From [Flavobacterium] thermophilum (GTDB lineage Bacteria > Bacillota > Bacilli > Bacillales > Anoxybacillaceae), in NCBI GenBank assembly GCA_900450595.1, contig UGGS01000001.1:1984001-2048000 (forward strand): a stretch of 64,000 nucleotides of DNA. The letters are read 5' to 3'. Each line of letters opens with the position of its first letter. Within the stretch, counting starts at the first letter, position 1. The position numbers and the translations under genes are program-made. A model generated the notes under the pieces. That model ran no database searches and was not told the DNA's origin. It saw only the letters and a list, made by a program, of their open reading frames with translations. Shown piece by piece: positions 1 to 64,000 of this stretch.

Positions 1-536
1 CAAGCCCCAAGCAAAAACGCGATGCGCGCGATTTGTTCGACGACTTGCGACAGCGCCGTCGGGCCCATCGACTCATGTCCTTGGAAAAATCCGCGGATCA
101 AGCTCATCACCGGCACGATGAGGAGCGCAAAGCTGACCGCGCGGATGACGGCCGTGACGTCGTCGACCGAGTTGACGTTCGTTTTCGCATCGATGACGTG
201 CGGCGCCAAGATGGGCGCCAGGGCGTACAAAATGAGCCATGAGGCGATGCCGCTTGCGATCATCAAGACAAGGCCGGAGCGAAAGAGCCGATAGCCGACG
301 CCGTATTCCCCAAGCGCGTTGTATTTCGACACAAACTTTGACACCGCCACCGGCAGCCCGCCGGTCGCCAAGCTCAAAAAAATTTGGTACGGCACATAGC
401 CGTATCCGTACAGCGCCCCGCCGCGCTCGCCGACAAGATGGTAAAACGGGATGACGTAAAATAAACCAAGAAGGCGAGAAATCATCACGCCAGCCGTTAA
501 AATAAACGTGCCGCGCAGCAGTTTCGATGTTGACAT
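1..536 (-). CDS. ytgP: Lipid II flippase / polysaccharide biosynthesis protein, MurJ-SpoVB type (YtgP), N-terminal part
   Basis: The first 178 codons of a minus-strand gene that runs off the left edge of the window. The start is an ATG at 536 behind a GGGAAGGGG ribosome site. The translation begins MSTSKLLRGTFILTAG and continues with alternating hydrophobic helices typical of the MATE/MurJ superfamily, including IRGFFQGHESMGPTALSQ, a motif shared with SpoVB/YtgP proteins. Members flip lipid-linked cell-wall precursors across the membrane; YtgP is the MurJ-type flippase of B. subtilis. It diverges from ytfP, as in B. subtilis. The C-terminal part is outside the window. Confidence 0.85.
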   Translation of the reverse strand, partial: MSTSKLLRGTFILTAGVMISRLLGLFYVIPFYHLVGERGGALYGYGYVPYQIFLSLATGGLPVAVSKFVSKYNALGEYGVGYRLFRSGLVLMIASGIASWLILYALAPILAPHVIDAKTNVNSVDDVTAVIRAVSFALLIVPVMSLIRGFFQGHESMGPTALSQVVEQIARIAFLLGA

Positions 537-642
537 ATGACCCCTTCCCTAGCCATGGACGTTGAAAATGACAACGTATCTATTTTACCATAGTTGTCAA
601 TGGAACGAAAAATATCGGCCACGCGCAGAAAGAAAGGGTGGA

Positions 643-1959
643 ATGAACATGGGATACGACGTCATCATCATCGGCGGCGGTCCGTCCGGGCTCATGGCGG
701 CCATCGGCGCCGGCGAAGAAGGGGCGAAGGTGCTCTTGTTGGAAAAAGGAACGAAGCTCGGGCGCAAGCTCGCCATCTCCGGCGGCGGACGCTGCAACGT
801 GACGAATCGGCTGCCGGTGGATGAAATGGTCCGCCATATTCCCGGCAACGGCCGCTTTTTATACAGCGCCTTTTCCGTATTTAACAATGAAGACATCATC
901 CGCTTTTTTGAGCGGCTCGGCGTGCCGCTCAAGGAGGAAGACCACGGCCGCATGTTTCCTAAAAGCGACAGCGCCCAGTCGGTCGTCGACGCGCTTGTTC
1001 GCGAATTGTCGCGCCTTGGCGTCGATGTTCGGCTTGAATCGCCAGTGGCGGACGTGTTGTATGAACAAGGAAAAACAGTCGGTGTCACGCTGAAAAGCGG
1101 GGAGACGATCCACGCCCGTGCGGTTGTCGTCGCCGTCGGCGGCAAATCGGTGCCGCAAACCGGCTCAACAGGCGACGGCTATCCGTGGGCGGAAAAAGCG
1201 GGCCACACGGTGACCGAATTGTTTCCAACCGAAGTTCCGATCGTCTCGCATGAGCCGTTCATCAAAGAGCGGACGCTGCAAGGCTTGTCGCTGCGCGACG
1301 TCGCGTTAAGCGTCTTAAAGCCGAATGGCAAACCGATCATCACCCACCGGATGGATATGCTGTTTACGCACTTCGGCATTTCCGGCCCAGCTGCTCTCCG
1401 CTGCAGCCAGTTTGTCGTTAAGGCGTTGAAAAAAGCGGCGGACGGCGCGGTCAAAATGAGCATCGACGCGCTTCCGGACGTGACACAGGAAGAACTGTTT
1501 CAACAGTTCGCCAAGCTGTGCAAAGAGGAGCCGAAAAAGGCGATGAAAACGATCACCAAAACGGTTCTTCCCGAGCGGTACGCCGTCTTTTTGCTCGAGC
1601 AGGCCGGCATCGACCCGCACGCCTCTGCCGGCACGGTCGGCCATGAGGCGCTGCGGGCGTTTGTCCGACAGTGCAAACAGTTTACCTTTTACGTCCACGG
1701 CACGCTGCCGCTTGAGAAAGCATTCGTCACCGGCGGCGGCGTGTCGGTCAAAGAAATTGAGCCGAAGACAATGGCCTCCAAATGCATGGCCGGCCTTTAC
1801 TTTTGCGGGGAAATTTTGGACATTCACGGCTACACGGGCGGCTACAACATCACCGCCGCCCTTGTCACCGGGCGGCTCGCCGGCGTGAACGCCGCCCGCT
1901 ATGCATTGGCGGAAAAAAACGGGGCGAGCGGCTCCGCGGGGCAGACAGCAACGAATTGA
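643..1959 (+). CDS. ytfP: FAD/NAD(P)-dependent flavoprotein of the HI0933/BaiN family (YtfP)
   Basis: 438 residues. The N-terminus ([12 protein letters not shown]) is a Rossmann dinucleotide-binding fold, followed by the family signature [13 protein letters not shown] near residue 45. The C-terminal [16 protein letters not shown] segment binds the flavin. This is the usual length for the HI0933 family (often labelled BaiN or aminoacetone oxidase); the physiological substrate in Bacillaceae is not established. I chose the ATG at 643 because AGAAAGGGTGG lies just upstream; an in-frame ATG at 562 has no ribosome site and adds 27 unconserved residues. It diverges from ytgP. Confidence 0.9.
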
Positions 1960-2151
1960 CCACCGTCCTCATGCCCCTCGGGTGCTCCGGGGCGTTCGCT
2001 GACATTCCGACAACGCCCGTCTTCAAGGCGGGCGATCGCAAAATTTCGCCGCCTGAAATGGAAATGCCGCAACAAAAAAAGCGTCGCCCGCTTTGGGGGG
2101 ATCAGCACGAAAACGGCCAAAGAATCCCGCAGTCTGGAGCCGTGTGAAGTG

Positions 2152-2331
2152 TCAAGTCCGGTAAATGACCATGGCGGAAAAACAGTAGATTTGCTCGCCT
2201 TCCGATTCCATCGCCGCCACGCTGTACTTGACATCGATCAACTGTCCGTCTTTCAATCGGGCTAAAAAATCATTGACCGCCGCTTCCAAATCTTTTTCAT
2301 GCTCTTTATCAAACACTTTCACTTTGTACAT
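2152..2331 (-). CDS. cse60: Sporulation protein Cse60
   Basis: A 59-residue protein starting MYKVKVFDKEHEKDLE, matching the small Cse60 family, which in B. subtilis is made in the mother cell under sigma-E. Its biochemical role is unknown. The ATG at 2331 sits 6-7 bases after GGGGGA; another in-frame ATG two codons upstream (2337) would place the ribosome site too close. It is transcribed in the same direction as the protease gene upstream, but a terminator lies between them. The 190 bases between ytfP and this gene hold no other recognisable gene. Confidence 0.85.
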   Translation of the reverse strand: MYKVKVFDKEHEKDLEAAVNDFLARLKDGQLIDVKYSVAAMESEGEQIYCFSAMVIYRT

Positions 2332-2387
2332 CGCCATTCCCCCGTTTTCTTTTTCCTTTTCCACGCATTTAGGGAAAATCCTGCCCA

Positions 2388-2430
2388 CAAAAGGCGTCAC
2401 GCGCCCCCGAACAGCGGGACGCGTGACGTC
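2388..2430 (-). terminator. Rho-independent terminator of the neutral protease gene
   Basis: A perfect 9-bp stem pairs 2395-2403 (CGTCACGCG) with 2420-2428, and a short T run follows on the minus strand. It lies 17 bases after the protease stop codon. Confidence 0.75.
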
Positions 2431-2446
2431 AGAAACTTCATTCGTC

Positions 2447-4093
2447 TTAATACACTCCAACCGCATTGAACGCCTGTTTCACCGAGTTGACTTCTTGGCT
2501 TGTCGACCCGTACAAATCAGCGGCCGCTTGCACGCAGGCGGCGCGCAGCTGGCTGAAGTTCGACGTCGGCGTCAAATAGTAGACAAGCGCCCGGTAGAAA
2601 ATTTTCCCCATTTTGTCGCGGCCGATGCCGGTGACGCTCACGCCGTAATGGACGCCGCCTTGGCTGAGCAAGTACGCCGCTTTATTGATGATGCCGCTGT
2701 TCGTATGGACGCCGCCGTTGTCTTGCGTGCCGGTGTACCGTTTGGAATAATGATCCGGATCGCCGTATTTCGCGGGGTCGGACATTGAGCGGAGCGCATC
2801 GCCGGCGACCCCAGGCGTGTAAATGTCTTCGCCAATCTCCCAGTCCGGGTTGCGGTTGGCGTAGAACTCCACGAGCGTGCCGAAAATATCGGACATCGCT
2901 TCATTGATGGCGCCAGATTCGTTTTGGTAAACAAGCCCGGCCGTATAATCCGTCACCGCATGGGTCAACTCATGCCCAACGACGTCAATGCCGCCGGAAA
3001 ACGGCAAAAACGTCTGTCCATCGCCATCGCCGTACACCATTTGCGAACCGTTCCAAAACGCGTTGTTGTAGCCGCGGCCATAATGGACGGTCGAACGGAT
3101 GGCGGCGTTGCTGCCGTCATAGCTCAGGCGGCCGTGCACATTTTTGTAGTAATCATACACGACGCCGGCGTAATAATGGGCGTCCACGGCCGCCGCGTCA
3201 TAGCTGGCGAACAGTTGGTTGTCGCCATCGGCCCACAAGCTGCCGGGCAGTGTAGTGCGGTTTCGTCCGTCATACGTAAAAATGCCGCTGCCGCGCGTAT
3301 TGTCTTGCAAATAGTAGTAGCCGTAATACGAGGAATACGTCGTATTGATATATTTCTGATCCCCCAACACACCGCGGCCCACGCCGACTGTCGACGCGCC
3401 GGCGACCGGCTGCCCGCCGCCGGGCTTGGCGGTGTCGATTTGGTTGAACTTATTCAAAATGGCCCCATCGGTTGCATCAATGATATACACCCAGTTGCCG
3501 GGAACCGGGGTTAAAAAGCGGACGTTCACTTCATAAGCGAGGCGGGCCGTGCCATCAGTCGGGTAAATGACGAGCCGCGTCCGCTCGCCGTTTTCGGTTG
3601 TCGGCCGCTCCTTCGTCACTGTCTCCGTTACGTCTTGCTCGGCAATAGCTTCCGCCTGTTGGACGGTGACCGTTTTCGCCTTTTTCAACCGCGGCTGGCC
3701 GTCTAAATTGGGAATTAAAGACCCCGACAGCGCGATCAGCTCGCCATCTTTCACATGGGCAGCCAGCATGGCGCCGTAAACCGGTATACCGTGATGCCGC
3801 TGTTCAAACCGCATCACGGTATGGCCAAGTTCGTCAGTCTGTTTGCCGATCAGCGCCAAACGGTCGCGGGCGCGTCCGCCGAGGCGGAATGTGCCGTTTT
3901 GCCGATCGACGTATTGATAAACGAGCTCTTCCGGCGCTTGTTCCCCTCCGTTTAGCAACGAACCGGACACGAATGACGGCGTCTTCCATTGTTCGTTCCA
4001 GACGATCGATTCCCCCTTCGCCGAAGCGCCGATCGGCGCCGCCAGCAGGCCGAACGCCAGCCCGATCGCCCCGAGCATCGCCCGTTTGTTCAT
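2447..4093 (-). CDS. nprM: Neutral protease (bacillolysin, thermolysin-like, M4 family; NprT/NprM type)
   Basis: 548 residues, the length of the secreted G. stearothermophilus neutral protease precursor. Residues 1-25 are a signal peptide ending GASA. A propeptide (FTP and PepSY-like regions) reaches about residue 229, and the mature enzyme starts near [12 protein letters not shown]. The zinc site is HELTH with the third ligand in the downstream GAINEAMSD segment; the catalytic His is in the GGVHTNSG region. It degrades extracellular protein and is calcium-stabilised. NprA and the NprX-like peptide are encoded immediately upstream on the same strand, which matches the known arrangement of protease and activator. 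The start is ATG with AGAGGAG just before it. Confidence 0.97.
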
Positions 4094-4433
4094 TCTCCTC
4101 TTCCCCTTTCTTGAATATGTATTTGATGATTCCTTACATTCTGAATTTTACCAAAATAGTCATCCTTATTGTATTGGGAAAATGAACGGCAATGACACGC
4201 CCTCCGTGCACGGCCGGACTTTCGTTTTTCCTCCCCTGGTTCTTTTCGGCTATATCCCGAGAACGAAAGGAGGCTCGCTTCGTCCATAGCGCAATGCTTC
4301 CTGATCCACAGCAAGGCGTGACGCCACCCGGGGAAGGGGGCCTCCTCCGCTCATAAAAAACATCTATGTGCAAGCCTTGCTCCCCACCCAGGCATGAAAA
4401 TGACTGATCAAGGCGGCGCATTTTCAAAGAAAA
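4094..4433 (-). promoter_or_regulatory. Upstream region of the neutral protease gene, with a candidate NprA operator
   Basis: 340 bases between the nprA/nprX terminator and the protease start, with no credible gene. An exact 8-bp inverted repeat, TGAAAATG / CATTTTCA, lies at 4395-4402 and 4419-4426 with a 16-base spacer containing TGATCA. An extended -10-like TGGTAAAAT is visible on the minus strand at about 4151-4159, roughly 60 bases before the start codon. NprA is known to activate this promoter; assigning this repeat as its operator is inference. Confidence 0.4.
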
Positions 4434-4456
4434 AAGGGGCCCTTTAGGGGCGCCAC
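4434..4456 (-). terminator. Terminator after the nprA-nprX pair
   Basis: A 7-bp GC stem with one mismatch (4436-4442 with 4448-4454) and a 5-base loop, followed on the minus strand by six T residues. It separates nprA/nprX from the protease gene, so the protease needs its own promoter. Confidence 0.6.
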
Positions 4457-4500
4457 TGTTTACGGTTTTGCTTTAGTTTCGCGGCCTATCGCACGCCCGG

Positions 4501-4629
4501 TTACCGGGCGATCACGGTCGGCGGCGGATGTTCGTCTTTCGCTGCTTCTTTCACGCCGGTTCCGCCGGCGAAGGCGGAAGCAAGACCAAGGACAGCGAGT
4601 GCGATGATCAGGATGATTCGCTTTTTCAA
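4501..4629 (-). CDS. nprX: NprX-like signalling peptide precursor
   Basis: A 42-codon ORF starting with TTG at 4629. An AAAGGAGGTG ribosome site overlaps the nprA stop codon, and only 5 bases separate the two genes. The N-terminus is Lys-Lys-Arg followed by a hydrophobic stretch (IILIIALAVLGLASAFAG), a secretion signal. The tail is short and polar, ending KDEHPPPTVIAR. This is the architecture of Phr/PapR/NprX pheromone precursors: export, cleavage, and re-import of a C-terminal oligopeptide that binds an RRNPP regulator, here NprA. The B. cereus NprX active peptide has a different sequence, so the mature form here is unknown. The identification rests on position and architecture. Confidence 0.75.
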   Translation of the reverse strand: MKKRIILIIALAVLGLASAFAGGTGVKEAAKDEHPPPTVIAR

Positions 4630-4634
4630 CCGCT

Positions 4635-5909
4635 TCACCTCCTTTCCCGTTTCCGCAAAAGCTCGCAACTGAGCCGATAATAATGGGCCGCTTGTTTGTA
4701 CTGGCGCAAGCGCGCGTAGTAATCGGCCAAATATTCGGCATAGCAGGCGGCGTCTTCGTATTCTTTCCGCCTTTGAAAATACGGAATGGCTTCGTGCTTG
4801 AGCAGCCGCTCGAACGCTTCCCCCTCGCCCGACAACAGCAGCCGGTAAATGGAAAAATGCAAATAATACTCATAATGCTCGGACGCGCCGTTAGGGGCTT
4901 GTTCGAGCTGTTTCCACCCTTCCTCGACAGCCATCGACGCTTTGCGATAATGCTTGGCATCGCAATGCACGCGCACGAGCGACAAAAGCGTGATGAGCCG
5001 AGCATCCAGCGGGGCGTCCTCTTTATAGATCAAACTGTTCTCGTAATGTTGCACCGCCTCGCGGTATTGACGTTTCATTCCTTTCAAGTGGCCGAGATTG
5101 TGTTCCACAATCCCCAGAAGCCGTCGATCATCCACCATCCTCGCCGCCTTTTGGGCCAGCAGACAATGGTCGACCGCTTTGTCGATCTCCCCGCATCGCC
5201 GGTAGCAAATCGCGAGCAAAATATGGCATTCAGCGCTGCGGCGCAAATCGTACTCCGCCTGACTGAGCGCCAAGGCCTGCTCGGCATAGCGGAGGCACGA
5301 AAACACGTTCCACGTCCGGCTGTATGAAAGCGCCAACAAATAATCCAAATCCGCCTTCTCCCAGCCCGGCCGGCGTTCCGCCCCCGACAACCGTTCTGCC
5401 TTTTGGTAGCATTGCAAAGCATCGTCGTATTTTTCTTGACAATAATAGAGAAGCCCAAAAAACTTCCAATAGTAGTAGCGCATCGCATCATCGAGCGCCT
5501 CATACCACTCCTGTACGCTCCGCGCCGCCGCCTCAGCCCCTTTGACATCGCGAAGCAGCAGCAAATACCGGACGTACATCAATTGGAAGTAAATCGCCGC
5601 TTCGATATCGTTGCTCTCCTGGCACAGCTGCCTCACCGTTTCATGCTTCTCGCGGGCGGCTTGCACCTCTCTGGCCACCATCGTTTTGTACCAGTCCATC
5701 ACCGATTCACGCCATGAAGCGGCCGTTTTGCCTTCACCTTGACGGATGCCGAGCCGGCGGAACAGCAGGTCAAGCACGTCTTTGCTCGGCGTGGCTTGAT
5801 TGTTTTCAATTTTCGACAAATACGAGACCGAAATGATACCGTCCGCCGCCTCCTCTTGAGTCAACCCTTTCATCAAGCGGGCCAATTTCACGCGATCGCC
5901 CAGTTTCAA
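4635..5909 (-). CDS. nprA: Transcriptional activator NprA (NprR-type RRNPP quorum-sensing regulator)
   Basis: 424 residues. Residues 5-60 form an XRE-type helix-turn-helix (KLARLMKGLTQEEAADG ... SVSYLSKIENNQATPS). The rest is alpha-helical tetratricopeptide repeats, as in NprR/PlcR/Rap proteins that bind re-imported peptides. In G. stearothermophilus nprA activates the adjacent neutral protease gene. The start is TTG at 5909, placed so that the HTH begins at its usual position; the ribosome site (AGGGATCGATGGCGG) is weak. It forms a two-gene unit with the NprX-like peptide. In NprR, DNA binding depends on the peptide; the same is inferred here. Confidence 0.92.
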   Translation of the reverse strand: MKLGDRVKLARLMKGLTQEEAADGIISVSYLSKIENNQATPSKDVLDLLFRRLGIRQGEGKTAASWRESVMDWYKTMVAREVQAAREKHETVRQLCQESNDIEAAIYFQLMYVRYLLLLRDVKGAEAAARSVQEWYEALDDAMRYYYWKFFGLLYYCQEKYDDALQCYQKAERLSGAERRPGWEKADLDYLLALSYSRTWNVFSCLRYAEQALALSQAEYDLRRSAECHILLAICYRRCGEIDKAVDHCLLAQKAARMVDDRRLLGIVEHNLGHLKGMKRQYREAVQHYENSLIYKEDAPLDARLITLLSLVRVHCDAKHYRKASMAVEEGWKQLEQAPNGASEHYEYYLHFSIYRLLLSGEGEAFERLLKHEAIPYFQRRKEYEDAACYAEYLADYYARLRQYKQAAHYYRLSCELLRKRERR

Positions 5910-5992
5910 CCGCCATCGATCCCTTCATTTTTCGTTTACTGAAAATTATAACGTTTTTTCTTCCCGCTTCCATCACACTTCAGCACTAAAAC

Positions 5993-6027
5993 AAAAAAAG
6001 GCGCCCCAAACGATTGGGACACCTTTC
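5993..6027 (-). terminator. Terminator downstream of the repeat array / rhodanese gene
   Basis: An imperfect stem pairs 6000-6009 with 6014-6025 around ACGA and is followed by seven T residues on the minus strand. It probably ends the ytwF transcript and insulates nprA. Confidence 0.65.
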
Positions 6028-6060
6028 GGCCGAAACGCGCAAGCCGCCCTCGGCAGCCGG

Positions 6061-6220
6061 CTTCGTTCCGGCTGAAGCCGTCAGTTCTGTTTGAGATGAA
6101 GGCGTTCCCGGTCGAAGCCGTCATGCCTGTTTGACATGGGCGTGTTCCCGGTCGAAGCTGCCACGTCTGCTTGACATGGCGGCGTTTCCGGTCGAAGCCC
6201 GCATCGCCATTTGGCACGGG
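6061..6220. repeat. Four tandem imperfect 40-bp repeats
   Basis: Units lie at 6061-6100, 6101-6140, 6141-6180 and 6181-6220, exactly 40 bases each. All share a core like GTTCCCGGTCGAAGC followed by TTTGACATGG. A fifth, degenerate unit may follow to 6260. Because 40 is not a multiple of three, the array does not encode a repeated peptide. It lies between ytwF and its terminator, so it would be part of the ytwF 3' untranslated region. Confidence 0.85.
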
Positions 6221-6263
6221 CGCCCGGCCGCGGTCAGGCGGAAGCGGCAGGCGCGACGAGGCA

Positions 6264-6578
6264 TCATCGTTTCGGCACCGTTTCCCCTTCCCACTCAATC
6301 ATGCCGCCTGTCATGTTGCAAACACGGTAGCCGCGCTCTTGCAAATAGCGGCAGACGTTTTCGCTACGCCGCCCGGAGCGGCAGACGAAAATATATTCTT
6401 CATTGCGGTCGAATTCCTCAAGCCGATCGGGGATGTCGCCCATTTTGATATGCTTGGCGCCGGGGATCATGCCGAGGGCAACTTCTTCGTCTTCGCGCAC
6501 ATCGACAATGTTCAGCTTTTCACCGCGTTCGAGTTTTTCCTTCACCTCAGCCGGGGTAATTTCTTTGATCTCTTCCAT
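6264..6578 (-). CDS. ytwF: Rhodanese-like sulfurtransferase (YtwF)
   Basis: 104 residues forming a single rhodanese domain. The catalytic loop CRSGRRS carries the active cysteine at about residue 66 and is preceded by the typical NIVDVREDEE strand. Single-domain rhodaneses carry persulfide sulfur for thiolation reactions; the acceptor is unknown. The ATG at 6578 has AAGGAG 10 bases upstream. It follows leuS on the same strand, as ytwF does in B. subtilis, with 239 bases between them that hold no recognisable gene. Confidence 0.88.
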   Translation of the reverse strand: MEEIKEITPAEVKEKLERGEKLNIVDVREDEEVALGMIPGAKHIKMGDIPDRLEEFDRNEEYIFVCRSGRRSENVCRYLQERGYRVCNMTGGMIEWEGETVPKR

Positions 6579-6817
6579 GGCGGACCGACTCCTTTCTTTG
6601 ATCGTTTCAGCAAACGGTTCTTGCTTTTGGCCGCTTCGACAAACGGCGGCGAGAAAGCGCAGTTTCCCCGCCCGCTGCCTAAAAGCACATCGGCGATGGA
6701 CGCCCGCTTCCGCGCCAAGCGGAGGGACAAAGCCGGCCCAGACGGCGCGGGCGCCGTTGCGGTTGCTTCGCAGGAAACGGCACGCGCCACCGCCTGTGCG
6801 GATCGAACAGCCAACGA

Positions 6818-9235
6818 TCAGTTGGCGACGATATTGACGAGCTTGCCGGGGACGGCGATCACTTTGCGCACCGTTTTGCCCTCGAGCTGCTCTTTGATTT
6901 TTTCGTCGGCCAGCGCCCGCTCCTCGAGCGCTTCTTTTGGCAAGTCGGCTGGCACGTGCAGGCGCGACCGCACTTTGCCGTTGATTTGCACGACGATTTC
7001 GACGACGTCGTCGACGAGCTTCGTTTCATCATACGCCGGCCACGGTTCATAGGCGATCGTGTCCGTATGGCCGAGCTTTTGCCACAGCTCCTCGCCGATG
7101 TGCGGACAAACCGGTGACAAGAGCTTGACGAAGCCTTCCATGTATTCTTTTTTCATTTGCTCGGCTTTATACGCTTCGTTGATAAACACCATCAGCTGCG
7201 AAATGGCAGTGTTAAAGCGCAAGCCTTCATAGTCTTCCGTCACTTTTTTCACCGTTTGATGATAGACGCGCTCGAGCGTATCGTTCGCCGGTTCGTCGAC
7301 AATGTTCGGGTTCAGTTCGCCATTCTCGGTGACAAAGAGTCTCCAGACGCGGTCGAGGAAGCGCCGCGCCCCGTCAAGCCCTTTCGTCGACCAGGCGATC
7401 GACGCTTCAAGCGGCCCCATGAACATTTCATACAGCCGCAGCGTGTCGGCGCCATGGCTTTCGACGATATCGTCCGGGTTGACGACGTTGCCTTTTGATT
7501 TGCTCATTTTTTCGTTGTTTTCGCCCAAAATCATCCCTTGGTTGAACAGCTTTTGGAACGGCTCTTTCGTCGGCACGACGCCAAGGTCGTAGAGAAACTT
7601 ATGCCAGAAGCGGGCGTACAGCAAATGCAAGACCGCGTGCTCCGCCCCGCCGATGTAGACGTCGACCGGCAGCCATTTTTTCAATTTCTCCGGGTCGGCG
7701 AGCTGCTTGTCGTTGTGCGGGTCGATGTAGCGCAAGTAATACCAGCAGCTGCCCGCCCATTGTGGCATCGTGTTCGTTTCGCGCCGCCCTTTTTTCCCAG
7801 TTTTCGGGTCGACGACGTTGACCCATTCTTCGATGTTGGCGAGCGGCGACTCGCCCGTTCCCGACGGACGGATTTCATCTGTTTTCGGCAGCACAAGCGG
7901 CAATTCCTCTTCCGGCACCGGCGTCATCGTGCCGTCTTCCCAATGGATGATCGGAATCGGCTCGCCCCAGTAGCGCTGGCGGCTGAACAGCCAGTCGCGC
8001 AGCCGGTACGACACTTTTTTCCGCCCTTTGCCATGCTCCTCAAGCCAGGCGATCATTTTGTCGATCGCTTCCTGCTTGTTCAAGCCGTTTAAAAACTCGG
8101 AGTTGATATGCTCGCCATCTCCGGTGTACGCTTCCTTTTCGATATTCTCGCCGGCAACGACTTCTTTGATCGGCAAGTGGAATGTTTTCGCGAATTCATA
8201 GTCGCGCTCATCGTGCGCCGGCACGGCCATGATCGCTCCGGTGCCGTAGCTCATCAAGACGTAGTCGGCGATCCAAATCGGAAGCCGCTCGCCCGTGACC
8301 GGGTGAATGGCGTACGCGCCGGTGAACACACCCGTTTTTTCTTTCGCCAAATCGGTGCGCTCAAGGTCGCTTTTGCTTTGAATTTCCTTTAAGTAGGCGT
8401 CAACGGCTGGCTTTTGCTCCGGCGTTGTGATTTTTTCCACGAGCGGATGCTCCGGCGCCAAGACGGTGTACGTCGCGCCAAACAGCGTATCGGGCCGCGT
8501 CGTGAAGACGGTGAACGTTTCGTCATGGCCGTCGACGGCGAACTCGATTTCCGCTCCCTCCGAACGGCCAATCCAGTTGCGCTGCATTTCCTTAATGCTT
8601 TCCGGCCAGTCGAGCTCTTCTAAGTCTTCGAGCAGCCGGTCGGCGTAGGCGGTGATTTTCAACACCCATTGCCGCATCGGCTTGCGGATGACCGGATGCC
8701 CGCCGCGCTCGCTCCGGCCGTTGATCACCTCTTCGTTCGCCAGCACCGTGCCGAGCGCCGGACACCAGTTGACCGGCACTTCATCCATGTAGGCGAGCCC
8801 TTTTTCATACAGCTTCAAGAAAATCCATTGCGTCCATTTGTAATAGTTCGGGTCGGTCGTATTGATCTCCCGGTCCCAGTCGTACGAAAAGCCAAGCGAT
8901 TTGATTTGCCGGCGGAAATTGTCGATGTTTTTTTGCGTAAACTCCGCCGGGTCGTTGCCGGTATCGAGCGCATATTGCTCGGCCGGCAGCCCGAACGCGT
9001 CCCAGCCCATCGGGTGAAGGACGTTGTACCCTTGCATCCGCTTCATGCGCGCCAAAATATCGGTCGCCGTATATCCTTCCGGATGGCCGACGTGCAAGCC
9101 GACGCCGGATGGATACGGGAACATGTCGAGAACGTAAAACTTCGGCTTGTCATCATCATCGGGCGTGCGGAACGTTTTGTTTTTCTCCCAATAGTCCTGC
9201 CATTTTTGTTCAATTTCGCGGTGGTTGAAGCTCAT
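6818..9235 (-). CDS. leuS: Leucyl-tRNA synthetase
   Basis: 805 residues, a normal bacterial length. Class I signature [12 protein letters not shown] (the HIGH motif) is near residue 47 and KMSKSKGN (KMSKS) near residue 577; the CP1 editing domain lies between, with the conserved [12 protein letters not shown] segment. It charges tRNA-Leu in the cytosol. I chose the ATG at 9235 with AGGAGGAGTGCTGCG before it; an in-frame extension upstream would run into the leader. Expression is controlled by the T-box leader just upstream. Confidence 0.98.
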
Positions 9236-9279
9236 CGCAGCACTCCTCCTATCAAGTTCTACTTGCATCATAGACGAAA

Positions 9280-9535
9280 ATATGTACAAAAAAACCCCTC
9301 ATCCCGAACAAAAGGGACGAGAGGAACGCTTCCCGCGGTACCACCCTTTTTGGCGCGCCGGCGCGCACCCGCTTTTTTCCTTAACGCAGACTCACGGCCG
9401 GCGTTATCGGTCGCAGCCGTTCACGCCGGCAACTCCGAGGCGAGTTCGCGGATTGACTTCGGTTGACTCGCACCGGCCGTCAACTCTCTGCCGTCCGTCA
9501 AGCCCGCTACTATTCCTCTTCACCGTTGTTCGCAT
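9280..9535 (-). promoter_or_regulatory. T-box riboswitch controlling leuS
   Basis: The leader begins with the typical GAAGAGGAATAGTA-like stem I start at about 9530. The conserved T-box AAGGGTGGTACCGCG lies at 9334-9348. A GC-rich terminator at 9287-9324 ends in seven T residues, about 50 bases before leuS. A CTC triplet in the GAACTCGC context (9443-9445, minus strand) is the likely leucine specifier codon. Uncharged tRNA-Leu would stabilise the antiterminator. Confidence 0.95.
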
Positions 9536-9602
9536 TTCTAGTTTTGAAACGGCAAATTTATTATTATTGTAAAAAATTTGTCGATCGATTGCAAGCGGAA
9601 AA

Positions 9603-10802
9603 CTAGACGGTCGCCGCCGTTTTTTCTTCCGCCTTTTCCGCCCGCTTCGGCAGCCCCCGGTCATACACGAGCGCCGCGCCGGCGGCCAGCAGAGCGAAGG
9701 CGACAAGCAGCCCGATGAGCGGTTTCATCCCGAACGCATCGGCGACCCACCCGCCGAGGACCGGCCCGATCATCCGCCCGGCCGTGGCCGTGCCGTTGAC
9801 GATCCCTTGGTAAAACCCGGCTCTCCCCGGCGGCGCCAGCTCGTTCACGACCGCCGGAATCGCCGGCCAGACGATCATTTCGGCGATCGTGAGCACGACC
9901 ATCGACGCCGCAAATTGCCAAAGCGAATCGGCGCCAAACAGCATCGCAAACGAGACGGTGAAAACGGCGAACCCGACGGCGATCTGCCGCTTCATCCCCG
10001 GCATAAAGCGGCGGACTAACGGCGCCAACAGCGGCTGGCCGAGCACGATCAAGGCGCCGTTGATCGTCCAAAGCAGGCTGTAGTGATGAACCGGGATATG
10101 AAGCTCGCGCGTATAGGCGGCGATCGTCGTCGACCATTGGACGTAGCTCATCCAGCACAACCCGTAGCCGGCGCAAAGAAGGACGAGGGCGCGGATGTGG
10201 GCCCGGGGCGCCCCGTCCCCCGTCCGGCGCTTCCGCTCTTTTCTCCGCAGCGGCGGCAGCGGCACGCGCCGCAGCCCGATGACGACCGTCGCCAAAAAAG
10301 CGGCATACAGCCACACGTTCGCCCAAAACACGAGCGCGAACGAATGCGAGGCGACAACGCCGCCGAGCGCCGAGCCGGCGGCGACGCCGATGTTTTGCGC
10401 CACATACAAGGCGTTGAACGCCCGCCGCCCCCCTTCCGGCCAAACCGCCCCGGCATACGCCGACGCCGCCGGAAAGACGACGCCGCTGCCGGTGCCGACA
10501 AGCGCCAGCCAGACGGCATAATGCGGCCAGCCGTGCCAGACGCCCAAACCGGCAAGCGCCGCCATCGTCAAACACGCCCCGGCCACGAGCGTGCGAAACC
10601 CGCCGATCCGGTCAAACAGCACGCCGCCGAGCAGGCTGCCGATGACGCTGCCGCCGGAGTTGAGCATGAGCACAGCACCGGCGACTGCCAGCGGTTGCCC
10701 GAGCTGTTCATGCAAATAAATGGTATTTAGCGGCCATAAAAACGACGCCCCTGTCACATTGAGCGCCATGCCGACAAGCAGCCACCAAAGAGCGCGGGGC
10801 AT
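9603..10802 (-). CDS. yttB: MFS transporter, DHA1-type drug efflux (YttB-like)
   Basis: 399 residues with about twelve hydrophobic helices. A motif-A-like loop (GSLLGGVLFDRIGGFRT) lies after helix 2, and a basic cytoplasmic loop near residue 200 divides the two halves. The N-terminus GMALNVTGASFLWPLNTIY is typical of YttB-like multidrug-resistance permeases. Its substrate is unknown. It lies upstream of leuS on the same strand, as yttB does in B. subtilis, but leuS has its own T-box leader. The start is ATG at 10802 with AAAAGGATGATG upstream. Confidence 0.85.
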   Translation of the reverse strand: MPRALWWLLVGMALNVTGASFLWPLNTIYLHEQLGQPLAVAGAVLMLNSGGSVIGSLLGGVLFDRIGGFRTLVAGACLTMAALAGLGVWHGWPHYAVWLALVGTGSGVVFPAASAYAGAVWPEGGRRAFNALYVAQNIGVAAGSALGGVVASHSFALVFWANVWLYAAFLATVVIGLRRVPLPPLRRKERKRRTGDGAPRAHIRALVLLCAGYGLCWMSYVQWSTTIAAYTRELHIPVHHYSLLWTINGALIVLGQPLLAPLVRRFMPGMKRQIAVGFAVFTVSFAMLFGADSLWQFAASMVVLTIAEMIVWPAIPAVVNELAPPGRAGFYQGIVNGTATAGRMIGPVLGGWVADAFGMKPLIGLLVAFALLAAGAALVYDRGLPKRAEKAEEKTAATV

Positions 10803-10875
10803 CGGTCATCATCCTTTTCGTCTGCTATTTCGACTCCCAAACTAATTGTATGTGGGAAAGCGAAAAAAAGCAATC

Positions 10876-10903
10876 AAAAAAAAGAGGGCGGCATGGCGCC
10901 CTC
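10876..10903 (-). terminator. Terminator of the 54-residue small gene
   Basis: Perfect 7-bp stem GAGGGCG (10884-10890 with 10897-10903), 6-base loop, and a long T run on the minus strand. Confidence 0.8.
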
Positions 10904-10918
10904 ACGGACAGCGGCGCA

Positions 10919-11083
10919 TCACCCGTTCCGCTGCTTGGAGCGGGCCGGCTGGCCACCTGTTTGTTCATACTGTTTTTTCGCCAGTTTCACCGGATCAAAG
11001 TCTTGGCCGAGTTCCAAATCGTTGTTGTTGTGACCGTTGCGCGTTTTTTGCTCCGGGTTCGTTTGTTTCAGACGTCGCTTCAT
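10919..11083 (-). CDS. Small hydrophilic protein, 54 residues, unrecognised
   Basis: An ATG at 11083 preceded by AAGGAGGAACAAGGA opens a 54-codon frame, and a strong terminator follows the stop. The product is very polar and basic (begins MKRRLKQTNPEQ, contains NGHNNND and PVKLAKKQYEQTGGQ) and has no membrane segment or cysteine. Composition resembles minor small acid-soluble spore proteins, but I do not recognise a family. The good ribosome site and dedicated terminator argue that it is real. Confidence 0.65.
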   Translation of the reverse strand: MKRRLKQTNPEQKTRNGHNNNDLELGQDFDPVKLAKKQYEQTGGQPARSKQRNG

Positions 11084-11215
11084 TCCTTGTTCCTCCTTGT
11101 GTTCGCCATCAAGCAGACAGCCGCCCTGCGGTTGCTTTCCGTTTCACCGGTCAGGCAACATCCGCTTGTTATGCACCAGGACCTTCGATAGCGGCCATCG
11201 TGCAAAGCTCTTGTT

Positions 11216-11479
11216 TCATCGGTCAAGCAAGATCATCTCGTTTTGCAGCTGCTCAAGCTGAAGCCGCATCCGATGCAGCTGTTCGCGCTGCTGGGCGTTG
11301 CAACTTCGCGCCAAGTGAGCCAAATCGTTGACTGTCTGCTCAAGCATTTGCTGGGCGTTTGTGTATTCCGTGATGTTGTAGTGCTCTTGCTTTTGCGCTT
11401 CCGTATATTGTTCTTTCGCAAAGCGGATGACGTCTTCGCACCGCTGCAAAAATTCTTCCACCGATTGTCTTGTCGCCAT
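11216..11479 (-). CDS. ytzC: YtzC family protein (DUF2524)
   Basis: 87 residues, almost entirely helical and likely coiled coil: MATRQSVEEFLQRCEDVI, then a QQ/L-rich heptad pattern to the end. It matches the YtzC family of Bacillaceae, whose function is unknown. The start is ATG at 11479 with AGAGGTGAG; an ATG six codons upstream lacks a suitable ribosome site. It diverges from ytqA, as in B. subtilis. Confidence 0.8.
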   Translation of the reverse strand: MATRQSVEEFLQRCEDVIRFAKEQYTEAQKQEHYNITEYTNAQQMLEQTVNDLAHLARSCNAQQREQLHRMRLQLEQLQNEMILLDR

Positions 11480-11630
11480 GCGCTCACCTCTTTTCATGAT
11501 GTTCCCTCATCTTTACTATGCGCCGACGCTTTCATCTGTATCACGTCAATGATTGGCAACAGTCGCTTTTTGCCGCCATCCGTGGTACAATGCAAGGATG
11601 ATGCCATTTCAGCACAAGGAGAGAACGGCC

Positions 11631-11948
11631 GTGACAAACGCAATCCCATTTCCATATGCCGCCGACGGAAAACGGTATCACACATGGAACTGCCATTTGC
11701 GGCAAACGTTCGGCCAAAACGTGTTCAAAGTCGCCCTTGACGGCAGGTTTGACTGCCCGAACCGCGACGGGACGGTGACGTATGGCGACTGCACGTTTTG
11801 CAGCGCCGCCAGATCGGGCGATTTTGGCCCGATGTGGAGCGTCAACAAATGGGAAGGGCTAAACGCCATTGACGCTGAACTCAAGCGGCGGGACAGCTTT
11901 CAAGGAAAGCGGCGCGAACAGGGGGTGGCAAACGCATGGCCATCATGA
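11631..11948 (+). pseudogene. ytqA: ytqA radical-SAM protein with a large internal deletion
   Basis: GTG start with AGGAGAG. The first 63 or so residues match the N-terminus of YtqA (TIGR01212 radical-SAM family), including the Fe-S ligands in DCPNRDGTVTYGDCTFCSAA. Full-length relatives have about 310-320 residues; here the frame jumps straight from SGDF to a C-terminal-looking segment (WSVNKWEGLNAIDAELKRRD) and stops after 105 codons. The radical-SAM barrel is missing, so the protein should be inactive. The deletion keeps the frame, and the ytqB start still overlaps its end. Confidence 0.8.
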
Positions 11949-12523
11949 ATATTTTGCCGTTTGCCCGTTTTTTGCTAGACGGCGCGCTCGAAGAAGGCGA
12001 CATCGCCGTCGATGCGACGGTTGGCAACGGCCATGACACCGTCTTTTTAGCCGAGCTCGTCGGGGAGCGCGGGCATGTGTTTGGTTTTGATATTCAAGCC
12101 GAAGCGATCGCGGCGGCCAGAGCCCGCCTCGCCGAACACGGGCTGGACGGGCGGGTGACGCTGTTTCAGACAAGCCATAGCCTGCTGCTCGAAACGCTCC
12201 CCGACTCCGTTCACGGACGCATCGCCGGCGCTGTGTTCAACCTCGGCTATTTGCCGGGCGGCAATAAGCAAATCGCCACCAAGCCGGAATCGACGATTCA
12301 AGCGGTCGAGCAGCTTCTTTCCATCCTAAAGCCGGGCGGCATCATCGTTCTTGTCGTCTACCACGGCCATCCGGAGGGAAAGCGCGAACGCGACGCGCTC
12401 CTTGATTACGTCCGCTTTCTTGATCAACGGCGCGTCCACGCCTTGAAATACGAATTCATCAATCGTCAAAACAATCCGCCGTTTTTGATCGCACTCGAGA
12501 ATCGGGCGGATGGGGGCGCCTGA
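11936..12523 (+). CDS. ytqB: SAM-dependent rRNA methyltransferase-like protein YtqB
   Basis: 195 residues with a class I methyltransferase fold: AVDATVGNGHDT (motif I) near residue 25, HVFGFDIQ (motif II), and FNLGYLPGG, a catalytic-type N-L-G-Y motif. The family is annotated as rRNA methylase, but the target is not established. The ATG at 11936 follows AGGGGGTGG and overlaps the end of the ytqA remnant by 13 bases, so translational coupling was retained through the ytqA deletion. Confidence 0.88.
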   Translation: MAIMNILPFARFLLDGALEEGDIAVDATVGNGHDTVFLAELVGERGHVFGFDIQAEAIAAARARLAEHGLDGRVTLFQTSHSLLLETLPDSVHGRIAGAVFNLGYLPGGNKQIATKPESTIQAVEQLLSILKPGGIIVLVVYHGHPEGKRERDALLDYVRFLDQRRVHALKYEFINRQNNPPFLIALENRADGGA

Positions 12524-12567
12524 TTCCGTCCGATCCGCCGACGAACCACTGCTCTCGCCAGTACAAG

Positions 12568-12604
12568 CAAACGGCCGCCCTTATGAAAAGGACAGCCGTT
12601 TTTG
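12568..12604 (+). terminator. Terminator of ytqB
   Basis: A 13-bp imperfect stem (12570-12582 with 12588-12600) ends in five T residues. It overlaps the last codons of the convergent ytpB gene. Confidence 0.7.
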
Positions 12605-13663
12605 CCGCTCCTGCCAAAAGCGGTACGCTTTTCCGTTCCAATAAAAAAACATCGACGCCGCCCCGCCGGCGCGGACGAGCCGGCGCGCCAGCCGGTGCAG
12701 ACCGCGTTGCTTTTTCACCTTGGCATCCGACAAATACAACCCAAGAAGCCCTCGGTGAATAAGGCGGTGAAACTGGCCGTGCGGAAGGGCGCTGACATGG
12801 CGGTCGGCCTCTTCGATGAAATGGCAAAGCCGCTCAAGCATCACCGTTTCATTCGGATAGTAAAAGCAAAAATTCAAATCGCCGCCGGCTCGATCTTCCT
12901 CTTGATCGATCAAATAGTCGAGCAAAATGTGCAGCCCTTGAATGTATGGAAAATAACCGTCGCGCACTTGTCTCGCCATCTCCAGCGGCAGCGATTCGCC
13001 AAACGCATAGGCGACGAGACAGAAAATGCCGAGCGTCGAACCGGAGCAGGCGGAAAACTCATACCACTCCATCGGCGGCAAGGCGTCTTTGTATTGCGCG
13101 AACCATTTCTCCAACCGCGGCACCCGCTCGCTCGCTTCGACATGTTTATGTACTTGCAAGTCGCAATAATATCCGGCCAACTCATGTAAAAACGGGGCGA
13201 TCGTCTCGTAATGGCGCACCGTCTCGAGCACCTCTTGACACGTGCGGACGAGCGCCGGCAAATAGCCGCCGTCTTCCTGCTCGCGGCGATGGCGGTAATA
13301 GTTCGACGGCTCGGCGCCGATTGTCAACGCGTCCGGCATTGAATCGTGCAAGGCGCGAAAGTCGAGCGGATCAAGCGAGGTGCTGCGGTCGCACAAATTA
13401 TCCAAATAATCGCTGATCGTCTGGTAAGCCACGATAAAGCGGATGCAATCCTCCATGTTTTCTCCGGCCAAAAGCGCCAAAATGGAGCCGCCTTCGCAAT
13501 GGAACGTTTTCGACGCGATGCTCGCCAAGGCCTGGCGCCGAAGCTCCGGGTCGGGAATGCGCTCGGCCTGGCGCCGCCAATAGGCAAGCTCGCGGTGGAC
13601 GAGAGGGAATACATCGCGATAAACCATTTTCATTAACGCAATCGGGTGTGTCGGGATTTTCAA
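12581..13663 (-). CDS. ytpB: Tetraprenyl-beta-curcumene synthase (YtpB, DUF2600)
   Basis: 360 residues, all-helical, with the DYLDN aspartate-rich motif near residue 84 and DYLIDQEED near residue 250. This family cyclises C35 heptaprenyl diphosphate to tetraprenyl-beta-curcumene, the first step of sesquarterpene lipid synthesis in spores. The best start is TTG at 13663, 6 bases after GAGGTG; a GTG three codons earlier overlaps that ribosome site. ytpA, its neighbour in B. subtilis, is absent here. Confidence 0.85.
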   Translation of the reverse strand: MKIPTHPIALMKMVYRDVFPLVHRELAYWRRQAERIPDPELRRQALASIASKTFHCEGGSILALLAGENMEDCIRFIVAYQTISDYLDNLCDRSTSLDPLDFRALHDSMPDALTIGAEPSNYYRHRREQEDGGYLPALVRTCQEVLETVRHYETIAPFLHELAGYYCDLQVHKHVEASERVPRLEKWFAQYKDALPPMEWYEFSACSGSTLGIFCLVAYAFGESLPLEMARQVRDGYFPYIQGLHILLDYLIDQEEDRAGGDLNFCFYYPNETVMLERLCHFIEEADRHVSALPHGQFHRLIHRGLLGLYLSDAKVKKQRGLHRLARRLVRAGGAASMFFYWNGKAYRFWQERQKRLSFS

Positions 13664-13882
13664 TTCGCTCACCTCGGGCGCAAAACACCGTGATCTTGTC
13701 GCCTAACCTGTCATCGGCAAAGGGGCGGATACGCCGTCTTTGCCAGCTTCATCCTCTAGTATTTCCATTTTCAAGACCGAAGCAAACCGAAAGGGCGCGT
13801 TCGCTTTCGTTGGCGATTTGGGCGCCTCGTTGTACAATACATGGTGAACGATCGATTTTGCCATAGAAAGGAACGAACGCCC

Positions 13883-14425
13883 ATGATCTATCCGTACAAA
13901 GGAAAAACGCCGCAAATCGCCGCCTCCGCCTTTATCGCCGACTATGTGACGATCACCGGCGATGTCGTGATCGGCGAAGAGACGAGCATTTGGTTCAATA
14001 CCGTCATCCGCGGCGACGTGGCGCCGACGGTGATCGGCAACCGGGTCAATATCCAAGATAACTCAATTTTGCATCAAAGTCCAAACAATCCGCTTATCAT
14101 TGAAGACGGGGTAACCGTCGGCCATCAAGTCATTTTGCACAGCGCCATCGTCCGAAAAAACGCGCTCATCGGCATGGGCTCGATCATTTTGGACCGCGCG
14201 GAAATCGGGGAAGGCGCATTTATCGGCGCCGGCAGTTTAGTGCCGCCGGGCAAAAAAATTCCGCCCAACACGCTCGCCCTCGGCCGCCCGGCCAAAGTCG
14301 TCCGCGAACTGACGGAAGACGACCTCCGCGAAATGGAGCGCATCCGCCGCGAATATGTGGAAAAAGGGCAATATTACAAAGCGCTGCAGCAAGCCGCGCG
14401 TCCTCACGAAAAAGAGCTGCCGTAA
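13883..14425 (+). CDS. ytoA: Gamma-carbonic-anhydrase-like hexapeptide-repeat protein (YtoA)
   Basis: 180 residues of left-handed beta helix (hexapeptide repeats), then a C-terminal helix. The three zinc-ligand histidines of the gamma class are present in NSILHQ, TVGHQV and ILHSA. Relatives include YrdA and PaaY; whether YtoA hydrates CO2 is unproven. The ATG at 13883 follows AGAAAGGAAC; an in-frame ATG at 13841 lacks a ribosome site. Confidence 0.88.
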   Translation: MIYPYKGKTPQIAASAFIADYVTITGDVVIGEETSIWFNTVIRGDVAPTVIGNRVNIQDNSILHQSPNNPLIIEDGVTVGHQVILHSAIVRKNALIGMGSIILDRAEIGEGAFIGAGSLVPPGKKIPPNTLALGRPAKVVRELTEDDLREMERIRREYVEKGQYYKALQQAARPHEKELP

Positions 14426-14440
14426 TCCGGCAGCTCTTGT
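14411..14440. terminator. Bidirectional-type hairpin between ytoA and metK
   Basis: A perfect 11-bp stem AAGAGCTGCCG (14412-14422 with 14428-14438), starting inside the last codons of ytoA. The T tracts on both sides are short. Confidence 0.6.
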
Positions 14441-14493
14441 TCTGTTGCGTTTGCCGACGCCTGAAACGACTCGCGCATCCGCGCCGTCCGGCC

Positions 14494-15705
14494 TTACTTG
14501 TTCGCCAGCGCCAGCGCTTGTTCTCTCAGCGTCGTCGCTTTATCAGTGCGCTCCCACGGCAAGTCGATGTCCGTACGCCCGAAATGCCCGTAAGCGGCCG
14601 TCTGTTTGTAAATCGGGCGGCGCAGGTCAAGCATTTTGATGATGCCCGCCGGGCGGAGATCGAAGTTGCTGCGCACGACCTCAATCAAAATGTCTTCCGA
14701 CACTTTGCCGGTGCCGAACGTATCAATGGAAATCGATACCGGACGGGCGACGCCGATCGCGTAGGCGAGCTGCACTTCGCATTTGTCGGCCAGTCCTGCC
14801 GCAACGATGTTTTTCGCCACATAGCGGGCCGCATACGCCGCCGAGCGGTCGACTTTCGTCGGGTCTTTGCCCGAGAACGCGCCGCCGCCATGGCGGGCGT
14901 AGCCGCCGTACGTGTCGACAATGATTTTCCGCCCCGTCAGCCCAGCATCCCCTTGCGGACCGCCGATGACAAACCGTCCTGTCGGGTTGATGAAATAGTT
15001 CGTGTTCTCATCAAGCAGCTCGGCCGGCACGACCGGTTTGATGACATGCTCCTTAATGTCGCGCTCGATTTGCTCTTGCGTAATTTCCGGATGGTGCTGC
15101 GCGGACACGACGATCGTATCGACGCGCACCGGTTTGCCGTTTTCATCGTATTCGATCGTCACTTGCGTTTTCCCGTCCGGCCGCAAGTACGGCAAGACGT
15201 CCGTTTTACGCACTTCCGCCAATCGACGCGCCAAGCGGTGCGCAAGCGAAATCGGCAGCGGCATCAATTCTTCCGTCTCATTGCAGGCGAACCCAAACAT
15301 CAATCCTTGGTCGCCGGCGCCGATCGCTTCAATTTCCTCGTCAGTCATCTGACCTTCGCGCGCCTCAAGCGCCCGGTCCACCCCCATCGCAATGTCCGGC
15401 GACTGTTCGTCAATCGACGTCAGCACCGCGCACGTATCGGCGTCAAATCCGTATTTGGCGCGCGTGTAGCCGATCTCCCGGACCGTATCGCGGACGATGC
15501 GCGGAATGTCCACGTACGTTGATGTTGTGATTTCCCCACTCACGAGCACCAGCCCGGTCGTGACGCTCGTTTCGCAGGCGACGCGGGCGTTCGGGTCTTT
15601 TTCCAAAATGGCATCCAAAATGGCGTCAGAAATTTGGTCGCAAATTTTATCCGGATGTCCTTCCGTCACAGACTCTGACGTAAACAAGCGGCGTTTGGCT
15701 GACAT
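14494..15705 (-). CDS. metK: S-adenosylmethionine synthase
   Basis: 403 residues, close to the usual length. It carries the signatures [16 protein letters not shown] near residue 16, [10 protein letters not shown] near 124 and [16 protein letters not shown] near 265. It makes SAM from methionine and ATP in the cytosol. The ATG at 15705 has an AAGAGGAGG-type ribosome site. Expression is controlled by a SAM-I riboswitch. asnB, which is next to metK in B. subtilis, is missing between metK and ytoA. Confidence 0.98.
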
Positions 15706-15773
15706 TCGGTTTGTTTCCTCCTCTTAACATAATGTGGCGACACGGAACTCATTTCCCTTTTTCCCTTCGCAAT

Positions 15774-15949
15774 ATAAAAAACCTTTCCTGTAACGGCTGA
15801 GGAAAGGTCATGGCAATCGTATTGCTTCCTTTCACTCTTATCGTTCAAGGACTGCGCCTTGCCACAGGTTAGCACCATTTCACACATGTCCAGTTGTGAC
15901 GGTTGCTGGGCTTCATCGGGCCTGTCCCTCCACCGGCTCGGGATAAGAG
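15774..15949 (-). promoter_or_regulatory. SAM-I (S-box) riboswitch of metK
   Basis: P1 pairs CTCTTATC (about 15942-15949) with its complement at 15835-15842. Between them are the S-box core elements GAGGGA, GCCCGATGAAGCCCAGCAACC, and the pseudoknot loops. A terminator with an AAAGGTTTTTT 3' arm follows at 15774-15810. SAM binding would favour termination. Confidence 0.96.
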
Positions 15950-15966
15950 TATCCGTTCAATGACTT

Positions 15967-15996
15967 ATCTTATCGCAACGGAATCGGCAAAGTCAA
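15967..15996 (-). promoter_or_regulatory. metK promoter
   Basis: On the minus strand TTGACT (15991-15996) and TAAGAT (15967-15972) are 18 bases apart, just ahead of the riboswitch. Confidence 0.6.
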
Positions 15997-16099
15997 CTAT
16001 CAAAATTCATTTCTTATCATTTCCATCCGAGAAAATTCTTTCCTCAAGGAAATCGACACATTGGGCAAAAATAAAGTTTGAAAAACCCACGCAATTAGT

Positions 16100-16128
16100 A
16101 TGGACTATTAATAAAAATGTGTTATACT
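16100..16128 (+). promoter_or_regulatory. pckA promoter
   Basis: ATGGAC (16100-16105) and TATACT (16123-16128) are 17 bases apart, in an AT-rich stretch about 40 bases ahead of the pckA start. pckA is repressed by CcpN in B. subtilis; I did not identify an operator here. Confidence 0.55.
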
Positions 16129-16168
16129 ATTTTCAAGAGTGATTACAAAAAGAAGGCAGGTTTTGAAC

Positions 16169-17755
16169 ATGGGGATCGCAAACATGACGAATAAGCTTGA
16201 TTTATTGCTACAAAAACCGTACGTACATCACCAATTGTCCGCCGCCGAGCTCGTTGAGAAAGTCCTGCAACGGAACGAAGGACGGCTGACCCACACCGGG
16301 GCGGTTGCCGTGACAACCGGCAAGTACACGGGGCGGTCGCCGAAAGACAAATACATCGTCGAAGAACCGTCCACGAAGCAAACGATCGACTGGGGAACGG
16401 TCAACCAGCCGATGTCTCCGGAAACGTTTGAGAAACTGTACGACAAAGTGCTCGATTATTTAATGAAACAAGATGAACTGTTCGTCTTTAAAGGCTTTGC
16501 CGGCGCCGATCCGAAATACCGGCTGCCGATTCAAGTCGTCAACGAATTCGCCTGGCACAACTTGTTCGTCCATCAGCTGTTCATCCGGCCGAGCGCCGAG
16601 GAGCTCGCCGCGCACGAGCCGCAATTCACCGTCATTTGCGCGCCGAACTTTAAAGCCGACCCGAAGGTGGACGGGACGCGCTCGGAAGCGTTCATCATCA
16701 TCTCGTTTGAACGGCGCACCGTGTTGATCGGCGGCACCGAGTATGCCGGCGAAATGAAAAAATCGATTTTCTCGGTCATGAACTATGTGCTGCCGGAACA
16801 AGGCATCCTGCCGATGCACTGCTCGGCCAACGTCGGGCAGGAAGGCGACGTCGCCCTCTTTTTCGGCTTGTCGGGAACGGGAAAAACGACGCTCTCGACC
16901 GACCCGAACCGCCGCTTGATCGGCGATGACGAACACGGTTGGTCAAGCCGCGGCATTTTCAACATCGAAGGCGGCTGCTATGCGAAATGCATCAACCTAT
17001 CGCGCGAGAAAGAGCCGCAAATTTTTGACGCCATCGGCTTCGGCGCGGTGCTCGAAAACGTCGTTCTCGATGACGCGACGCGGGTGCCGAATTACGACGA
17101 CGGCACGCTGACGGAAAACACACGCGCCGCCTACCCGCTTCAGGCGATCCAAAACATCATCGACCCGAGCGTCGCCGGCCATCCGTCCACGATCGTGTTT
17201 TTGACAGCCGATGCGTTCGGCGTCCTGCCGCCGATCAGCAAGCTGACGCGCGAACAGGCGATGTACCATTTCTTAAGCGGCTACACAAGCAAGCTCGCCG
17301 GCACCGAACGCGGCGTCACCGAACCGGAAGCAACGTTCTCAACGTGCTTTGGCGCACCGTTTTTGCCGCGCCCGGCCGTTGAGTACGCGGAAATGCTCGG
17401 GCAAAAAATCGCCGAACACAACGTCCGCGTCTTTTTGGTCAACACCGGCTGGACAGGGGGGCCGTACGGCGTCGGAAGCCGCATGAAGCTCGCCTACACC
17501 CGGGCGATGGTGCAAGCCGCCGTCGAAGGGGAGCTCGACAACGTCGAAACGGTCAAAGATCCGATTTTCGGCCTCGCCATCCCGACCCGCGTCCCGGGCG
17601 TGCCGGATGACGTCCTGCAGCCGCAAAACACATGGGCCGACAAACAAGCATACGAACAAAAAGCAAAAGAGCTAGCGCAAAAATTCCGCGCCAACTTCCG
17701 AAAGTTCGCCCATATCGACCCGACGATCGAAAAACTCGGCGGACCGCTCGTGTAA
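16169..17755 (+). CDS. pckA: Phosphoenolpyruvate carboxykinase (ATP)
   Basis: 528 residues, the normal length. Diagnostic segments: [19 protein letters not shown] near residue 40, the kinase-1 P-loop [11 protein letters not shown] near 235, and the metal-binding GDDEHGW. It converts oxaloacetate and ATP to PEP, the first committed step of gluconeogenesis. The ATG at 16169 follows AGAAGGCAGG; upstream in-frame starts lack conservation. Confidence 0.97.
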
Positions 17756-17762
17756 CAAGAAC

Positions 17763-17799
17763 CCGGCCGGACAGGGAACATCCTGTTCGGCCGGTTTTT
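17763..17799 (+). terminator. pckA terminator
   Basis: A 13-bp stem (17763-17775 with 17782-17794, one mismatch) followed by five T residues, 8 bases after the stop codon. Confidence 0.9.
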
Positions 17800-18187
17800 C
17801 TGTTCTTTCCTCTGCTTTCGTCTCCGACACTGAATCGTTAGACATTTCTGTACGTCGGTCCGTTTCATTCGCCTCAAACAACCAGACTCGAGCAAACGCA
17901 ATGAGCTTCTGTGTTTTCATTTGCCGCAATGGCCATGAGTTCTGCAAGGAATACGTAATGTCATCAAAAGATGGATGATTAATGAACTTGCGCATGATTT
18001 CTAAAGTTTTTACTCCCTGTTCCCCCAAGAATTGTGTTCTTGCCTCTATTTCTTCAACTGTTTTCCGCAAATCATTCATATACTTATCACAATTTTTAGT
18101 ATCATTAAACAAGTGATCAAGATGCATAATTCCTATAGAAACTCCAGCAGCATGATATGCTCTGTCTAAAGGCCTTTTGATTTTCAA
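17800..18187 (-). pseudogene. Fragment of an unrecognised gene in a low-GC insertion
   Basis: An open frame of 171 codons begins at 18187 with TTG and no ribosome site, runs through the pckA terminator, and ends at 17672 inside pckA. Only the upstream part looks like real protein (KIKRPLDRAYHAAGVS, then helices with LGEQGVKTLEIMRKF); the tail translated from the pckA terminator is clearly fortuitous. Composition is AT-rich compared with the flanks. I do not recognise the family. It is best read as a gene truncated at both ends. Confidence 0.45.
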
Positions 18188-18400
18188 GATACTCTAAACA
18201 GAATAAGGGGGAGGCTTCCATTGCTTCAGTATATCCATTTACCTTTAGCAGATTGTTGAAAATCAACCCGTTTTCCTTCGCTCCATCGTTTTGGGGCGTG
18301 GCAAAAAGCCAGTTTCATCAAAGACTGAAGATCTGATTTTTGGTTCATTTTGACTATTCCATCACCAGTCGTTTCGATGATCAAAGAGAGGATTGAGGTC

Positions 18401-19648
18401 ATGAAAAATAAAACATTTCATTTCCTTTGGATCGGACAATCTTTCGCGAATTTCGGAGATGTGTTCTACATTGTTTCCGTTGTCTCTTACCTATATCATT
18501 TGACATCGAAAGCCATGGCTGCCGCATTAGTCCCTTTTTTCGTTACATTGTCGTTATTTATTAGTGGAATCGTCGCACCGATATTTTTCGAAAAATATAA
18601 ACTAAAAACGTTATTGTCCTACGGACAACTGTGTAAAACATTTCTGCTGCTTTTTCTCTCGCTGTTTTTGCAATGGGGTGCGGAACATCACATTGCGATC
18701 GTTTACGTTTTTGTATCATTGATCGCTTTTTTAGACGGGATCAATAATCCGATTAAAAACTCCCTCGTTCCTTTTATCGTTTCCAAGGAGGAAATCTTGA
18801 AAGCCAACAGTTTTGTAAACACGTTAGACCAATTCATCAAACTTAGCGCATGGCCGATCGGGAGTTTGATTGTCAGTGTAGGGTCGCCGTTCCTTTTAAT
18901 CCATATCACCTTATTGTTCTATATCGTTTCAAGCATTCTCATGTTTCTGTTGCCTATACAAGAACATACAAAGAAGAAGACGGTCCAAGACAAAGGCCTA
19001 AAGAACTTTCTCCTTTCGATCCGTCTAGGATGGGAATACACGTGGAGAAATGTGCACGCAAAATCGATTAGCTTCATGTCATTTTTTGAAGGAATCGGAA
19101 ATGGCGTCTGGATTTCGGCCATCCTTTATATGTATGTGAAAGAACAATTACATGTAGGAGAGGAATGGTGGGGATATATTAACTCTGTTTTCTTTGGCGG
19201 CATGGTGATAGGGGGATTGTTAAGCGTTAAGTTTAGTCAATCGGTTGAAAAAAACCAGCAATTTTTTGTATTGTTTGGCCCGTTTTGTATCGCTATTGTC
19301 ACACTGTTATTTGGCACAACGACGCACGGTGCGCTGGCGCTTCTGTATTCCGCCCTGTACGGGATCATCGAACAATGGAAGCTGATCTGTCTTCAGACGA
19401 TTCTTCAAAAAAATGCCCGGATGGACGCTCTGCCTCATGTTTTTGCCGTGCAGGGAGTCATTAGTTCCGTAACATTCGGAATTTCCACATTGTTAATGAG
19501 CTTTATCGCCGATGTTTACGGGATTCGTTTTTCATTTTATTTGTCTGTTTGCTGCTTTTTGATCAGCGGCTGGATCAGTTATCGTCAGCGGAAAATCTGG
19601 AGTTATAAGGAGAACCAAAAAGGAGAAATCACGGGAACTATTTTGTGA
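18401..19648 (+). CDS. MFS transporter, macrolide-efflux (MefA/NreB-like) type
   Basis: 415 residues with about twelve membrane helices. The N-terminus NKTFHFLWIGQSFANFGDVFYIVSVV is typical of the Mef/MFS_3 group of exporters. The substrate is unknown. The ATG at 18401 follows GAGAGGATTGAGG; an ATG at 18377 is an alternative. Base composition is clearly more AT-rich than the neighbours, and the gene sits where the conserved pckA-ytmB order is interrupted, so it was probably acquired. 200 bases upstream of the gene (18190-18400) hold nothing I recognise. Confidence 0.8.
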   Translation: MKNKTFHFLWIGQSFANFGDVFYIVSVVSYLYHLTSKAMAAALVPFFVTLSLFISGIVAPIFFEKYKLKTLLSYGQLCKTFLLLFLSLFLQWGAEHHIAIVYVFVSLIAFLDGINNPIKNSLVPFIVSKEEILKANSFVNTLDQFIKLSAWPIGSLIVSVGSPFLLIHITLLFYIVSSILMFLLPIQEHTKKKTVQDKGLKNFLLSIRLGWEYTWRNVHAKSISFMSFFEGIGNGVWISAILYMYVKEQLHVGEEWWGYINSVFFGGMVIGGLLSVKFSQSVEKNQQFFVLFGPFCIAIVTLLFGTTTHGALALLYSALYGIIEQWKLICLQTILQKNARMDALPHVFAVQGVISSVTFGISTLLMSFIADVYGIRFSFYLSVCCFLISGWISYRQRKIWSYKENQKGEITGTIL

Positions 19649-19857
19649 GCTCCCTCTGTAAATGATCACTTTATTTCAGAACAAAGCAAAGGAATCAGTC
19701 TTGCTTCATCATATGGCAGAGTGCAAACCGAAGGATTGTTTGCGCCTCTGCCTTTTCAACATTAGAATCAAAACGCCAATCGGGACGATGAACGTCGCCG
19801 ACAAATTCTGTCAATAGACTTTACCCTCGATGGCCGTAAGGTTCGAACGCATAAAAT

Positions 19858-19907
19858 GATTGTCGTCGATCCCCCGGGATTTTTGCACGATTGGAGGTCG
19901 ACGACAA
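19858..19907. repeat. Long inverted repeat in a gene-free stretch
   Basis: ATTGTCGTCGA at 19858-19868 pairs exactly with TCGACGACAAT at 19897-19907, and the inner bases (CCCCC with GGAGG) extend the stem. The stretch 19649-19920 otherwise holds no gene. The hairpin has no T tract, so it is not an ordinary terminator. Confidence 0.7.
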
Positions 19908-19920
19908 TGCGAAGGCGGGT

Positions 19921-20277
19921 TTACTTCTTCAGCTGTTCAATCTTTTCCGCCGGCAGCCCGGTCAGCTCGTGGACCGTGTCGACATCGTACCCTTTCGCCA
20001 ACATTTTCTTCGCGATGTCGATTTTCCCTTCCTCGATCCCTTTTTGACGTCCCTGTTCAATCCCTTGCTTCATCCCTTGCTTTATTCCTTGTTTCAACCC
20101 TTGTTCGATTCCTTGTTTGACTCCTTGTTGAATGCCTTTCTCGATTCCCCGCTGTTCGTATGAGATGATGAGCTCCATCACTTGTTTCGCTTCCTTCGTC
20201 TCCATTTGGCTCACCTCGTCCCCGAACTTTTTCATCCGTTTCGCTGTTACGGCCGGAATCGGGGCAAGCGGCCTAGT
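19921..20277 (-). pseudogene. C-terminal remnant of an Rpn-family (PD-(D/E)XK nuclease) protein
   Basis: The readable part (KKFGDEVSQMETKEAKQVME, then a run of roughly 4-residue KQGI/EQG repeats, ending KGYDVDTVHELTGLPAEKIEQLKK) is the characteristic C-terminus of Rpn / transposase_31 proteins. The nuclease domain, which should precede it, is missing: upstream sequence is the terminator of ytmB. No start with a ribosome site is present, so I treat it as a fragment. Confidence 0.75.
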
Positions 20278-20292
20278 TTTCCCTCGCTTCCA

Positions 20293-20330
20293 AAACAGGG
20301 AGCGCAAACCGTTCTTCCGTTTGCGCTCCC
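20293..20330 (-). terminator. ytmB terminator
   Basis: A long stem (20298-20309 with 20319-20330, GGGAGCGCAAAC) followed by TGTTTT on the minus strand. Confidence 0.65.
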
Positions 20331-20383
20331 ATTCCCCACTTAGTCGGCCGCCCCATTCGGTGCGGCTCCGCGGTCTCCCGCAT

Positions 20384-20626
20384 TCAATTCGTCGAATACA
20401 GGCTGACGAGCTCGTACGTCACCGTCGTCCGGTTGTCTTCCCACTCGAGCTTTTTCACGACCGCGATGCCGCTCGCTTCGCTTTGTACGGTCCGGCGCAC
20501 TTCAAGCGGCACGTCGAGCGGATACAAGCGGTATCCGTCTTTTTCCAGCACAAACACATTTCCTTGAACGCGCTGTTCCTTCCCTTTGGTCACAATGACC
20601 GTCTGCACTTCCATCGGCATGCCCAT
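20384..20626 (-). CDS. ytmB: YtmB family protein (DUF2584)
   Basis: 80 residues, beta-rich, beginning MGMPMEVQTVIVTKGKEQRV. It matches the small YtmB/DUF2584 family of unknown function and lies next to ytmA as in B. subtilis. The ATG at 20626 has AGGAGG about 8 bases upstream. Confidence 0.8.
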   Translation of the reverse strand: MGMPMEVQTVIVTKGKEQRVQGNVFVLEKDGYRLYPLDVPLEVRRTVQSEASGIAVVKKLEWEDNRTTVTYELVSLYSTN

Positions 20627-20694
20627 ATGATTTCAACCTCCTTGGCTGCCCATCGATTCGTTGGCGGCCGCGCCGCCTTTCTACTCGTATCGTA

Positions 20695-21483
20695 TCACAC
20701 CGTCGGCTGTTGTTTCATCCATTCCGTGAGCCTTTGCACCGTCTCGCGATTGGCTTGCGGCGGAAAATAGTGGGTGAACTCAGGGAAGTACCAAGCCGTG
20801 ACCGGTTTGCCGAGCTGCTTCAACCGCCGTTCCAGCCGCCAAGCGTGCTCAATCGATACGTTCTCATCACGTCCGCCGTGGATGATGAGCACCGGGGCCT
20901 TGAGCCGCTCCAAATGGTAGAGCGGCGTGCGGTGCCGATAGCGCTCCGGGCATTTGTTCGGCGTCCCGCCGATGACGCGCTTCATCATCCGCCGCAAGTC
21001 TGGCCTCTCTTGATACGTAAGCGCCATATCGGTCACCCCTCCCCAAACTGCGACTGAACAGACCTTTTCCGCCATAAGGGCGGCATGAAGCGCCATCGCC
21101 CCGCCGCGCGAGAAGCCGAACAGATGGACGCGCCCCGGGTGGACGAGCGGATGGCGGCGAAGAAGCTCAAACCCGGCAAATGCGTCATAGCGATCGTCGC
21201 CGGCGAAATCTTCGTTCCCTTCCCCGCCTCCGTTGCCGCGGTAAAGCGGGGCGAAGACGGCAAATCCACGCGACGCGAACTCGATGAGGCGCGGCACTCG
21301 CACCTGCCCGACGTTTTTGATCCCGCCGCGCAAATACAAAAACCCGTCATAAACGCCTTTTCGCTTCGGCGCCGCTAAAAATCCTTTCACCTTCAGCCCT
21401 TGGGACATATAGGTGACAAAGAACACATCGATTCCCGGATGCGGCGACGGAAACCGGTATTGGTCGATGATGTCCCCGTCCAT
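20695..21483 (-). CDS. ytmA: Alpha/beta hydrolase, prolyl-oligopeptidase-like (YtmA)
   Basis: 262 residues with an S9-type catalytic domain: nucleophile Ser in GFSRGG near residue 124, Asp in HGGRDENV near 205, and His in FTHYFPP near 240. There is no signal peptide, so it is cytosolic. The substrate is unknown. The ATG at 21483 has GGAAGGAGG upstream. The next 290 bases (21484-21775) toward ytlA contain no gene; divergent promoters must lie there, but I could not assign them. Confidence 0.85.
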   Translation of the reverse strand: MDGDIIDQYRFPSPHPGIDVFFVTYMSQGLKVKGFLAAPKRKGVYDGFLYLRGGIKNVGQVRVPRLIEFASRGFAVFAPLYRGNGGGEGNEDFAGDDRYDAFAGFELLRRHPLVHPGRVHLFGFSRGGAMALHAALMAEKVCSVAVWGGVTDMALTYQERPDLRRMMKRVIGGTPNKCPERYRHRTPLYHLERLKAPVLIIHGGRDENVSIEHAWRLERRLKQLGKPVTAWYFPEFTHYFPPQANRETVQRLTEWMKQQPTV

Positions 21484-21775
21484 ACGCCTGCCTCCTTCCT
21501 ACGCGAAAACAGATGATGTGCGAACCACCCGTCATCATCCCCCAACGCCTTCTTTCATTAGGGCAAGTGGAGATGTCCGACTGCCTCGCCGCTCTTGCAT
21601 GCCGCCCTTGGAAGAGCATCAACTTGAAAAAGCCCTCGAGTGCGAGGAACGGCCCGACCGCCACCTGTTCTCGGCCGACCGCCTATTTTTTCTAGGCATT
21701 CACACATTTTTCCCTCCTGCATACGATAAGGTGAAACCACGGTTTACCGCATGCGAACCAAGGGGGGTAACGAAC

Positions 21776-22783
21776 ATGAAAAAATGGGCCGTATGGTTAT
21801 GCTCGCTTCTGCTGCTTTTGCCGCTTTCCGCCTGCACGAATGACGGGGGCCAAAGCGAAAAGCCGCTCCAAAAAGTGCGGCTCGCCGAAGTGACGCACTC
21901 GATTTTTTACGCACCACAGTACGTCGCCTTGGCGAAAGGGTTCTTCAAGGAAGAGGGGCTCGATGTCGAGCTGACGACGACATGGGGCGGCGACAAAACG
22001 ATGACGACGCTGCTTTCCGGCGGCGCGGACATCGCCCTTGTCGGCTCGGAAACATCCATTTATGTGTATGCACAAGGGACGGACGATCCGGTCATCAATT
22101 TCGCGCAGCTCACGCAAACCGACGGGACGTTTCTTGTTTCCCGCGAGAAAATCGACCACTTTACATGGGAGATGTTGAAAGGAAGCACGTTCCTCGGTCA
22201 ACGGAAAGGCGGCATGCCGCAGATGGTCGGCGAGTTTGTGCTGAAAAAACACGGCATTGACCCGCACAACGATTTGCATCTCATTCAAAACGTCGATTTC
22301 GCCAATATCGCCAACGCCTTTGCGAGCGGGACGGGCGATTTCGTCCAGCTGTTTGAGCCAACAGCGAGCATTTTTGAACAAGAAGGGAAAGGCTATATCG
22401 TCGCTTCATTCGGCACCGAATCCGGGCGCGTGCCGTACACGTCGTATATGGCAAAACGAAGCTACATGAACGAAAACAAAGACGTGATTGAAAAATTTAC
22501 GCGCGCGATCTACAAAGCGCAGCAATGGGTCGAATCGCACAGCGCAGCTGAAATTGCCAAAGCCATTCAACCTTACTTTAAGGACACGGACTCGGCCATC
22601 ATCGAAAAAGTGGTTGAGCGCTACAAAAGCCAAGGGACCTATGCGACCGATCCGATTTTGGATGAAGAAGAATGGAACAACTTGCAAACCATTATGGCCG
22701 AAGCCGGCGAGCTGCCGAAGCGCATCGATCTAAACACACTTGTCGATTCGTCATTTGCCAAAAACGCGATGAACACGCAATGA
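21776..22783 (+). CDS. ytlA: ABC transporter substrate-binding lipoprotein (YtlA-like)
   Basis: 335 residues. Signal peptide with lipobox LSAC (lipidated Cys near residue 21), then an SsuA/ThiY/NMT1-like binding domain (VTHSIFYAPQYVALAKGFFKEEGLDVEL). The family binds nitrate, sulfonate, taurine or pyrimidine/thiamine precursors; the ligand here is not known. The ATG at 21776 follows AAGGGGGG. It is the first gene of a three-gene importer operon. Confidence 0.88.
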   Translation: MKKWAVWLCSLLLLLPLSACTNDGGQSEKPLQKVRLAEVTHSIFYAPQYVALAKGFFKEEGLDVELTTTWGGDKTMTTLLSGGADIALVGSETSIYVYAQGTDDPVINFAQLTQTDGTFLVSREKIDHFTWEMLKGSTFLGQRKGGMPQMVGEFVLKKHGIDPHNDLHLIQNVDFANIANAFASGTGDFVQLFEPTASIFEQEGKGYIVASFGTESGRVPYTSYMAKRSYMNENKDVIEKFTRAIYKAQQWVESHSAAEIAKAIQPYFKDTDSAIIEKVVERYKSQGTYATDPILDEEEWNNLQTIMAEAGELPKRIDLNTLVDSSFAKNAMNTQ

Positions 22784-22798
22784 AAGCGGGTGAACGGA

Positions 22799-23590
22799 AT
22801 GTTTCTTTCGATCGACCGCCTTTCGCACACGTATTTGACGAAAACGAACGCCGTCACCGCGCTTGTTGATGTGTCGCTGTCCGTCGAGAAAGGGGAGTTT
22901 GTCTCCTTTCTCGGCCCAAGCGGCTGCGGCAAAACGACGCTGCTATCCATCATCGCCGGATTGATCGAACCGACAGAAGGAACGGTGCTTATGGAAGGCC
23001 GACCGCTTTGGCCGAGCGGAACAGACTCTCCGGCGGCGCGCCGGGAGGTCGGCTACATGCTTCAGCAAGACTACCTATTTCCTTGGAAAACGATCGAGGA
23101 AAACATTTTGCTCGGACTCCACATCACGGGAACGTTGACGACGGAAACGAAAAAGCGGGCGCTCGCCCTGCTGGCCGAGATCGGCCTTGGCGGCGTCGAG
23201 TCGTATTACCCGAGCCAGCTGTCCGGCGGTATGCGCCAGCGCGCGGCGCTTGTGCGCACGCTCGCGACCGACCCGAAACTGTTGTTGCTCGACGAGCCGT
23301 TTTCCGCCCTCGATCAACAAACAAAGCTGAAACTGGAAGAACTCGTTTGGAAGACGTTAAAACAATACGAAAAAACAGCGGTGCTCGTCACCCATGACAT
23401 CGAAGAAGCCATCGCCATGAGCGACCGCATTTTCTTGTTTTCGCCGCGCCCCGGCCGCCTGGTGCGGACGTTTGTCATCCCGGATGAACTGCGCTGCCGC
23501 CCGCCGCTTGCCGCCCGCCAGCAGCCATCGTTTCCGGCGCTCTTTCAATCCATTTGGAAGGAGATGGAGGCCCTTGAATCCGCCCAATGA
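22799..23590 (+). CDS. ytlC: ABC transporter ATP-binding protein (YtlC-like)
   Basis: 263 residues with Walker [10 protein letters not shown] near residue 39, the signature LSGGMRQR, Walker B LLLLDEP, and the switch His in VTHD. It energises the importer with YtlA and YtlD. The ATG at 22799 is spaced 7 bases after GCGGGTG; a GTG three codons earlier overlaps that site. Confidence 0.92.
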
Positions 23591-24383
23591 ACGCATTGAA
23601 GCGCTGCACACAGAATACCTCACCGTCTTGCGCAAAGAACAGCGGATCATCCGCCTTTGGCAGACGGTGCTGCTTGTCGCCTTTTTCGCCGTCTGGGAAG
23701 CGGCAAGCCGCTTCCATTGGGTCGATCCCCTTCTATTTAGCTCTCCATCCGCCATCGCCAAGCTGTTTGTCGAAAAAATGAGCGACCACTCCCTGTTCGC
23801 CCATACATGGGCGACGCTGTTTGAAACCCTGCTTGGATTTTTCATCGGCACAGCCGGCGGGGCGCTGATTGGCGCGCTTCTTTGGTGGTTTCCGCGCCTG
23901 GCGAAAACGCTCGATCCATATTTGGTCGTCTTCAACGCCATGCCGAAAGTCGCCCTCGGGCCGATTTTGATCGTCGCGCTTGGGCCGGGATTTACGTCGA
24001 TTATCGCCATGGGCGTCGTCATTTCGGTCATCATCACAACGATTGTCGTCTATTCGGCGTTCCAAGAAGTTGATCCGAACTATTTGAAAGTGCTGCGGAC
24101 GTTCGGCGCCACCCGCTACCAATGCTTTAAAGAGGCGGTGCTGCCGGCGTCGTTCCCGGCGATCATTTCGACGTTGAAAGTGAACGTCGGCCTCGCTTGG
24201 GTCGGCGTCATCACCGGCGAGTTTCTCGTCTCCAAGCAAGGGCTTGGGTATTTAATCATTTACGGCTTCCAAGTGTTCAACTTCACCCTTGTGTTGATGA
24301 GCCTGCTCATTGTCGCCTTGTTGTCTACAGGGATGTATCAGCTTGTCGCCTTGATCGAAAAAAAATGGGGAAACCGCCGCTAG
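23574..24383 (+). CDS. ytlD: ABC transporter permease (YtlD-like)
   Basis: 269 residues with six predicted membrane helices and the EAA loop ([27 protein letters not shown]) that contacts the ATPase. The start is TTG at 23574 after GGAGATGGAGG, overlapping the end of ytlC by 17 bases, so the two are probably translationally coupled. Confidence 0.9.
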
Positions 24384-24421
24384 CGGGACGCTCGCCGAAT
24401 GTTGACGGGCGTCTCGTTTCA
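24382..24421 (+). terminator. Terminator of the ytlACD operon
   Basis: A 10-bp stem with two G-U pairs (CGGGACGCTC with GGGCGTCTCG) followed by TTTC, directly after the ytlD stop. Confidence 0.55.
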
Positions 24422-24498
24422 TTCCTGTCGTCCCAATGAGCCGGCATCCGCCGCTTTTGGGAAGCCCATCTTCGGGAGCCGCCGATCGGCGCCCCTTT

Positions 24499-24966
24499 TC
24501 AATCGATCAGCCCGCGCTGTTTCAACTTGGCAAGCGCCAGTGAAAGCACGTCATCTTTCATGAAATAGCTGAAACGCTGATCGGCGCGGATGTCATCCGG
24601 CAGCGCCTCAAGCAGCACCGGGCCGTTCGTTTCCAAATACGACCCCCGCTCGACGAGCGCAGCGATGTCGGCAAAATAAATGTTTTTCACGATATCCGGC
24701 TCCACTTTATATTGGCCGATGTATTCGAGCCGGCCGACAATTCCCCCCGTTTCTTCCATCACTTCGCGGGCCGCGGCTTCCGCCGCTGTTTCCCCTTCTT
24801 CCACCTTGCCGCCGGGAAACTCAAGGCCGCGGCGCGGATGATCCGTCAACAGCCATCGCCCGCCATAGCGGCAAATGACCCATACATGCCCGGGGGAGGG
24901 GGAAAACGGATGATCCGCAAAGGCCAGCCGAACGCGATGTCCGTAATAATCGCGAAATTCATGCAT
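24499..24966 (-). CDS. ytkD: NUDIX hydrolase YtkD
   Basis: 155 residues with a complete Nudix box GGKVEEGETAAEAAAREVMEETGG split across residues 53-76 (Glu ligands in REVMEE). B. subtilis YtkD hydrolyses 8-oxo-dGTP and other triphosphates and protects against oxidative mutagenesis. The ATG at 24966 has AAAGGAGCGA upstream. Confidence 0.9.
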   Translation of the reverse strand: MHEFRDYYGHRVRLAFADHPFSPSPGHVWVICRYGGRWLLTDHPRRGLEFPGGKVEEGETAAEAAAREVMEETGGIVGRLEYIGQYKVEPDIVKNIYFADIAALVERGSYLETNGPVLLEALPDDIRADQRFSYFMKDDVLSLALAKLKQRGLID

Positions 24967-24998
24967 CGGACTCGCTCCTTTCTCTCCCCATTATACCG

Positions 24999-25027
24999 AA
25001 AAAAGCCGCTTCCTTCGCGGCTTTTTT
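24999..25027 (-). terminator. Terminator of the 110-residue hypothetical gene
   Basis: A perfect 11-bp stem AAAAAAGCCGC (24999-25009 with 25017-25027) giving a T run in either direction. It overlaps the stop codon of the minus-strand gene. Confidence 0.85.
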
Positions 25028-25358
25028 ATGCGTCGCGTTCGTCCGGAAGAATGCCCATCGAGCGGATGTGTGCTTTCGCTTCGTCGTTGCCGAGCTCATA
25101 AATCATTTTGTAAATGTCGACCATCGTCCGGTCGTACGCATCGTTTTCCCGGTCGTAATGGTATTGAATATACGGCACGTGGGCGCGCCAAAACGCCTGC
25201 CAGTCGGTCGAGTAGTTCTGGTCGAAATACTCGCGCAGGCGGGCGATTTCCTCATCAGTCGCCTCGATTTGAAAGTCCCACGGCGATGCGGTTTTCAATT
25301 GGGAAATTTCCCTAGTTGCCATCGACACGTAATACGTCTTTTTCCGTTCGTCTGCCAC
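25026..25358 (-). CDS. Conserved hypothetical protein of Bacillaceae
   Basis: 110 residues starting at GTG 25358, nine bases after AGAAGGAG. The sequence (ADERKKTYYVSMATRE, later TDEEIARLREYFDQNY) belongs to a small Bacillaceae family often labelled 'hydrolase/acyltransferase', but no catalytic motif of such enzymes is visible in it, so I would not assign a function. Helical, soluble, acidic. It sits between ytkD and the holin-like gene. Confidence 0.7.
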   Translation of the reverse strand: MADERKKTYYVSMATREISQLKTASPWDFQIEATDEEIARLREYFDQNYSTDWQAFWRAHVPYIQYHYDRENDAYDRTMVDIYKMIYELGNDEAKAHIRSMGILPDERDA

Positions 25359-25416
25359 CTTCGTCCACTCCTTCTGCTCTTTTTGTTTAGTGTGGGGCAA
25401 TCGGGGAAAAATATGC

Positions 25417-25812
25417 TTATTTTATTTCATCTTTCAACAGCTCGATCGCCTTGCGGAGCACGGACGGGATCGGAACGCCGGCCCGGCCGGCGTTTTCCAC
25501 AATCGAGATAAACTCATTGGCGATATAGAAAAAAATGATCGCATCGCGGATTACATGCATGTTCCATCCAATGGCCAAATCGACGAGATGCGATGCTGCC
25601 ACCAGAACGAAAATCAACAGTTTGCGGATGATGCCGCGAAAGCCGACTTGACTTGACAGCTTGCCTTCGACCGCGCTGGCGGCAATGCCGGTAAGGTAGT
25701 CGACAATGACCAAAGCAAGCAAAATCACGACAAATGAGTCCACGCTGCCGACAAACATCGACAGAAACGAACCGAACAGCGACACGGCAACCATCGGGAT
25801 CGGCTTGTTCAC
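25417..25812 (-). CDS. ytkC: Holin-like membrane protein YtkC (phage holin family 4)
   Basis: 131 residues with four hydrophobic segments, typical of the toxin-secretion/phage-lysis holin family (VIVDYLTGIAASAVEGKLSS). There are no other phage genes nearby and B. subtilis carries ytkC at the same place, so this is a domesticated chromosomal gene; a role in autolysin export is suggested for the family but unproven. The start is GTG at 25812 after GGAGGGGGG. Confidence 0.82.
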   Translation of the reverse strand: MNKPIPMVAVSLFGSFLSMFVGSVDSFVVILLALVIVDYLTGIAASAVEGKLSSQVGFRGIIRKLLIFVLVAASHLVDLAIGWNMHVIRDAIIFFYIANEFISIVENAGRAGVPIPSVLRKAIELLKDEIK

Positions 25813-25925
25813 GCTCCCCCCTCCTTGAACATAGGATACGCGTAACTATCGTATGCCCGGAGGGGAGAACGCGGCGCGGCGCATTCCCTAAAAAATCGCC
25901 CTTTTTCGACAAAGAAAGGACAAAG

Positions 25926-25957
25926 CAAAAGGCCGTCCCCCGGCCTGAGGACAGCCT
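25926..25957 (-). terminator. dps terminator
   Basis: A 9-bp stem AGGCTGTCC with GGACGGCCT (25949-25957 with 25930-25938), followed by TTTT. Confidence 0.75.
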
Positions 25958-25965
25958 CCTCATTC

Positions 25966-26406
25966 TTATCGTCCTAAGAACGATTTCAACATCCAGACGT
26001 GTTTTTCCAAGCTGCGATGAATGCCAAGCAGCATATCCCCCGTCGTTTCATCGTTCACTTCATCCGCCAGCTGCATGCCTTCTTTCAATTCGCCGATCAT
26101 CGTTTCAAAGTCACGGACAATCGAAGCCACCATTTGTTCGGCCGTTTCCGTCCCGGCTGCTTCTTTGACGGACGCCTGCTCGAGGCAGTCTTTCATCGTC
26201 GCCACCGGCTTGCCGCCCAACGCCAGCAGCCGCTCGGCCAGGGCGTCAATGTGGGTCGCGGCTTCGTTGTACATCTCTTCGAATTTTTCATGCAGCGTGA
26301 AAAACTGCGGCCCGGTGACGTACCAATGGTAGTTGTGCAATTTCACGTACAACACAGTCCAGTTGGCGATTTGCTTGTTGACAAGATCGATCAGTCGAGT
26401 TGTCAT
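25966..26406 (-). CDS. dps: Dps ferritin-like DNA-protection protein
   Basis: 146 residues with the intersubunit ferroxidase ligands in [10 protein letters not shown] (His near residue 25) and [14 protein letters not shown] (Asp/Glu near 55). Dps dodecamers oxidise and store iron and protect DNA. The ATG at 26406 follows GGAGGAGTGAGAGG. B. subtilis has its dps (ytkB) at the same position. Confidence 0.93.
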
Positions 26407-26526
26407 CCTCTCACTCCTCCTCATGGTTCTTGTACCCAGCTGGCTTGTTGATGAAACATGGAAAACGTGTCGATGGATAGTTTCCCCCGATTCCGCCGAA
26501 AATATGAACGCCTGACCTGCGGAATA

Positions 26527-26535
26527 TGGTATAAT
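26527..26535 (+). promoter_or_regulatory. Extended -10 promoter element of ytzI
   Basis: TGGTATAAT at 26527-26535, an extended -10 hexamer about 20 bases before the ytzI ribosome site; the -35 is weak. Confidence 0.55.
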
Positions 26536-26556
26536 AAAAAGAAAAAGGTGGGCGTC

Positions 26557-26709
26557 ATGATGTACTGGACGTTGGTTGTTTGCCTCATCATCGCCGCTGT
26601 CGTTCTCGCGTTGGCGGTCGTCACGACGTCCAAAGCGTATGCCTACAAGCATACGGTCGATCCGCACCCGAATGAACACGGCAGCGAACAACAAGCCGGC
26701 CCGAAATAG
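26557..26709 (+). CDS. ytzI: YtzI family small membrane protein
   Basis: 50 residues: one membrane helix ([19 protein letters not shown]) followed by a polar tail ([20 protein letters not shown]). Position between dps and luxS matches B. subtilis ytzI. The ATG at 26557 follows AAAAAGGTGGG. Function unknown. Confidence 0.8.
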
Positions 26710-26738
26710 CTGCACTAGCGGCTTGGGGCCGGCTTGTT
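26690..26738. terminator. Bidirectional terminator between ytzI and luxS
   Basis: A perfect 13-bp inverted repeat AACAAGCCGGCCC (26690-26702 with 26726-26738) that overlaps the last codons of ytzI and ends just past the luxS stop. Confidence 0.75.
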
Positions 26739-26740
26739 TG

Positions 26741-27217
26741 TCAGCCAAACACCTTTTTCAGCTCGTTTTTGTCTTGCGCCAGCCAAAAGCGCATCAAGTT
26801 TTTCGCCGCCTCCAAGTCATGGAGCTTCGCCTGGCCGCATTGCCGCTCCGTCGCCGCCGGCACCTCGGTCGCGTTCAAGGCGTCTTTCATCGCCTCTTCA
26901 AGCAAATCGATGATCTCTTCGACAGTCGGCGAGCCGCTCACGACAAGATAAAACCCGGTTTGGCAGCCCATCGGCGAGATGTCGATAATGTCGAAATGAT
27001 CATATTTCGCCGCATGTCGGCGCAGCGTATACGCGAGCAGATGCTCAAGCGTATGAATCGCGGCCGGGTCCATCGCTTCTTTGTTCGGCTGGCAAAAGCG
27101 AATGTCAAACTTATTGACGACGCCGTCGCTGCCGACTTTGTGAACGCCGCAATGCCGAACGTACGGCGCTTTGACCGCGCAATGGTCCAATTCAAAGCTT
27201 TCCACCGGTGAAGGCAT
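26741..27217 (-). CDS. luxS: S-ribosylhomocysteine lyase (AI-2 synthase)
   Basis: 158 residues with the metal site HTLEH (near residue 55), the third ligand in ERQCGQA (Cys near 125), and the catalytic Cys in VRHCGVHK-like context near residue 23. It splits S-ribosylhomocysteine to homocysteine and DPD, the autoinducer-2 precursor, and recycles SAM by-products. The ATG at 27217 follows AGGAGTGATTGAC. Confidence 0.96.
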
Positions 27218-27432
27218 GTCAATCACTCCTAGGTTATTTATTCTCTTTTTTATCATAACCAAAACGAGGAACGTCCCGCATCTTTTTTGCCTCTCGTTCG
27301 GCTTGGCGTCTATGCCCAAAAAGCAAGGCTGGGTCGGCGCCCCCATTCCGAGCGAACGACAGTCGTTTTTCTTGAACAAAAGAACGGTTTGTTCTATTGT
27401 AATCATGATGATCACAGAAAGGAGAACTCCAC

Positions 27433-27672
27433 ATGGGCCAATGGCTGATTTGGTGCATCCGCTTTTATCAACGCTTCCTTTCTCCGCTCAAGCCGCCGAC
27501 ATGCCGCTTTTATCCGACCTGCTCGAACTACGGCATCGAAGCGATCCGGCGCTTTGGCGCGCTCAAAGGGGGATGGCTGACGGTCAAGCGCATTTTGAAG
27601 TGCCACCCGTTCCATCCGGGCGGTTTCGACCCTGTTCCCGAGCCGGCCCGGCGTCCGAAACGAAAAACATAA
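27433..27672 (+). CDS. yidD: Membrane protein insertion efficiency factor YidD
   Basis: 79 residues with the family signature [21 protein letters not shown] and [14 protein letters not shown], both diagnostic. YidD is a small peripheral membrane protein assisting YidC-dependent insertion. The ATG at 27433 follows AAAGGAGAA. Equivalent to ytjA of B. subtilis. Confidence 0.95.
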
Positions 27673-27721
27673 CGAAAAACTCTTGCCGCGGGCTTTCTTT
27701 TTTTGTATGATGGATCACGTT

Positions 27722-27743
27722 AAATCGTAATGATTACTATTTT
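27722..27743 (+). promoter_or_regulatory. Zur box (first copy)
   Basis: The palindrome ATCGTAATGATTACTAT (27724-27740) has one mismatch to the Bacillus Zur consensus. Downstream is only a 9-codon frame (GTG at 27760 behind AAAGGAG, stop at 27789) that looks like the start of a lost gene. Confidence 0.8.
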
Positions 27744-27759
27744 CATGCATAAAGGAGCC

Positions 27760-27968
27760 GTGGTCGCGAAGCGCACCCTAGGTCTGTAAGATATCCACAA
27801 AACTGAAAAAGGATGTAAGGGATTTTGTCGAAAAATATTTTTTGGACACCCCTGAGAGGCCGAAAAGCCTTGATACATCAACATTTCTAGAGGGAGGCAA
27901 AACAGATGAACAAACTTTCGGTCAAGGGTCAGGGAAACCGGCCGTGCTTCATCATTTTCAAATCGTAA
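27760..27968 (+). mobile_element. Insertion-sequence scar with the first codons of a transposase
   Basis: A stretch unlike its surroundings lies between the two Zur boxes. It contains a ribosome site AGAGGGAGG and an ATG at 27906 that opens MNKLSVKGQGNRPCFI, which looks like a Geobacillus IS transposase start, but the frame stops after 20 codons at 27968, inside the second Zur box. It follows a truncated 9-codon frame starting at 27760. I read it as the left end of an IS left after a deletion; the element family is uncertain. Confidence 0.45.
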
Positions 27969-27983
27969 TGATTACGATATAAT
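27960..27983 (+). promoter_or_regulatory. Zur box and -10 element of znuA
   Basis: ATCGTAATGATTACGAT at 27962-27978 is a perfect palindrome and close to the Zur consensus. It runs straight into TATAAT (27978-27983), so Zur with zinc bound should block the znuA promoter. Confidence 0.9.
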
Positions 27984-28019
27984 AAAAACGCCTATCCCCA
28001 TTCCAGAAAGGAGTCGACC

Positions 28020-28985
28020 ATGAGAGCTGCACCCATCCTTCTATCCTTGCTTTTAACGGCAAGCGCCTTGCTATATGGTTGCCAATCGAAACCGGAGAAC
28101 GAGACCGGGACGTCAAACGATCGCCTGACGATTTACACGACCGTCTATCCGTTGGAAGACTTCACGAAAAAGATCGGCGGCGATCTTGTTGAGGTGAAAA
28201 GCATTTATCCGCCGGGCGCGGAAGCCCATACGTTCGAACCGACGACGAAAACGATCGAGCAAATCGCCGGGGCGGACGCGTTCCTTTACATCGGCCACGG
28301 GATGGAGCCGTTCGCCGAAAAGCTGAAGGAAACATTACAAAATGAGCATGTCCAATTTCTTGCGGCCACAAACGGCATCGAATTGCTTGAATCAAACCAC
28401 GAAGAGGGGCATGAGGAAGAGCACCAAGACGAACACGGGGAAGAACATGAGCATGACCATGGAGACAAAGACCCGCACGTCTGGCTCGACCCGATCCGCT
28501 CGATTGCGGTCGCCGAGAACATCCGCGATTTGCTCGTTGAACTGAACCCTGAAAAAAAGGAACAGTTCAACCAAAACTTTGCAGCGTTAAAAGCCAAACT
28601 CGAGCGCCTTGACGGGCAGTTCCGCTCCGTCATCGAAAAAGCGCCCAAAAAAGAGATGCTCGTCGCCCACGCCGCCTACGGCTATTGGGAAGACCGCTAC
28701 GGCCTCCGCCAGCTGAGCGTCTCCGGGCTGTCGCCGACGAACGAGCCGTCGCAAAAAGAGCTGGCCGCGCTCATCGATTTGGCGAAACGCCATGACATCC
28801 GCTACGTCCTCTTTGAGCGCAACACGCCGGCGAAAATCGCCGAAACGGTCCAGCGCGAAATCGGCGCCAAAGCGCTGTATTTGCACAACCTCGAATCGGT
28901 GACCGATGAGGATCGAAAACAAGGCCGCGACTACTTCGACTTGATGGAAGAAAACATCAAAACAATTGAACAGGCGCTTCGTTAA
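28020..28985 (+). CDS. znuA: Zinc ABC transporter substrate-binding lipoprotein (ZnuA/AdcA)
   Basis: 321 residues. Lipobox YGC near residue 21. Two cluster-9 lobes with zinc-ligand histidines in GAEAHTFEP, DPHVWLDP and LVAHAAYGYWEDRYG, plus a His/Glu/Asp-rich loop between residues 125 and 155 (HEEGHEEEHQDEHGEEHEHD) that collects zinc. The ATG at 28020 follows AAAGGAG. No permease or ATPase gene (znuB/znuC) is adjacent, so its partners must be encoded elsewhere. Confidence 0.93.
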   Translation: MRAAPILLSLLLTASALLYGCQSKPENETGTSNDRLTIYTTVYPLEDFTKKIGGDLVEVKSIYPPGAEAHTFEPTTKTIEQIAGADAFLYIGHGMEPFAEKLKETLQNEHVQFLAATNGIELLESNHEEGHEEEHQDEHGEEHEHDHGDKDPHVWLDPIRSIAVAENIRDLLVELNPEKKEQFNQNFAALKAKLERLDGQFRSVIEKAPKKEMLVAHAAYGYWEDRYGLRQLSVSGLSPTNEPSQKELAALIDLAKRHDIRYVLFERNTPAKIAETVQREIGAKALYLHNLESVTDEDRKQGRDYFDLMEENIKTIEQALR

Positions 28986-28991
28986 TCCTCC

Positions 28992-29027
28992 GCCCCCGCT
29001 CCGGCCATTGAGCGGGGCTTTTTTTCA
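28992..29027 (+). terminator. znuA terminator
   Basis: An 8-bp CCCCGCTC/GAGCGGGG stem followed by CTTTTTTT, just after the stop codon. Confidence 0.9.
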
Positions 29028-29048
29028 AAAATAGGACATTTATGATGA

Positions 29049-29090
29049 TAAAAAGATGTCCGCCCGGCATCAGGCGGACATCTTTTTTCT
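29049..29090. terminator. Terminator of the cytochrome c gene
   Basis: A 12-bp stem (AAGATGTCCGCC and complement) with T runs on both sides; oriented mainly for the minus-strand cytochrome gene. Confidence 0.8.
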
Positions 29091-29105
29091 TTCCCCCGGC
29101 CGCTG

Positions 29106-29504
29106 CTACTCGAGAGAGCGCACGTAGGCCGCAATGGCGGCAATTTCCTCCGGCATCAACGTTTGCACTTCCTTCGTCTCGTGCCGCCGAATCGCCTCTT
29201 CGATCATGTTCGCGCTGCCGTCGTGCAAATACGGAGCCGTCGCCCACACGCCGCGCAAGGTGGGCGTATCCCATTGCTTCGGCGTCCGCGGGTTCGTGAA
29301 CCGGACGCGGGCGTCGCCTTTGGAAGCGCGGTCTTTCGGGTTGGCCGTGCCGATATCGTGCAAGTAGGCGGTATTGGCAGTCGTCAATTTCCCGTCCGGC
29401 CCGACCGCCTTGACGCTGTCGGTGAAATACTCGCCCCCATGGCAGCTTAAGCAATTCCCTTTCCCGTTAAACAGGCGCTCCCCTTCCTTCGCTTCCGCCG
29501 TCAA
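29106..29504 (-). pseudogene. C-terminal heme domain of a cytochrome c peroxidase / MauG-like protein
   Basis: 132 codons carrying one heme-binding CLSCH near residue 20 and the segment WDTPTLRGVWATAPYLHDGSA, typical of the C-terminal domain of di-heme cytochrome c peroxidases and MauG-like proteins. Such proteins have about 300 or more residues, a signal peptide and a second CxxCH; here all of that is absent. The only possible start is a TTG at 29504 without a ribosome site. Most likely the 5' part was deleted, perhaps with the neighbouring IS605-type insertion. Confidence 0.65.
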
Positions 29505-29530
29505 TCAAAATAACGATTTTCATTCTCAAT
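29505..29530 (-). promoter_or_regulatory. Fur-like site upstream of the cytochrome fragment
   Basis: The minus strand reads TTGAGAATGAAAATCGTTAT, a partial match to the 7-1-7 Fur box, with TATAAT about 10 bases further upstream. It may belong to the gene that originally lay here. Confidence 0.35.
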
Positions 29531-29599
29531 TTATGATTATACATTGTCCCTCCGCATCCGTTCAAGCAGAAATCCATTCGATGCGGCGGCTGCCCGTCC

Positions 29600-29760
29600 G
29601 TGAACTACCCCCACTTAATTTTCTAGCGAAAATTTGAAGTGGGGGCTTCCAAAGAAGTTTGACTGCTTCAAGCAATCCTTATTCTTTGAGGCGTGTCCAC
29701 TTCGCCGCTAGAGCATAAGACACTCAGGTCTACAGCTTTACTTTTCTTTAAGATGTTTAA
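29600..29760 (-). ncRNA. Candidate omega (reRNA) guide RNA of the IS605-type copy 1
   Basis: In TnpB elements the 3' end of tnpB plus the right end is transcribed as a guide RNA, with the guide taken from the flank beyond the right end. That segment is complete here, with its right-end hairpin; the flank would give a guide beginning GGACGGGCAGCCGCC. The extent and expression are inferred from the family. Confidence 0.4.
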
Positions 29761-29966
29761 TGCGCCATTGACATCAGCATTAATTAGTTTGCCAGACTTT
29801 GTTCGATACAAGCCGCGCTTAATACGTTTGCCGCTGAACTTATATTCTTTTGGATTGTCGGCATTATATTCAGGAATCTCATCGCCGTCAAAAAAGCTGG
29901 CTTGAGACGTATAGGATTCTTCCTGTTTCAAGAATTCAATGCCGTAAAATTTACAAAGATATTCTA

Positions 29967-30081
29967 CATAAGTTGAAACTTTGTTTTACATCCAGTAGAA
30001 CGCCCGCTGCATTCTATCAAAATGACTTGTTATGAAGGAAAACAGAATCGAACAATCGGAAAATCTTTATTGCAACTTATA
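29967..30081. repeat. 115-bp insertion with inverted ends inside the tnpB of copy 1 (MITE-like)
   Basis: Comparison with copy 2 at 53741-54729 shows an extra 115 bases between GATATTCTA and GTTTTTCTTTTATG. The insertion begins CATAAGTTGAAA and ends TTGCAACTTATA, a 12-bp imperfect inverted repeat (10 matches). It is flanked by TA on both sides, as expected for a TA target duplication. No coding capacity. Confidence 0.7.
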
Positions 30082-30437
30082 TAGTTTTTCTTTTATGTTA
30101 CCGAGAGGAATATTGACAAAGTTTTGATTTGTCTTTTTTCCTAGATTAATATTGCGTTGCCATGTTTCCGCATAGCCAATGACAAGTTTGCCAATTTACA
30201 ATCCGACGTTGTACATGTTCTTGGCAATATGGCACAGTTCTCGAAGAGTCAAGTATTCTTCTTTGGTCAAACCATTTAGCTGTTGTTTGATACAAAAATA
30301 CATTTTTTCACCTCCCATCTAACTATATTATACTATATTTTACTGAATCTATCCTATTTTCAGCAAAATATAGTTAAGGCGATTCATCTCCCACTTACTC
30401 CGCTTCGCTTCGTTGAAGTGGGAGTCTTCTCGCCTAA

Positions 30438-30884
30438 TTAAGATAAAAAGCAGCATTCCAATTCGCACGGGCAAAATCCGACCGCCTCCCGGCATAAAAG
30501 CGGCACTTGTTCCTTGCAGTGCCGGATTTCGTCCTCTTCGTCCCGCCAGAGCAGCACGCGGACCCGGTCGCAGTAGACGATATACAGCCGCACCGCTTCC
30601 CGTTCTTCCCCGCCAGCCAACAACAGCGGGGTCTCCTCCCGTTCCTCCGGCCCAAAAAACTCGAGCAAATGGTCCGTCACTTTCGCCAGCACAAGGCCGT
30701 AATGAAGCGGCGATGGGAACGCGGCCCGAAGCAGAAGCGGACGATGCCGCTCAATGGCGTGCAGCAGCGAAAACGGCGAGCGTAGCGAAGGGGCGGTTTG
30801 GCAATACGCTTCGACCACGCGTCGAAGAAAGGCGCCGACCGCACAAGGACGCTCAGGCAAAGCGTGGTGACATGCGGCGCTCAC
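30438..30884 (-). CDS. Hypothetical protein, 148 residues, 3' end at the IS605 junction
   Basis: GTG start at 30884 behind GGGGGGAGG, 17 bases after the DUF2325 gene, so the two are probably cotranscribed. The product is soluble, with FLRRVVEAYCQ and LLEFFGPEEREETPLLLAGGEE and a cysteine-rich C-terminus (CKEQVPLLCREAVGFCPCELECC). The stop codon lies right at the left end of the IS605-type element, so the native C-terminus may have been altered by the insertion. Family not recognised. Confidence 0.55.
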   Translation of the reverse strand: MSAACHHALPERPCAVGAFLRRVVEAYCQTAPSLRSPFSLLHAIERHRPLLLRAAFPSPLHYGLVLAKVTDHLLEFFGPEEREETPLLLAGGEEREAVRLYIVYCDRVRVLLWRDEEDEIRHCKEQVPLLCREAVGFCPCELECCFLS

Positions 30885-30900
30885 ATGGCCTCCCCCCGTT

Positions 30901-31191
30901 TTACGCATGTTTTTCAAGCTGCTCGAGCACAGCGTGAATCGAGCTCCACGACCGCTTGACAAAATAAATGGGCTTGTCTTTGCTTTTCGCCTTCTCTTTT
31001 ACTTTTTTTGACAAGTTGTGGTTGATGTAATCGGTCATCACCAAGACAGCGTCCACATGTTCCGGAATGCCGCGCTTCACCATGTTCACTTTCCGGCCGC
31101 TCACATGAATGATTTCGCGGAACCCGGAATCCGCTAGTTTATCCGTAATATGACCTAAATGGTCAGCTCCAACGACAAGCAGTGATGCCAT
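30901..31191 (-). CDS. DUF2325 domain protein
   Basis: 96 residues forming a small Rossmann-like fold: SLLVVGADHLGHITDKLADSGF, then HVDAVLVMTDYINHNLSKKVKEK. It matches DUF2325, a family of unknown function found in Firmicutes, often near metal or sporulation genes. The ATG at 31191 has AGGAGGATGG upstream. A Fur-like site precedes it. Confidence 0.8.
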   Translation of the reverse strand: MASLLVVGADHLGHITDKLADSGFREIIHVSGRKVNMVKRGIPEHVDAVLVMTDYINHNLSKKVKEKAKSKDKPIYFVKRSWSSIHAVLEQLEKHA

Positions 31192-31233
31192 AGCGCCATC
31201 CTCCTCTTTCGGTTCTTCTTGCTTTTATTTTAA

Positions 31234-31248
31234 TTGAGAATGATTTTC
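31234..31248. promoter_or_regulatory. Fur box upstream of the DUF2325 gene
   Basis: TGAGAATGATTTTCT at 31234-31248 matches the 7-1-7 Fur consensus TGATAATNATTATCA at 11 of 14 positions, and a second partial match (TGAAAATGATAAATA) follows within 10 bases. Iron control of the DUF2325 gene is inferred. Confidence 0.6.
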
Positions 31249-31370
31249 TATGTCAATGAAAATGATAAATATTTTCACTGAAAAATTGCCGGCAGCTTCG
31301 CTCATAAATTTCGCCGCAACCGCCAAACTAGTAGTGCCGGCGATTTCATCACGACAAGGGGGATCCATCC

Positions 31371-31532
31371 ATGGCCAAAGACGTTTTGTGTGAAGTCCGC
31401 AACTGCCATTATTGGGCGGAAGGAAACCGCTGCAGCGCTGATGCGATTTACGTCGTCAGCCATGCCGGAAACATGGCGTCCGATTCGTCGGAAACGGACT
31501 GCAAAACGTTTACTCCTTCCAATGAAGCGTAA
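31371..31532 (+). CDS. DUF1540 domain protein
   Basis: 53 residues with the cysteine spacing of DUF1540: VLCEVRNCHYWAEGNRCSADAI and a final Cys in ETDCKTF, suggesting a small metal-binding module. The ATG at 31371 follows AAGGGGGATC. Function unknown; in other Bacilli such proteins are linked to sporulation or metal stress. Confidence 0.8.
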   Translation: MAKDVLCEVRNCHYWAEGNRCSADAIYVVSHAGNMASDSSETDCKTFTPSNEA

Positions 31533-31598
31533 CGATTCAGCAAATAAAGCGCTGCCCGGCGTTGCGGGCGGCGCTTGCATCGTTAGAGGGGGATGACG

Positions 31599-31799
31599 GT
31601 GGACAAGCGCGCCAGTCTCATTCAAGCGTTCCAAAAGGAACTGAAGCGGACCCGCCCGATGGCGTCCCCGCGTTGCATCGACTCGTTCGCCAATTTGTGG
31701 GAGTACGAATTCGGTTCGTTCGAGACGCTGCCGCCGGATTTGAAACGGCTTGTCGCTTATCGAGCGGCTGAGATCGGATGGACGGATGATGACGTGTAA
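31599..31799 (+). CDS. Hypothetical protein, 66 residues
   Basis: The GTG at 31599 lies 6 bases after AGAGGGGG; an ATG two codons upstream directly abuts that site. The product (DKRASLIQAFQKELKRTRPM ... LPPDLKRLVAYRAAEIGWTDDD) is helical and soluble. It follows the DUF1540 gene on the same strand by 66 bases. I do not recognise a family. Confidence 0.55.
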   Translation: MDKRASLIQAFQKELKRTRPMASPRCIDSFANLWEYEFGSFETLPPDLKRLVAYRAAEIGWTDDDV

Positions 31800-31830
31800 G
31801 GCGGGCAGCCAGACGAAGCGAGCGCCCCGC

Positions 31831-33312
31831 TTAAAGGCGGGACGCTCGCTTTTCTGCTTCCGGAATCAACGTTTTCAATTCGCGGCGCAATAGTTTTTGC
31901 GCCGCATTGCGCGGCAGCGCGTCGACGAAATAAATGCGCGCCGGCACTTTGTATTTGGCGAGCCGCTCGCGGCAAAACTGCTTCAGCCCATGCTCATCAG
32001 CCGCGGCGCCTTTTTTCAGCACTACAAAGGCACACGGCACTTGCCCCCATGTGTCATCGTCGATGCCGGTCACGCCGGCTTCTTCGACATCGGGGTGCGA
32101 CAGCAGCACCGCTTCGATTTCGGCCGGATAGACGTTTTCGCCGCCGGAAATAATGAGATCGGAGCGGCGGTCGAGCACGTACAAAAACCCGTCTTCGTCG
32201 ACATAGCCGATATCCCCGGTGTAAAACCAGCCGCCGCGGATCGCCCGTTCCGTCGCCTCGGGGCGGTGCAAGTATCCTTTCGTCACGTTCGGTCCTTTGA
32301 CGACAATTTCCCCAGCTTCATACGGCGCAGCTTGTTTTCCGTCTTGCATAATGCATAGCTCGGCCGGAAAGAGCGGCTTGCCGGCGGAGCCGAGTTTCGT
32401 CAGGCTGTATTCGGGCGCCAGCGTCACAATTTGCGATGACGTCTCCGTCATCCCGTACGTCTGGTACACCGGAATGCCTTTTTCCTTGCACGTCTCAAGC
32501 AGTGGGCGCGGCGCCGGCCCGCCGCCAAGCAGCATGCAGCGGAACGTATCAGGATAGCGCGCTTCCCCAAGCTCCGCCACCATCCGTTGCAGCATGGCGG
32601 CTACCACCGACATGATCGTCACCGTTCCGTTCATAATCAAGGCGTTCGCTTCCTTTGGGTCAAATGACGGCTGAATGTACATCGGCATGCCGTAAATGAC
32701 GCTGCGCATGGCGATCGACAGGCCGCTGATGTGAAACAGCGGCACGGCCGCAAGCCAGCAGTCGCCTTCGTGCAACCCGAGATTGAGCGCCGAGCCGACC
32801 GCGCTCCACCAGTGGTTGCCGTACGTTTGCAGCACGCCTTTCGGGGTGCCGGTCGTTCCGGATGTGTACATAATCGTCGCCGTCTCGTCCAACTCGAGCG
32901 TTTCCTTGAGCAGAACGTCCACTTCCGAAAGCGCGGCGAGCGCGCTCGTCGTCATCACCCGCCCGTCGCCGCCAAGGCGCCCGGCCAGTTCCTCATCGGC
33001 AATGACAAGGCGCGCGCCGCTGTCATCGAGCTGCCAGCCGAGCTCATAAGACGTGAGACGCACGTTTTGCAGCAAGGCGCGCGCGCCGAGCAAAAACAAG
33101 GCGTGGACGATCTCGATCATTTCAATGCGGTTTTTCATCAAAATGGCGACGATGTCGCCTTCCCGAACGCCCGCTGCAGCGAGGCGGCGCGCCCATGTCG
33201 CCGACGCTTCGTACAGTTCGGCAAACGTTTTCGCCCGCTCTCGATCACGAACAGCCGTCCGCTCCGGGGTTAAAAACGCCCGCTGCTTCAGCCAGTTTGG
33301 CATTGTGGTCAT
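31831..33312 (-). CDS. menE: o-Succinylbenzoate-CoA ligase (MenE)
   Basis: 493 residues of the ANL superfamily: P-loop TIMYTSGTTGTPKGV near residue 147, YGMTETSS, and the hinge DRRSDLIISGGENVYPAEIE. It activates o-succinylbenzoate for menaquinone ring closure by MenB. The ATG at 33312 follows AAAGGAGGAGAACGC. It is the last gene of the minus-strand men cluster, after menB. Confidence 0.95.
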   Translation of the reverse strand: MTTMPNWLKQRAFLTPERTAVRDRERAKTFAELYEASATWARRLAAAGVREGDIVAILMKNRIEMIEIVHALFLLGARALLQNVRLTSYELGWQLDDSGARLVIADEELAGRLGGDGRVMTTSALAALSEVDVLLKETLELDETATIMYTSGTTGTPKGVLQTYGNHWWSAVGSALNLGLHEGDCWLAAVPLFHISGLSIAMRSVIYGMPMYIQPSFDPKEANALIMNGTVTIMSVVAAMLQRMVAELGEARYPDTFRCMLLGGGPAPRPLLETCKEKGIPVYQTYGMTETSSQIVTLAPEYSLTKLGSAGKPLFPAELCIMQDGKQAAPYEAGEIVVKGPNVTKGYLHRPEATERAIRGGWFYTGDIGYVDEDGFLYVLDRRSDLIISGGENVYPAEIEAVLLSHPDVEEAGVTGIDDDTWGQVPCAFVVLKKGAAADEHGLKQFCRERLAKYKVPARIYFVDALPRNAAQKLLRRELKTLIPEAEKRASRL

Positions 33313-33459
33313 GCGTTCTCCTCCTTTCGGCCGTTTGGCGTGCCGGCCCATCGCACAAGGCGCCGCCGCTCCCGCCAAAAAACACCCGCCGCTGTGGAAA
33401 CGTCCTGTTCCGGGGGCGAGGTTGTTCCTTCCTTATGTGCCCCGCTGGCAGCGAGATGC

Positions 33460-33492
33460 GAAAAGCAGCTTGATGCGGCATCAAGCTGCTTG
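33460..33492 (-). terminator. Hairpin between menB and menE
   Basis: A 14-bp stem AAGCAGCTTGATGC (33478-33491 with 33463-33476) ending in TTTT on the minus strand, 10 bases after menB. It may reduce menE transcription. Confidence 0.75.
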
Positions 33493-33500
33493 GTCCGTTC

Positions 33501-34319
33501 TCACGGGAAACGCGGGAACTGGCCGAAGTCCGGCTTCCGTTTTTCCTTGAACGCCCGCATTCCTTCTTTCGCCTCTTCCGTCGTATAGAATAGAAGCGTC
33601 GCATCGCCCGCAAGCTGCTGAATGCCGGCCAGGCCGTCGGAATCGGCGTTGAACGCCGCTTTTAAGAAGCGAATGGCGGTCGGGCTTTTCTCCAAAATTT
33701 CTTGCGCCCATTTGACCGTTTCTTCTTCCAGCTGCTCGAGCGGCACGACTTTGTTCACAAGCCCCATCTCGAGCGCTTCTTGGGCGTTGTACTGGCGGCA
33801 CAAATACCAAATTTCCCGCGCTTTTTTATGGCCGACGATGCGCGCCAAATAGCCGGCCCCATAACCGCCGTCAAAACTGCCGACCTTTGGCCCCGTTTGG
33901 CCGAAAATCGCGTTGTCGGCCGCAATCGTCAAGTCGCAGACGACGTGGAGCACATGGCCGCCGCCGATGGCATAGCCGGCGACCATCGCGATGACCGGTT
34001 TCGGAATGACGCGAATGAGCCGTTGCAAATCGAGCACATTGAGGCGCGGAATTTCGTCCTCGCCGACATATCCCCCATGGCCGCGCACTTTTTGGTCGCC
34101 GCCCGAGCAGAATGCTTTTCCGCCCGCGCCGGTCAAAATGATGACGCCGATATTCGAATCGTCGCGCGCTTTTGTGAACGCGTCGATCATCTCATTCACC
34201 GTTTTCGGCCGAAACGCGTTATGTACTTCCGGACGGTTGATCGTAATTTTGGCGATGCCGTTGTACGTTTCGTAAATAATGTCCTCATAGTCGTACTGCT
34301 TCACCCATTCAAACGGCAT
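33501..34319 (-). CDS. menB: 1,4-Dihydroxy-2-naphthoyl-CoA synthase (MenB)
   Basis: 272 residues of the crotonase family. Oxyanion-hole segments [12 protein letters not shown] near residue 70 and [11 protein letters not shown] near 116, then [15 protein letters not shown], specific to MenB. It closes the second ring in menaquinone synthesis. The ATG at 34319 is directly after the menH stop, with GGGGGAAG inside menH as ribosome site. Confidence 0.97.
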
Positions 34320-35126
34320 TTACACTTCCCCCTTTGTCATGAATTCACTTACTATTGTAGCAAAAACACCGGGCTGTTCCACGTGAATTGCATGTCCGGC
34401 TCCCGGAACGCAGACGAACCTGCTGCCAGGCAGCCGCTCATGCATGCGGGCGGCGATGCGGCAAAACTTTTCATCACGCTCCCCGCAAACAAGAAGCACG
34501 GGCATGTCAAGTTCCCTAAGCCGCTCCCACCAAGACGGCTGCACGCCGGTTCCCATCCCGCGCAAGCTGTTGGCAAGCCCTTCAGCCGTATGGCGAAGCC
34601 GCTCACGGCGGACCGCCGCCCTTACAGACGCCGGAAGCGCCTGTTGCGTGAAAAAAAGCGGAAGACGCTCCCAATGGTCGACGAACGCACGCACCCCTTC
34701 CTGCTCGATCCGCTGCGCAAGCGCCTCATCCGCCTCTCGCCGGGCGCGCCGCTCCGCATCCGTCTGCAGCCCCGGCGAACTGCTCTCCAGCACAAGGCGG
34801 CGGACGCGGTGCGGATGCAACATGGCGAAAGTCAACGCCAGCCGCCCGCCCATCGAGTAGCCGACCACGTTCGCTTTCTCGACGCCAAGCTTATCAAGCA
34901 ACGCCGCCAAGTCGGCGGCGGCGCGTTCGATCCGATACCGCCGGGCGTCCTTTGGCGCTTCCGTCCGCCCGTGCCCAAGCAAGTCCGCCGCAATCAGGCG
35001 GAACCTCCGCCAAAACGGGTGGAGCGGCCGCCATGTGTCCGCGCTGCCGGTAAACCCGTGCAACAATAAAAGCGGCTCCCCTTCGCCATATTGTTCCACA
35101 TGGTAACGAACCCCATTCAGCTCCAC
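34320..35126 (-). CDS. menH: SHCHC synthase MenH (alpha/beta hydrolase, YtxM)
   Basis: 268 residues. Triad: Ser in GYSMGG near residue 90, Asp in CGERDEKF near 215, His in GAGHAIHV near 243. It eliminates pyruvate from SEPHCHC in menaquinone synthesis. The start is GTG at 35126, right after the menD stop (35128-35130), with AAAGGAATGG as ribosome site; longer in-frame extensions merely read menD in another frame. Confidence 0.92.
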   Translation of the reverse strand: MELNGVRYHVEQYGEGEPLLLLHGFTGSADTWRPLHPFWRRFRLIAADLLGHGRTEAPKDARRYRIERAAADLAALLDKLGVEKANVVGYSMGGRLALTFAMLHPHRVRRLVLESSSPGLQTDAERRARREADEALAQRIEQEGVRAFVDHWERLPLFFTQQALPASVRAAVRRERLRHTAEGLANSLRGMGTGVQPSWWERLRELDMPVLLVCGERDEKFCRIAARMHERLPGSRFVCVPGAGHAIHVEQPGVFATIVSEFMTKGEV

Positions 35127-35127
35127 A

Positions 35128-36876
35128 TCAAACCATTCCTTTATGTTCGAGAAATTTCGCGATTTCCTGGGAAACACGTTCCCACAAAAAACGATGCATT
35201 TGGACATTTTCCGCTCGCGACGTGCGCACTTCGACAACATGAAGCCCGCCTGCTTCAAACGATTCCGCCACTTGACGGCGAAATTCGTCCCACGTACGCG
35301 GCGTTGCGTGCCGTCCGCCGTACATCCCAACGGCATCGGAAAACGACAAACCGGTCGGCGTGCCAAACAGCGTTTCAAACGGCCCTTCATGACGCGCCTG
35401 CGGCAAAAAGGAGAAAATGCCGCCGCCGTTGTTGTTCAACAGCACAATCGTCGCCTGCAATCCGTGCATTTTCGCTGCCAGCAGCCCGTTCAAATCGTGG
35501 TAAAACGACAAATCGCCGATCACGAGCGCAAGCGGCCCCGCGGCGGCGCCGGCCCCCAAGGCGCTCGAGACGACGCCGTCAATGCCGTTGGCGCCGCGGT
35601 TGGCAAGCACGCGGAGCGGCTTGTCCGTCGACCAGAAAAACGTATCGGCGTCGCGGATTGGCATGCTGTTGCCGATATACAGCAACGCGTCCGGCGGCAA
35701 CAATTCGGCAAGCTCGACGAACACCTTCCCTTCAAACCATTCGGTTTCTGGCAAGTGCTGCCGCAACACGGTGCGGGCGATGTCGTTCATTTCCCGCCAT
35801 ACGGCCGACCAGGGGCTTGGGGCCGCTTTCGGTTCGGCCACATTCAACAGCTGCCGGCACAACGCCGTTTCGTCGCTTTGCACCATGCAGGCGGCCGACA
35901 GCGTCGGGTCGCGCCAGCCGCCGTCATCGACGACGATTTGGCGGATCGAGCGATGCCGCTTCAGCCATAACAACAGCGGCTTGGACACCGGCATGGCGCC
36001 GAAGCGGAGCACAACATCGGGCACAAGCTTGGACGCGATTGCCTCGTCTTTTAAAATCGCGTCATAGCTGTCAATGACATACGTTTTGTCGTGCGCGCCG
36101 GCGCGCAACTGCGACAGCGGATCGGCGAGAATCGGAACATCGAGCGCCCGCGCGAGCGCGGTGACCGCCTCGGCGAAACCGGGCCGGTCGAGCGGCCCGC
36201 AGATGATCAGCCCGCGTTGAGCCGCGGCGAGCTCTTTATACAGGCCGGCCGCGCTTTCATCAGAAACCGTCGGCCGGCCGTTCACCACACGCGGCGCCCC
36301 TTTAAGCGCCTGCACGCGCTCCCAGACGCCATCGTCAATTTCCGGAACAAGCGGCTCGCGGAACGGCAAATTGACATGCACCGGCCCGGCCGGCGCAGCA
36401 GCGGCCGCTCCAACAGCCCTTGCCGCCATCGCCTGCGCATAGCGAAGCATCCCTTCCGCTTCTTCCGGCAGCGCCAAATCGACAAACCATTTTGCATAGC
36501 GGCCGTATAAATGAAGCTGATCGATCGCCTGCGGCGCGCCGACATCGCGCAGTTCATGCGGCCGGTCCGCCGTCAGCACGACGAGCGGCACGCGCGAATA
36601 GTGGGCCTCGACGAGCGCCGGCAAGTAATTGGCCGCCGCCGTGCCCGAGGTGCACACCAATGCGACCGGCCGCCGCTTCGCTTTCGCCATGCCAAGGGCG
36701 AAAAAGGCGGCTGACCGCTCGTCAATGTGCATCGAAAAGCGGAGGGCGGGGTGCCCGGCGATCGCCATCGCCAGCGGCGTTGAGCGCGATCCGGGGCTGA
36801 TGACCGCCTCCGCCACCCCGGCTTGCACAAGCCCATCGACGAAAGCGGCTACATACAACGACAACGCCTCAGTCAT
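35128..36876 (-). CDS. menD: SEPHCHC synthase MenD
   Basis: 582 residues, a thiamine-diphosphate enzyme. N-terminal EAVISPGSRSTPLA, catalytic Glu in HIDERSAAFFALGMA, and ThDP motif GDLSFYHDLNGL ... LNNNGGG near residues 437-467. It joins 2-oxoglutarate and isochorismate. The ATG at 36876 follows AGGAGTGATGCACC and overlaps the end of menF by 8 bases. Confidence 0.96.
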   Translation of the reverse strand: MTEALSLYVAAFVDGLVQAGVAEAVISPGSRSTPLAMAIAGHPALRFSMHIDERSAAFFALGMAKAKRRPVALVCTSGTAAANYLPALVEAHYSRVPLVVLTADRPHELRDVGAPQAIDQLHLYGRYAKWFVDLALPEEAEGMLRYAQAMAARAVGAAAAAPAGPVHVNLPFREPLVPEIDDGVWERVQALKGAPRVVNGRPTVSDESAAGLYKELAAAQRGLIICGPLDRPGFAEAVTALARALDVPILADPLSQLRAGAHDKTYVIDSYDAILKDEAIASKLVPDVVLRFGAMPVSKPLLLWLKRHRSIRQIVVDDGGWRDPTLSAACMVQSDETALCRQLLNVAEPKAAPSPWSAVWREMNDIARTVLRQHLPETEWFEGKVFVELAELLPPDALLYIGNSMPIRDADTFFWSTDKPLRVLANRGANGIDGVVSSALGAGAAAGPLALVIGDLSFYHDLNGLLAAKMHGLQATIVLLNNNGGGIFSFLPQARHEGPFETLFGTPTGLSFSDAVGMYGGRHATPRTWDEFRRQVAESFEAGGLHVVEVRTSRAENVQMHRFLWERVSQEIAKFLEHKGMV

Positions 36877-38251
36877 GGTGCATCACTCCTAACGCCGATA
36901 ACATCGGCGCCATTTTCACGTTCGTCTCCTCGTACTCGCTTTGCGGATCGGAGTCGGCGACGATGCCGCAGCCGGCAAACAAGAACGCTTGACTGCCAGC
37001 AAGCAAAGCCGACCGAATGGCGACCGCCCATTCCCCGTCACCATAAGCGTCCACCCAGCCGATCGGAGCGGCGTACCACCCGCGCTCGAGCGGCTCGAGG
37101 GCGCGAATCGTTTCCATCGCTCGTTCGCGCGGCGTCCCGCCGAGCGCCGGCGTCGGATGCATCCGTTCCACCAGACGCAACACGGACGGCTCCCGGCAGC
37201 CGCGGCCGACAACCGGCGTGCATAAGTGCTGAATATGAGGAAGCTTGAGAAGCTGCGGCCCGTCCGGCATCTCGACCGCCTCGCACACCTCGGCGAACAA
37301 GCGGCTGATCATGCGCACCACAAATTGATGTTCTTGGCGGTTTTTCCGGTCGGAAAGCAGCCAGGCGCCGAGCCGTTCGTCTTCTTCGACCGTCGCCCCG
37401 CGGCGCGCCGATCCCGCCAGGCAAATCGAACGGCACGTCTCCCCCTCTTTTTGGACGAGCTGCTCTGGCGATGCCCCGATTAAACAGCGGCCGTCTTGTT
37501 CAAAGGCAAACAAGTAGGCAAACGGCTGCTGCTCGCGAAGCCGGGCCAATACGGAGCCAGCATCGATCGTTCCGGCAAATGTCAACTGCCGGGCGCGGGC
37601 GAGCACAACTTTGTCAAGCGCCCCGGCGCGAATCGAAGCGATCGCCTGTCGGACCGCCTCCATCCACCGTCCGCTGTCTGCTTCCCGAGCCGCGACGAGC
37701 GCGGGAAGGGGGGCCGGAAGCGGCGGTGCAGCGATTCGCCCAAGCAGCCGGCCGACCTGCTCGATTTCCCGCCCCCCACCGCCGGCAGGCAGCGTGACGG
37801 TCAGCTTCGCCTGCCCGTTCCGCATCGAAAGAAGCACAGCCGGCGCGATCAGTTTTCCGGCTGAAAACCCGCGCCATACGTCCGTCGGCGTCCGGTGCGG
37901 ATCAAAGGAAAACCCGCCGAACAGCAGCGGCGGCGCATCCGTGTCGCCATGCCGCTCGATTTGGCTGGCCCACTGCCGGCGGCGCGCATCGACCTCGCGA
38001 AACCGCCCGTCCTTTTCCCCCGTCTCAATTGCATGCACCGAGCCGAGGCCGACCAAGATGGTGCCGCCGCTTCGGTCCGACCAAAAAAACCGTTCGCGGA
38101 ATCCGCAAGACGGCCCTTGCATAAAAAAAGAAACCGGATCGACGCCTTCCAACGATTCCGTCCAGCTGACAAACGGCCGCGCCGCCCGCACCGCCAATTC
38201 GTGCAGTTGTTGTTGGAGTGTATGTTGAAATCCAATCGCCACGATCCTCAC
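36869..38251 (-). CDS. menF: Isochorismate synthase (MenF)
   Basis: 460 residues of the chorismate-binding family: LDKVVLARARQLTFAG near residue 225, GASPEQLVQKEG, AGSARRG, and the C-terminal MHPTPALGGTPRERAM. It converts chorismate to isochorismate, the first step to menaquinone. The start is uncertain: GTG at 38251 is chosen by comparison with B. subtilis; GTG 38242 is an alternative and the ribosome site is weak. It diverges from menA. Confidence 0.93.
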   Translation of the reverse strand: MRIVAIGFQHTLQQQLHELAVRAARPFVSWTESLEGVDPVSFFMQGPSCGFRERFFWSDRSGGTILVGLGSVHAIETGEKDGRFREVDARRRQWASQIERHGDTDAPPLLFGGFSFDPHRTPTDVWRGFSAGKLIAPAVLLSMRNGQAKLTVTLPAGGGGREIEQVGRLLGRIAAPPLPAPLPALVAAREADSGRWMEAVRQAIASIRAGALDKVVLARARQLTFAGTIDAGSVLARLREQQPFAYLFAFEQDGRCLIGASPEQLVQKEGETCRSICLAGSARRGATVEEDERLGAWLLSDRKNRQEHQFVVRMISRLFAEVCEAVEMPDGPQLLKLPHIQHLCTPVVGRGCREPSVLRLVERMHPTPALGGTPRERAMETIRALEPLERGWYAAPIGWVDAYGDGEWAVAIRSALLAGSQAFLFAGCGIVADSDPQSEYEETNVKMAPMLSALGVMHHD

Positions 38252-38337
38252 GCTTTCTTTCGTAAAATTCCCTCTCCATCCCCTGCTTCCCATTATCCAT
38301 TATATATAATAGGAAATCATTTATCTATCAGAAAGGG

Positions 38338-38366
38338 TTGACACGCCTAAAACGTTTTCCTACACT
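38338..38366 (+). promoter_or_regulatory. menA promoter
   Basis: TTGACA (38338-38343) and TACACT (38361-38366) are exactly 17 bases apart, about 50 bases before menA. The AT-rich stretch 38300-38320 on the opposite strand probably holds the menF promoter. Confidence 0.8.
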
Positions 38367-38417
38367 TATTTTGAGCGGAAACCGATCATATTTTCAAGGA
38401 ATATAAGGGGAATGGAT

Positions 38418-39347
38418 ATGCAACCAGTCACACATATCGGCCACCGACCGCCGGCTCGCCGCGACTGGCGCGTCTTTTGGCGGCTGACGCGTCCGCATAC
38501 GCTGACAGCGGCGTTTGTGCCAGTCTGCGTCGGCACGGTGCTGGCGATGGGCGAAACGTCTGTCAATTGGCTGTTGTTTGTCGCCATGATGGCCGCCTCG
38601 TTGTTGATTCAGGCGGCGACGAATATGTTTAACGAATATTACGATTACAAGCGCGGCCTTGACTCGCCGGAATCGGTCGGCATCGGCGGCGCCATCGTCC
38701 GCGACGGCCTGAAGCCGAAAACGGTGCTGGCGTTGGCGTTTGCCTGCTTTGGGGCAGCGATGCTCATCGGCGTCTACATTTGCGCGCAAAGCAGCTGGTG
38801 GCTCGCGCTTGTCGGAACGGTCTGCATGGCGGCCGGCTACTTTTACACCGGCGGTCCTGTTCCGATCGCCTATACACCGTTTGGCGAACTCGCCGCCGGA
38901 TTTTTCATGGGCTTTATGATCATTTTAATTTCCTTTTTCATCCAAACAGGCAGCGTGAGCGGAAAAGCGGTGCTCGTGGCGGTCCCGGTCGCGATTTTAG
39001 TCGGCGCCATTTTGCTCGCCAACAACATCCGCGACTTGGATGGCGACCGCGAAAAAGGACGAAAAACGCTCGCCATTTTAGTCGGCCGCGACTGGGCGAT
39101 CCGCGTGCTCGCCATGATGTTTGCCGCCGCGTTTCTTTGGACGGTGGCGCTTGTGCTGTTTGGCATCGTGCCGTTTTGGGCGATGCTCGCCTTGCTGAGC
39201 GCGCCAAAAGCAGCGGCCGCGGCGCGCGGATTCATCGGTAAAACGAAACCGGCGGAGATGATGCCGGCGATGAAGGCCACAGCGCAAACGAATACACAAT
39301 TTGGCTTTTTGCTCGCCATCGGCTTGCTTGTCGGCCAATGGCTGTAA
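38418..39347 (+). CDS. menA: 1,4-Dihydroxy-2-naphthoate polyprenyltransferase (MenA)
   Basis: 309 residues, UbiA family with about eight helices. First Asp-rich motif NEYYDYKRGLD near residue 75, second NNIRDLDGDREKGRKT near 195. It prenylates DHNA in the membrane to demethylmenaquinone. The ATG at 38418 is 7 bases after AAGGGG; an ATG at 38412 is too close. Confidence 0.95.
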   Translation: MQPVTHIGHRPPARRDWRVFWRLTRPHTLTAAFVPVCVGTVLAMGETSVNWLLFVAMMAASLLIQAATNMFNEYYDYKRGLDSPESVGIGGAIVRDGLKPKTVLALAFACFGAAMLIGVYICAQSSWWLALVGTVCMAAGYFYTGGPVPIAYTPFGELAAGFFMGFMIILISFFIQTGSVSGKAVLVAVPVAILVGAILLANNIRDLDGDREKGRKTLAILVGRDWAIRVLAMMFAAAFLWTVALVLFGIVPFWAMLALLSAPKAAAAARGFIGKTKPAEMMPAMKATAQTNTQFGFLLAIGLLVGQWL

Positions 39348-39377
39348 ACACGGTCGAAACGGCCGTGTTTTTTTTTT
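39346..39377 (+). terminator. menA terminator
   Basis: AACACGG/CCGTGTT stem with a run of ten T residues. Confidence 0.9.
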
Positions 39378-39533
39378 GATTTTCGCCCATACTACACCAT
39401 ATAGATAGGCTCCCGCGGCGAAACCATTCGCCGCCAACGGAAGGATGAAACGATCCCTGTGTTTGAAAGGCTCCAGACATTTTCAAGTTTGAATCCATGC
39501 AAGACAGACGCTGCAAGGAAGGGGTTGCAACCG

Positions 39534-40343
39534 ATGTTGACGAACGAACAACTCGCCGCCTTCCGCTCCACATTGCTTGAGATGAAGCGGGACATTGAAG
39601 ACCGGCTGAATCAAAACGACCATTTCGGCATGACGCGCAGCCACGCCCACGATGCGGTCGGCGAGCTGGCAAGCTACGACAACCATCCCGCCGATGAGGC
39701 GACCGAACTGTATGAGCGGGAAAAAGATTTGGCGTTGGACGACCATACAGAGCGCGAATTCCGCGAGATCGAGCGGGCGCTGAAAGCCATCGATGACGGC
39801 ACGTACGGGATTTGCCGCACATGCGGCCAGCCGATTCCGTACGAGCGGCTTGAGGCGTTGCCGACAACACTTTATTGCCGGGAGCACAGCCCGGACCAAA
39901 TCGTCTCGCAAAAGCGACCACTCGAAGAAGGGGTACTCATGCCGCCGTTTGGCAAATTCGATTTTGAAGACCGCGACGAATCGGTCGCCTATGACGCCGA
40001 AGACGCTTGGCAAGAAGTCGCCCGCTACGGTTCATCGGACACGCCGTCCGACCTTGGCAAAAATGTTGATTATTACGGAGAAGTATACGCCGAATCGGAG
40101 GAGCACGTCGGCTATGTCGAGGATTTGGAAAATTTCGCTGCTGTCGATTTGCACGGGCGAAATGTCAAAGTGTATCCGACGCGGGAGCACGAATGGCTCG
40201 AAAACATATTGGATGACGAAGGCATCATGTCAAACATCGGCGACTTGCCGGCGTATGAAAAAGACCCGTATACGGTGAACGAAAGCTATCGCCGCTACGA
40301 TGAGCGCCCGACCCAGCAAAACTTCGGGGAACCCAATCCGTAG
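39534..40343 (+). CDS. yteA: YteA family sporulation protein (TraR/DksA zinc-finger type)
   Basis: 269 residues. A DksA-like coiled coil (residues 1-80) leads to a zinc motif CRTCG...YCREH near residue 93; the second pair is C-x2-H rather than C-x2-C. The acidic C-terminal extension is typical of YteA. In Bacillus it belongs to sporulation regulons; function unknown. The ATG at 39534 follows AAGGAAGGGG. It lies next to menA as in B. subtilis. Confidence 0.85.
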   Translation: MLTNEQLAAFRSTLLEMKRDIEDRLNQNDHFGMTRSHAHDAVGELASYDNHPADEATELYEREKDLALDDHTEREFREIERALKAIDDGTYGICRTCGQPIPYERLEALPTTLYCREHSPDQIVSQKRPLEEGVLMPPFGKFDFEDRDESVAYDAEDAWQEVARYGSSDTPSDLGKNVDYYGEVYAESEEHVGYVEDLENFAAVDLHGRNVKVYPTREHEWLENILDDEGIMSNIGDLPAYEKDPYTVNESYRRYDERPTQQNFGEPNP

Positions 40344-40518
40344 ACAAAGGACCTCCGTGCGATGACCTCTTGAAGTGGGGAATGCGGCCAGGCGGCCGGT
40401 TCAGTTTGACGCGCTCCAAAGGCCGACTTCCAACGTGGGACGCACGCCTTGCCATGGTCCGCTGACAACAAGCGCCTCATGTTCCAATGGCGGGAAACTC
40501 GCCAACGGGCCAGTCTGT

Positions 40519-40589
40519 TTTCAAACGAGCACGGGTTCTCGCGCCGCCTTCCAAACGATGGGCACATGGTTGCCCGTGCTTGTTTGAAA
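40519..40589. repeat. Long inverted repeat between yteA and the AIM24 gene
   Basis: TTTCAAACGAGCACGGG (40519-40535) pairs with CCCGTGCTTGTTTGAAA (40573-40589), 16 of 17 bases. There is no T run after it. The 313-base gap 40344-40656 holds nothing else recognisable. Confidence 0.75.
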
Positions 40590-40656
40590 CGAAGGAGGGG
40601 CGGATTCCGTAGTACATAACGGAATGTTGCAAAAACCTTTGGATGGAGGAGAAACG

Positions 40657-41451
40657 ATGAATGCCCATGAGATCGATTACCGGCTGTACGGCGATGACAT
40701 GCAGTTTGTCGAGATCGAACTCGACCCACGCGAAAGCGTCATTGCGGAAGCGGGCGCCATGATGATGATGGAAGACGACATCGCGATGGAAACGGTCTTT
40801 GGCGACGGCTCCTCAGCCGGAAAAGGACTGCTCGGCCGCCTCGTCGGCGCCGGGAAACGGCTGCTCACCGGGGAAAGTCTGTTCATGACCGTGTTTACAA
40901 ATCAAGGCAGCGGCAAGCGCCGCGTCGCCTTTGCCGCTCCGTATCCGGGAAAAATCATTCCGGTCGACTTGAGCGAACTGGGCGAGAAACTCATCTGCCA
41001 AAAAGACTCGTTTTTATGCGCCGCCAAAGGGGTTTCCGTCGGCATTGAGTTTCAACGCAAGCTCGGGGCCGGCTTTTTCGGCGGGGAAGGGTTTATTATG
41101 CAAAAGCTGGAAGGCGACGGCCTCGCCTTTTTGCACGCGGGCGGGACGATCCAACGCCGCGAACTGCAACCGGGGGAAAAGCTGCGCATTGACACCGGTT
41201 GCCTTGTCGCCATGACGAAGGACGTCGACTACGATATTGAATACGTCGGCAACATCAAAACCGCCTTTTTCGGCGGGGAAGGGTTGTTTTTGGCAACCGT
41301 CACCGGCCCCGGGGCGGTGTGGGTGCAGTCGCTCCCGTTCAGCCGGCTCGCTGACCGCGTGCTCGCTGCCGCTCCGAGCGCCGGCGGACGGTCGGTCGGC
41401 GAAGGCAGCATCCTTGGCGGCATCGGCGATTGGCTAGACGGCGACGATTGA
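40657..41451 (+). CDS. AIM24/TIGR00266 family protein
   Basis: 264 residues, all beta, with the family's [22 protein letters not shown] and [16 protein letters not shown] repeats. A Gly-rich C-terminus ([15 protein letters not shown]) is typical. The role of this family in bacteria is not known. The ATG at 40657 follows GGATGGAGGAGAAACG. Confidence 0.85.
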
Positions 41452-41499
41452 AACAAAATCAGGCGTTCAAACCGAACGCCGGCCGGTTCCGCCAACGCG

Positions 41500-41536
41500 A
41501 AACGGGGCGTTCCAACAGGGCGCCCCGTTCCGTTTA
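41500..41536 (+). terminator. Terminator of the AIM24-family gene
   Basis: AACGGGGCG/CGCCCCGTT stem (41501-41509 with 41521-41529) followed by CCGTTT. The rest of the 358-base gap to glgP shows no gene. Confidence 0.65.
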
Positions 41537-41809
41537 TGCCGTTGCCGCCGCAGTCCGGCAACGGTCATACATCCGACTTCTTTCCGCTGCAAGCCGTCGC
41601 TCCTTGGCCGCTGTTTTGCCTCCGCACAGGAAACCGTCCCAAGCCCGGCGTTTGGAAACGGCGGAATCGATCGTTCAGACCGGCTCAGACGGAAATGGTT
41701 CATCATGCCAAAGACAAGTTCGTGATGGCGAGCGGCTGGTCGTTTGCGCCTCTGGGATGATTCGAAGCGGCCGCGCTCGTCTTTAGGGGCGCCTGTTTCC
41801 CGCCGGGCT

Positions 41810-44215
41810 TTACATCGACGGCGAAATGCCCCAAATCTCAGCCGCGTATTCCGCGACGGTCCGGTCGCTGGCAAAGTAGCCGGAGTGGGCGATGTTGACG
41901 GCGCTCATCCGCCACCAGCGCGCCGGATCGCGGTAAGCGTCTTCCACCTGCTCATGCGCTTCGGCGTAGGCGGCAAAGTCGCGCAGCACAAAATATTCAT
42001 CATTTTGCGTCAAAAGCGAATCGTAAATCGGTTCAAAGTAATCGCCGGCATCCGGGAAAAAGCCGTTGACAAGCTGGTCGACGACTTGCTTGATCCGCTT
42101 GTCGTGATGGTAATACTCGTGCGCCCGGTAGCCGCCGTGTTCGTAGTAGCGGAGCACTTCCTCAGCCGTCAGCCCGAACAAAAACATGTTTTCTTTCCCG
42201 ACCGCTTCCGCGATTTCGACGTTCGCCCCATCAAGTGTGCCAAGCGTGATCGCTCCGTTCATCATAAACTTCATGTTGCCCGTCCCGGACGCTTCTTTGC
42301 TGGCGGTTGAGATTTGCTCGCTCACATCGGCGGCCGGGATGATCTCTTCGGCGAGCGACACACGGTAGTTTTCCAAAAAAATGACTTTCAACTGGTCATG
42401 GACCCGTTTGTCGTTGTTCACCTTCTCGGCGACCGAATGGATCAGCTTGATAATCCTCTTGGCGTAGTAATAGCCCGGCGACGCCTTCGCCCCGAAGATA
42501 AACGTGCGCGGGTGAATCGAGAAGTGTGAATCCTCCTTCAGCCGATTGTACAAATGCATGATGTGCAGCACGTTCAACAGTTGCCGTTTGTAGGCGTGCA
42601 GCCGTTTCACTTGCACATCAAAGATCGACGACTCGTCAACACCGATTCCGGTCTTCTCATAAATGCGGGTGGCGAGCTTCGCTTTGCGCCGCCGCTTGAC
42701 GGCGGCGAGCGCCTCTTGAAACGCCGGATCGGAAGCATGCGGCGCCAGTTCCACAAGCGCTTCCGGCTCATGAATCCAACGCGGGCCGATCGTGTCCGTA
42801 ATCAACGCCGACAGCTCGGGGTTGGCTTTTAAGAGCCAGCGCCGGTGCGTCACGCCGTTCGTCTTATTGTTGAACTTTTGCGGCGCCCATTCGTAAAACA
42901 AGCGCATCTCCCGCTGTTTCAAAATCTCCGTATGCAGTTTCGCCACGCCGTTGACGCTATGGCTTGCCACGACGGCCAAGTGCGCCATTTTCACCATCCC
43001 GTGGGCGACGATGGCCATTTGTTCAATCCGCCTCCAATCGCCGGGATAACGTTCCCACAGCTCGCGGCAAAACCGTTCGTTGATTTCCTCGACGATCATA
43101 TAAATGCGCGGCAACAGCGGCTGAAACAGACGAATCGGCCATTTCTCCAGCGCTTCCGCCAGCGTCGTATGATTCGTGTACGCGATCGTATGGGTCGTAA
43201 TGTGCCAAGCCTCTTCCCAGCTCATCCCTTCCTCATCAAGCAAAATGCGCATCAATTCCGGAATCGCGAGCGCCGGATGCGTGTCGTTCACATGAATGGC
43301 GACATACTCATGAAGCCGGCGCAAACTCCCGTGCTGGCGGCGATGAGCGCGGGTGATGCTGCCGAGGCTGGCGGCGACGAGAAAATACTGCTGCTTCAGC
43401 CGCAAAATTTTTCCTTCGTCATGCGTATCGTCCGGGTACAAAAACTCGGAAATGGCTTCGGTCTCCCGTTTGTATTGCATGACATCTTTATGGAGCGGGA
43501 ACGTCTTCGCCGGTTCGGCGCTCCAAAGCCGGAGCGTGTTGACCGTGTTCGTCCCGTAGCCGATGACCGGCACGTCGTACGGCACGGCCATCACGTTTTC
43601 GCTGTCGACATGGCGGAATACAAGGCGGCCGTTTTGTTCCGACACCTCGACCCTTCCCCAGAAGCGAACTTCGACCGCCAGCTCTTCTTTCCGGATTTCC
43701 CACACGTTTCCGTGGCGCAGCCATTGCTCCGGCAGTTCGACTTGATAACCGTCGACGATCTTTTGGTCAAACAGCCCATGCTTGTAGCGGATGCCGTGCC
43801 CGTGGCCCGGCAAATTGAGCGTCGCGAGCGAATCCAAAAAGCAGGCGGCGAGCCGCCCCAGCCCGCCGTTGCCAAGCCCGGCGTCCGCTTCGCATTCCTC
43901 AATGTCCTCAAGGCGAATGCCGAGCTCGCGCAATCCTTCCTCGACGACCGAGCGGACGCCGAGGTTTAACAAATTGTTGCCGAGCAGGCGACCCAACAAA
44001 AACTCAATCGACAAATAATACACTTGCTTCCACCGTTGCGCCCGGTAGCGTTCATTCGTCGTGATCCAATGGCGGCTGATATGTTCGCGCACCATCTGGC
44101 CGAGAACGTGATAATGATCGCGCGCCGTCGATTCGGCAAACGGTTTGCCGCACAGCGCCTCGACCCGCGCCACAAACGCCCGTTTGAACGTTTCTTTATC
44201 GGCGAACAAGCGCAT
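41810..44215 (-). CDS. glgP: Glycogen phosphorylase
   Basis: 801 residues, the bacterial length. Conserved N-terminal [20 protein letters not shown] and the pyridoxal-phosphate site [15 protein letters not shown] near residue 650. It releases glucose 1-phosphate from glycogen. The ATG at 44215 (GGGGGAG) overlaps the end of glgA by 20 bases. Last gene of glgBCDAP. Confidence 0.96.
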
Positions 44216-45653
44216 CTCCCCCTTTTTTGACCAGCCGTTTGTACGCTTTTTCATACTCTTTCGCTGAACGGCGCCAGCTGTAATCGCCGCGCATCGCCCG
44301 CTCCATGAGCCGCTCCCAGACAGATGGCTGGTGGTAGAACGACAGCGCCCGGCGGATCGTGTACAACATGTCATGGGCATTAAAGTTCGTAAAGCTGAAC
44401 CCGTTTCCCTCTCCTGTAAATTCATTGTACGATTGCACCGTATCGTTCAGCCCACCCGTTTCCCGAACGATCGGAATCGTCCCGTACCGAAGCGCGATCA
44501 TTTGGCTCAACCCGCACGGTTCAAATAATGACGGCATTAAAAACAAGTCCGAGCCCGCATAGATTTGATGGGCGAGCGGTTCGTGAAAGCCGATGTACAC
44601 CCCGACTTTGTTCGGATAGGCCGCTGCCATTTGCGAGAAAAACTGTTCAAAGCGCCAATCCCCGGTGCCGAGCACGACGAGCTGCATGTCTTCCTGCATG
44701 AGGTCATGAAAGACGCACGTCACCAAATCGAGCCCTTTTTGCGCCGTCATTCGCGTCACCATGGCGACGACGGGCGCATCATCCCGCTCTGGCAGACCGA
44801 ACCGCCGCTGCAAAGCGCGCTTGTTGAGTTTTTTTCTTTCCCGCGTATGTACGCTATAGGTCGCCGCCAAAAACGGATCGGTTTGCGGGTTGTAAAACTC
44901 GTCGTCAATGCCGTTTAAGATGCCGAGCAAATCGGCCCGCCGCGCCCGCAGCAAGCCGTCCAACCGCTCGCCGTAATAGGCGGTTTGAATCTCTTCTTTG
45001 TACGTCGGACTCACCGTCGTGATCAAATCGGAGGCGACAAGCGCCCCTTTCATAAAGCTGACGCTTCCGTAAAACTCGAGCTGGTCGACGGTGAAATACC
45101 GTCCGTCCAAATTCAACAAATCCTCTAAAATCCCGCGCGGAAACAGCCCTTGAAACTGCAAGTTGTGAATCGTAAACATCGTGCGGATATCCGCATAAAA
45201 CGGATCATGGTGGTATTGCTCGCACAGCAAAAATGGAATCATGCCGGTGTGCCAGTCATGGCAATGAATGATGTCGGGCTGAAACCCGATCTCCGGCAGC
45301 GCGTCCAGCACCGCCCGGCAAAAATAAGAAAACCGCTCGCCGTCGTCATAATGGCCGTACAGCTGCGGCCGTTTGAAGTAATACTCGTTGTCGATGAAGT
45401 AATAGATGACCCCGTCGTGCTCGAGCTCCTCCACGCCGGCATATTGGCGGCGCCACCCGACCGGCACGGTGAACTCCGCCGTTTTGTTCATCTTCTCTTT
45501 CCATTCGCGGGCGATCGTCTCATATTTCGGCAGCATGACACGGGCGTCAACGCCGAGCCGGCGCAGCTCTTTCGGCAGCGCGCCGGCAACGTCGGCCAAT
45601 CCCCCCGATTTGGCGAACGGGGCGCATTCGGAAACGGCAAATAGCACGTTCAT
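44196..45653 (-). CDS. glgA: Glycogen synthase (ADP-glucose)
   Basis: 485 residues, GT5 family. The N-terminal [16 protein letters not shown] is the ADP-glucose binding loop; the catalytic C-terminal motif is [16 protein letters not shown] near residue 375. The start ATG overlaps the glgD stop as ATGA. Confidence 0.97.
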
Positions 45654-46684
45654 CGGCTGGCGACCTCCCCCTGCACCGTTCCTTTGCGGACGACAAACGG
45701 TTGATCAGCCGTTCCTTTCAACACCACGCCCGGTTCGACCTTGGCGTCTTTATCGATAATGACGCCATCGAGGACGCAGCCGTCGCCGATTTGGCACTTT
45801 TGCATAATAATGCTGTTTTTCACGACCGCTCCTTTGCCGATCTTCACAGAGCGGAACAAGACGCTGTTTTCCACCGTCCCGTCAATGACGCAGCCGTTGG
45901 CGATCATCGAGCGCTTTACGATCCCTTCCCGCCCGTACTTCGTCGGCGGCTCGTCTTTCACTTTCGTATAAATCGGCCGCTCCGCGAGAAAGAGCTGTTC
46001 CCAGACGTTCCGATCCAACAGTTCCATGCTTGAGCGGAAATATTGTCCCACCGAATCGATGACCGCCGCATACCCCGTGTATTCGTAATCGCAAATCGAC
46101 AGCGAATGGCGGCCATCGCGGACGACGTCGACGATGCTTCGGTAGCCGCGGTTTTTGTAATCGGCGATTAAATCAAGCAGCAGCGACGTTTCTAGCAAAT
46201 ACATCTCAAGCGGCTCGCCGCGGCGGCAAATCCGCGTCACATCGCAGCCGCGTTCGATATGGCTCACGAGCACCTCTGCAAAGTCGATGTTGCATACCGT
46301 ATAGCCGTTCGCAATGATCGCGTATTTTTGTCGGCTCCGCAAAAAATAGTCGATATGCTGCTCGAAGTGGGCAAATGCCCCGACGCGGCGCTCGCCGGAA
46401 AACAGCAAATCCGGCGACGGGAAGAAAAACAGTCCGTCCCGCTTTCGGTTTAAGTCCCAGTTTTTCCCTGACCCTAAATGGTCCATGAGCGAACGGTACT
46501 GATATTTCGAAAAAATCGCAACACTCTCAATGCCGGAGTTAACCATGCTTGAGAGCACGAAATCAATGAGCCGATACCGGCCGGCAAACGGCACCGCTGC
46601 GATTGAGCGTTGCTCGACAAGCGGCGCCATTGCCTCCATATACGTGGTCGCGTCGATGACGCCCAACATCATGTTGTTGTTCAT
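45650..46684 (-). CDS. glgD: Glucose-1-phosphate adenylyltransferase subunit GlgD
   Basis: 344 residues. A degenerate nucleotidyltransferase domain ([21 protein letters not shown]) then left-handed beta-helix repeats. GlgD lacks the intact N-terminal GGxGxR loop of GlgC and acts with it as a non-catalytic or weakly catalytic partner. Overlaps glgC by 4 bases. Confidence 0.93.
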
Positions 46685-47850
46685 TGTGCTCCATCCTTCC
46701 TTGCGGTGTCCTTATTCCGTTGCTTGATCCACTCGGTCGTTACGAGCACGACGTCATCATCAGCATCGCCCGGGCTCACAGTCGAATGCGGCGGGATGAC
46801 GATCTCCGGAGTGACGATCGCTCGCTCGACATACGCTCCTTCACCAACTGTTGCCCCTGGCATAATGACGGATTCTTTCACAACCGCTCCCTTGCCGATG
46901 CAGACGCCTTGAAACAGCACCGAGCGCTCCACCGTTCCTTCCACGACGCATCCCTCATTGATGAGAGAATCGCTCACTTCCGCCTCGAGAGCGATGTATT
47001 GCGGCGGCTGGTTCGGGTTGACCGAATAAATGCGCCACGAGCGATCAAACAAGTCAAGTTCATTGTGTTCATCGAGCAAATCCATGTTGGCTTCCCACAA
47101 GCTTTTGACGGTGCCGACATCTTTCCAATAGCCTTTGAACGGATAGGCCACGAGCCGCTTGTTCTCCCGAAGCAGCCGCGGAATCACATCTTTGCCGAAG
47201 TCGTGCGACGAATGCGGATCGGCGTTGTCGATTTGCAAATACTCCCTCAATAACGGCCAATTGAAAATGTAAATGCCCATCGATGCCAAATTGCTTTTCG
47301 GATTGGCCGGCTTTTCGGCAAATTCGACAATTTCCATGTTTTCATTCGTGTTCATAATGCCGAATCGGCTCGCCTCTTCCCACGGCACTTCAATAACGGA
47401 AATCGTTGCATCCGCCTGTTTGGCGATATGGTAGTCGAGCATCTGCTGGTAATCCATCTTGTAAATATGATCGCCAGACAGCACGAGAACGTAATCCGGG
47501 TCGTATTGTTCAATATAATTCATATTTTGATAAATGGCGTTCGCTGTGCCTTCGTACCATTTGACGCCGGAAGAGGCGGAGTAAGGGGGAAGGACGGTGA
47601 CGCCCCCGTTTCTTCGATCTAAATCCCATGCGCTTCCGATGCCGATGTACGAGTGCAAAAGAAGCGGCTGATATTGGGTCAACACCCCGACTGTGTCAAT
47701 GCCCGAGTTCGTGCAATTGCTCAACATAAAATCAATGATCCGGTACTTCCCCCCAAACGGCACGGCTGGTTTCGCGATGTTTTTCGTCAGCGAGCGAAGC
47801 CGGCTTCCTTGCCCGCCGGCCAATAACATGGCGATGCACTTCTTCTTCAT
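46681..47850 (-). CDS. glgC: Glucose-1-phosphate adenylyltransferase GlgC
   Basis: 389 residues with the pyrophosphorylase loop [16 protein letters not shown] at the N-terminus, [15 protein letters not shown], and [10 protein letters not shown]. It makes ADP-glucose. The ATG at 47850 lies inside the 3' part of glgB, an unusually long 119-base overlap. Confidence 0.97.
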
Positions 47851-49732
47851 TCTGCTTTCTCTCCCCTCGTTTTTGCACTGGCCGCAAAATGGAAATGCCA
47901 AACGGCGGAATCGTCATGCGCACATGGTACGGTTTTCCATGAAACGGCTCACTGAAAGCGGGAAGCCGCTTCCCGTTGACATGTCCCGAACCGCCAAACT
48001 CCGCTGCATCGCTGTTAAGCACTTCGCGGTACGGCGCCAAAAGCGGCACGCCGACTTTGTAATCGTCATACGCCTGATTTGTGAAATTACAAACAATGAC
48101 CAGCACATCACCTTCTTTTTTCCCCCGGCGGATGAATGAAAAAATGCTTTGCTCGGCATTATGAACGTCAATCCATTCAAACCCTCTCGGATCATGATCA
48201 AGCTCGTAAAACGGCTTATACCGTTTATAGCAGGCGATCAGCTGCTTCACATATTCGTCCATTTTCCGGTGCAATTCAAAATCGAACAGCACCCAGTCCA
48301 GCTCCTCGGCAAACTTCCATTCATCAAACTGGGCAAACTCACTGCCCATAAACAGCAGCTTTTTCCCAGGGTGGGCCATCATGTAGCCATACAATAGGCG
48401 CAGCTGGGCGAACTTCTCTTCGTACGACCCAGGCATTTTATTGAGCAGCGATTTTTTGCCATGCACAACTTCATCATGGGAAAATGGCAAAATGAAATTT
48501 TCCGAATACGCATAAAGGAGGGAAAAACTGACTTGGTTATGGGCGTATTTCCGCTCATGCGGCGGCGTTTCCATATACTTCAGCATGTCGTTCATCCAGC
48601 CCATGTTCCACTTGTAGTTAAACCCAAGGCCGCCATCGTACGTCGGCGCGGTCACCCGAGGCCAGTCGGTCGAATCTTCAGCGATCATCCAGACGTTCGG
48701 GTCATAGGCAAACACCGCCTCATTCAACTGGCGCAAAAACTCGACCGCATACGGATTTTCATAGAGCCGGTCGTTGTTCGGCCAATAAAGCATATTGGCG
48801 ACCGCATCGACGCGAAACCCGTCCACATGGTAATACTCCAGCCAAAACAACGCATTGGAGATCAGAAAACTGCGCACTTCCGGCTTGCCCAAGTCAAAAT
48901 TCGCCGTCCCCCAGACGTAATTTTCTCGGTCTTTTTCATTCGCGTATTCATACGTCGGCGCGCCGTCAAACATGTACAGCCCGTGGGCGTCCTTGCAAAA
49001 ATGCCCCGGCACCCAGTCGATGATGACGCCAAGCCCCGCTTGATGGCAGCGGTCGACGAAATACATGAAATCGTGCGGCGTGCCATAGCGGCTTGTCACC
49101 GAATAATAGCCGGTCCCTTGATATCCCCACGAACGATCGAGCGGATGCTCGACAAGCGGAAGCAGCTCAATGTGCGTAAATCCGCGCTCCAGCACGTACG
49201 GAATGAGTTCGTCGGCCATCTCACGGTACGTATAAAAGCGGCCGTCCGGTTTCTTTTTCCACGAACCGAAATGAAGTTCATAAATGACCATCGGTTGGTC
49301 ATAAATCCGCTTTCGCCGTTTCTTCCGCTGCCAAGGTGAATCATTCCACTCGTATCCTTTCAAATCGTAGACAATCGAGGCGGTATGAGGGCGCAATTCG
49401 GAGTAAAAGGCGTACGGGTCCGCTTTCAACAGAACACGGCCATCGGGTGTGATGATCTCATATTTATAGAGATGCCCTTCCAAGTTTTCTGGAACAACGA
49501 TCGTCCATACCCCTTCGTCGTTCACCTTCGTCAGGGGGGAATTCGTCCCATTCCAATCGTTGAAACTGCCGACAAGACGGACTTCCCGCGCATGGGGCGC
49601 CCACACGCAAAAGCGAGTGCCGACCGCTCCGCCGCCGCGGATGACATGAGCGCCGAACAGCTCATAACTTTGATACAAACGGCCTTCATGAAACAAATAC
49701 ACTTCTAAATCTGTCGGATTCGCCGCAATCAA
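47732..49732 (-). CDS. glgB: 1,4-alpha-glucan branching enzyme
   Basis: 666 residues when started at TTG 49732 (after GGAAAGGATG); ATGs at 49744 and 49774 would give longer forms. An N-terminal CBM48 is followed by a GH13 barrel with nucleophile in [13 protein letters not shown] near residue 311 and acid in IAEDSTDWP. The C-terminal tail (about 40 residues past [10 protein letters not shown]) is read from the start of glgC in another frame. The first gene of the operon. Confidence 0.95.
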
Positions 49733-49823
49733 GCTGGATCGCATCCTTTCCGAAGCAAAATGATGGCCATACACAGCATTGATTCCTATTCGCCAACAGA
49801 AGGCTTTATTCCTTGAATGCTTC

Positions 49824-49839
49824 GTCTATATTTTTAGAC
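49824..49839. promoter_or_regulatory. Small inverted repeat upstream of the glg operon
   Basis: GTCTA (49824-49828) and TAGAC (49835-49839) flank six A/T bases about 90 bases before glgB. It could be an operator for glgB or czcD; the function is unknown. Confidence 0.3.
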
Positions 49840-49950
49840 AAATTCCAACAACCGCTGTTTCTGGCTGTCGAAATTTCATTTGCACACAGGCGGATTTTTA
49901 TATTATAATATATACAAGTTGATAATTATTATAAATAATGGAGGTGCATT

Positions 49951-50901
49951 ATGGCTCCAACACTGTACGATTTTCACCATCTCCCGCACGTCAAAACGCA
50001 AAATGAATCGAAAAAAGCGCTCTGGGTGACGCTTTTGTTGACCATGTTTTTCACCGCCGTCGAAATCATTGGCGGACTGATTTCCAACTCACTCGCCCTC
50101 TTGTCCGATTCGGCCCATATGGCATCCGATGTACTGGCGCTTGGCTTAAGCATGGTCGCCCTCTACATGGCGACGCGCCCGCCGAACCGTCGGTTTACGT
50201 TCGGCTTTTTGCGGTTTGAAATCATCACATCGTTTTTGAATGGGCTGACGTTGGCCGTCATTGCGCTGTGGATTTTATGGGAAGGCATTCAGCGTTTTCT
50301 CCATCCTGAACCGATCAACTTTCGCCTCATGCTCGGGATCGCAGCGATCGGCCTCGTCGTCAACTTGACGTTGACCATCGTCTTAAGCCGGAGCACGAAA
50401 GAGGAAGACAACTTGAACGTTCAGAGCGCCCTTTGGCATTTCATCGGCGACTTGATTAGCTCGATCGGCGTCATCGTTTCCGCGCTGCTCATTTACTTCA
50501 CCGGCTGGACGGTGTTCGACCCGATCATCAGCTTAGTGATCGCCGCCATCATTTTCACAGGCGGGGCGAAAATTATGCGCGAATCGTATCTCATCTTAAT
50601 GGAAGCCGTGCCAGATGGGTTCGACCTCGAACAAATCCGCGCCGATATTCGAAAGATCGAAGGGGTCGAAGACGTGCACGACATGCACTTATGGGCCATC
50701 TCGACCGACCATTACTCGCTGTCGGCTCATGTGTTTGTCAACGAACGCATCCAGCCGCTATGCGTCATCTTGGCGGTGAATGAAATGTTGAAGGAAAAAT
50801 ACGGAATCGAGCACGCCACCATCCAGGTGGAGCACGCCATGCTCCATGACCATGGCCGCTATGGCCGGGCGTTTTTGGAGAAAAAAGCTTTCCATGAATA
50901 G
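49951..50901 (+). CDS. czcD: CDF-family zinc/cadmium efflux protein (CzcD)
   Basis: 316 residues with six membrane helices; metal ligands in LLSDSAHMASDV near residue 50 and LWHFIGDLISS near 154, and a C-terminal cytoplasmic domain. It exports zinc in exchange for protons. The ATG at 49951 follows AATGGAGG. The preceding AT-rich tract (TATATACAAGTTGATAATTA, about 49910-49929) is where an ArsR-type CzrA operator would be expected. Confidence 0.92.
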   Translation: MAPTLYDFHHLPHVKTQNESKKALWVTLLLTMFFTAVEIIGGLISNSLALLSDSAHMASDVLALGLSMVALYMATRPPNRRFTFGFLRFEIITSFLNGLTLAVIALWILWEGIQRFLHPEPINFRLMLGIAAIGLVVNLTLTIVLSRSTKEEDNLNVQSALWHFIGDLISSIGVIVSALLIYFTGWTVFDPIISLVIAAIIFTGGAKIMRESYLILMEAVPDGFDLEQIRADIRKIEGVEDVHDMHLWAISTDHYSLSAHVFVNERIQPLCVILAVNEMLKEKYGIEHATIQVEHAMLHDHGRYGRAFLEKKAFHE

Positions 50902-50904
50902 GAA

Positions 50905-50941
50905 ATGCCGCCTCTGCTTCTAATGGCATGGGCGGCTTTTT
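50905..50941 (+). terminator. czcD terminator
   Basis: GCCGCC/GGCGGC stem and five T residues right after the stop codon. Confidence 0.7.
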
Positions 50942-51033
50942 CGTTTGTCCATTTTCCCTTTCAAACAAAAAGGAATCAATACGATCCGCGGCGAACATAT
51001 AGAGACATCAGCTGCCGAAGGAAGGGATGCCTC

Positions 51034-51660
51034 ATGGGAATCGGAACGATCTTCTCGTTTTTCGGCGTCGCCGTTTTGCTTACGTTAGCGCCGGGGCCAG
51101 ACATTTTGTTCGTCATCGCCCAAAGCCTGTCCCAAGGCAAACAGGCGGGCATCGCCACCGCGCTCGGGCTGTGCACCGGCCTGCTTGTCCACATCAGTGC
51201 AGCCACGCTTGGCGTCTCGGCTGTCATTTACCAATCCGCCTTGGCGTTTGCCATCGTCAAGTACGCCGGCGCCGCGTATTTGCTGTACTTGGCATGGCAA
51301 GCGTTCCGCGAAAAAGACAGCAGTCTCGCCTTTGGGCGGCAGAAGCCAATGGCATACGCCTCGCTGTACAAAAAAGGCATTGTCATGAACGTGCTCAACC
51401 CGAAAGTGTCGCTCTTCTTTTTGGCGCTCTTGCCTCAGTTCGTTGATCCGTCAGAGGGCCGCGTGCCGCAACAGATGTTGCTTCTTGGCGCCGTCTTTCT
51501 CGCTCAAGCGCTCGCCGTCTTCACCCTTGTGAGCATCGGCGCGGAAAAACTGCGCCATCTGTTGCTGTCGAACAAACGAATCGCCAAGCGGATCAATCGG
51601 CTAAAAGGCGCCCTGTTCGCCCTAATCGGCATTCAAATCGCCTTCAGCGAGCGTTCGTAG
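51034..51660 (+). CDS. LysE/RhtB-family amino-acid exporter
   Basis: 208 residues with about six helices; starts GIGTIFSFFGVAVLLTLAPGPDILFVIAQSLSQG, the diagnostic LysE N-terminus, and has MNVLNPKVSLFFLALLPQF. The exported amino acid is unknown. The ATG at 51034 follows AAGGAAGGG. Confidence 0.88.
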   Translation: MGIGTIFSFFGVAVLLTLAPGPDILFVIAQSLSQGKQAGIATALGLCTGLLVHISAATLGVSAVIYQSALAFAIVKYAGAAYLLYLAWQAFREKDSSLAFGRQKPMAYASLYKKGIVMNVLNPKVSLFFLALLPQFVDPSEGRVPQQMLLLGAVFLAQALAVFTLVSIGAEKLRHLLLSNKRIAKRINRLKGALFALIGIQIAFSERS

Positions 51661-51939
51661 CGGCGCGCGGCCAGGAGCGGCCGCTCCTTTCTGCGAGCAG
51701 CCCCCAACACCTCTTTTACTCAAAAAAGCGCCGCGCCTCCTAGAGGACCGGTGAAAAACAACGGATTCGCTCGATTTGCGAGAAGTCGAAAGGGATAAAG
51801 TTATGGTGTTGCAAGGTTTTTCAATTTGAGAAACGCTGTTGGGGAGCAACATTTCCCCTTAAATCACAAGTCTTCTAGGAGAAGCAACGGCAGAAATAAC
51901 AGCACATCGGGACCAAATGACAAAAGATTGGGCATTTCA

Positions 51940-51981
51940 ACCAAAACCAACATGGCGGCCTTTCTCTCGCAGGCCGCCATC
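51940..51981 (-). terminator. Terminator downstream of the GNAT gene / 18-codon ORF
   Basis: A perfect 10-bp stem ATGGCGGCCT (51952-51961 with 51971-51980), followed by GTTGGTTTTGG on the minus strand. The 500-base gap 51661-52160 otherwise contains only a GGAGCGGCCGCTCC palindrome at 51674-51687 and the tiny ORF at 51999-52055. Confidence 0.65.
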
Positions 51982-51998
51982 CGTTTGTATTGTTCCCG

Positions 51999-52055
51999 CT
52001 ACGGCTTCATGAGCCTGACGCCAAGCGGCAACAACCTCATTCCCTTGTCGCTCAC
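51999..52055 (-). CDS. Tiny ORF (18 residues) with a strong ribosome site
   Basis: GTG at 52055 behind AAGGAGGGAGAAC opens MSDKGMRLLPLGVRLMKP and a stop, followed 18 bases later by a strong terminator. It lies about 100 bases after the GNAT gene on the same strand. The start site and terminator make it look translated; it could be a functional micropeptide or the beginning of a truncated gene. Confidence 0.35.
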   Translation of the reverse strand: MSDKGMRLLPLGVRLMKP

Positions 52056-52160
52056 GTTCTCCCTCCTTGTCACTCCGGCCGCCGCACCGAAGCGCAAACC
52101 GGCGCAATAGAAAGGAAGGAAATGCTCATCGAGCGATCTCCCCGCACTCATCCGCCGAAC

Positions 52161-52715
52161 CTACTTGACAAAGCGGGCCATCAAAATCAAATCCCAATAC
52201 GTCCCGTCATCGATTTTTGCAGCTTTTTTCTTCACGCCTTCTTCCACAAATCCAAACTTTTGATACAATCGAATCGCGTTCGTGTTGTCAGCGACGACTT
52301 CGAGGCAAACTTTTTCAATCAAAGGATTTTCTTTTGCCCAATCAAGGAGCGCTGCAAGCAACGCCGTGCCGATCCCCTGGTCTCGAAAGCCGTTTTTCAC
52401 GCTCATGCCGAAAGACCCTTGGTGCTTCGTCCGCTGCTTATTACCGTTATGAAAATCCAAAAACCCGATGATGTCCCCTTCCTGCTCGGCGACAATCGCC
52501 AGCTTTCCGGGATCATCCATGATTTGTTGCAGCCATTGTTTTTGCCGCTCGCTCGTCGTCACCACTTCCGCTTCCGTCGTCAGCAAATACGGCGCTTCCG
52601 CCGCCACCGCCTTCACAAACGCAACGACACGCTCGGCATCCTCGGGCCATGCCGTCCGTATAACAATCGGTTGGCCGCTTGCCGTCACCAATCGCCTTGG
52701 CTGGATGTTTCCCAT
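52161..52715 (-). CDS. GNAT-family N-acetyltransferase
   Basis: 184 residues. Acetyl-CoA binding motif A is visible as FRDQGIGTALLAALLDWA near residue 110, with NTNAIRLYQKFGFVEEG as motif B. The substrate is unknown; the closest style is RimI/YncA-type protein or small-molecule acetyltransferases. The ATG at 52715 follows AAGGGGGATTTCC. Confidence 0.85.
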   Translation of the reverse strand: MGNIQPRRLVTASGQPIVIRTAWPEDAERVVAFVKAVAAEAPYLLTTEAEVVTTSERQKQWLQQIMDDPGKLAIVAEQEGDIIGFLDFHNGNKQRTKHQGSFGMSVKNGFRDQGIGTALLAALLDWAKENPLIEKVCLEVVADNTNAIRLYQKFGFVEEGVKKKAAKIDDGTYWDLILMARFVK

Positions 52716-53740
52716 AGGAAATCCCCCTTGCTTTTTGTTCCCCGGCCCAAAAGTCGTGTACGGTCCCGAACAATTGCGAACAATGTGACCTCCACTTCCG
52801 CCCCTGGCTCTCCCTTGCCCGTCACCTCATAAGCAGTTGCATCTGCGCTGGCGTTTACATATCCTTTATTCTCGATAGACGGCTTGGCAGGAGAGGTCAA
52901 CGATTTGATGAGGACGACGCTTGCCATCCGGCTTTCATTCCCCGCCTGATCGATCGTTTTCACACGGATCGTGATCTTCCCGTCCTTCAGAGAAGAAGTA
53001 TTGATCTCTACTTCATAATTCCCATCTTCATCCACAAGTCCGCTCGCTGAGACGGATTTTTTTCCATCAGCAGCCTCCACCACCACTTTCTCTCCAGGCG
53101 TGCCTGTCCCCGTGACTGGATACGCTTCATAGTTGAAAGCGTTAATATATCCTTCATTCAACAGTTCAGGGGCCTCTATGCTCACATCTTTCCGAAGCAC
53201 TTTCTTCGATTGGCCGCTTTGGTTTCCTGCCGAATCCACGCTAACCGCGGAGACCGTAATCTCTCCTTCCGCCAGTTTTCTCGCATCGATCACCGCTCGG
53301 AATCTCCCTTTGCCGTCTGCATGCACCGTTTTGGTGATGCGCTGCTTTCCATCGCTCAATGAAACCTTCACAGCGCTATGGGGTTCTGCTGTTCCTTGAA
53401 CAGCATAAGCGTTCTGCTGCTTGGCATTGATCCATCCTTTATTCGTGATCACCGGAACGGAAGGCGCCTTCGTATCCTTGATAATCTTTTTTTGTACGCG
53501 GCTATGCTTCTGTCCCTTGATGATTTGCGTGACAGACACCGTCAATGTCCCATCTCGTAATGTCGATACGTTGACCGGCGCTTCAAACGATCCGCTCTTT
53601 TGAACAGCAGTGTAATGAGTGACAGATGCTTTTCCATCGGTGATCACAATTTTGATCTTCGCTCCCTTGAGCCCTTTTCCTTTTACGATATACTCTTTCA
53701 CAGTTGAAGCTTTCGGACGATGTGCGGAATGATCAAGCCG
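52685..53740 (-). pseudogene. Ig-like-repeat surface protein, truncated at both ends
   Basis: An open frame encodes four roughly 85-residue bacterial Ig-like repeats (each with a G-x-INA/VNA turn, YxVxGTG and VDxAGNxS/SGQSKK pattern, e.g. NEGYINAFNYEAYPVTGTGTPG). These are typical of cell-surface or adhesion proteins. Upstream, the gene is cut by the right end of the IS605-type copy 2 (no start or signal peptide). Downstream, the last repeat breaks after EVEVTLF and the frame runs into the GNAT leader. So only an internal fragment remains. Confidence 0.8.
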
Positions 53741-53900
53741 GTGAACTACCCCCACTTAATTTTCTAGCGAAAATTTGAAGTGGGGGCTTCCAAAGAAGTT
53801 TGACTGCTTCAAGCAATCCTTATTCTTTGAGGCGTGTCCACTTCGCCGCTAGAGCATAAGACACTCAGGTCTACAGCTTTACTTTTCTTTAAGATGTTTA
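53741..53900 (-). ncRNA. Candidate omega (reRNA) guide RNA of IS605-type copy 2
   Basis: The 3' end of tnpB and the right end are complete, as in copy 1. The sequence beyond the end, which would be the guide, is CGGCTTGATCATTCC, different from copy 1 as expected. Boundaries are inferred. Confidence 0.4.
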
Positions 53901-54729
53901 ATGCGCCATTGACATCAGCATTAATTAGTTTGCCAGACTTTGTTCGATACAAGCCGCGCTTAATACGTTTGCCGCTGAACTTATATTCTTTTGGATTGTC
54001 GGCATTATATTCAGGAATCTCATCGCCGTCAAAAAAGCTGGCTTGAGACGTATATGATTCTTCCTGTTTCAAGAATTCAATGCCGTAAAATTCACAAAGA
54101 TATTCTAGTTTTTCTTTTATGTTACCGAGAGGAATATTGACAAAGTTTTGATTTGTCTTTTTTCCTAGATTCATATTGCGTTGCCATGTTTCCGCATAGC
54201 CAATGACAAGTTTGCCAATTTGATTTTCAATACAGTAGTTAATGATGTAACGGCAAGTCTTGTTGATATAATCATTCACTTTATTATTGCGATTCATAGC
54301 AAGCAAAGCCTGTTTACGAGTGGTGCCTTTGATTTTTTGCTTATCTTTTATGCTTTGAAGTCTGGCATTTTCTTTGTTAAACCATTGATTTATACTTTTT
54401 AATCTCCGCCCATCAATGATGAATGATCTGCCGTCTGATGTGACACAAGTGGCAAAATTGTTTAATCCTAAATCAATTGCCAGTGCTTTTTGGTCATTTA
54501 ATTCTCTTTGATCTTCAGGCATTTCATATTTGTACTGAATCTCAAAGAACCTGGCATGATGCTTAGGAATGATTTCAATCTGCTTAATCTTTTTGTCCAG
54601 CAACACAGGCGGAATCGTTATCGTGATAGGCTTGTGAGTCTTTTTAAATAGGCGAGAATACGGTATCGTGAATTTGTTGCCGTCTATACGAATCTGGCCA
54701 ATAATCAGTGAATGAAAGCCATCTTTTTT
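53809..54729 (-). pseudogene. tnpB: tnpB, 3' 307 codons
   Basis: RuvC-like nuclease motifs are all present: Asp in [14 protein letters not shown], Glu in KLVIGYAETWQRN, and Asp in INADVNGALNILKK. The region between the last two motifs lacks the usual CxxC zinc finger (it reads YTSQASFFDGDEIPEY), a known TnpB subtype. The N-terminal part (REC/wedge) is lost to the IS4-like insertion. TnpB is an RNA-guided DNA endonuclease and the evolutionary relative of Cas12. Confidence 0.85.
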
Positions 54730-56101
54730 AACTGTAGATGAGCATTTTTCATTACAATAATTTCCATGGTTAGAGAGACAAACAGGGTACCCCTTACGCG
54801 ATACGGAGCTGTTTTTTGATCACATCAATGGGAATATCTTGCTTTGCAGCGTCATAAATGAACTCGACGACGCTGTGGTCTTTCCGCGACCGAAGAAGCT
54901 CCAGCCCGGTGGAGAGGTTTTGTCGGGATTCGGCGATGCTGTACACGCAGGCCAACAGCACCACCGCCCAATACCGTTTCACCGCCCGAATGTGGCGAAC
55001 GCGGTATCCATCCAGCTTCAGTTGATCTTTCGCCTGCCGGAAAAAGCACTCGATCGTCCAGCGCTGGGCGTAGTAACGCAAGATGTCTTCGTCCCCGAGT
55101 TCCCGGTCGGTGCTCAAGATGCAATGAAGATGTTCCGGCGCCATCGGCTGATCCGCCTTCCAAGCCAGCAGCACCACCGCGTCATCGAGGCCATGGATGG
55201 CCCCCTCATAGCGATACACGCGATAACGCTCCTGCCCCACCGTGACGAGGCGGGTGTCTTTGGACTCGATATAGCGGGCAAACTGCTTGGCTTGGATGGC
55301 GATGCCTTTCGGGTAGAGAATCCGGTTCGTCTTGAGCATCGCGATGACATGGAATCCCTGTTTCAAGCAGGCTTCAATGAGCTTTTTGGACGGATACCAC
55401 GAATCCATGAGCACATACACCGGCTGAGCCCGCTTCACCTTGAGCGAGGAAAGCATCTCGATCGCCAGGTCGATCTTGCTTTTTCCCGCTTTCTTGTCAT
55501 ACAGGCGGAACGCAAATGGGAACGCCTGCGTGAAGGTGTGCACCATCAGCCAAACGAGCGAATGCCCCCAGACCGATTGATGATCTTTATGCGAGTAGTG
55601 CCAGTCGCACCCTTGAATGGCGTGCGCAGCCCGTGACGAAGGCTTCGTTTTTTGGCAAATCGTATCATCAATCGAAACAAAAAGGGGTTGATTCTTCCGT
55701 TTGGCCAGTCGTTCGACCTGGGAAAGGATCCACTCTTGAAGCTTCCCAAGCAGCCTTTCCTCGTTCCAAGGGCTTTTCGTGAAAAAGTGACTGAGCGTCG
55801 TTCGATGATTCGGATGAAAGCTCCAGTAATGAATATCAGTCAATGTTCCCGAGAATCCCTTGGTGGTCAAGGCATCGACGATATGAATGAGATGCTTGAT
55901 GACCGGTTTGGAAAGCTGCAGCGTCAACCCCAGCGTGAAGAAAAACTTGTGGATTCCTTGGTGATGTGCTAATCTATTCATGAGACATGAACCTCCTTGT
56001 GGATAGTTGGTGGTACATCTATTCTAACCAAGGAATCGGGTTCATGTCTCCTTTTTTGTTTAGTTGTCAATTTATGTCAGTGAATTTGCTCATCTACAGT
56101 T
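54730..56101 (-). mobile_element. IS4/IS701-like insertion sequence, 1372 bp
   Basis: Perfect 15-bp terminal inverted repeats AACTGTAGATGAGCA at 54730-54744 and the complement at 56087-56101 bracket a single transposase gene. No target duplication is visible: the left flank is tnpB and the right flank is unrelated, so a deletion or recombination probably followed insertion. Confidence 0.85.
54794..55981 (-). CDS. IS4/IS701-type DDE transposase
   Basis: 395 residues. Catalytic acids in SIDDTICQK near residue 103, VLMDSWYP near 200 and the Y-2-R-3-E-6-K signature YAQRWTIECFFRQAK near residue 317, all intact. The ATG at 55981 has AAGGAGG upstream. It appears functional. Confidence 0.92.
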   Translation of the reverse strand: MNRLAHHQGIHKFFFTLGLTLQLSKPVIKHLIHIVDALTTKGFSGTLTDIHYWSFHPNHRTTLSHFFTKSPWNEERLLGKLQEWILSQVERLAKRKNQPLFVSIDDTICQKTKPSSRAAHAIQGCDWHYSHKDHQSVWGHSLVWLMVHTFTQAFPFAFRLYDKKAGKSKIDLAIEMLSSLKVKRAQPVYVLMDSWYPSKKLIEACLKQGFHVIAMLKTNRILYPKGIAIQAKQFARYIESKDTRLVTVGQERYRVYRYEGAIHGLDDAVVLLAWKADQPMAPEHLHCILSTDRELGDEDILRYYAQRWTIECFFRQAKDQLKLDGYRVRHIRAVKRYWAVVLLACVYSIAESRQNLSTGLELLRSRKDHSVVEFIYDAAKQDIPIDVIKKQLRIA

Positions 56102-56116
56102 GTTAATTCAATAACA

Positions 56117-56578
56117 TTAATCCCAGTATCGTTCCATTAATGATACCGACCAAGCAGGCTGCCTTACTTCGCCTTTGGGTAAGAACTCCTTCATAACCGG
56201 TTTAATATCAATAATAGGAGTACCATCTATTGCATCTAATCCTCTTACTTTCAATGTTCGCCCTTTATGTTCTAACAATTCAACGGTTGTTAAACCTAAT
56301 TTATTCGGTCGATTTTTGCCTCTTTGAGCGAAAATTCCGACCTTTGGATATTCTTTATTATTTCTTGGATGCCTTGCTCCATATTGAATTTTGTCATCTG
56401 TAACTCGGTCAAAATAAAAAATAATATCTAAATGCGAAAACTCACTGATACCTTGTAAAGCTGAATCATCGATTTCATCTGATAATTCAATTATTGAAAT
56501 AACACTACCCCAATTATCATCTTCAACATCTTTGCGGTTATTTTTAACAAATGCGATTGGTGTAATGGTATATTGCAT
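56117..56578 (-). CDS. trmO: TrmO-like tRNA methyltransferase (YaeB/VirR family)
   Basis: 153 residues: YTITPIAFVKNNRKDVEDDNWG, then HLDIIFYFDRV, ARHPRNNKEYPKVGIFAQRGKNRPNKLGLTTVELL and GLDAIDGTPIIDIKPV, the family's beta-barrel motifs. TrmO uses SAM to methylate t6A37 in tRNA-Thr. AT-rich composition and mobile-element neighbours suggest acquisition. ATG at 56578 or 56581, after GAGGAGGGG. Confidence 0.82.
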   Translation of the reverse strand: MQYTITPIAFVKNNRKDVEDDNWGSVISIIELSDEIDDSALQGISEFSHLDIIFYFDRVTDDKIQYGARHPRNNKEYPKVGIFAQRGKNRPNKLGLTTVELLEHKGRTLKVRGLDAIDGTPIIDIKPVMKEFLPKGEVRQPAWSVSLMERYWD

Positions 56579-56769
56579 CATATCCCCTCCTCGTTTAACT
56601 ATTAAACTGCCCGTAGCACCCATGAATCGAGCTTCACCACAGATGATGAAAGGTAATTGGGTCTTCCATAGAAGAAAACTATGCTATATAAATGCACCTT
56701 GAAAAGTTAACCTTTGCATCACGCTGCACACCCCAAGCGTCGAAGCACCTCTTCCGGTTGTTGATCTAT

Positions 56770-57767
56770 ACCCGTGGTGCTAGTTGAGCTTTAGCGCTCA
56801 ACTAGCCCAAGTGTAACCAGGGAATAAGCTAACAATATACCGTCTAGTGCCACTTCAAATCCGATAATCGAATTGGCTCGGATCCCCGTGATGCGATAGT
56901 GGTCAACCAGAACCGAGAACACCGTCTCGATCACTTTGCGTTTTTGTTGGATCCACTGCTCCCATGTCTCAGACGCACGATGTTTCTGGTTTTTTCGAGA
57001 CGGAGTCCAAAGCGCCATTTGGTATTCTTCGTACAGCCTTTTTTGCAAGTCACGGCTAATGAATCCTTTGTCCCCAAAGTTATAGGGATGAGGAATTTGG
57101 GTCATCACGCTTTCGGCTGCGATTCGATCGTGGCAAGATGCTTCCGTCACCACATACCCCATTGGCAGCCCTTGATCGGTCACTTGAAGGTGCAGCTTCA
57201 ACCCGTAGTACCATTGCTTTTTGGAAGCGCAATACCCGATGTCGGCGATCTCTTGAAACCGTTTGACGCGATGCATTCTTGCCGTATGGCACAATGGGAG
57301 CGGCAAGCTGTCCACGACGGCATAGGCATGATGTTGGCCACGTTTTGCTCATGGCGGATCCATTTGATAGCGAAGCCAAGCGCCCGGCAGCGGCGGTTAT
57401 ACCGGGAACGTTCGAGAAACGAGCCGTTTGTGAACAAATTTCCCGTGACAAAACGATGCCACGCCCGTTCAGAAGTAAAACCGAGCAGCTTTCCTAAAAG
57501 ATGAATGGCGATGATGACAGCGTCCTCTTGCTTGACCAAATGGCGATTTCGACGATGAAGATGCACCTGAATGCATGAAAGTTGAGCAGAAACAAAAACG
57601 AAAATGGCGGCATATTGCTTTTGAATCTTGGCTCGATCTGTAGTAAAATGAAAGTGCTCTTGCATGGGGATTCTCCTTTCGAATGGCAGGTCGCACTTTC
57701 ATTCTACAGGAGATCCGCCAGCAAGGGCTATTTTTATGCTTGCTCAAGTTTATCTAGTACCACGGGT
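56770..57767 (-). mobile_element. IS982-family insertion sequence, frameshifted
   Basis: Ends share ACCCGTGGTxCTAG (56770-56791 and complement at 57746-57767), giving a 998-bp element with a single transposase frame. No clear target duplication. Confidence 0.8.
56791..57665 (-). pseudogene. IS982 transposase with a frameshift
   Basis: The N-terminal part (MQEHFHFTTDRAKIQKQY..., 57665 down to about 57340) and the catalytic C-terminal part (DSLPLPLCHTARMHRVKRF..., about 57330-56791) are in different frames. Joined, they give a typical IS982 transposase with Asp in VVDSLPLPLC and Asp in YNFGDKGFISRDLQK. A single indel near 57320-57350 disables it. Confidence 0.8.
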
Positions 57768-57824
57768 ATCATATATATATTGTTTAAGATTCGTATTAAA
57801 CCAGATTTAGGAGGTAGAGGTATT

Positions 57825-58733
57825 ATGCTGAGTAATATTATTGACATGTTAGATTATATTAAGAAACAGTTACCATGGTTAGAAATCCAGGAATATGATA
57901 TTAATAATGAAGGATGGGACAATGCTGTTCTGATAATCAATAAAGAATGGATTTTTCGCTTTCCGAGAAGTGAAGACACAGCACAGCATTTACTAAACGA
58001 AAAGCTTTTGTTGGATTTTTTACAGACTGAAATATCTTATTTAAGCATAAAATTACCAAAATACCGATTAATTTTTAAAGATAATAGGCCTATCTGTTGC
58101 TATTACTCACTAATTAACGGTGTTCCTCTGTCTCCTTCTATTCTTTACGAGTTGGACGATCAGACTCAAAATCAGATAGCCTTTCAGATAAGCAGCTTTT
58201 TAACAATGTTACATAAAGTTGATTTAGAGGAAATACATTCTATAGAACTTAAAGATAACCAAGGATATACTTACTGGAAAGAGCACTGGGAGAACATAAA
58301 AAAACTGGTATATCCATACCTTACAGAACAAGAATGTCAAAAAATAACTAACATGTTTGAGTCTTTTCTAAACCAAATATCAATAAATCCTTTACCTAAA
58401 ACTATTATTCATGGTGATTTGACTCATAAACATATACTGTTTGATATTAATAAAAAACAAATTAGTGGCATTATTGACTTTGGAGATATTCAATTAGGTG
58501 ACCCCGCTTATGATTTATCTGGACTATATTGGGACTATGGAGAACAATTCTTTAATAAGATTCTTAACTATTACAGTTATCCTTTTAAAGACCTTAATTA
58601 TCCAATCGATAAGCGTGTTACATCATTTTATGGAAAAAGATTGATATTCCATGATCTCCTTTATGCAATTGAAAAAAAATCAGTGAAAGATTTTAACAAC
58701 GGACTCAAATTGCTAAAGCAGTCTCTTGTATAA
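57825..58733 (+). CDS. Aminoglycoside phosphotransferase-family protein (APH(2'')-like)
   Basis: 302 residues with a kinase-like fold: the catalytic HGDLTHKHILFD near residue 207 and metal-binding IIDFGDIQLGDPAYDLSG. The N-lobe has VLIINKEWIFRFPRS. Closest in style to APH(2'')-type aminoglycoside kinases, but substrate and resistance are unproven. Strongly AT-rich compared with the chromosome, flanked by an IS982 copy and a Tn7-like transposon: acquired. The ATG at 57825 follows AGGAGG. Confidence 0.82.
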   Translation: MLSNIIDMLDYIKKQLPWLEIQEYDINNEGWDNAVLIINKEWIFRFPRSEDTAQHLLNEKLLLDFLQTEISYLSIKLPKYRLIFKDNRPICCYYSLINGVPLSPSILYELDDQTQNQIAFQISSFLTMLHKVDLEEIHSIELKDNQGYTYWKEHWENIKKLVYPYLTEQECQKITNMFESFLNQISINPLPKTIIHGDLTHKHILFDINKKQISGIIDFGDIQLGDPAYDLSGLYWDYGEQFFNKILNYYSYPFKDLNYPIDKRVTSFYGKRLIFHDLLYAIEKKSVKDFNNGLKLLKQSLV

Positions 58734-58761
58734 GTTAAGATCCTTTGAAGTCTAGTGTAAA

Positions 58762-58890
58762 TTAGCACATTATTTCAGAATCCCTTTTTCAAATTATTTC
58801 AGGCGGATTCGGAAATAATGTGCAAAATTTTTGCGGATTGTTCCGGATTTTGCACATTCTTATCGGAACGTTTGCACGCTCTTTCAGATG
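58762..58890. repeat. Left-end array of transposase-binding-like sites
   Basis: Sites: 58762-58780 (direct, TTAGCACATTATTTCAGAA), 58809-58828 (inverted), 58848-58869 (direct), 58870-58890 (direct, GTTTGCACGCTCTTTCAGATG). Together with the right end they define a shared consensus. Confidence 0.75.
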
Positions 58891-58963
58891 AAGATTTCCA
58901 GCGCGCCTGATGGACCGATGGAAAAGAGAAAGCACAAAAGAGGCCGATTCGGCCCCTTTCGTG

Positions 58964-59764
58964 CTAATACCCCATTTCCTCTGCGGCCATGCGCACCACT
59001 TCTTCGTCAATGGCGTCCTTTTTCAGCTGATACCCGTATAACAGGCACGTCGTGGCCAACGTGTTGATCACCCGAGGCCATCCCCGCGACTGCAGGGCAA
59101 TCTCCTCTAACGCCGATGGAGTGAAGATCGGATGCTTCGCCCCGGCCTGTTTCATCCGATGCTCGATGTAGCCCGCCACCTCTTCCCTCTCCAGCGGCCC
59201 CATCCGGTATCGCATGATGATCCGTTGGTCGAGAGGGTGGTGCTGATTGAGCCGCAGCTTCCCCTGTAAATGGGGCAGCCCGGCCAACATCAAGACAAAT
59301 GGGTTGGTCGAATCCATCTCAAAGTTGAACAAGATGGCGATGTCCTGTAAAAATGCATCCTTTGCTAAATGCATCTCGTCCAAAATGAACACCGGCGTGA
59401 TCCGCCGTTCATGATACAATCGCTCGATCGCCTGCTGGATTTGGCGGAAGAGGTCTACCTTGCGGTACTTCGGTTCCTCTCCTAATCCCAAGGCCAGTCC
59501 ACGGTAAAAATCCATCACGCCTCCGGTGGATAACGGAAAGTAGACGACATGATACAATGATGGATTCAATGACTCTTTCAGCGCCCGAAGGGCGAACGTC
59601 TTGCCCGCCCCCGGCTCTCCGATTAACAGCCCGATCCCCCGGGTTCGTTTCACGTACTCCAGCGCCCGCAACGCTTCCTGAAATGACGCCCCTTGATACG
59701 CCTCGGACGGGTCTGTTTCTTTCGCAAACGGCTCCCGCGAAAGGGAGTAAAACGATTTATACAC
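58964..59764 (-). CDS. AAA+ ATPase of a Tn7-like transposon (TniB/TnsC-like)
   Basis: 266 residues. Walker A GEPGAGKTF near residue 45, Walker B VFILDEMHLAKD near 125, and an arginine-finger/sensor region (HHPLDQRIIMRYRMGPLER). N-terminal YSLSREPFAKETDP is shared with ExeA/TniB-like ATPases. It would choose targets and activate the transposase. The start is GTG at 59764 after GGAGGGAGAACAC, overlapping the transposase stop by 8 bases. Confidence 0.88.
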   Translation of the reverse strand: MYKSFYSLSREPFAKETDPSEAYQGASFQEALRALEYVKRTRGIGLLIGEPGAGKTFALRALKESLNPSLYHVVYFPLSTGGVMDFYRGLALGLGEEPKYRKVDLFRQIQQAIERLYHERRITPVFILDEMHLAKDAFLQDIAILFNFEMDSTNPFVLMLAGLPHLQGKLRLNQHHPLDQRIIMRYRMGPLEREEVAGYIEHRMKQAGAKHPIFTPSALEEIALQSRGWPRVINTLATTCLLYGYQLKKDAIDEEVVRMAAEEMGY

Positions 59765-61010
59765 CGTGTTCTCCCTCCTTCGCCGGAATCGCCGCAAACG
59801 GGGACCGATGGCGTTTTACATAGGCATTGTCCTCCAAACGCACCCGAATGGCTTCCGCCACCCGTTTGCCATCTTCGTACACATAGACGCCTCGTTCGTC
59901 ATAGCGGAGCTCAATCGATTGCCCAATGAACCGAGGCGGCACTTCGTATAGCTGTTTATTCAGGGTGATCGTTCCATCGGCTTTGACCTTGCGGTGCTCC
60001 CGTTTCAGAAAAATCGCATCCAGCCAATCGCCATCTTCGATGAACGACACGAGATGCACTTGCGATTGAAACACCTCATGCGGCGTTTTTCCGTCCAGTG
60101 AGGCGTGCGGTTTTCGATGATACTCCTCTTCAAGCCACTTCCAAAAACGCTCGTTCAACTCGTCAAGCGATTTCGGCGGATTCAGCTCCAACAGTGGATA
60201 AAACCGTGTCTGTACGGTGCGGAAGAACCGTTCGATTTTTCCCTTGCTTTGCGGGTCATACGGCTGGGTGTGGATGAGTGTAATCCCCATCTCGGCGCAC
60301 GCATACTGCAGCACCTCGGACCGATAAATTTTCCCGTTGTCCGAGTAAATGCGTTTCGGCTTCCCGCAACGAAGCACCGCTTCCTTCGTGACGATCCGCA
60401 GCCCGTCAAACTTCTCCGAAGGGAAAAATTGGGCATATGGCACTAACCGCGAGCAGTCATCGATATACGCGATCAAAAACGTTTTCTGGGCTTTCCCATG
60501 GACGCGAATCGTGGGTCCATGGGATAAGTCCCCTTGCCATAGCTCATTGATCTGGTCATACGCAAAACGCTTTCGCTCCGGCATCGGCAAGATTTCTTTC
60601 CCGACAAGGTTGTGTTTTTTCAATAATCGGTATATAGTAAAGTAAGAGATATGGTTTTTTGGGATTCCCCCCTGCTCGATCAGGTGTTCGTAGAACACCG
60701 TCACGGGCATGGTGGGATGTTCTTTTCTTAGGGCTAAAATATGATCCTCATCATCGGGCGACAGACGCCTTGAGTGGCCGCGGTCCGAACGGCGCTTCGG
60801 CTTTAAGGCGTCAAAGCCCCCTTTTTTGTATCGGGTGCACCAATCGAGGATCGTCTTGGCTGCGATTCGTTTGTCTCCCTGGTGGGGAACATGGTGCACT
60901 CGCTCGCTCACCTCTTTCAGATACGTCTTCGGTTCCACCTGCCCATTCACCAACGGAGCGATTAGCCCGTATCGAAACAGGGCAATGTCGTGTCTCATCG
61001 ACTCATTCAT
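59757..61010 (-). CDS. DDE transposase of Mu/TnsB type
   Basis: 417 residues: an N-terminal HTH (KRIAAKTILDWCTRYKKGGFDAL), an rve integrase core with Asp in WQGDLSHG near residue 159, Asp in YSDNGKIY near 221 and Glu in SKGKIERFFRT near 257, and a Mu-C beta barrel (DGTITLNKQLYEVPPRFIGQ). All catalytic residues are present. The ATG at 61010 has AGGAGGAGATTTG upstream. Confidence 0.9.
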   Translation of the reverse strand: MNESMRHDIALFRYGLIAPLVNGQVEPKTYLKEVSERVHHVPHQGDKRIAAKTILDWCTRYKKGGFDALKPKRRSDRGHSRRLSPDDEDHILALRKEHPTMPVTVFYEHLIEQGGIPKNHISYFTIYRLLKKHNLVGKEILPMPERKRFAYDQINELWQGDLSHGPTIRVHGKAQKTFLIAYIDDCSRLVPYAQFFPSEKFDGLRIVTKEAVLRCGKPKRIYSDNGKIYRSEVLQYACAEMGITLIHTQPYDPQSKGKIERFFRTVQTRFYPLLELNPPKSLDELNERFWKWLEEEYHRKPHASLDGKTPHEVFQSQVHLVSFIEDGDWLDAIFLKREHRKVKADGTITLNKQLYEVPPRFIGQSIELRYDERGVYVYEDGKRVAEAIRVRLEDNAYVKRHRSPFAAIPAKEGEHGV

Positions 61011-61162
61011 TCAAATCTCCTCCTTGTCTCACTTGGAATCAGGACCGTTCCGGTCCTCCTGCCCTTATCGTACCGAATTGCTTTTTCTCCGTCGATAGGA
61101 AAGGTTTGTGGGAACCGAAACTATTTCCAATTTAGGGTATGTATGTAAAATCAGGATCCCAT

Positions 61163-61708
61163 TTAATTCGCAAAAGGGTGTCGGAATCCGCCCTCCCACA
61201 TCTCTCTGATGGCCGAATCAAGACCGTGTTCCTCTAACGTCTGGATCCACCAAGAAGCCCGTTCCTTTTCTTTTTTCACGATAGGGCCTATGATCCTCCA
61301 CCGCCTCGCAAAAAAGCTATGAAGGCTTGATAGGTTTCGGTAGAACCGTCGGACATAAAAGATGATGCCGTCCTTTGTCGGGAGAAACGGAGCCTGGTTC
61401 GTCCTTTCGGTCAATCCCAACTGCTCTTTCACGACTTGCCATATGGCGGACAACGTATACTGAAAATACGGGAGGAGAAAGGAAGGCAGCACACTCACCG
61501 TCTTTAAGCATTCCCGACAGCGATACCGGACAATCCAAATGCGATCATCACCATGTGGGGTCAATGCGTTTCGCTCATAGTAACCGTGGCGGTGCAACGG
61601 GCGCTTGGCCCGGCAATGCGGACACTTTTTCAGAAGAGGGAAGTCGTTTTCTTTTCCACGCTCTGCATACGTTTGAACGTCAATGCCAAAGTCATGAAAT
61701 TGAATCAC
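61163..61708 (-). CDS. Zinc-ribbon HTH-type protein of the transposon (DUF6431-like)
   Basis: 181 residues with two cysteine pairs: CPHCRAKRPLHRHGYYERN and RCRECLKTVSVLPSFLLPYF, a DUF6431-like layout. The rest is helical. Function unknown; in the position where Tn5053 or Tn7 relatives carry a target selector (TniQ) it may play that role, but this is inference. GTG at 61708 after GGGAGGAGGAC. Confidence 0.75.
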   Translation of the reverse strand: MIQFHDFGIDVQTYAERGKENDFPLLKKCPHCRAKRPLHRHGYYERNALTPHGDDRIWIVRYRCRECLKTVSVLPSFLLPYFQYTLSAIWQVVKEQLGLTERTNQAPFLPTKDGIIFYVRRFYRNLSSLHSFFARRWRIIGPIVKKEKERASWWIQTLEEHGLDSAIREMWEGGFRHPFAN

Positions 61709-61744
61709 GTCCTCCTCCCCCTCCTATGAACCGATGGATTTTCT

Positions 61745-61862
61745 CTTCCGAAATAATTCACAAAAAATTTAGCACATTCTTTCAGAAAAGGGGAGAGGGC
61801 TTTCTGAAGGAATGTGCAAAAAAATGGCTCTTTTGTTCCGAAATAAAGGGCTCTTCACCACA
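61745..61862. repeat. Right-end array of transposase-binding-like sites
   Basis: Sites: 61745-61767 (inverted), 61768-61790 (direct, TTTAGCACATTCTTTCAGAA), 61801-61821 (inverted, rc TTTTGCACATTCCTTCAGAA) and the terminal 61835-61862 (inverted, ending at ACA). Confidence 0.75.
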
Positions 61863-62178
61863 AAGTGTACTTGACAAAGAAAGACGATTATGATAAAGAA
61901 AATCAAAACAGCATTTTTCCTTTTTATACCACACATCTCTTTGAGCAACATTGCTATCATGTTTGTCTTTAAAAGTCAAGTACATCTTTTGGTGATGAAC
62001 CCATTAACTGTTGAAATCTTTAATTTAATAAGAACATCAGAGACCTCAATACAATGGTCTCTTTGCTTTTAGTCAAAAATCAACAATTAGCAATAACAGA
62101 CAACCAATAAAAATTGGCACATCGACGAATGAAATAACAAAAAAGTTATCCACAGTTATTTCAGGATAGAGCCTAAGC
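61863..62178. other. AT-rich gene-free stretch with an inverted repeat and a DnaA-box sequence
   Basis: GTGTACTTGAC at about 61866 and its near-complement GTCAAGTACAT at about 61976 flank some 100 bases with no credible gene, resembling a small IS or MITE remnant. TTATCCACA, an exact DnaA-box sequence, occurs once near 62146; a single copy is not evidence for an origin. Confidence 0.4.
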
Positions 62179-62501
62179 TTAATCGTCCTTTCTTAAAATT
62201 TTCCTCATCAGTCCGATTATGATTTTATTGATTTCTATAGCTTCATTATCAAGCTCTGTGAATTTTTGTTCATCAATATAGCCGAGCCGTTTTGCAATTT
62301 TCTTAGTTCGCAATCCTCAATAAATATCTCTAACAATTCCTCAAATGTGTATTCAATTTCTGCGTTGTCATCAGATATTAGCAATAACTCCTCACGACTT
62401 AGCTCTCCTCTTCTTCCTCTCTTGCTCTTTCTCTGCAATTCTCTCTCATTTTCTATTCTTCCCACTTTCCATTTCACCTCACCGAACACGATTGTACGCA
62501 C
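62179..62501 (-). pseudogene. Remnant of a four-helix-bundle (rRNA intervening-sequence type) protein
   Basis: In one frame, 62179-62320 translates to a C-terminus typical of the family (KIAKRLGYIDEQKFTELDNE, then EAIEINKIIIGLMRKIL). Upstream the frame is broken, and another frame (from 62501) gives only low-complexity polar sequence. I read it as a decayed fragment. Confidence 0.5.
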
Positions 62502-62534
62502 ACGATTTTCTTCTCTCGAATCGTATTCGGTAAA

Positions 62535-62573
62535 TAAAAAACAAGGGATTCCACTTACGTGAAACCCCTTGTC
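62535..62573 (-). terminator. Terminator of the tRNA operon
   Basis: ACAAGGG/CCCTTGT stem (62541-62547 with 62566-62572) followed by TTTTTTATTT on the minus strand, just after the last tRNA. Confidence 0.85.
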
Positions 62574-62597
62574 CCTAAAGCCTTTTCCCTATTTCGA

Positions 62598-62680
<83 letters not shown>

Positions 62681-62741
62681 GCGACATGCATTATTTTATC
62701 ACATTACTTCATGTCTGTCAACACTTTTTATATTCATTAGA

Positions 62742-62815
<74 letters not shown>

Positions 62816-62824
62816 TTGATCGAG

Positions 62825-62896
62825 AGCGGAAGACGGGACTCGAACCCGCGACCCCCACCTTGGCAAGGTGGTGTTCTACCACTGAACTACTTCCGC
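62825..62896 (-). tRNA. tRNA-Gly (GCC)
   Basis: Acceptor GCGGAAG/CTTCCGC, loop TTGCCAA; CCA is not encoded. Confidence 0.97.
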
Positions 62897-62901
62897 ATGA
62901 T

Positions 62902-62976
62902 TGGCTGGGGTAGCTGGATTCGAACCAACGCATCACGGAGTCAAAGTCCGTTGCCTTACCGCTTGGCTATACCCCA
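62902..62976 (-). tRNA. tRNA-Gln (TTG)
   Basis: Acceptor TGGGGTA/TACCCCA, loop CTTTGAC, encoded CCA. Confidence 0.97.
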
Positions 62977-62992
62977 ACGCCGAAAAGTGAAG

Positions 62993-63066
62993 GGCGACTA
63001 GTGGGAATCGAACCCACGCATGCCAGAGCCACAATCTGGTGCGTTAACCACTTCGCCATAGTCGCC
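62993..63066 (-). tRNA. tRNA-His (GTG)
   Basis: Anticodon loop TTGTGGC. The extra 5' G pairs with the discriminator C, as usual for tRNA-His; CCA is not encoded. Confidence 0.95.
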
Positions 63067-63082
63067 ATAATGATAATCAAAA

Positions 63083-63156
63083 TGGCAGGGGCAGTAGGAA
63101 TCGAACCCACACCGGAGGTTTTGGAGACCTCTGTTCTACCATTAAACTATGCCCCT
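63083..63156 (-). tRNA. tRNA-Trp (CCA)
   Basis: Acceptor AGGGGCA/TGCCCCT, loop CTCCAAA, encoded 3' CCA. Confidence 0.97.
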
Positions 63157-63163
63157 TCAATCA

Positions 63164-63248
63164 TGGTGGAGGGGGACGGATTCGAACCGCCGAACCCAAA
63201 GGGAGCGGATTTACAGTCCGCCGCGTTTAGCCACTTCGCTACCCCTCC
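63164..63248 (-). tRNA. tRNA-Tyr (GTA)
   Basis: Long variable arm, loop CTGTAAA, encoded CCA. Confidence 0.97.
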
Positions 63249-63254
63249 AAGGAA

Positions 63255-63330
63255 TGGTGCCGACTGCAGGACTTGAACCCGCAACCTACTGATTACGATT
63301 CAGTTGCTCTACCAATTGAGCTAAGTCGGC
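63255..63330 (-). tRNA. tRNA-Thr (CGT)
   Basis: Acceptor GCCGACT/AGTCGGC, loop ATCGTAA, encoded CCA. Its 5' half (acceptor strand and D arm) is duplicated twice just upstream. Confidence 0.96.
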
Positions 63331-63625
63331 ATAAAACAAATGCAAGAAGGTGGCTCATTGTTGTGCTCTGTGCCTCTTCCTCTACAAGCTGATTCGAGGA
63401 AGCAGGATGCGTCGAGGCAACTCGAAGCCGACTCGACGAAGCAAGTGCTCGTCTCTACCAATTGAGCTAAGTCGGCATAATTATGATATAAATCGCGGCT
63501 CATTGTTCATTTGTTGTGTCCCTTCCTCTACCAGCCAACTCGAAGAAGCTGGATGCGTCGGGACAACTCGCAGCCGATTCGATGAAGTGGATGCTCGTCT
63601 CTACCAATTGAGCTAAGTTGGCATA
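63331..63625 (-). repeat. Two tandem 146-bp units made of a tRNA-Thr 5' half and a structured spacer
   Basis: The first 24 bases of tRNA-Thr recur at 63453-63476 (exact) and 63599-63622 (one change). The real 5' end and each copy are 146 bases apart (63330, 63476, 63622). Each copy is followed, in transcription direction, by a related hairpin-rich spacer (63369-63451 and 63515-63597). Confidence 0.85.
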
Positions 63626-63648
63626 CATATGATGCACATTATGTTATA

Positions 63649-63724
63649 TGGTGGCTCGGGACGGAATCGAACCGCCGACACAAGGATTTTCAGTCCTTTG
63701 CTCTACCGACTGAGCTACCGAGCC
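63649..63724 (-). tRNA. tRNA-Phe (GAA)
   Basis: Acceptor GGCTCGG/CCGAGCC, loop CTGAAAA, encoded CCA. Confidence 0.97.
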
Positions 63725-63758
63725 GTATTAGGTTTTATGCTGTTTGCTTGTCCTGCAT

Positions 63759-63829
63759 TGTGCCTCTTCCTCTTCGAGCTAATTCGAAGATATGCTGGAT
63801 GCGTCGAGGCAACTCGCCTCTGCCGAGTA
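63759..63829 (-). repeat. Third copy of the structured spacer, without a tRNA half
   Basis: Between tRNA-Asp and tRNA-Phe. It matches the other two copies over TGTGCCTCTTCCTCT and GGATGCGTCGAGGCAACTCG, but has no tRNA-Thr segment. Confidence 0.8.
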
Positions 63830-63868
63830 GGCTGCCAAGCCATCATGATTTTCCTAATTTTTGAACAA

Positions 63869-63944
63869 TGGCGGTCCCGACGGGACTCGAACCCGCGATC
63901 TCCTGCGTGACAGGCAGGCATGTTAACCACTACACTACGGGACC
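63869..63944 (-). tRNA. tRNA-Asp (GTC)
   Basis: Acceptor GGTCCCG/CGGGACC, loop CTGTCAC, encoded CCA. Confidence 0.97.
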
Positions 63945-63947
63945 AAT

Positions 63948-64000
<53 letters not shown>

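Follow-up and report, generated by a model that had tools for sequence, protein, structure and literature searches.

Structured repeats beside tRNA genes in Bacillales stable-RNA operons: possible insertion into tRNA 5′ parts and spread by recombination

Few parts of a genome are as conserved as its stable-RNA operons, which are usually regarded as fixed. In E. coli, the tandem tyrT operon repeats (RtT RNA, Rfam entry RF00391) contain the 3′ end of a single tRNA and occur at a single locus. REP/BIME sequences and non-autonomous elements derived from IS200/IS605 are short, palindromic, and present in many copies, with a short preferred sequence before the insertion. Some integrative elements use tRNA genes as attachment sites via the 3′ part. 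The tRNA-derived SINEs of eukaryotes join a tRNA 5′ head to an unrelated body, in a setting unlike that of bacteria, which have no polymerase III promoter logic. One published account describes a tyrT operon repeat structure in which a helix frames a tandem GA (PMC8250186).

We analyzed a window of 64,000 nucleotides, by which we mean the whole stretch of DNA under study, containing a tRNA operon on the minus strand that extends past the window end at 64000. Three copies of one element lie in this operon, one in the gap between tRNA-Asp and tRNA-Phe and two in the gap between tRNA-Phe and tRNA-Thr(CGT); all coordinates in this paragraph refer to the minus strand. The initial annotation had described the latter two as tandem 146-bp units, each headed by the 5′ part of tRNA-Thr, and both observations are correct: the period is 146 (TRF score of 400), and tRNA-Thr nt 1-24 stand at 63599..63622 with a single mismatch, located in the acceptor strand, and without mismatch at 63453..63476. 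A full unit of 146 bp is composed of these 24 nt, a core of ~83 nt, and a tail of 40 nt. The first full copy of the core (core I), at 63517..63598, has the closing stem TGTCCC/GGGACA and is followed by a tail at 63477..63516 that starts with CAAC like tRNA-Thr after nt 24. The second full copy at 63371..63452, with the closing stem TGCCTC/GAGGCA, is the best match to our covariance model R1 in the genome to which the window belongs (the source genome), and its tail at 63331..63370 reaches the intact tRNA-Thr(CGT) at 63255..63330 (ARAGORN, Rfam), from which the 5′ part repeated in both units derives. The spacer hairpin had been reported to occur three times, and the third copy is indeed present as a truncated core at 63761..63817, which has lost its 5′ half but keeps its second half, including the closing stem TGCCTC/GAGGCA. 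It is preceded by a decayed tRNA-Phe 5′ part at 63818..63841 (GGCTTGGCAGCCTACTCGGCAGAG), a half that had been overlooked and that we positioned from the better preserved Phe halves at loci L065, L245, and L247. A tail at 63725..63760, starting with CAA like tRNA-Phe after nt 24, connects the truncated core to the intact tRNA-Phe(GAA) at 63649..63724 (ARAGORN, Rfam). Since the truncated core lies behind a decayed tRNA-Phe part, every unit carries a tRNA part that belongs to the next tRNA.

Among known systems, the structured tyrT operon repeat of E. coli comes nearest. Like RtT, the element is a tandem structured repeat linked to a part of a tRNA gene within a tRNA operon. Unlike RtT, it involves the 5′ part, tRNAs of ten amino acids, and many loci in a whole order. 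A cmscan of the window and of seven regions of the source genome, six with tRNA clusters and a complete 23S gene and one (L066) with tRNAs and partial rRNA matches, gave no match to RtT RNA. In the window and further regions, cores I and II (core II is described below) did not reach the gathering score of any family in the whole Rfam 15 library; the rRNA-spacer cores were covered by the scan of the seven regions alone. Window matches at E ≤ 10 lay far under the cut-offs, for example CC2171 with 21.4 bits of 75 and YrlA with 17.5 of 69, and the window units had no match to the tRNA model (RF00005) either at gathering score or at E ≤ 10. The Bacillaceae-1 RNA motif, considered as a lead, was dropped because neither an Rfam match on the window or the seven regions nor anything pertinent in the literature was found. 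Likewise, boxA-like antitermination sites in TTCTTTGAA were dropped because the CTTT part is not kept across copies, as judged by eye, and the presumed resemblance of GUAGAGGAA to RNase P CR-I was judged to be chance. We found no description of the family in the openly accessible literature; an earlier account outside it, for example under Geobacillus rRNA spacers, is possible. These are apparently small structured elements of a so far undescribed family.

Profile and covariance-model searches revealed that the repeat family is tied to tRNA genes in other genomes as well. The unit as a query gave 40 matches in the source genome at E ≤ 10, some weak or to the tRNA part alone, and 39 of 41 genomes had a unit match at E ≤ 1, some distant ones again to the tRNA part alone. 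Given these matches, the units are not the chance tandem duplication that the initial annotation had considered as its own refutation. The ~83-nt core has 35 copies in the source genome. Model R1 was built from 29 of 34 own-genome copies, five odd or duplicate copies being omitted, and it detected the core in all 14 genomes of the genus, with 3-35 copies each (E ≤ 1e-5). At least 73 of 150 genomes of the order and 45 of 83 genera, about half of the sample, contain the core at E ≤ 0.001. In the phylum sample the model found it in at least one of 199 genomes, namely the source genome; these are lower bounds, as at most 28 and 21 candidates per genome were scored in the order and the phylum, respectively. 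The 77 of 150 order genomes with no core match at E ≤ 0.001 are correspondingly an upper bound on absence. The units are thus not confined to this strain, and the family extends beyond Geobacillus and Parageobacillus. Among the matches listed for an 18-base core pattern are Geobacillus, Parageobacillus, Anoxybacillus, Aeribacillus, Cytobacillus, Neobacillus, Peribacillus, Halalkalibacter, Halalkalibacterium, Shouchella, Evansella, and Bacillus, and the few in, for example, Streptomyces and Nitrospira look like chance. We rejected a phage or plasmid origin: 50,697 phage records gave no match at E ≤ 1e-5, and 3 of 72,556 plasmid records (two Anoxybacillus, one Geobacillus) had a core match. The 18-base pattern is also contained in 13 viral contigs, of which the core hits alone entered the later counts. 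IMG/VR contigs L216, L219, L221, and L228 contain the core pattern, and in L216 and L219 the cores stand ahead of tRNA-Phe; these two are perhaps prophage flanks within tRNA operons.

We examined the relation between core and tRNA with a profile from the own-genome copies, which gave 297 distinct copies at E ≤ 1e-5 after identical copies were dropped and loci L001-L030 and L229-L242 were excluded as overlapping repeats of others. A tRNA lies downstream on the same strand in 265 copies, always within 900 nt, and the other 32 have no tRNA in the fetched stretch. When later loci were included, 360 of 392 distinct copies were within 400 nt of a tRNA, all on the strand of the tRNA, with 22 lacking a tRNA in the stretch and 10 located further than 400 nt away. 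The 5′ part of the next tRNA precedes the core in 219 of the 265 copies (at least 11 of 14 nt); for the other isotypes in these stretches, 69 of 2310 comparisons attain that score. In 201 of 228 copies the next tRNA was strictly the best isotype; 37 copies had no other isotype present. Many of the 46 failing copies have visibly decayed halves, and some of their cores come directly after another core. The tRNAs involved belong to ten amino acids: Gly(TCC) 67, Lys 39, Thr 33, Met 26, Asn 23, Phe 12, Arg(TCT) 8, Asp 6, Val 3, and Ala 2. The tRNA part is ~0.97 identical to its tRNA and identity falls upstream of +1, a pattern seen even where the spacers differ and affected by the preselection of units for a match to the first 12 nt of the tRNA. 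Selection on the tRNA halves proper is not proven by this value, as the left spacer and the tail need never have been homologous. The halves often track their own tRNA at variable sites (Asn nt 16 in 22/22, Phe nt 7 in 12/12), more weakly in Lys (nt 16, 34/39) and Arg (nt 16, 5/8).

A clear half is present in 213 units, and the triplet ahead of the junction base is AGC in 144 of them, AGA in 35, AGT in 29, and another in 5; one of the three triplets plus one base therefore stands ahead of the core in 208 units, and the core starts with ACGAGC in 191. A strict AGCN site rule was not upheld, as AGC occurs in these 144 units and in none of the 29 Thr units. The core usually follows a fixed tRNA position: nt 31 for Gly (64/66), 14 for Met (22/26), 17 for Asn (20/22), 24 for Thr (29/29), and 17 for Asp (6/6). 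The position is less fixed for Lys (17 in 25 and 24-26 in 14 of 39) and Arg (17 in 4, 27 in 4), and scattered for Phe. On the 3′ side of the core the same tRNA resumes, usually for 1-4 nt. We compared these right flanks in 202 of the 213 units (5 were dropped because the core end was unclear and 6 as duplicate or short), and the match to the same tRNA was 0.90, 0.80, 0.66, and 0.43 at +1 to +4 before falling to background (mean of 11 tRNA types), compared with 0.25, 0.19, 0.16, and 0.20 for the sequences of other types. Over the first four bases, 458 of 808 positions matched versus 236 ± 42 (maximum 350) with the types permuted, and outside the genus the match was 0.92, 0.52, 0.45, and 0.39. 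Gly, the largest class (63/202 units), matches at +1 only (0.95, then 0.06 and 0.11), and Met and Asn match at just 0.45-0.72 in the first three bases. The bases before and after the core correlate (z = 14.8), which would be expected if the tRNA supplied both. Insertion into a copy of a tRNA gene would leave junctions of this kind, although the Gly units fit less clearly.

With slightly more confidence than doubt, we read the family as a structured repeat of Bacillales stable-RNA operons whose copies insert into tRNA 5′ parts, recombination between these parts being the main route of spread. The ~83-nt core (ACGAGC at its start, the stem TGYCYC...GRGRCA at its end) would enter a copy of a tRNA gene behind AGC, AGA, or AGT plus one base. 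As a result, tRNA nt 1 to k would be followed in turn by the core, in most cases another 1-4 nt of the tRNA, a tail of ~30-50 nt, and the whole tRNA. Because the whole tRNA is found again after the unit, the tRNA would stay functional. The repeated 5′ parts would then serve homologous or slipped recombination, by which arrays could expand, contract, and move within a tRNA type, and the core would occasionally, though rarely, enter a new site. The core stem would be maintained by selection on the strand carrying the tRNA sequence and might serve the spread of the element itself. Nested copies accord with insertion: in L049 a single tRNA-Phe half holds two cores, each at an AGC site of its own, L132 and L140 each have two cores in one tRNA-Gly half, and in L154, L211, L083, and L092 a core I lies in the D loop of a tRNA-Arg half, which runs on as GGATAGAGCA into core II.

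This arrangement resembles several mobile elements in part. Like REP/BIME and IS200/IS605-derived elements, the family is short, palindromic, and multicopy, with a short preferred sequence before the core; unlike them, its cores are nearly always in tRNA genes, on one strand, and the tRNA 5′ part is repeated. A Y1 transposase (PF01797) match was found in 11 of 14 genus genomes; G004, G005, and G012 had none at E ≤ 1e-8 yet contain 17, 17, and 30 cores, and such an enzyme is therefore at least not needed to keep the copies. As with tRNA-targeting integrative elements, the tRNA stays whole and a part of it is present twice, once on each side of the unit, except that here the 5′ part instead of the 3′ part is repeated. 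No integrase gene lies on the window units, which at 146 bp are too short for a recombinase gene. The fusion of a tRNA 5′ head to an unrelated body recalls tRNA-derived SINEs, from which the family differs in that the head matches the neighboring tRNA at each site rather than traveling with the body.

Comparison of the source genome with eight relatives in the genus showed that the tRNA order at the compared sites is constant and the number of cores is variable. As profile matches at E ≤ 0.001, by which badly decayed copies are missed, 0-3 cores were counted at Val>Met, Phe>Thr(TGT), and Ser>Thr(TGT), 0-2 at Asp>Phe, Ile>Asn, Phe>Thr(CGT), and Ser(CGA)>Thr (the last including G003), 1-3 at His>Gly, and 1-6 at Thr>Lys. 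At Ser(TGA)>Thr(TGT), the unit-free 20-nt spacer of G008 (L247) agrees at every position with the left flank of the source-genome unit (L065), and G011 and G013 share this flank with at most one difference. The states with and without the unit differ by core, tail, and extra tRNA 5′ part, and the tRNA is whole in both. Insertion into such unit-free sites is one reading of these states; deletion between direct repeats would explain them equally. In G004, two tRNA-Thr(TGT) genes whose left flanks differ carry a near-identical two-core array (183/185 nt), suggesting that sequence is exchanged among tRNA genes of the same type. G002 has a unit with a Gly half ahead of tRNA-Asn. The nearest core was of the same tRNA type in 97 of 109 genus cores (22.8 ± 5.0 when shuffled); jumps between tRNA types are therefore rare, and most of the history looks vertical. 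Across 201 arrays flanked by tRNAs on either side, and leaving out copies that lack a core start, the tRNA part was perfect in 23 of 53 leftmost units compared with 55 of 72 inner ones (p = 0.0003) and in 75 of 131 single units, as expected if the outermost units are the oldest and the inner ones are renewed.

Related cores also occur beyond this arrangement. Core II was recognized in 27 pieces (loci including L055, L059, L154, L205, L189, and L211), marked by CGATCGA... and a closing stem near CRYACCNNYC, mostly behind AGC of tRNA 5′ parts. The source genome contains three tandem cores with tRNA-Arg-like 5′ parts at L061:4835-5205 (C1:1176834-1177204) with no tRNA within 10 kb, and Geobacillus zalihae (L105) has a similar orphan copy. 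In Evansella, the core stands mostly behind AGC, AGT, or AGG inside a dispersed repeat, in stretches without tRNA genes. Such dispersed-repeat cores (GGCGACTCCAGC or the like, then the core) were noted on Evansella and similar contigs lacking tRNA genes, at L106, L108, L110, L124, L133, L136, L156, L161, L193, L215, and others of this kind. The 16S-23S spacers of four operons of the source genome contain related, mostly tandem core-like hairpins on the plus strand, antisense to the rRNA on the minus strand (L061:19317-19485, L063:10554-10715, L064:4521-4811, and L065:13375-13459). The rRNA-spacer query matched 14 of 25 genomes at E ≤ 0.01, with some matches falling on tRNA-operon cores, and G008 had up to 22 partly overlapping matches. 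Among 24 loci examined, the spacer cores were antisense in all 11 at which the 16S end could be placed. An exact complement was present in 20 of 24 distinct spacer hairpins (CGTC/GACG 10, CGCC/GGCG 4, TGCC/GGCA 4, CATC/GATG 2), a weak test in which four bases were sought anywhere within a 31-base stretch. Tentatively, and at well under even confidence, we would extend the insertion reading to a hitherto undescribed class of gene-less mobile elements specialized on the tRNA and rRNA operons of the order. They would enter behind AGN plus one base via a structured single strand of RNA or DNA, leave the tRNA whole by resupplying its 5′ part, and comprise at least three related cores, namely core I in tRNA 5′ parts, core II in such parts too, behind AGC, and core III antisense in the 16S-23S spacer.

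The closing stem of the core covaries strongly. The double change between GCCTC/GAGGC and GTCCC/GGGAC, on which the initial annotation had based its suggestion of selection on RNA structure, is real and recurs over 338 aligned cores, and the additional compensatory changes it had called for are present: the closing-stem pairs covary with z = 26, 18, and 16 (338 distinct cores, effective number 83), and one more covarying pair able to base-pair has z = 8.7 in the same cores. The stem occurs as CCTC/GAGG, TCCC/GGGA, TCTC/GAGA, CCCC/GGGG, CTTC/GAAG, TTTC/GAAA, TTCC/GGAA, and CTCC/GGAG. The 38 distinct stems of core I contain 25 G.U, 8 A.C, and 6 other unpaired cells, and this G.U excess leans towards a structure on the tRNA-sense strand, either RNA or that DNA strand. 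Core II also covaries strongly: in its stem, 143 of 153 cells are Watson-Crick versus 97.3 ± 5.2 in shuffles, with no G.U excess (3 G.U vs 3 A.C). The inner stem of core I shows no two-sided change among the own-genome copies. In single-sequence folds, the whole window units had z-scores of 0.25 and -0.58 and the truncated copy -2.24.

Insertion is thus favored by the range of the family, the match of the tRNA parts, strand, junctions, nested cores, unit-free sites, copy-number change, the less often perfect leftmost tRNA parts, non-tRNA sites, and covariation. Against it stand the poor right flanks of Gly, Met, and Asn, the loose site rule, the negative result for a mobility enzyme (three of 14 genus genomes have no Y1 match at E ≤ 1e-8 and still hold many cores), the same-tRNA lineages, the unit-free sites explicable by deletion, and the order genomes without a match. 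Retention of sequence and structure across the order would fit a host function too. A host cis-acting RNA, which we consider unlikely although it is the most serious alternative, would be transcribed in the tRNA precursor, where the core would bind a factor or nuclease that sets the processing, pausing, or stability of the next tRNA, the 5′ part being retained because it participates. Such a role would account for the tRNA strand in 360/360 copies near a tRNA, the covariation with the G.U excess in core I, the tRNA-type-specific lineages (97/109), and the tracking of variable sites by the halves. However, identity of the halves can also be obtained by recombination, and a host RNA is hard to reconcile with 0-3 or 1-6 cores at one site between related species, the decay of leftmost halves, the patchy presence across the order, the antisense copies in the rRNA spacer (11/11 placed loci of 24) and those far from tRNA genes, and the absence of a G.U excess in core II. 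In either case, stable-RNA operons here hold up to 35 structured elements per genome, each dividing a copied tRNA 5′ half at a short preferred site. If the element moves, it would be a guest of tRNA genes without genes of its own; if it has a function, it would add a new layer to tRNA-operon RNA. Sister species with none, one, or many units per site make the question of mobility versus function testable.

Passive tandem duplication of operon segments, with neither mobility of nor selection on the core, would readily produce period-146 arrays and concerted change, for which ordinary homologous recombination suffices within one tRNA type. We nevertheless regard it as improbable, as the same core occurs behind AGN at different places in tRNAs of ten amino acids, the next bases of the tRNA resume after the core in most types, the stem covaries at z 16-26, and cores are nested.

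The initial annotation had also proposed a 50-nt tRNA-like fold without a T arm, closed by the acceptor stem. It stands for one window unit and fails for the family. In the unit adjoining tRNA-Thr, AGTCGGC is found at nt 44-50, and the 50-nt fold has -18.6 kcal/mol (z -2.10, with 9 of 200 shuffles as good) and is also part of the minimum-energy fold of the 146-nt stretch; the 50 nt of the other window unit do not fold in this way (z 1.18). Full 7-bp acceptor complementarity, G.U allowed, was found in 23 of 213 units (0.108, versus 0.032 with the strands of other tRNAs): 14 Gly, 5 of 12 Phe, 3 Thr(CGT), and 1 of 22 Asn. There was none in Lys (39), Met (26), Thr-TGT (13), Arg (8), Asp (6), Val (3), or Ala (2) units, and this absence from most tRNA types rules out the fold as a general feature. 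Despite the fold of the one unit and the excess in Gly and Phe, a discrete 50-nt RNA acting as a putative RNase P/Z decoy is very improbable in view of the tRNA types without the complement, the second window unit, which does not fold so, and the lack of a tRNA-model match. In Gly(TCC) units the full acceptor complement lies 37-62 nt downstream in 14 of 66, compared with a control of 0.006. Elsewhere in the window, Rfam identified a T-box leader at 9310-9532 and a SAM riboswitch at 15835-15949, both on the minus strand; 40-bp tandem repeats lie at 6074-6199, and tandem repeats with units of 12/24/36 bp at 20025-20148.
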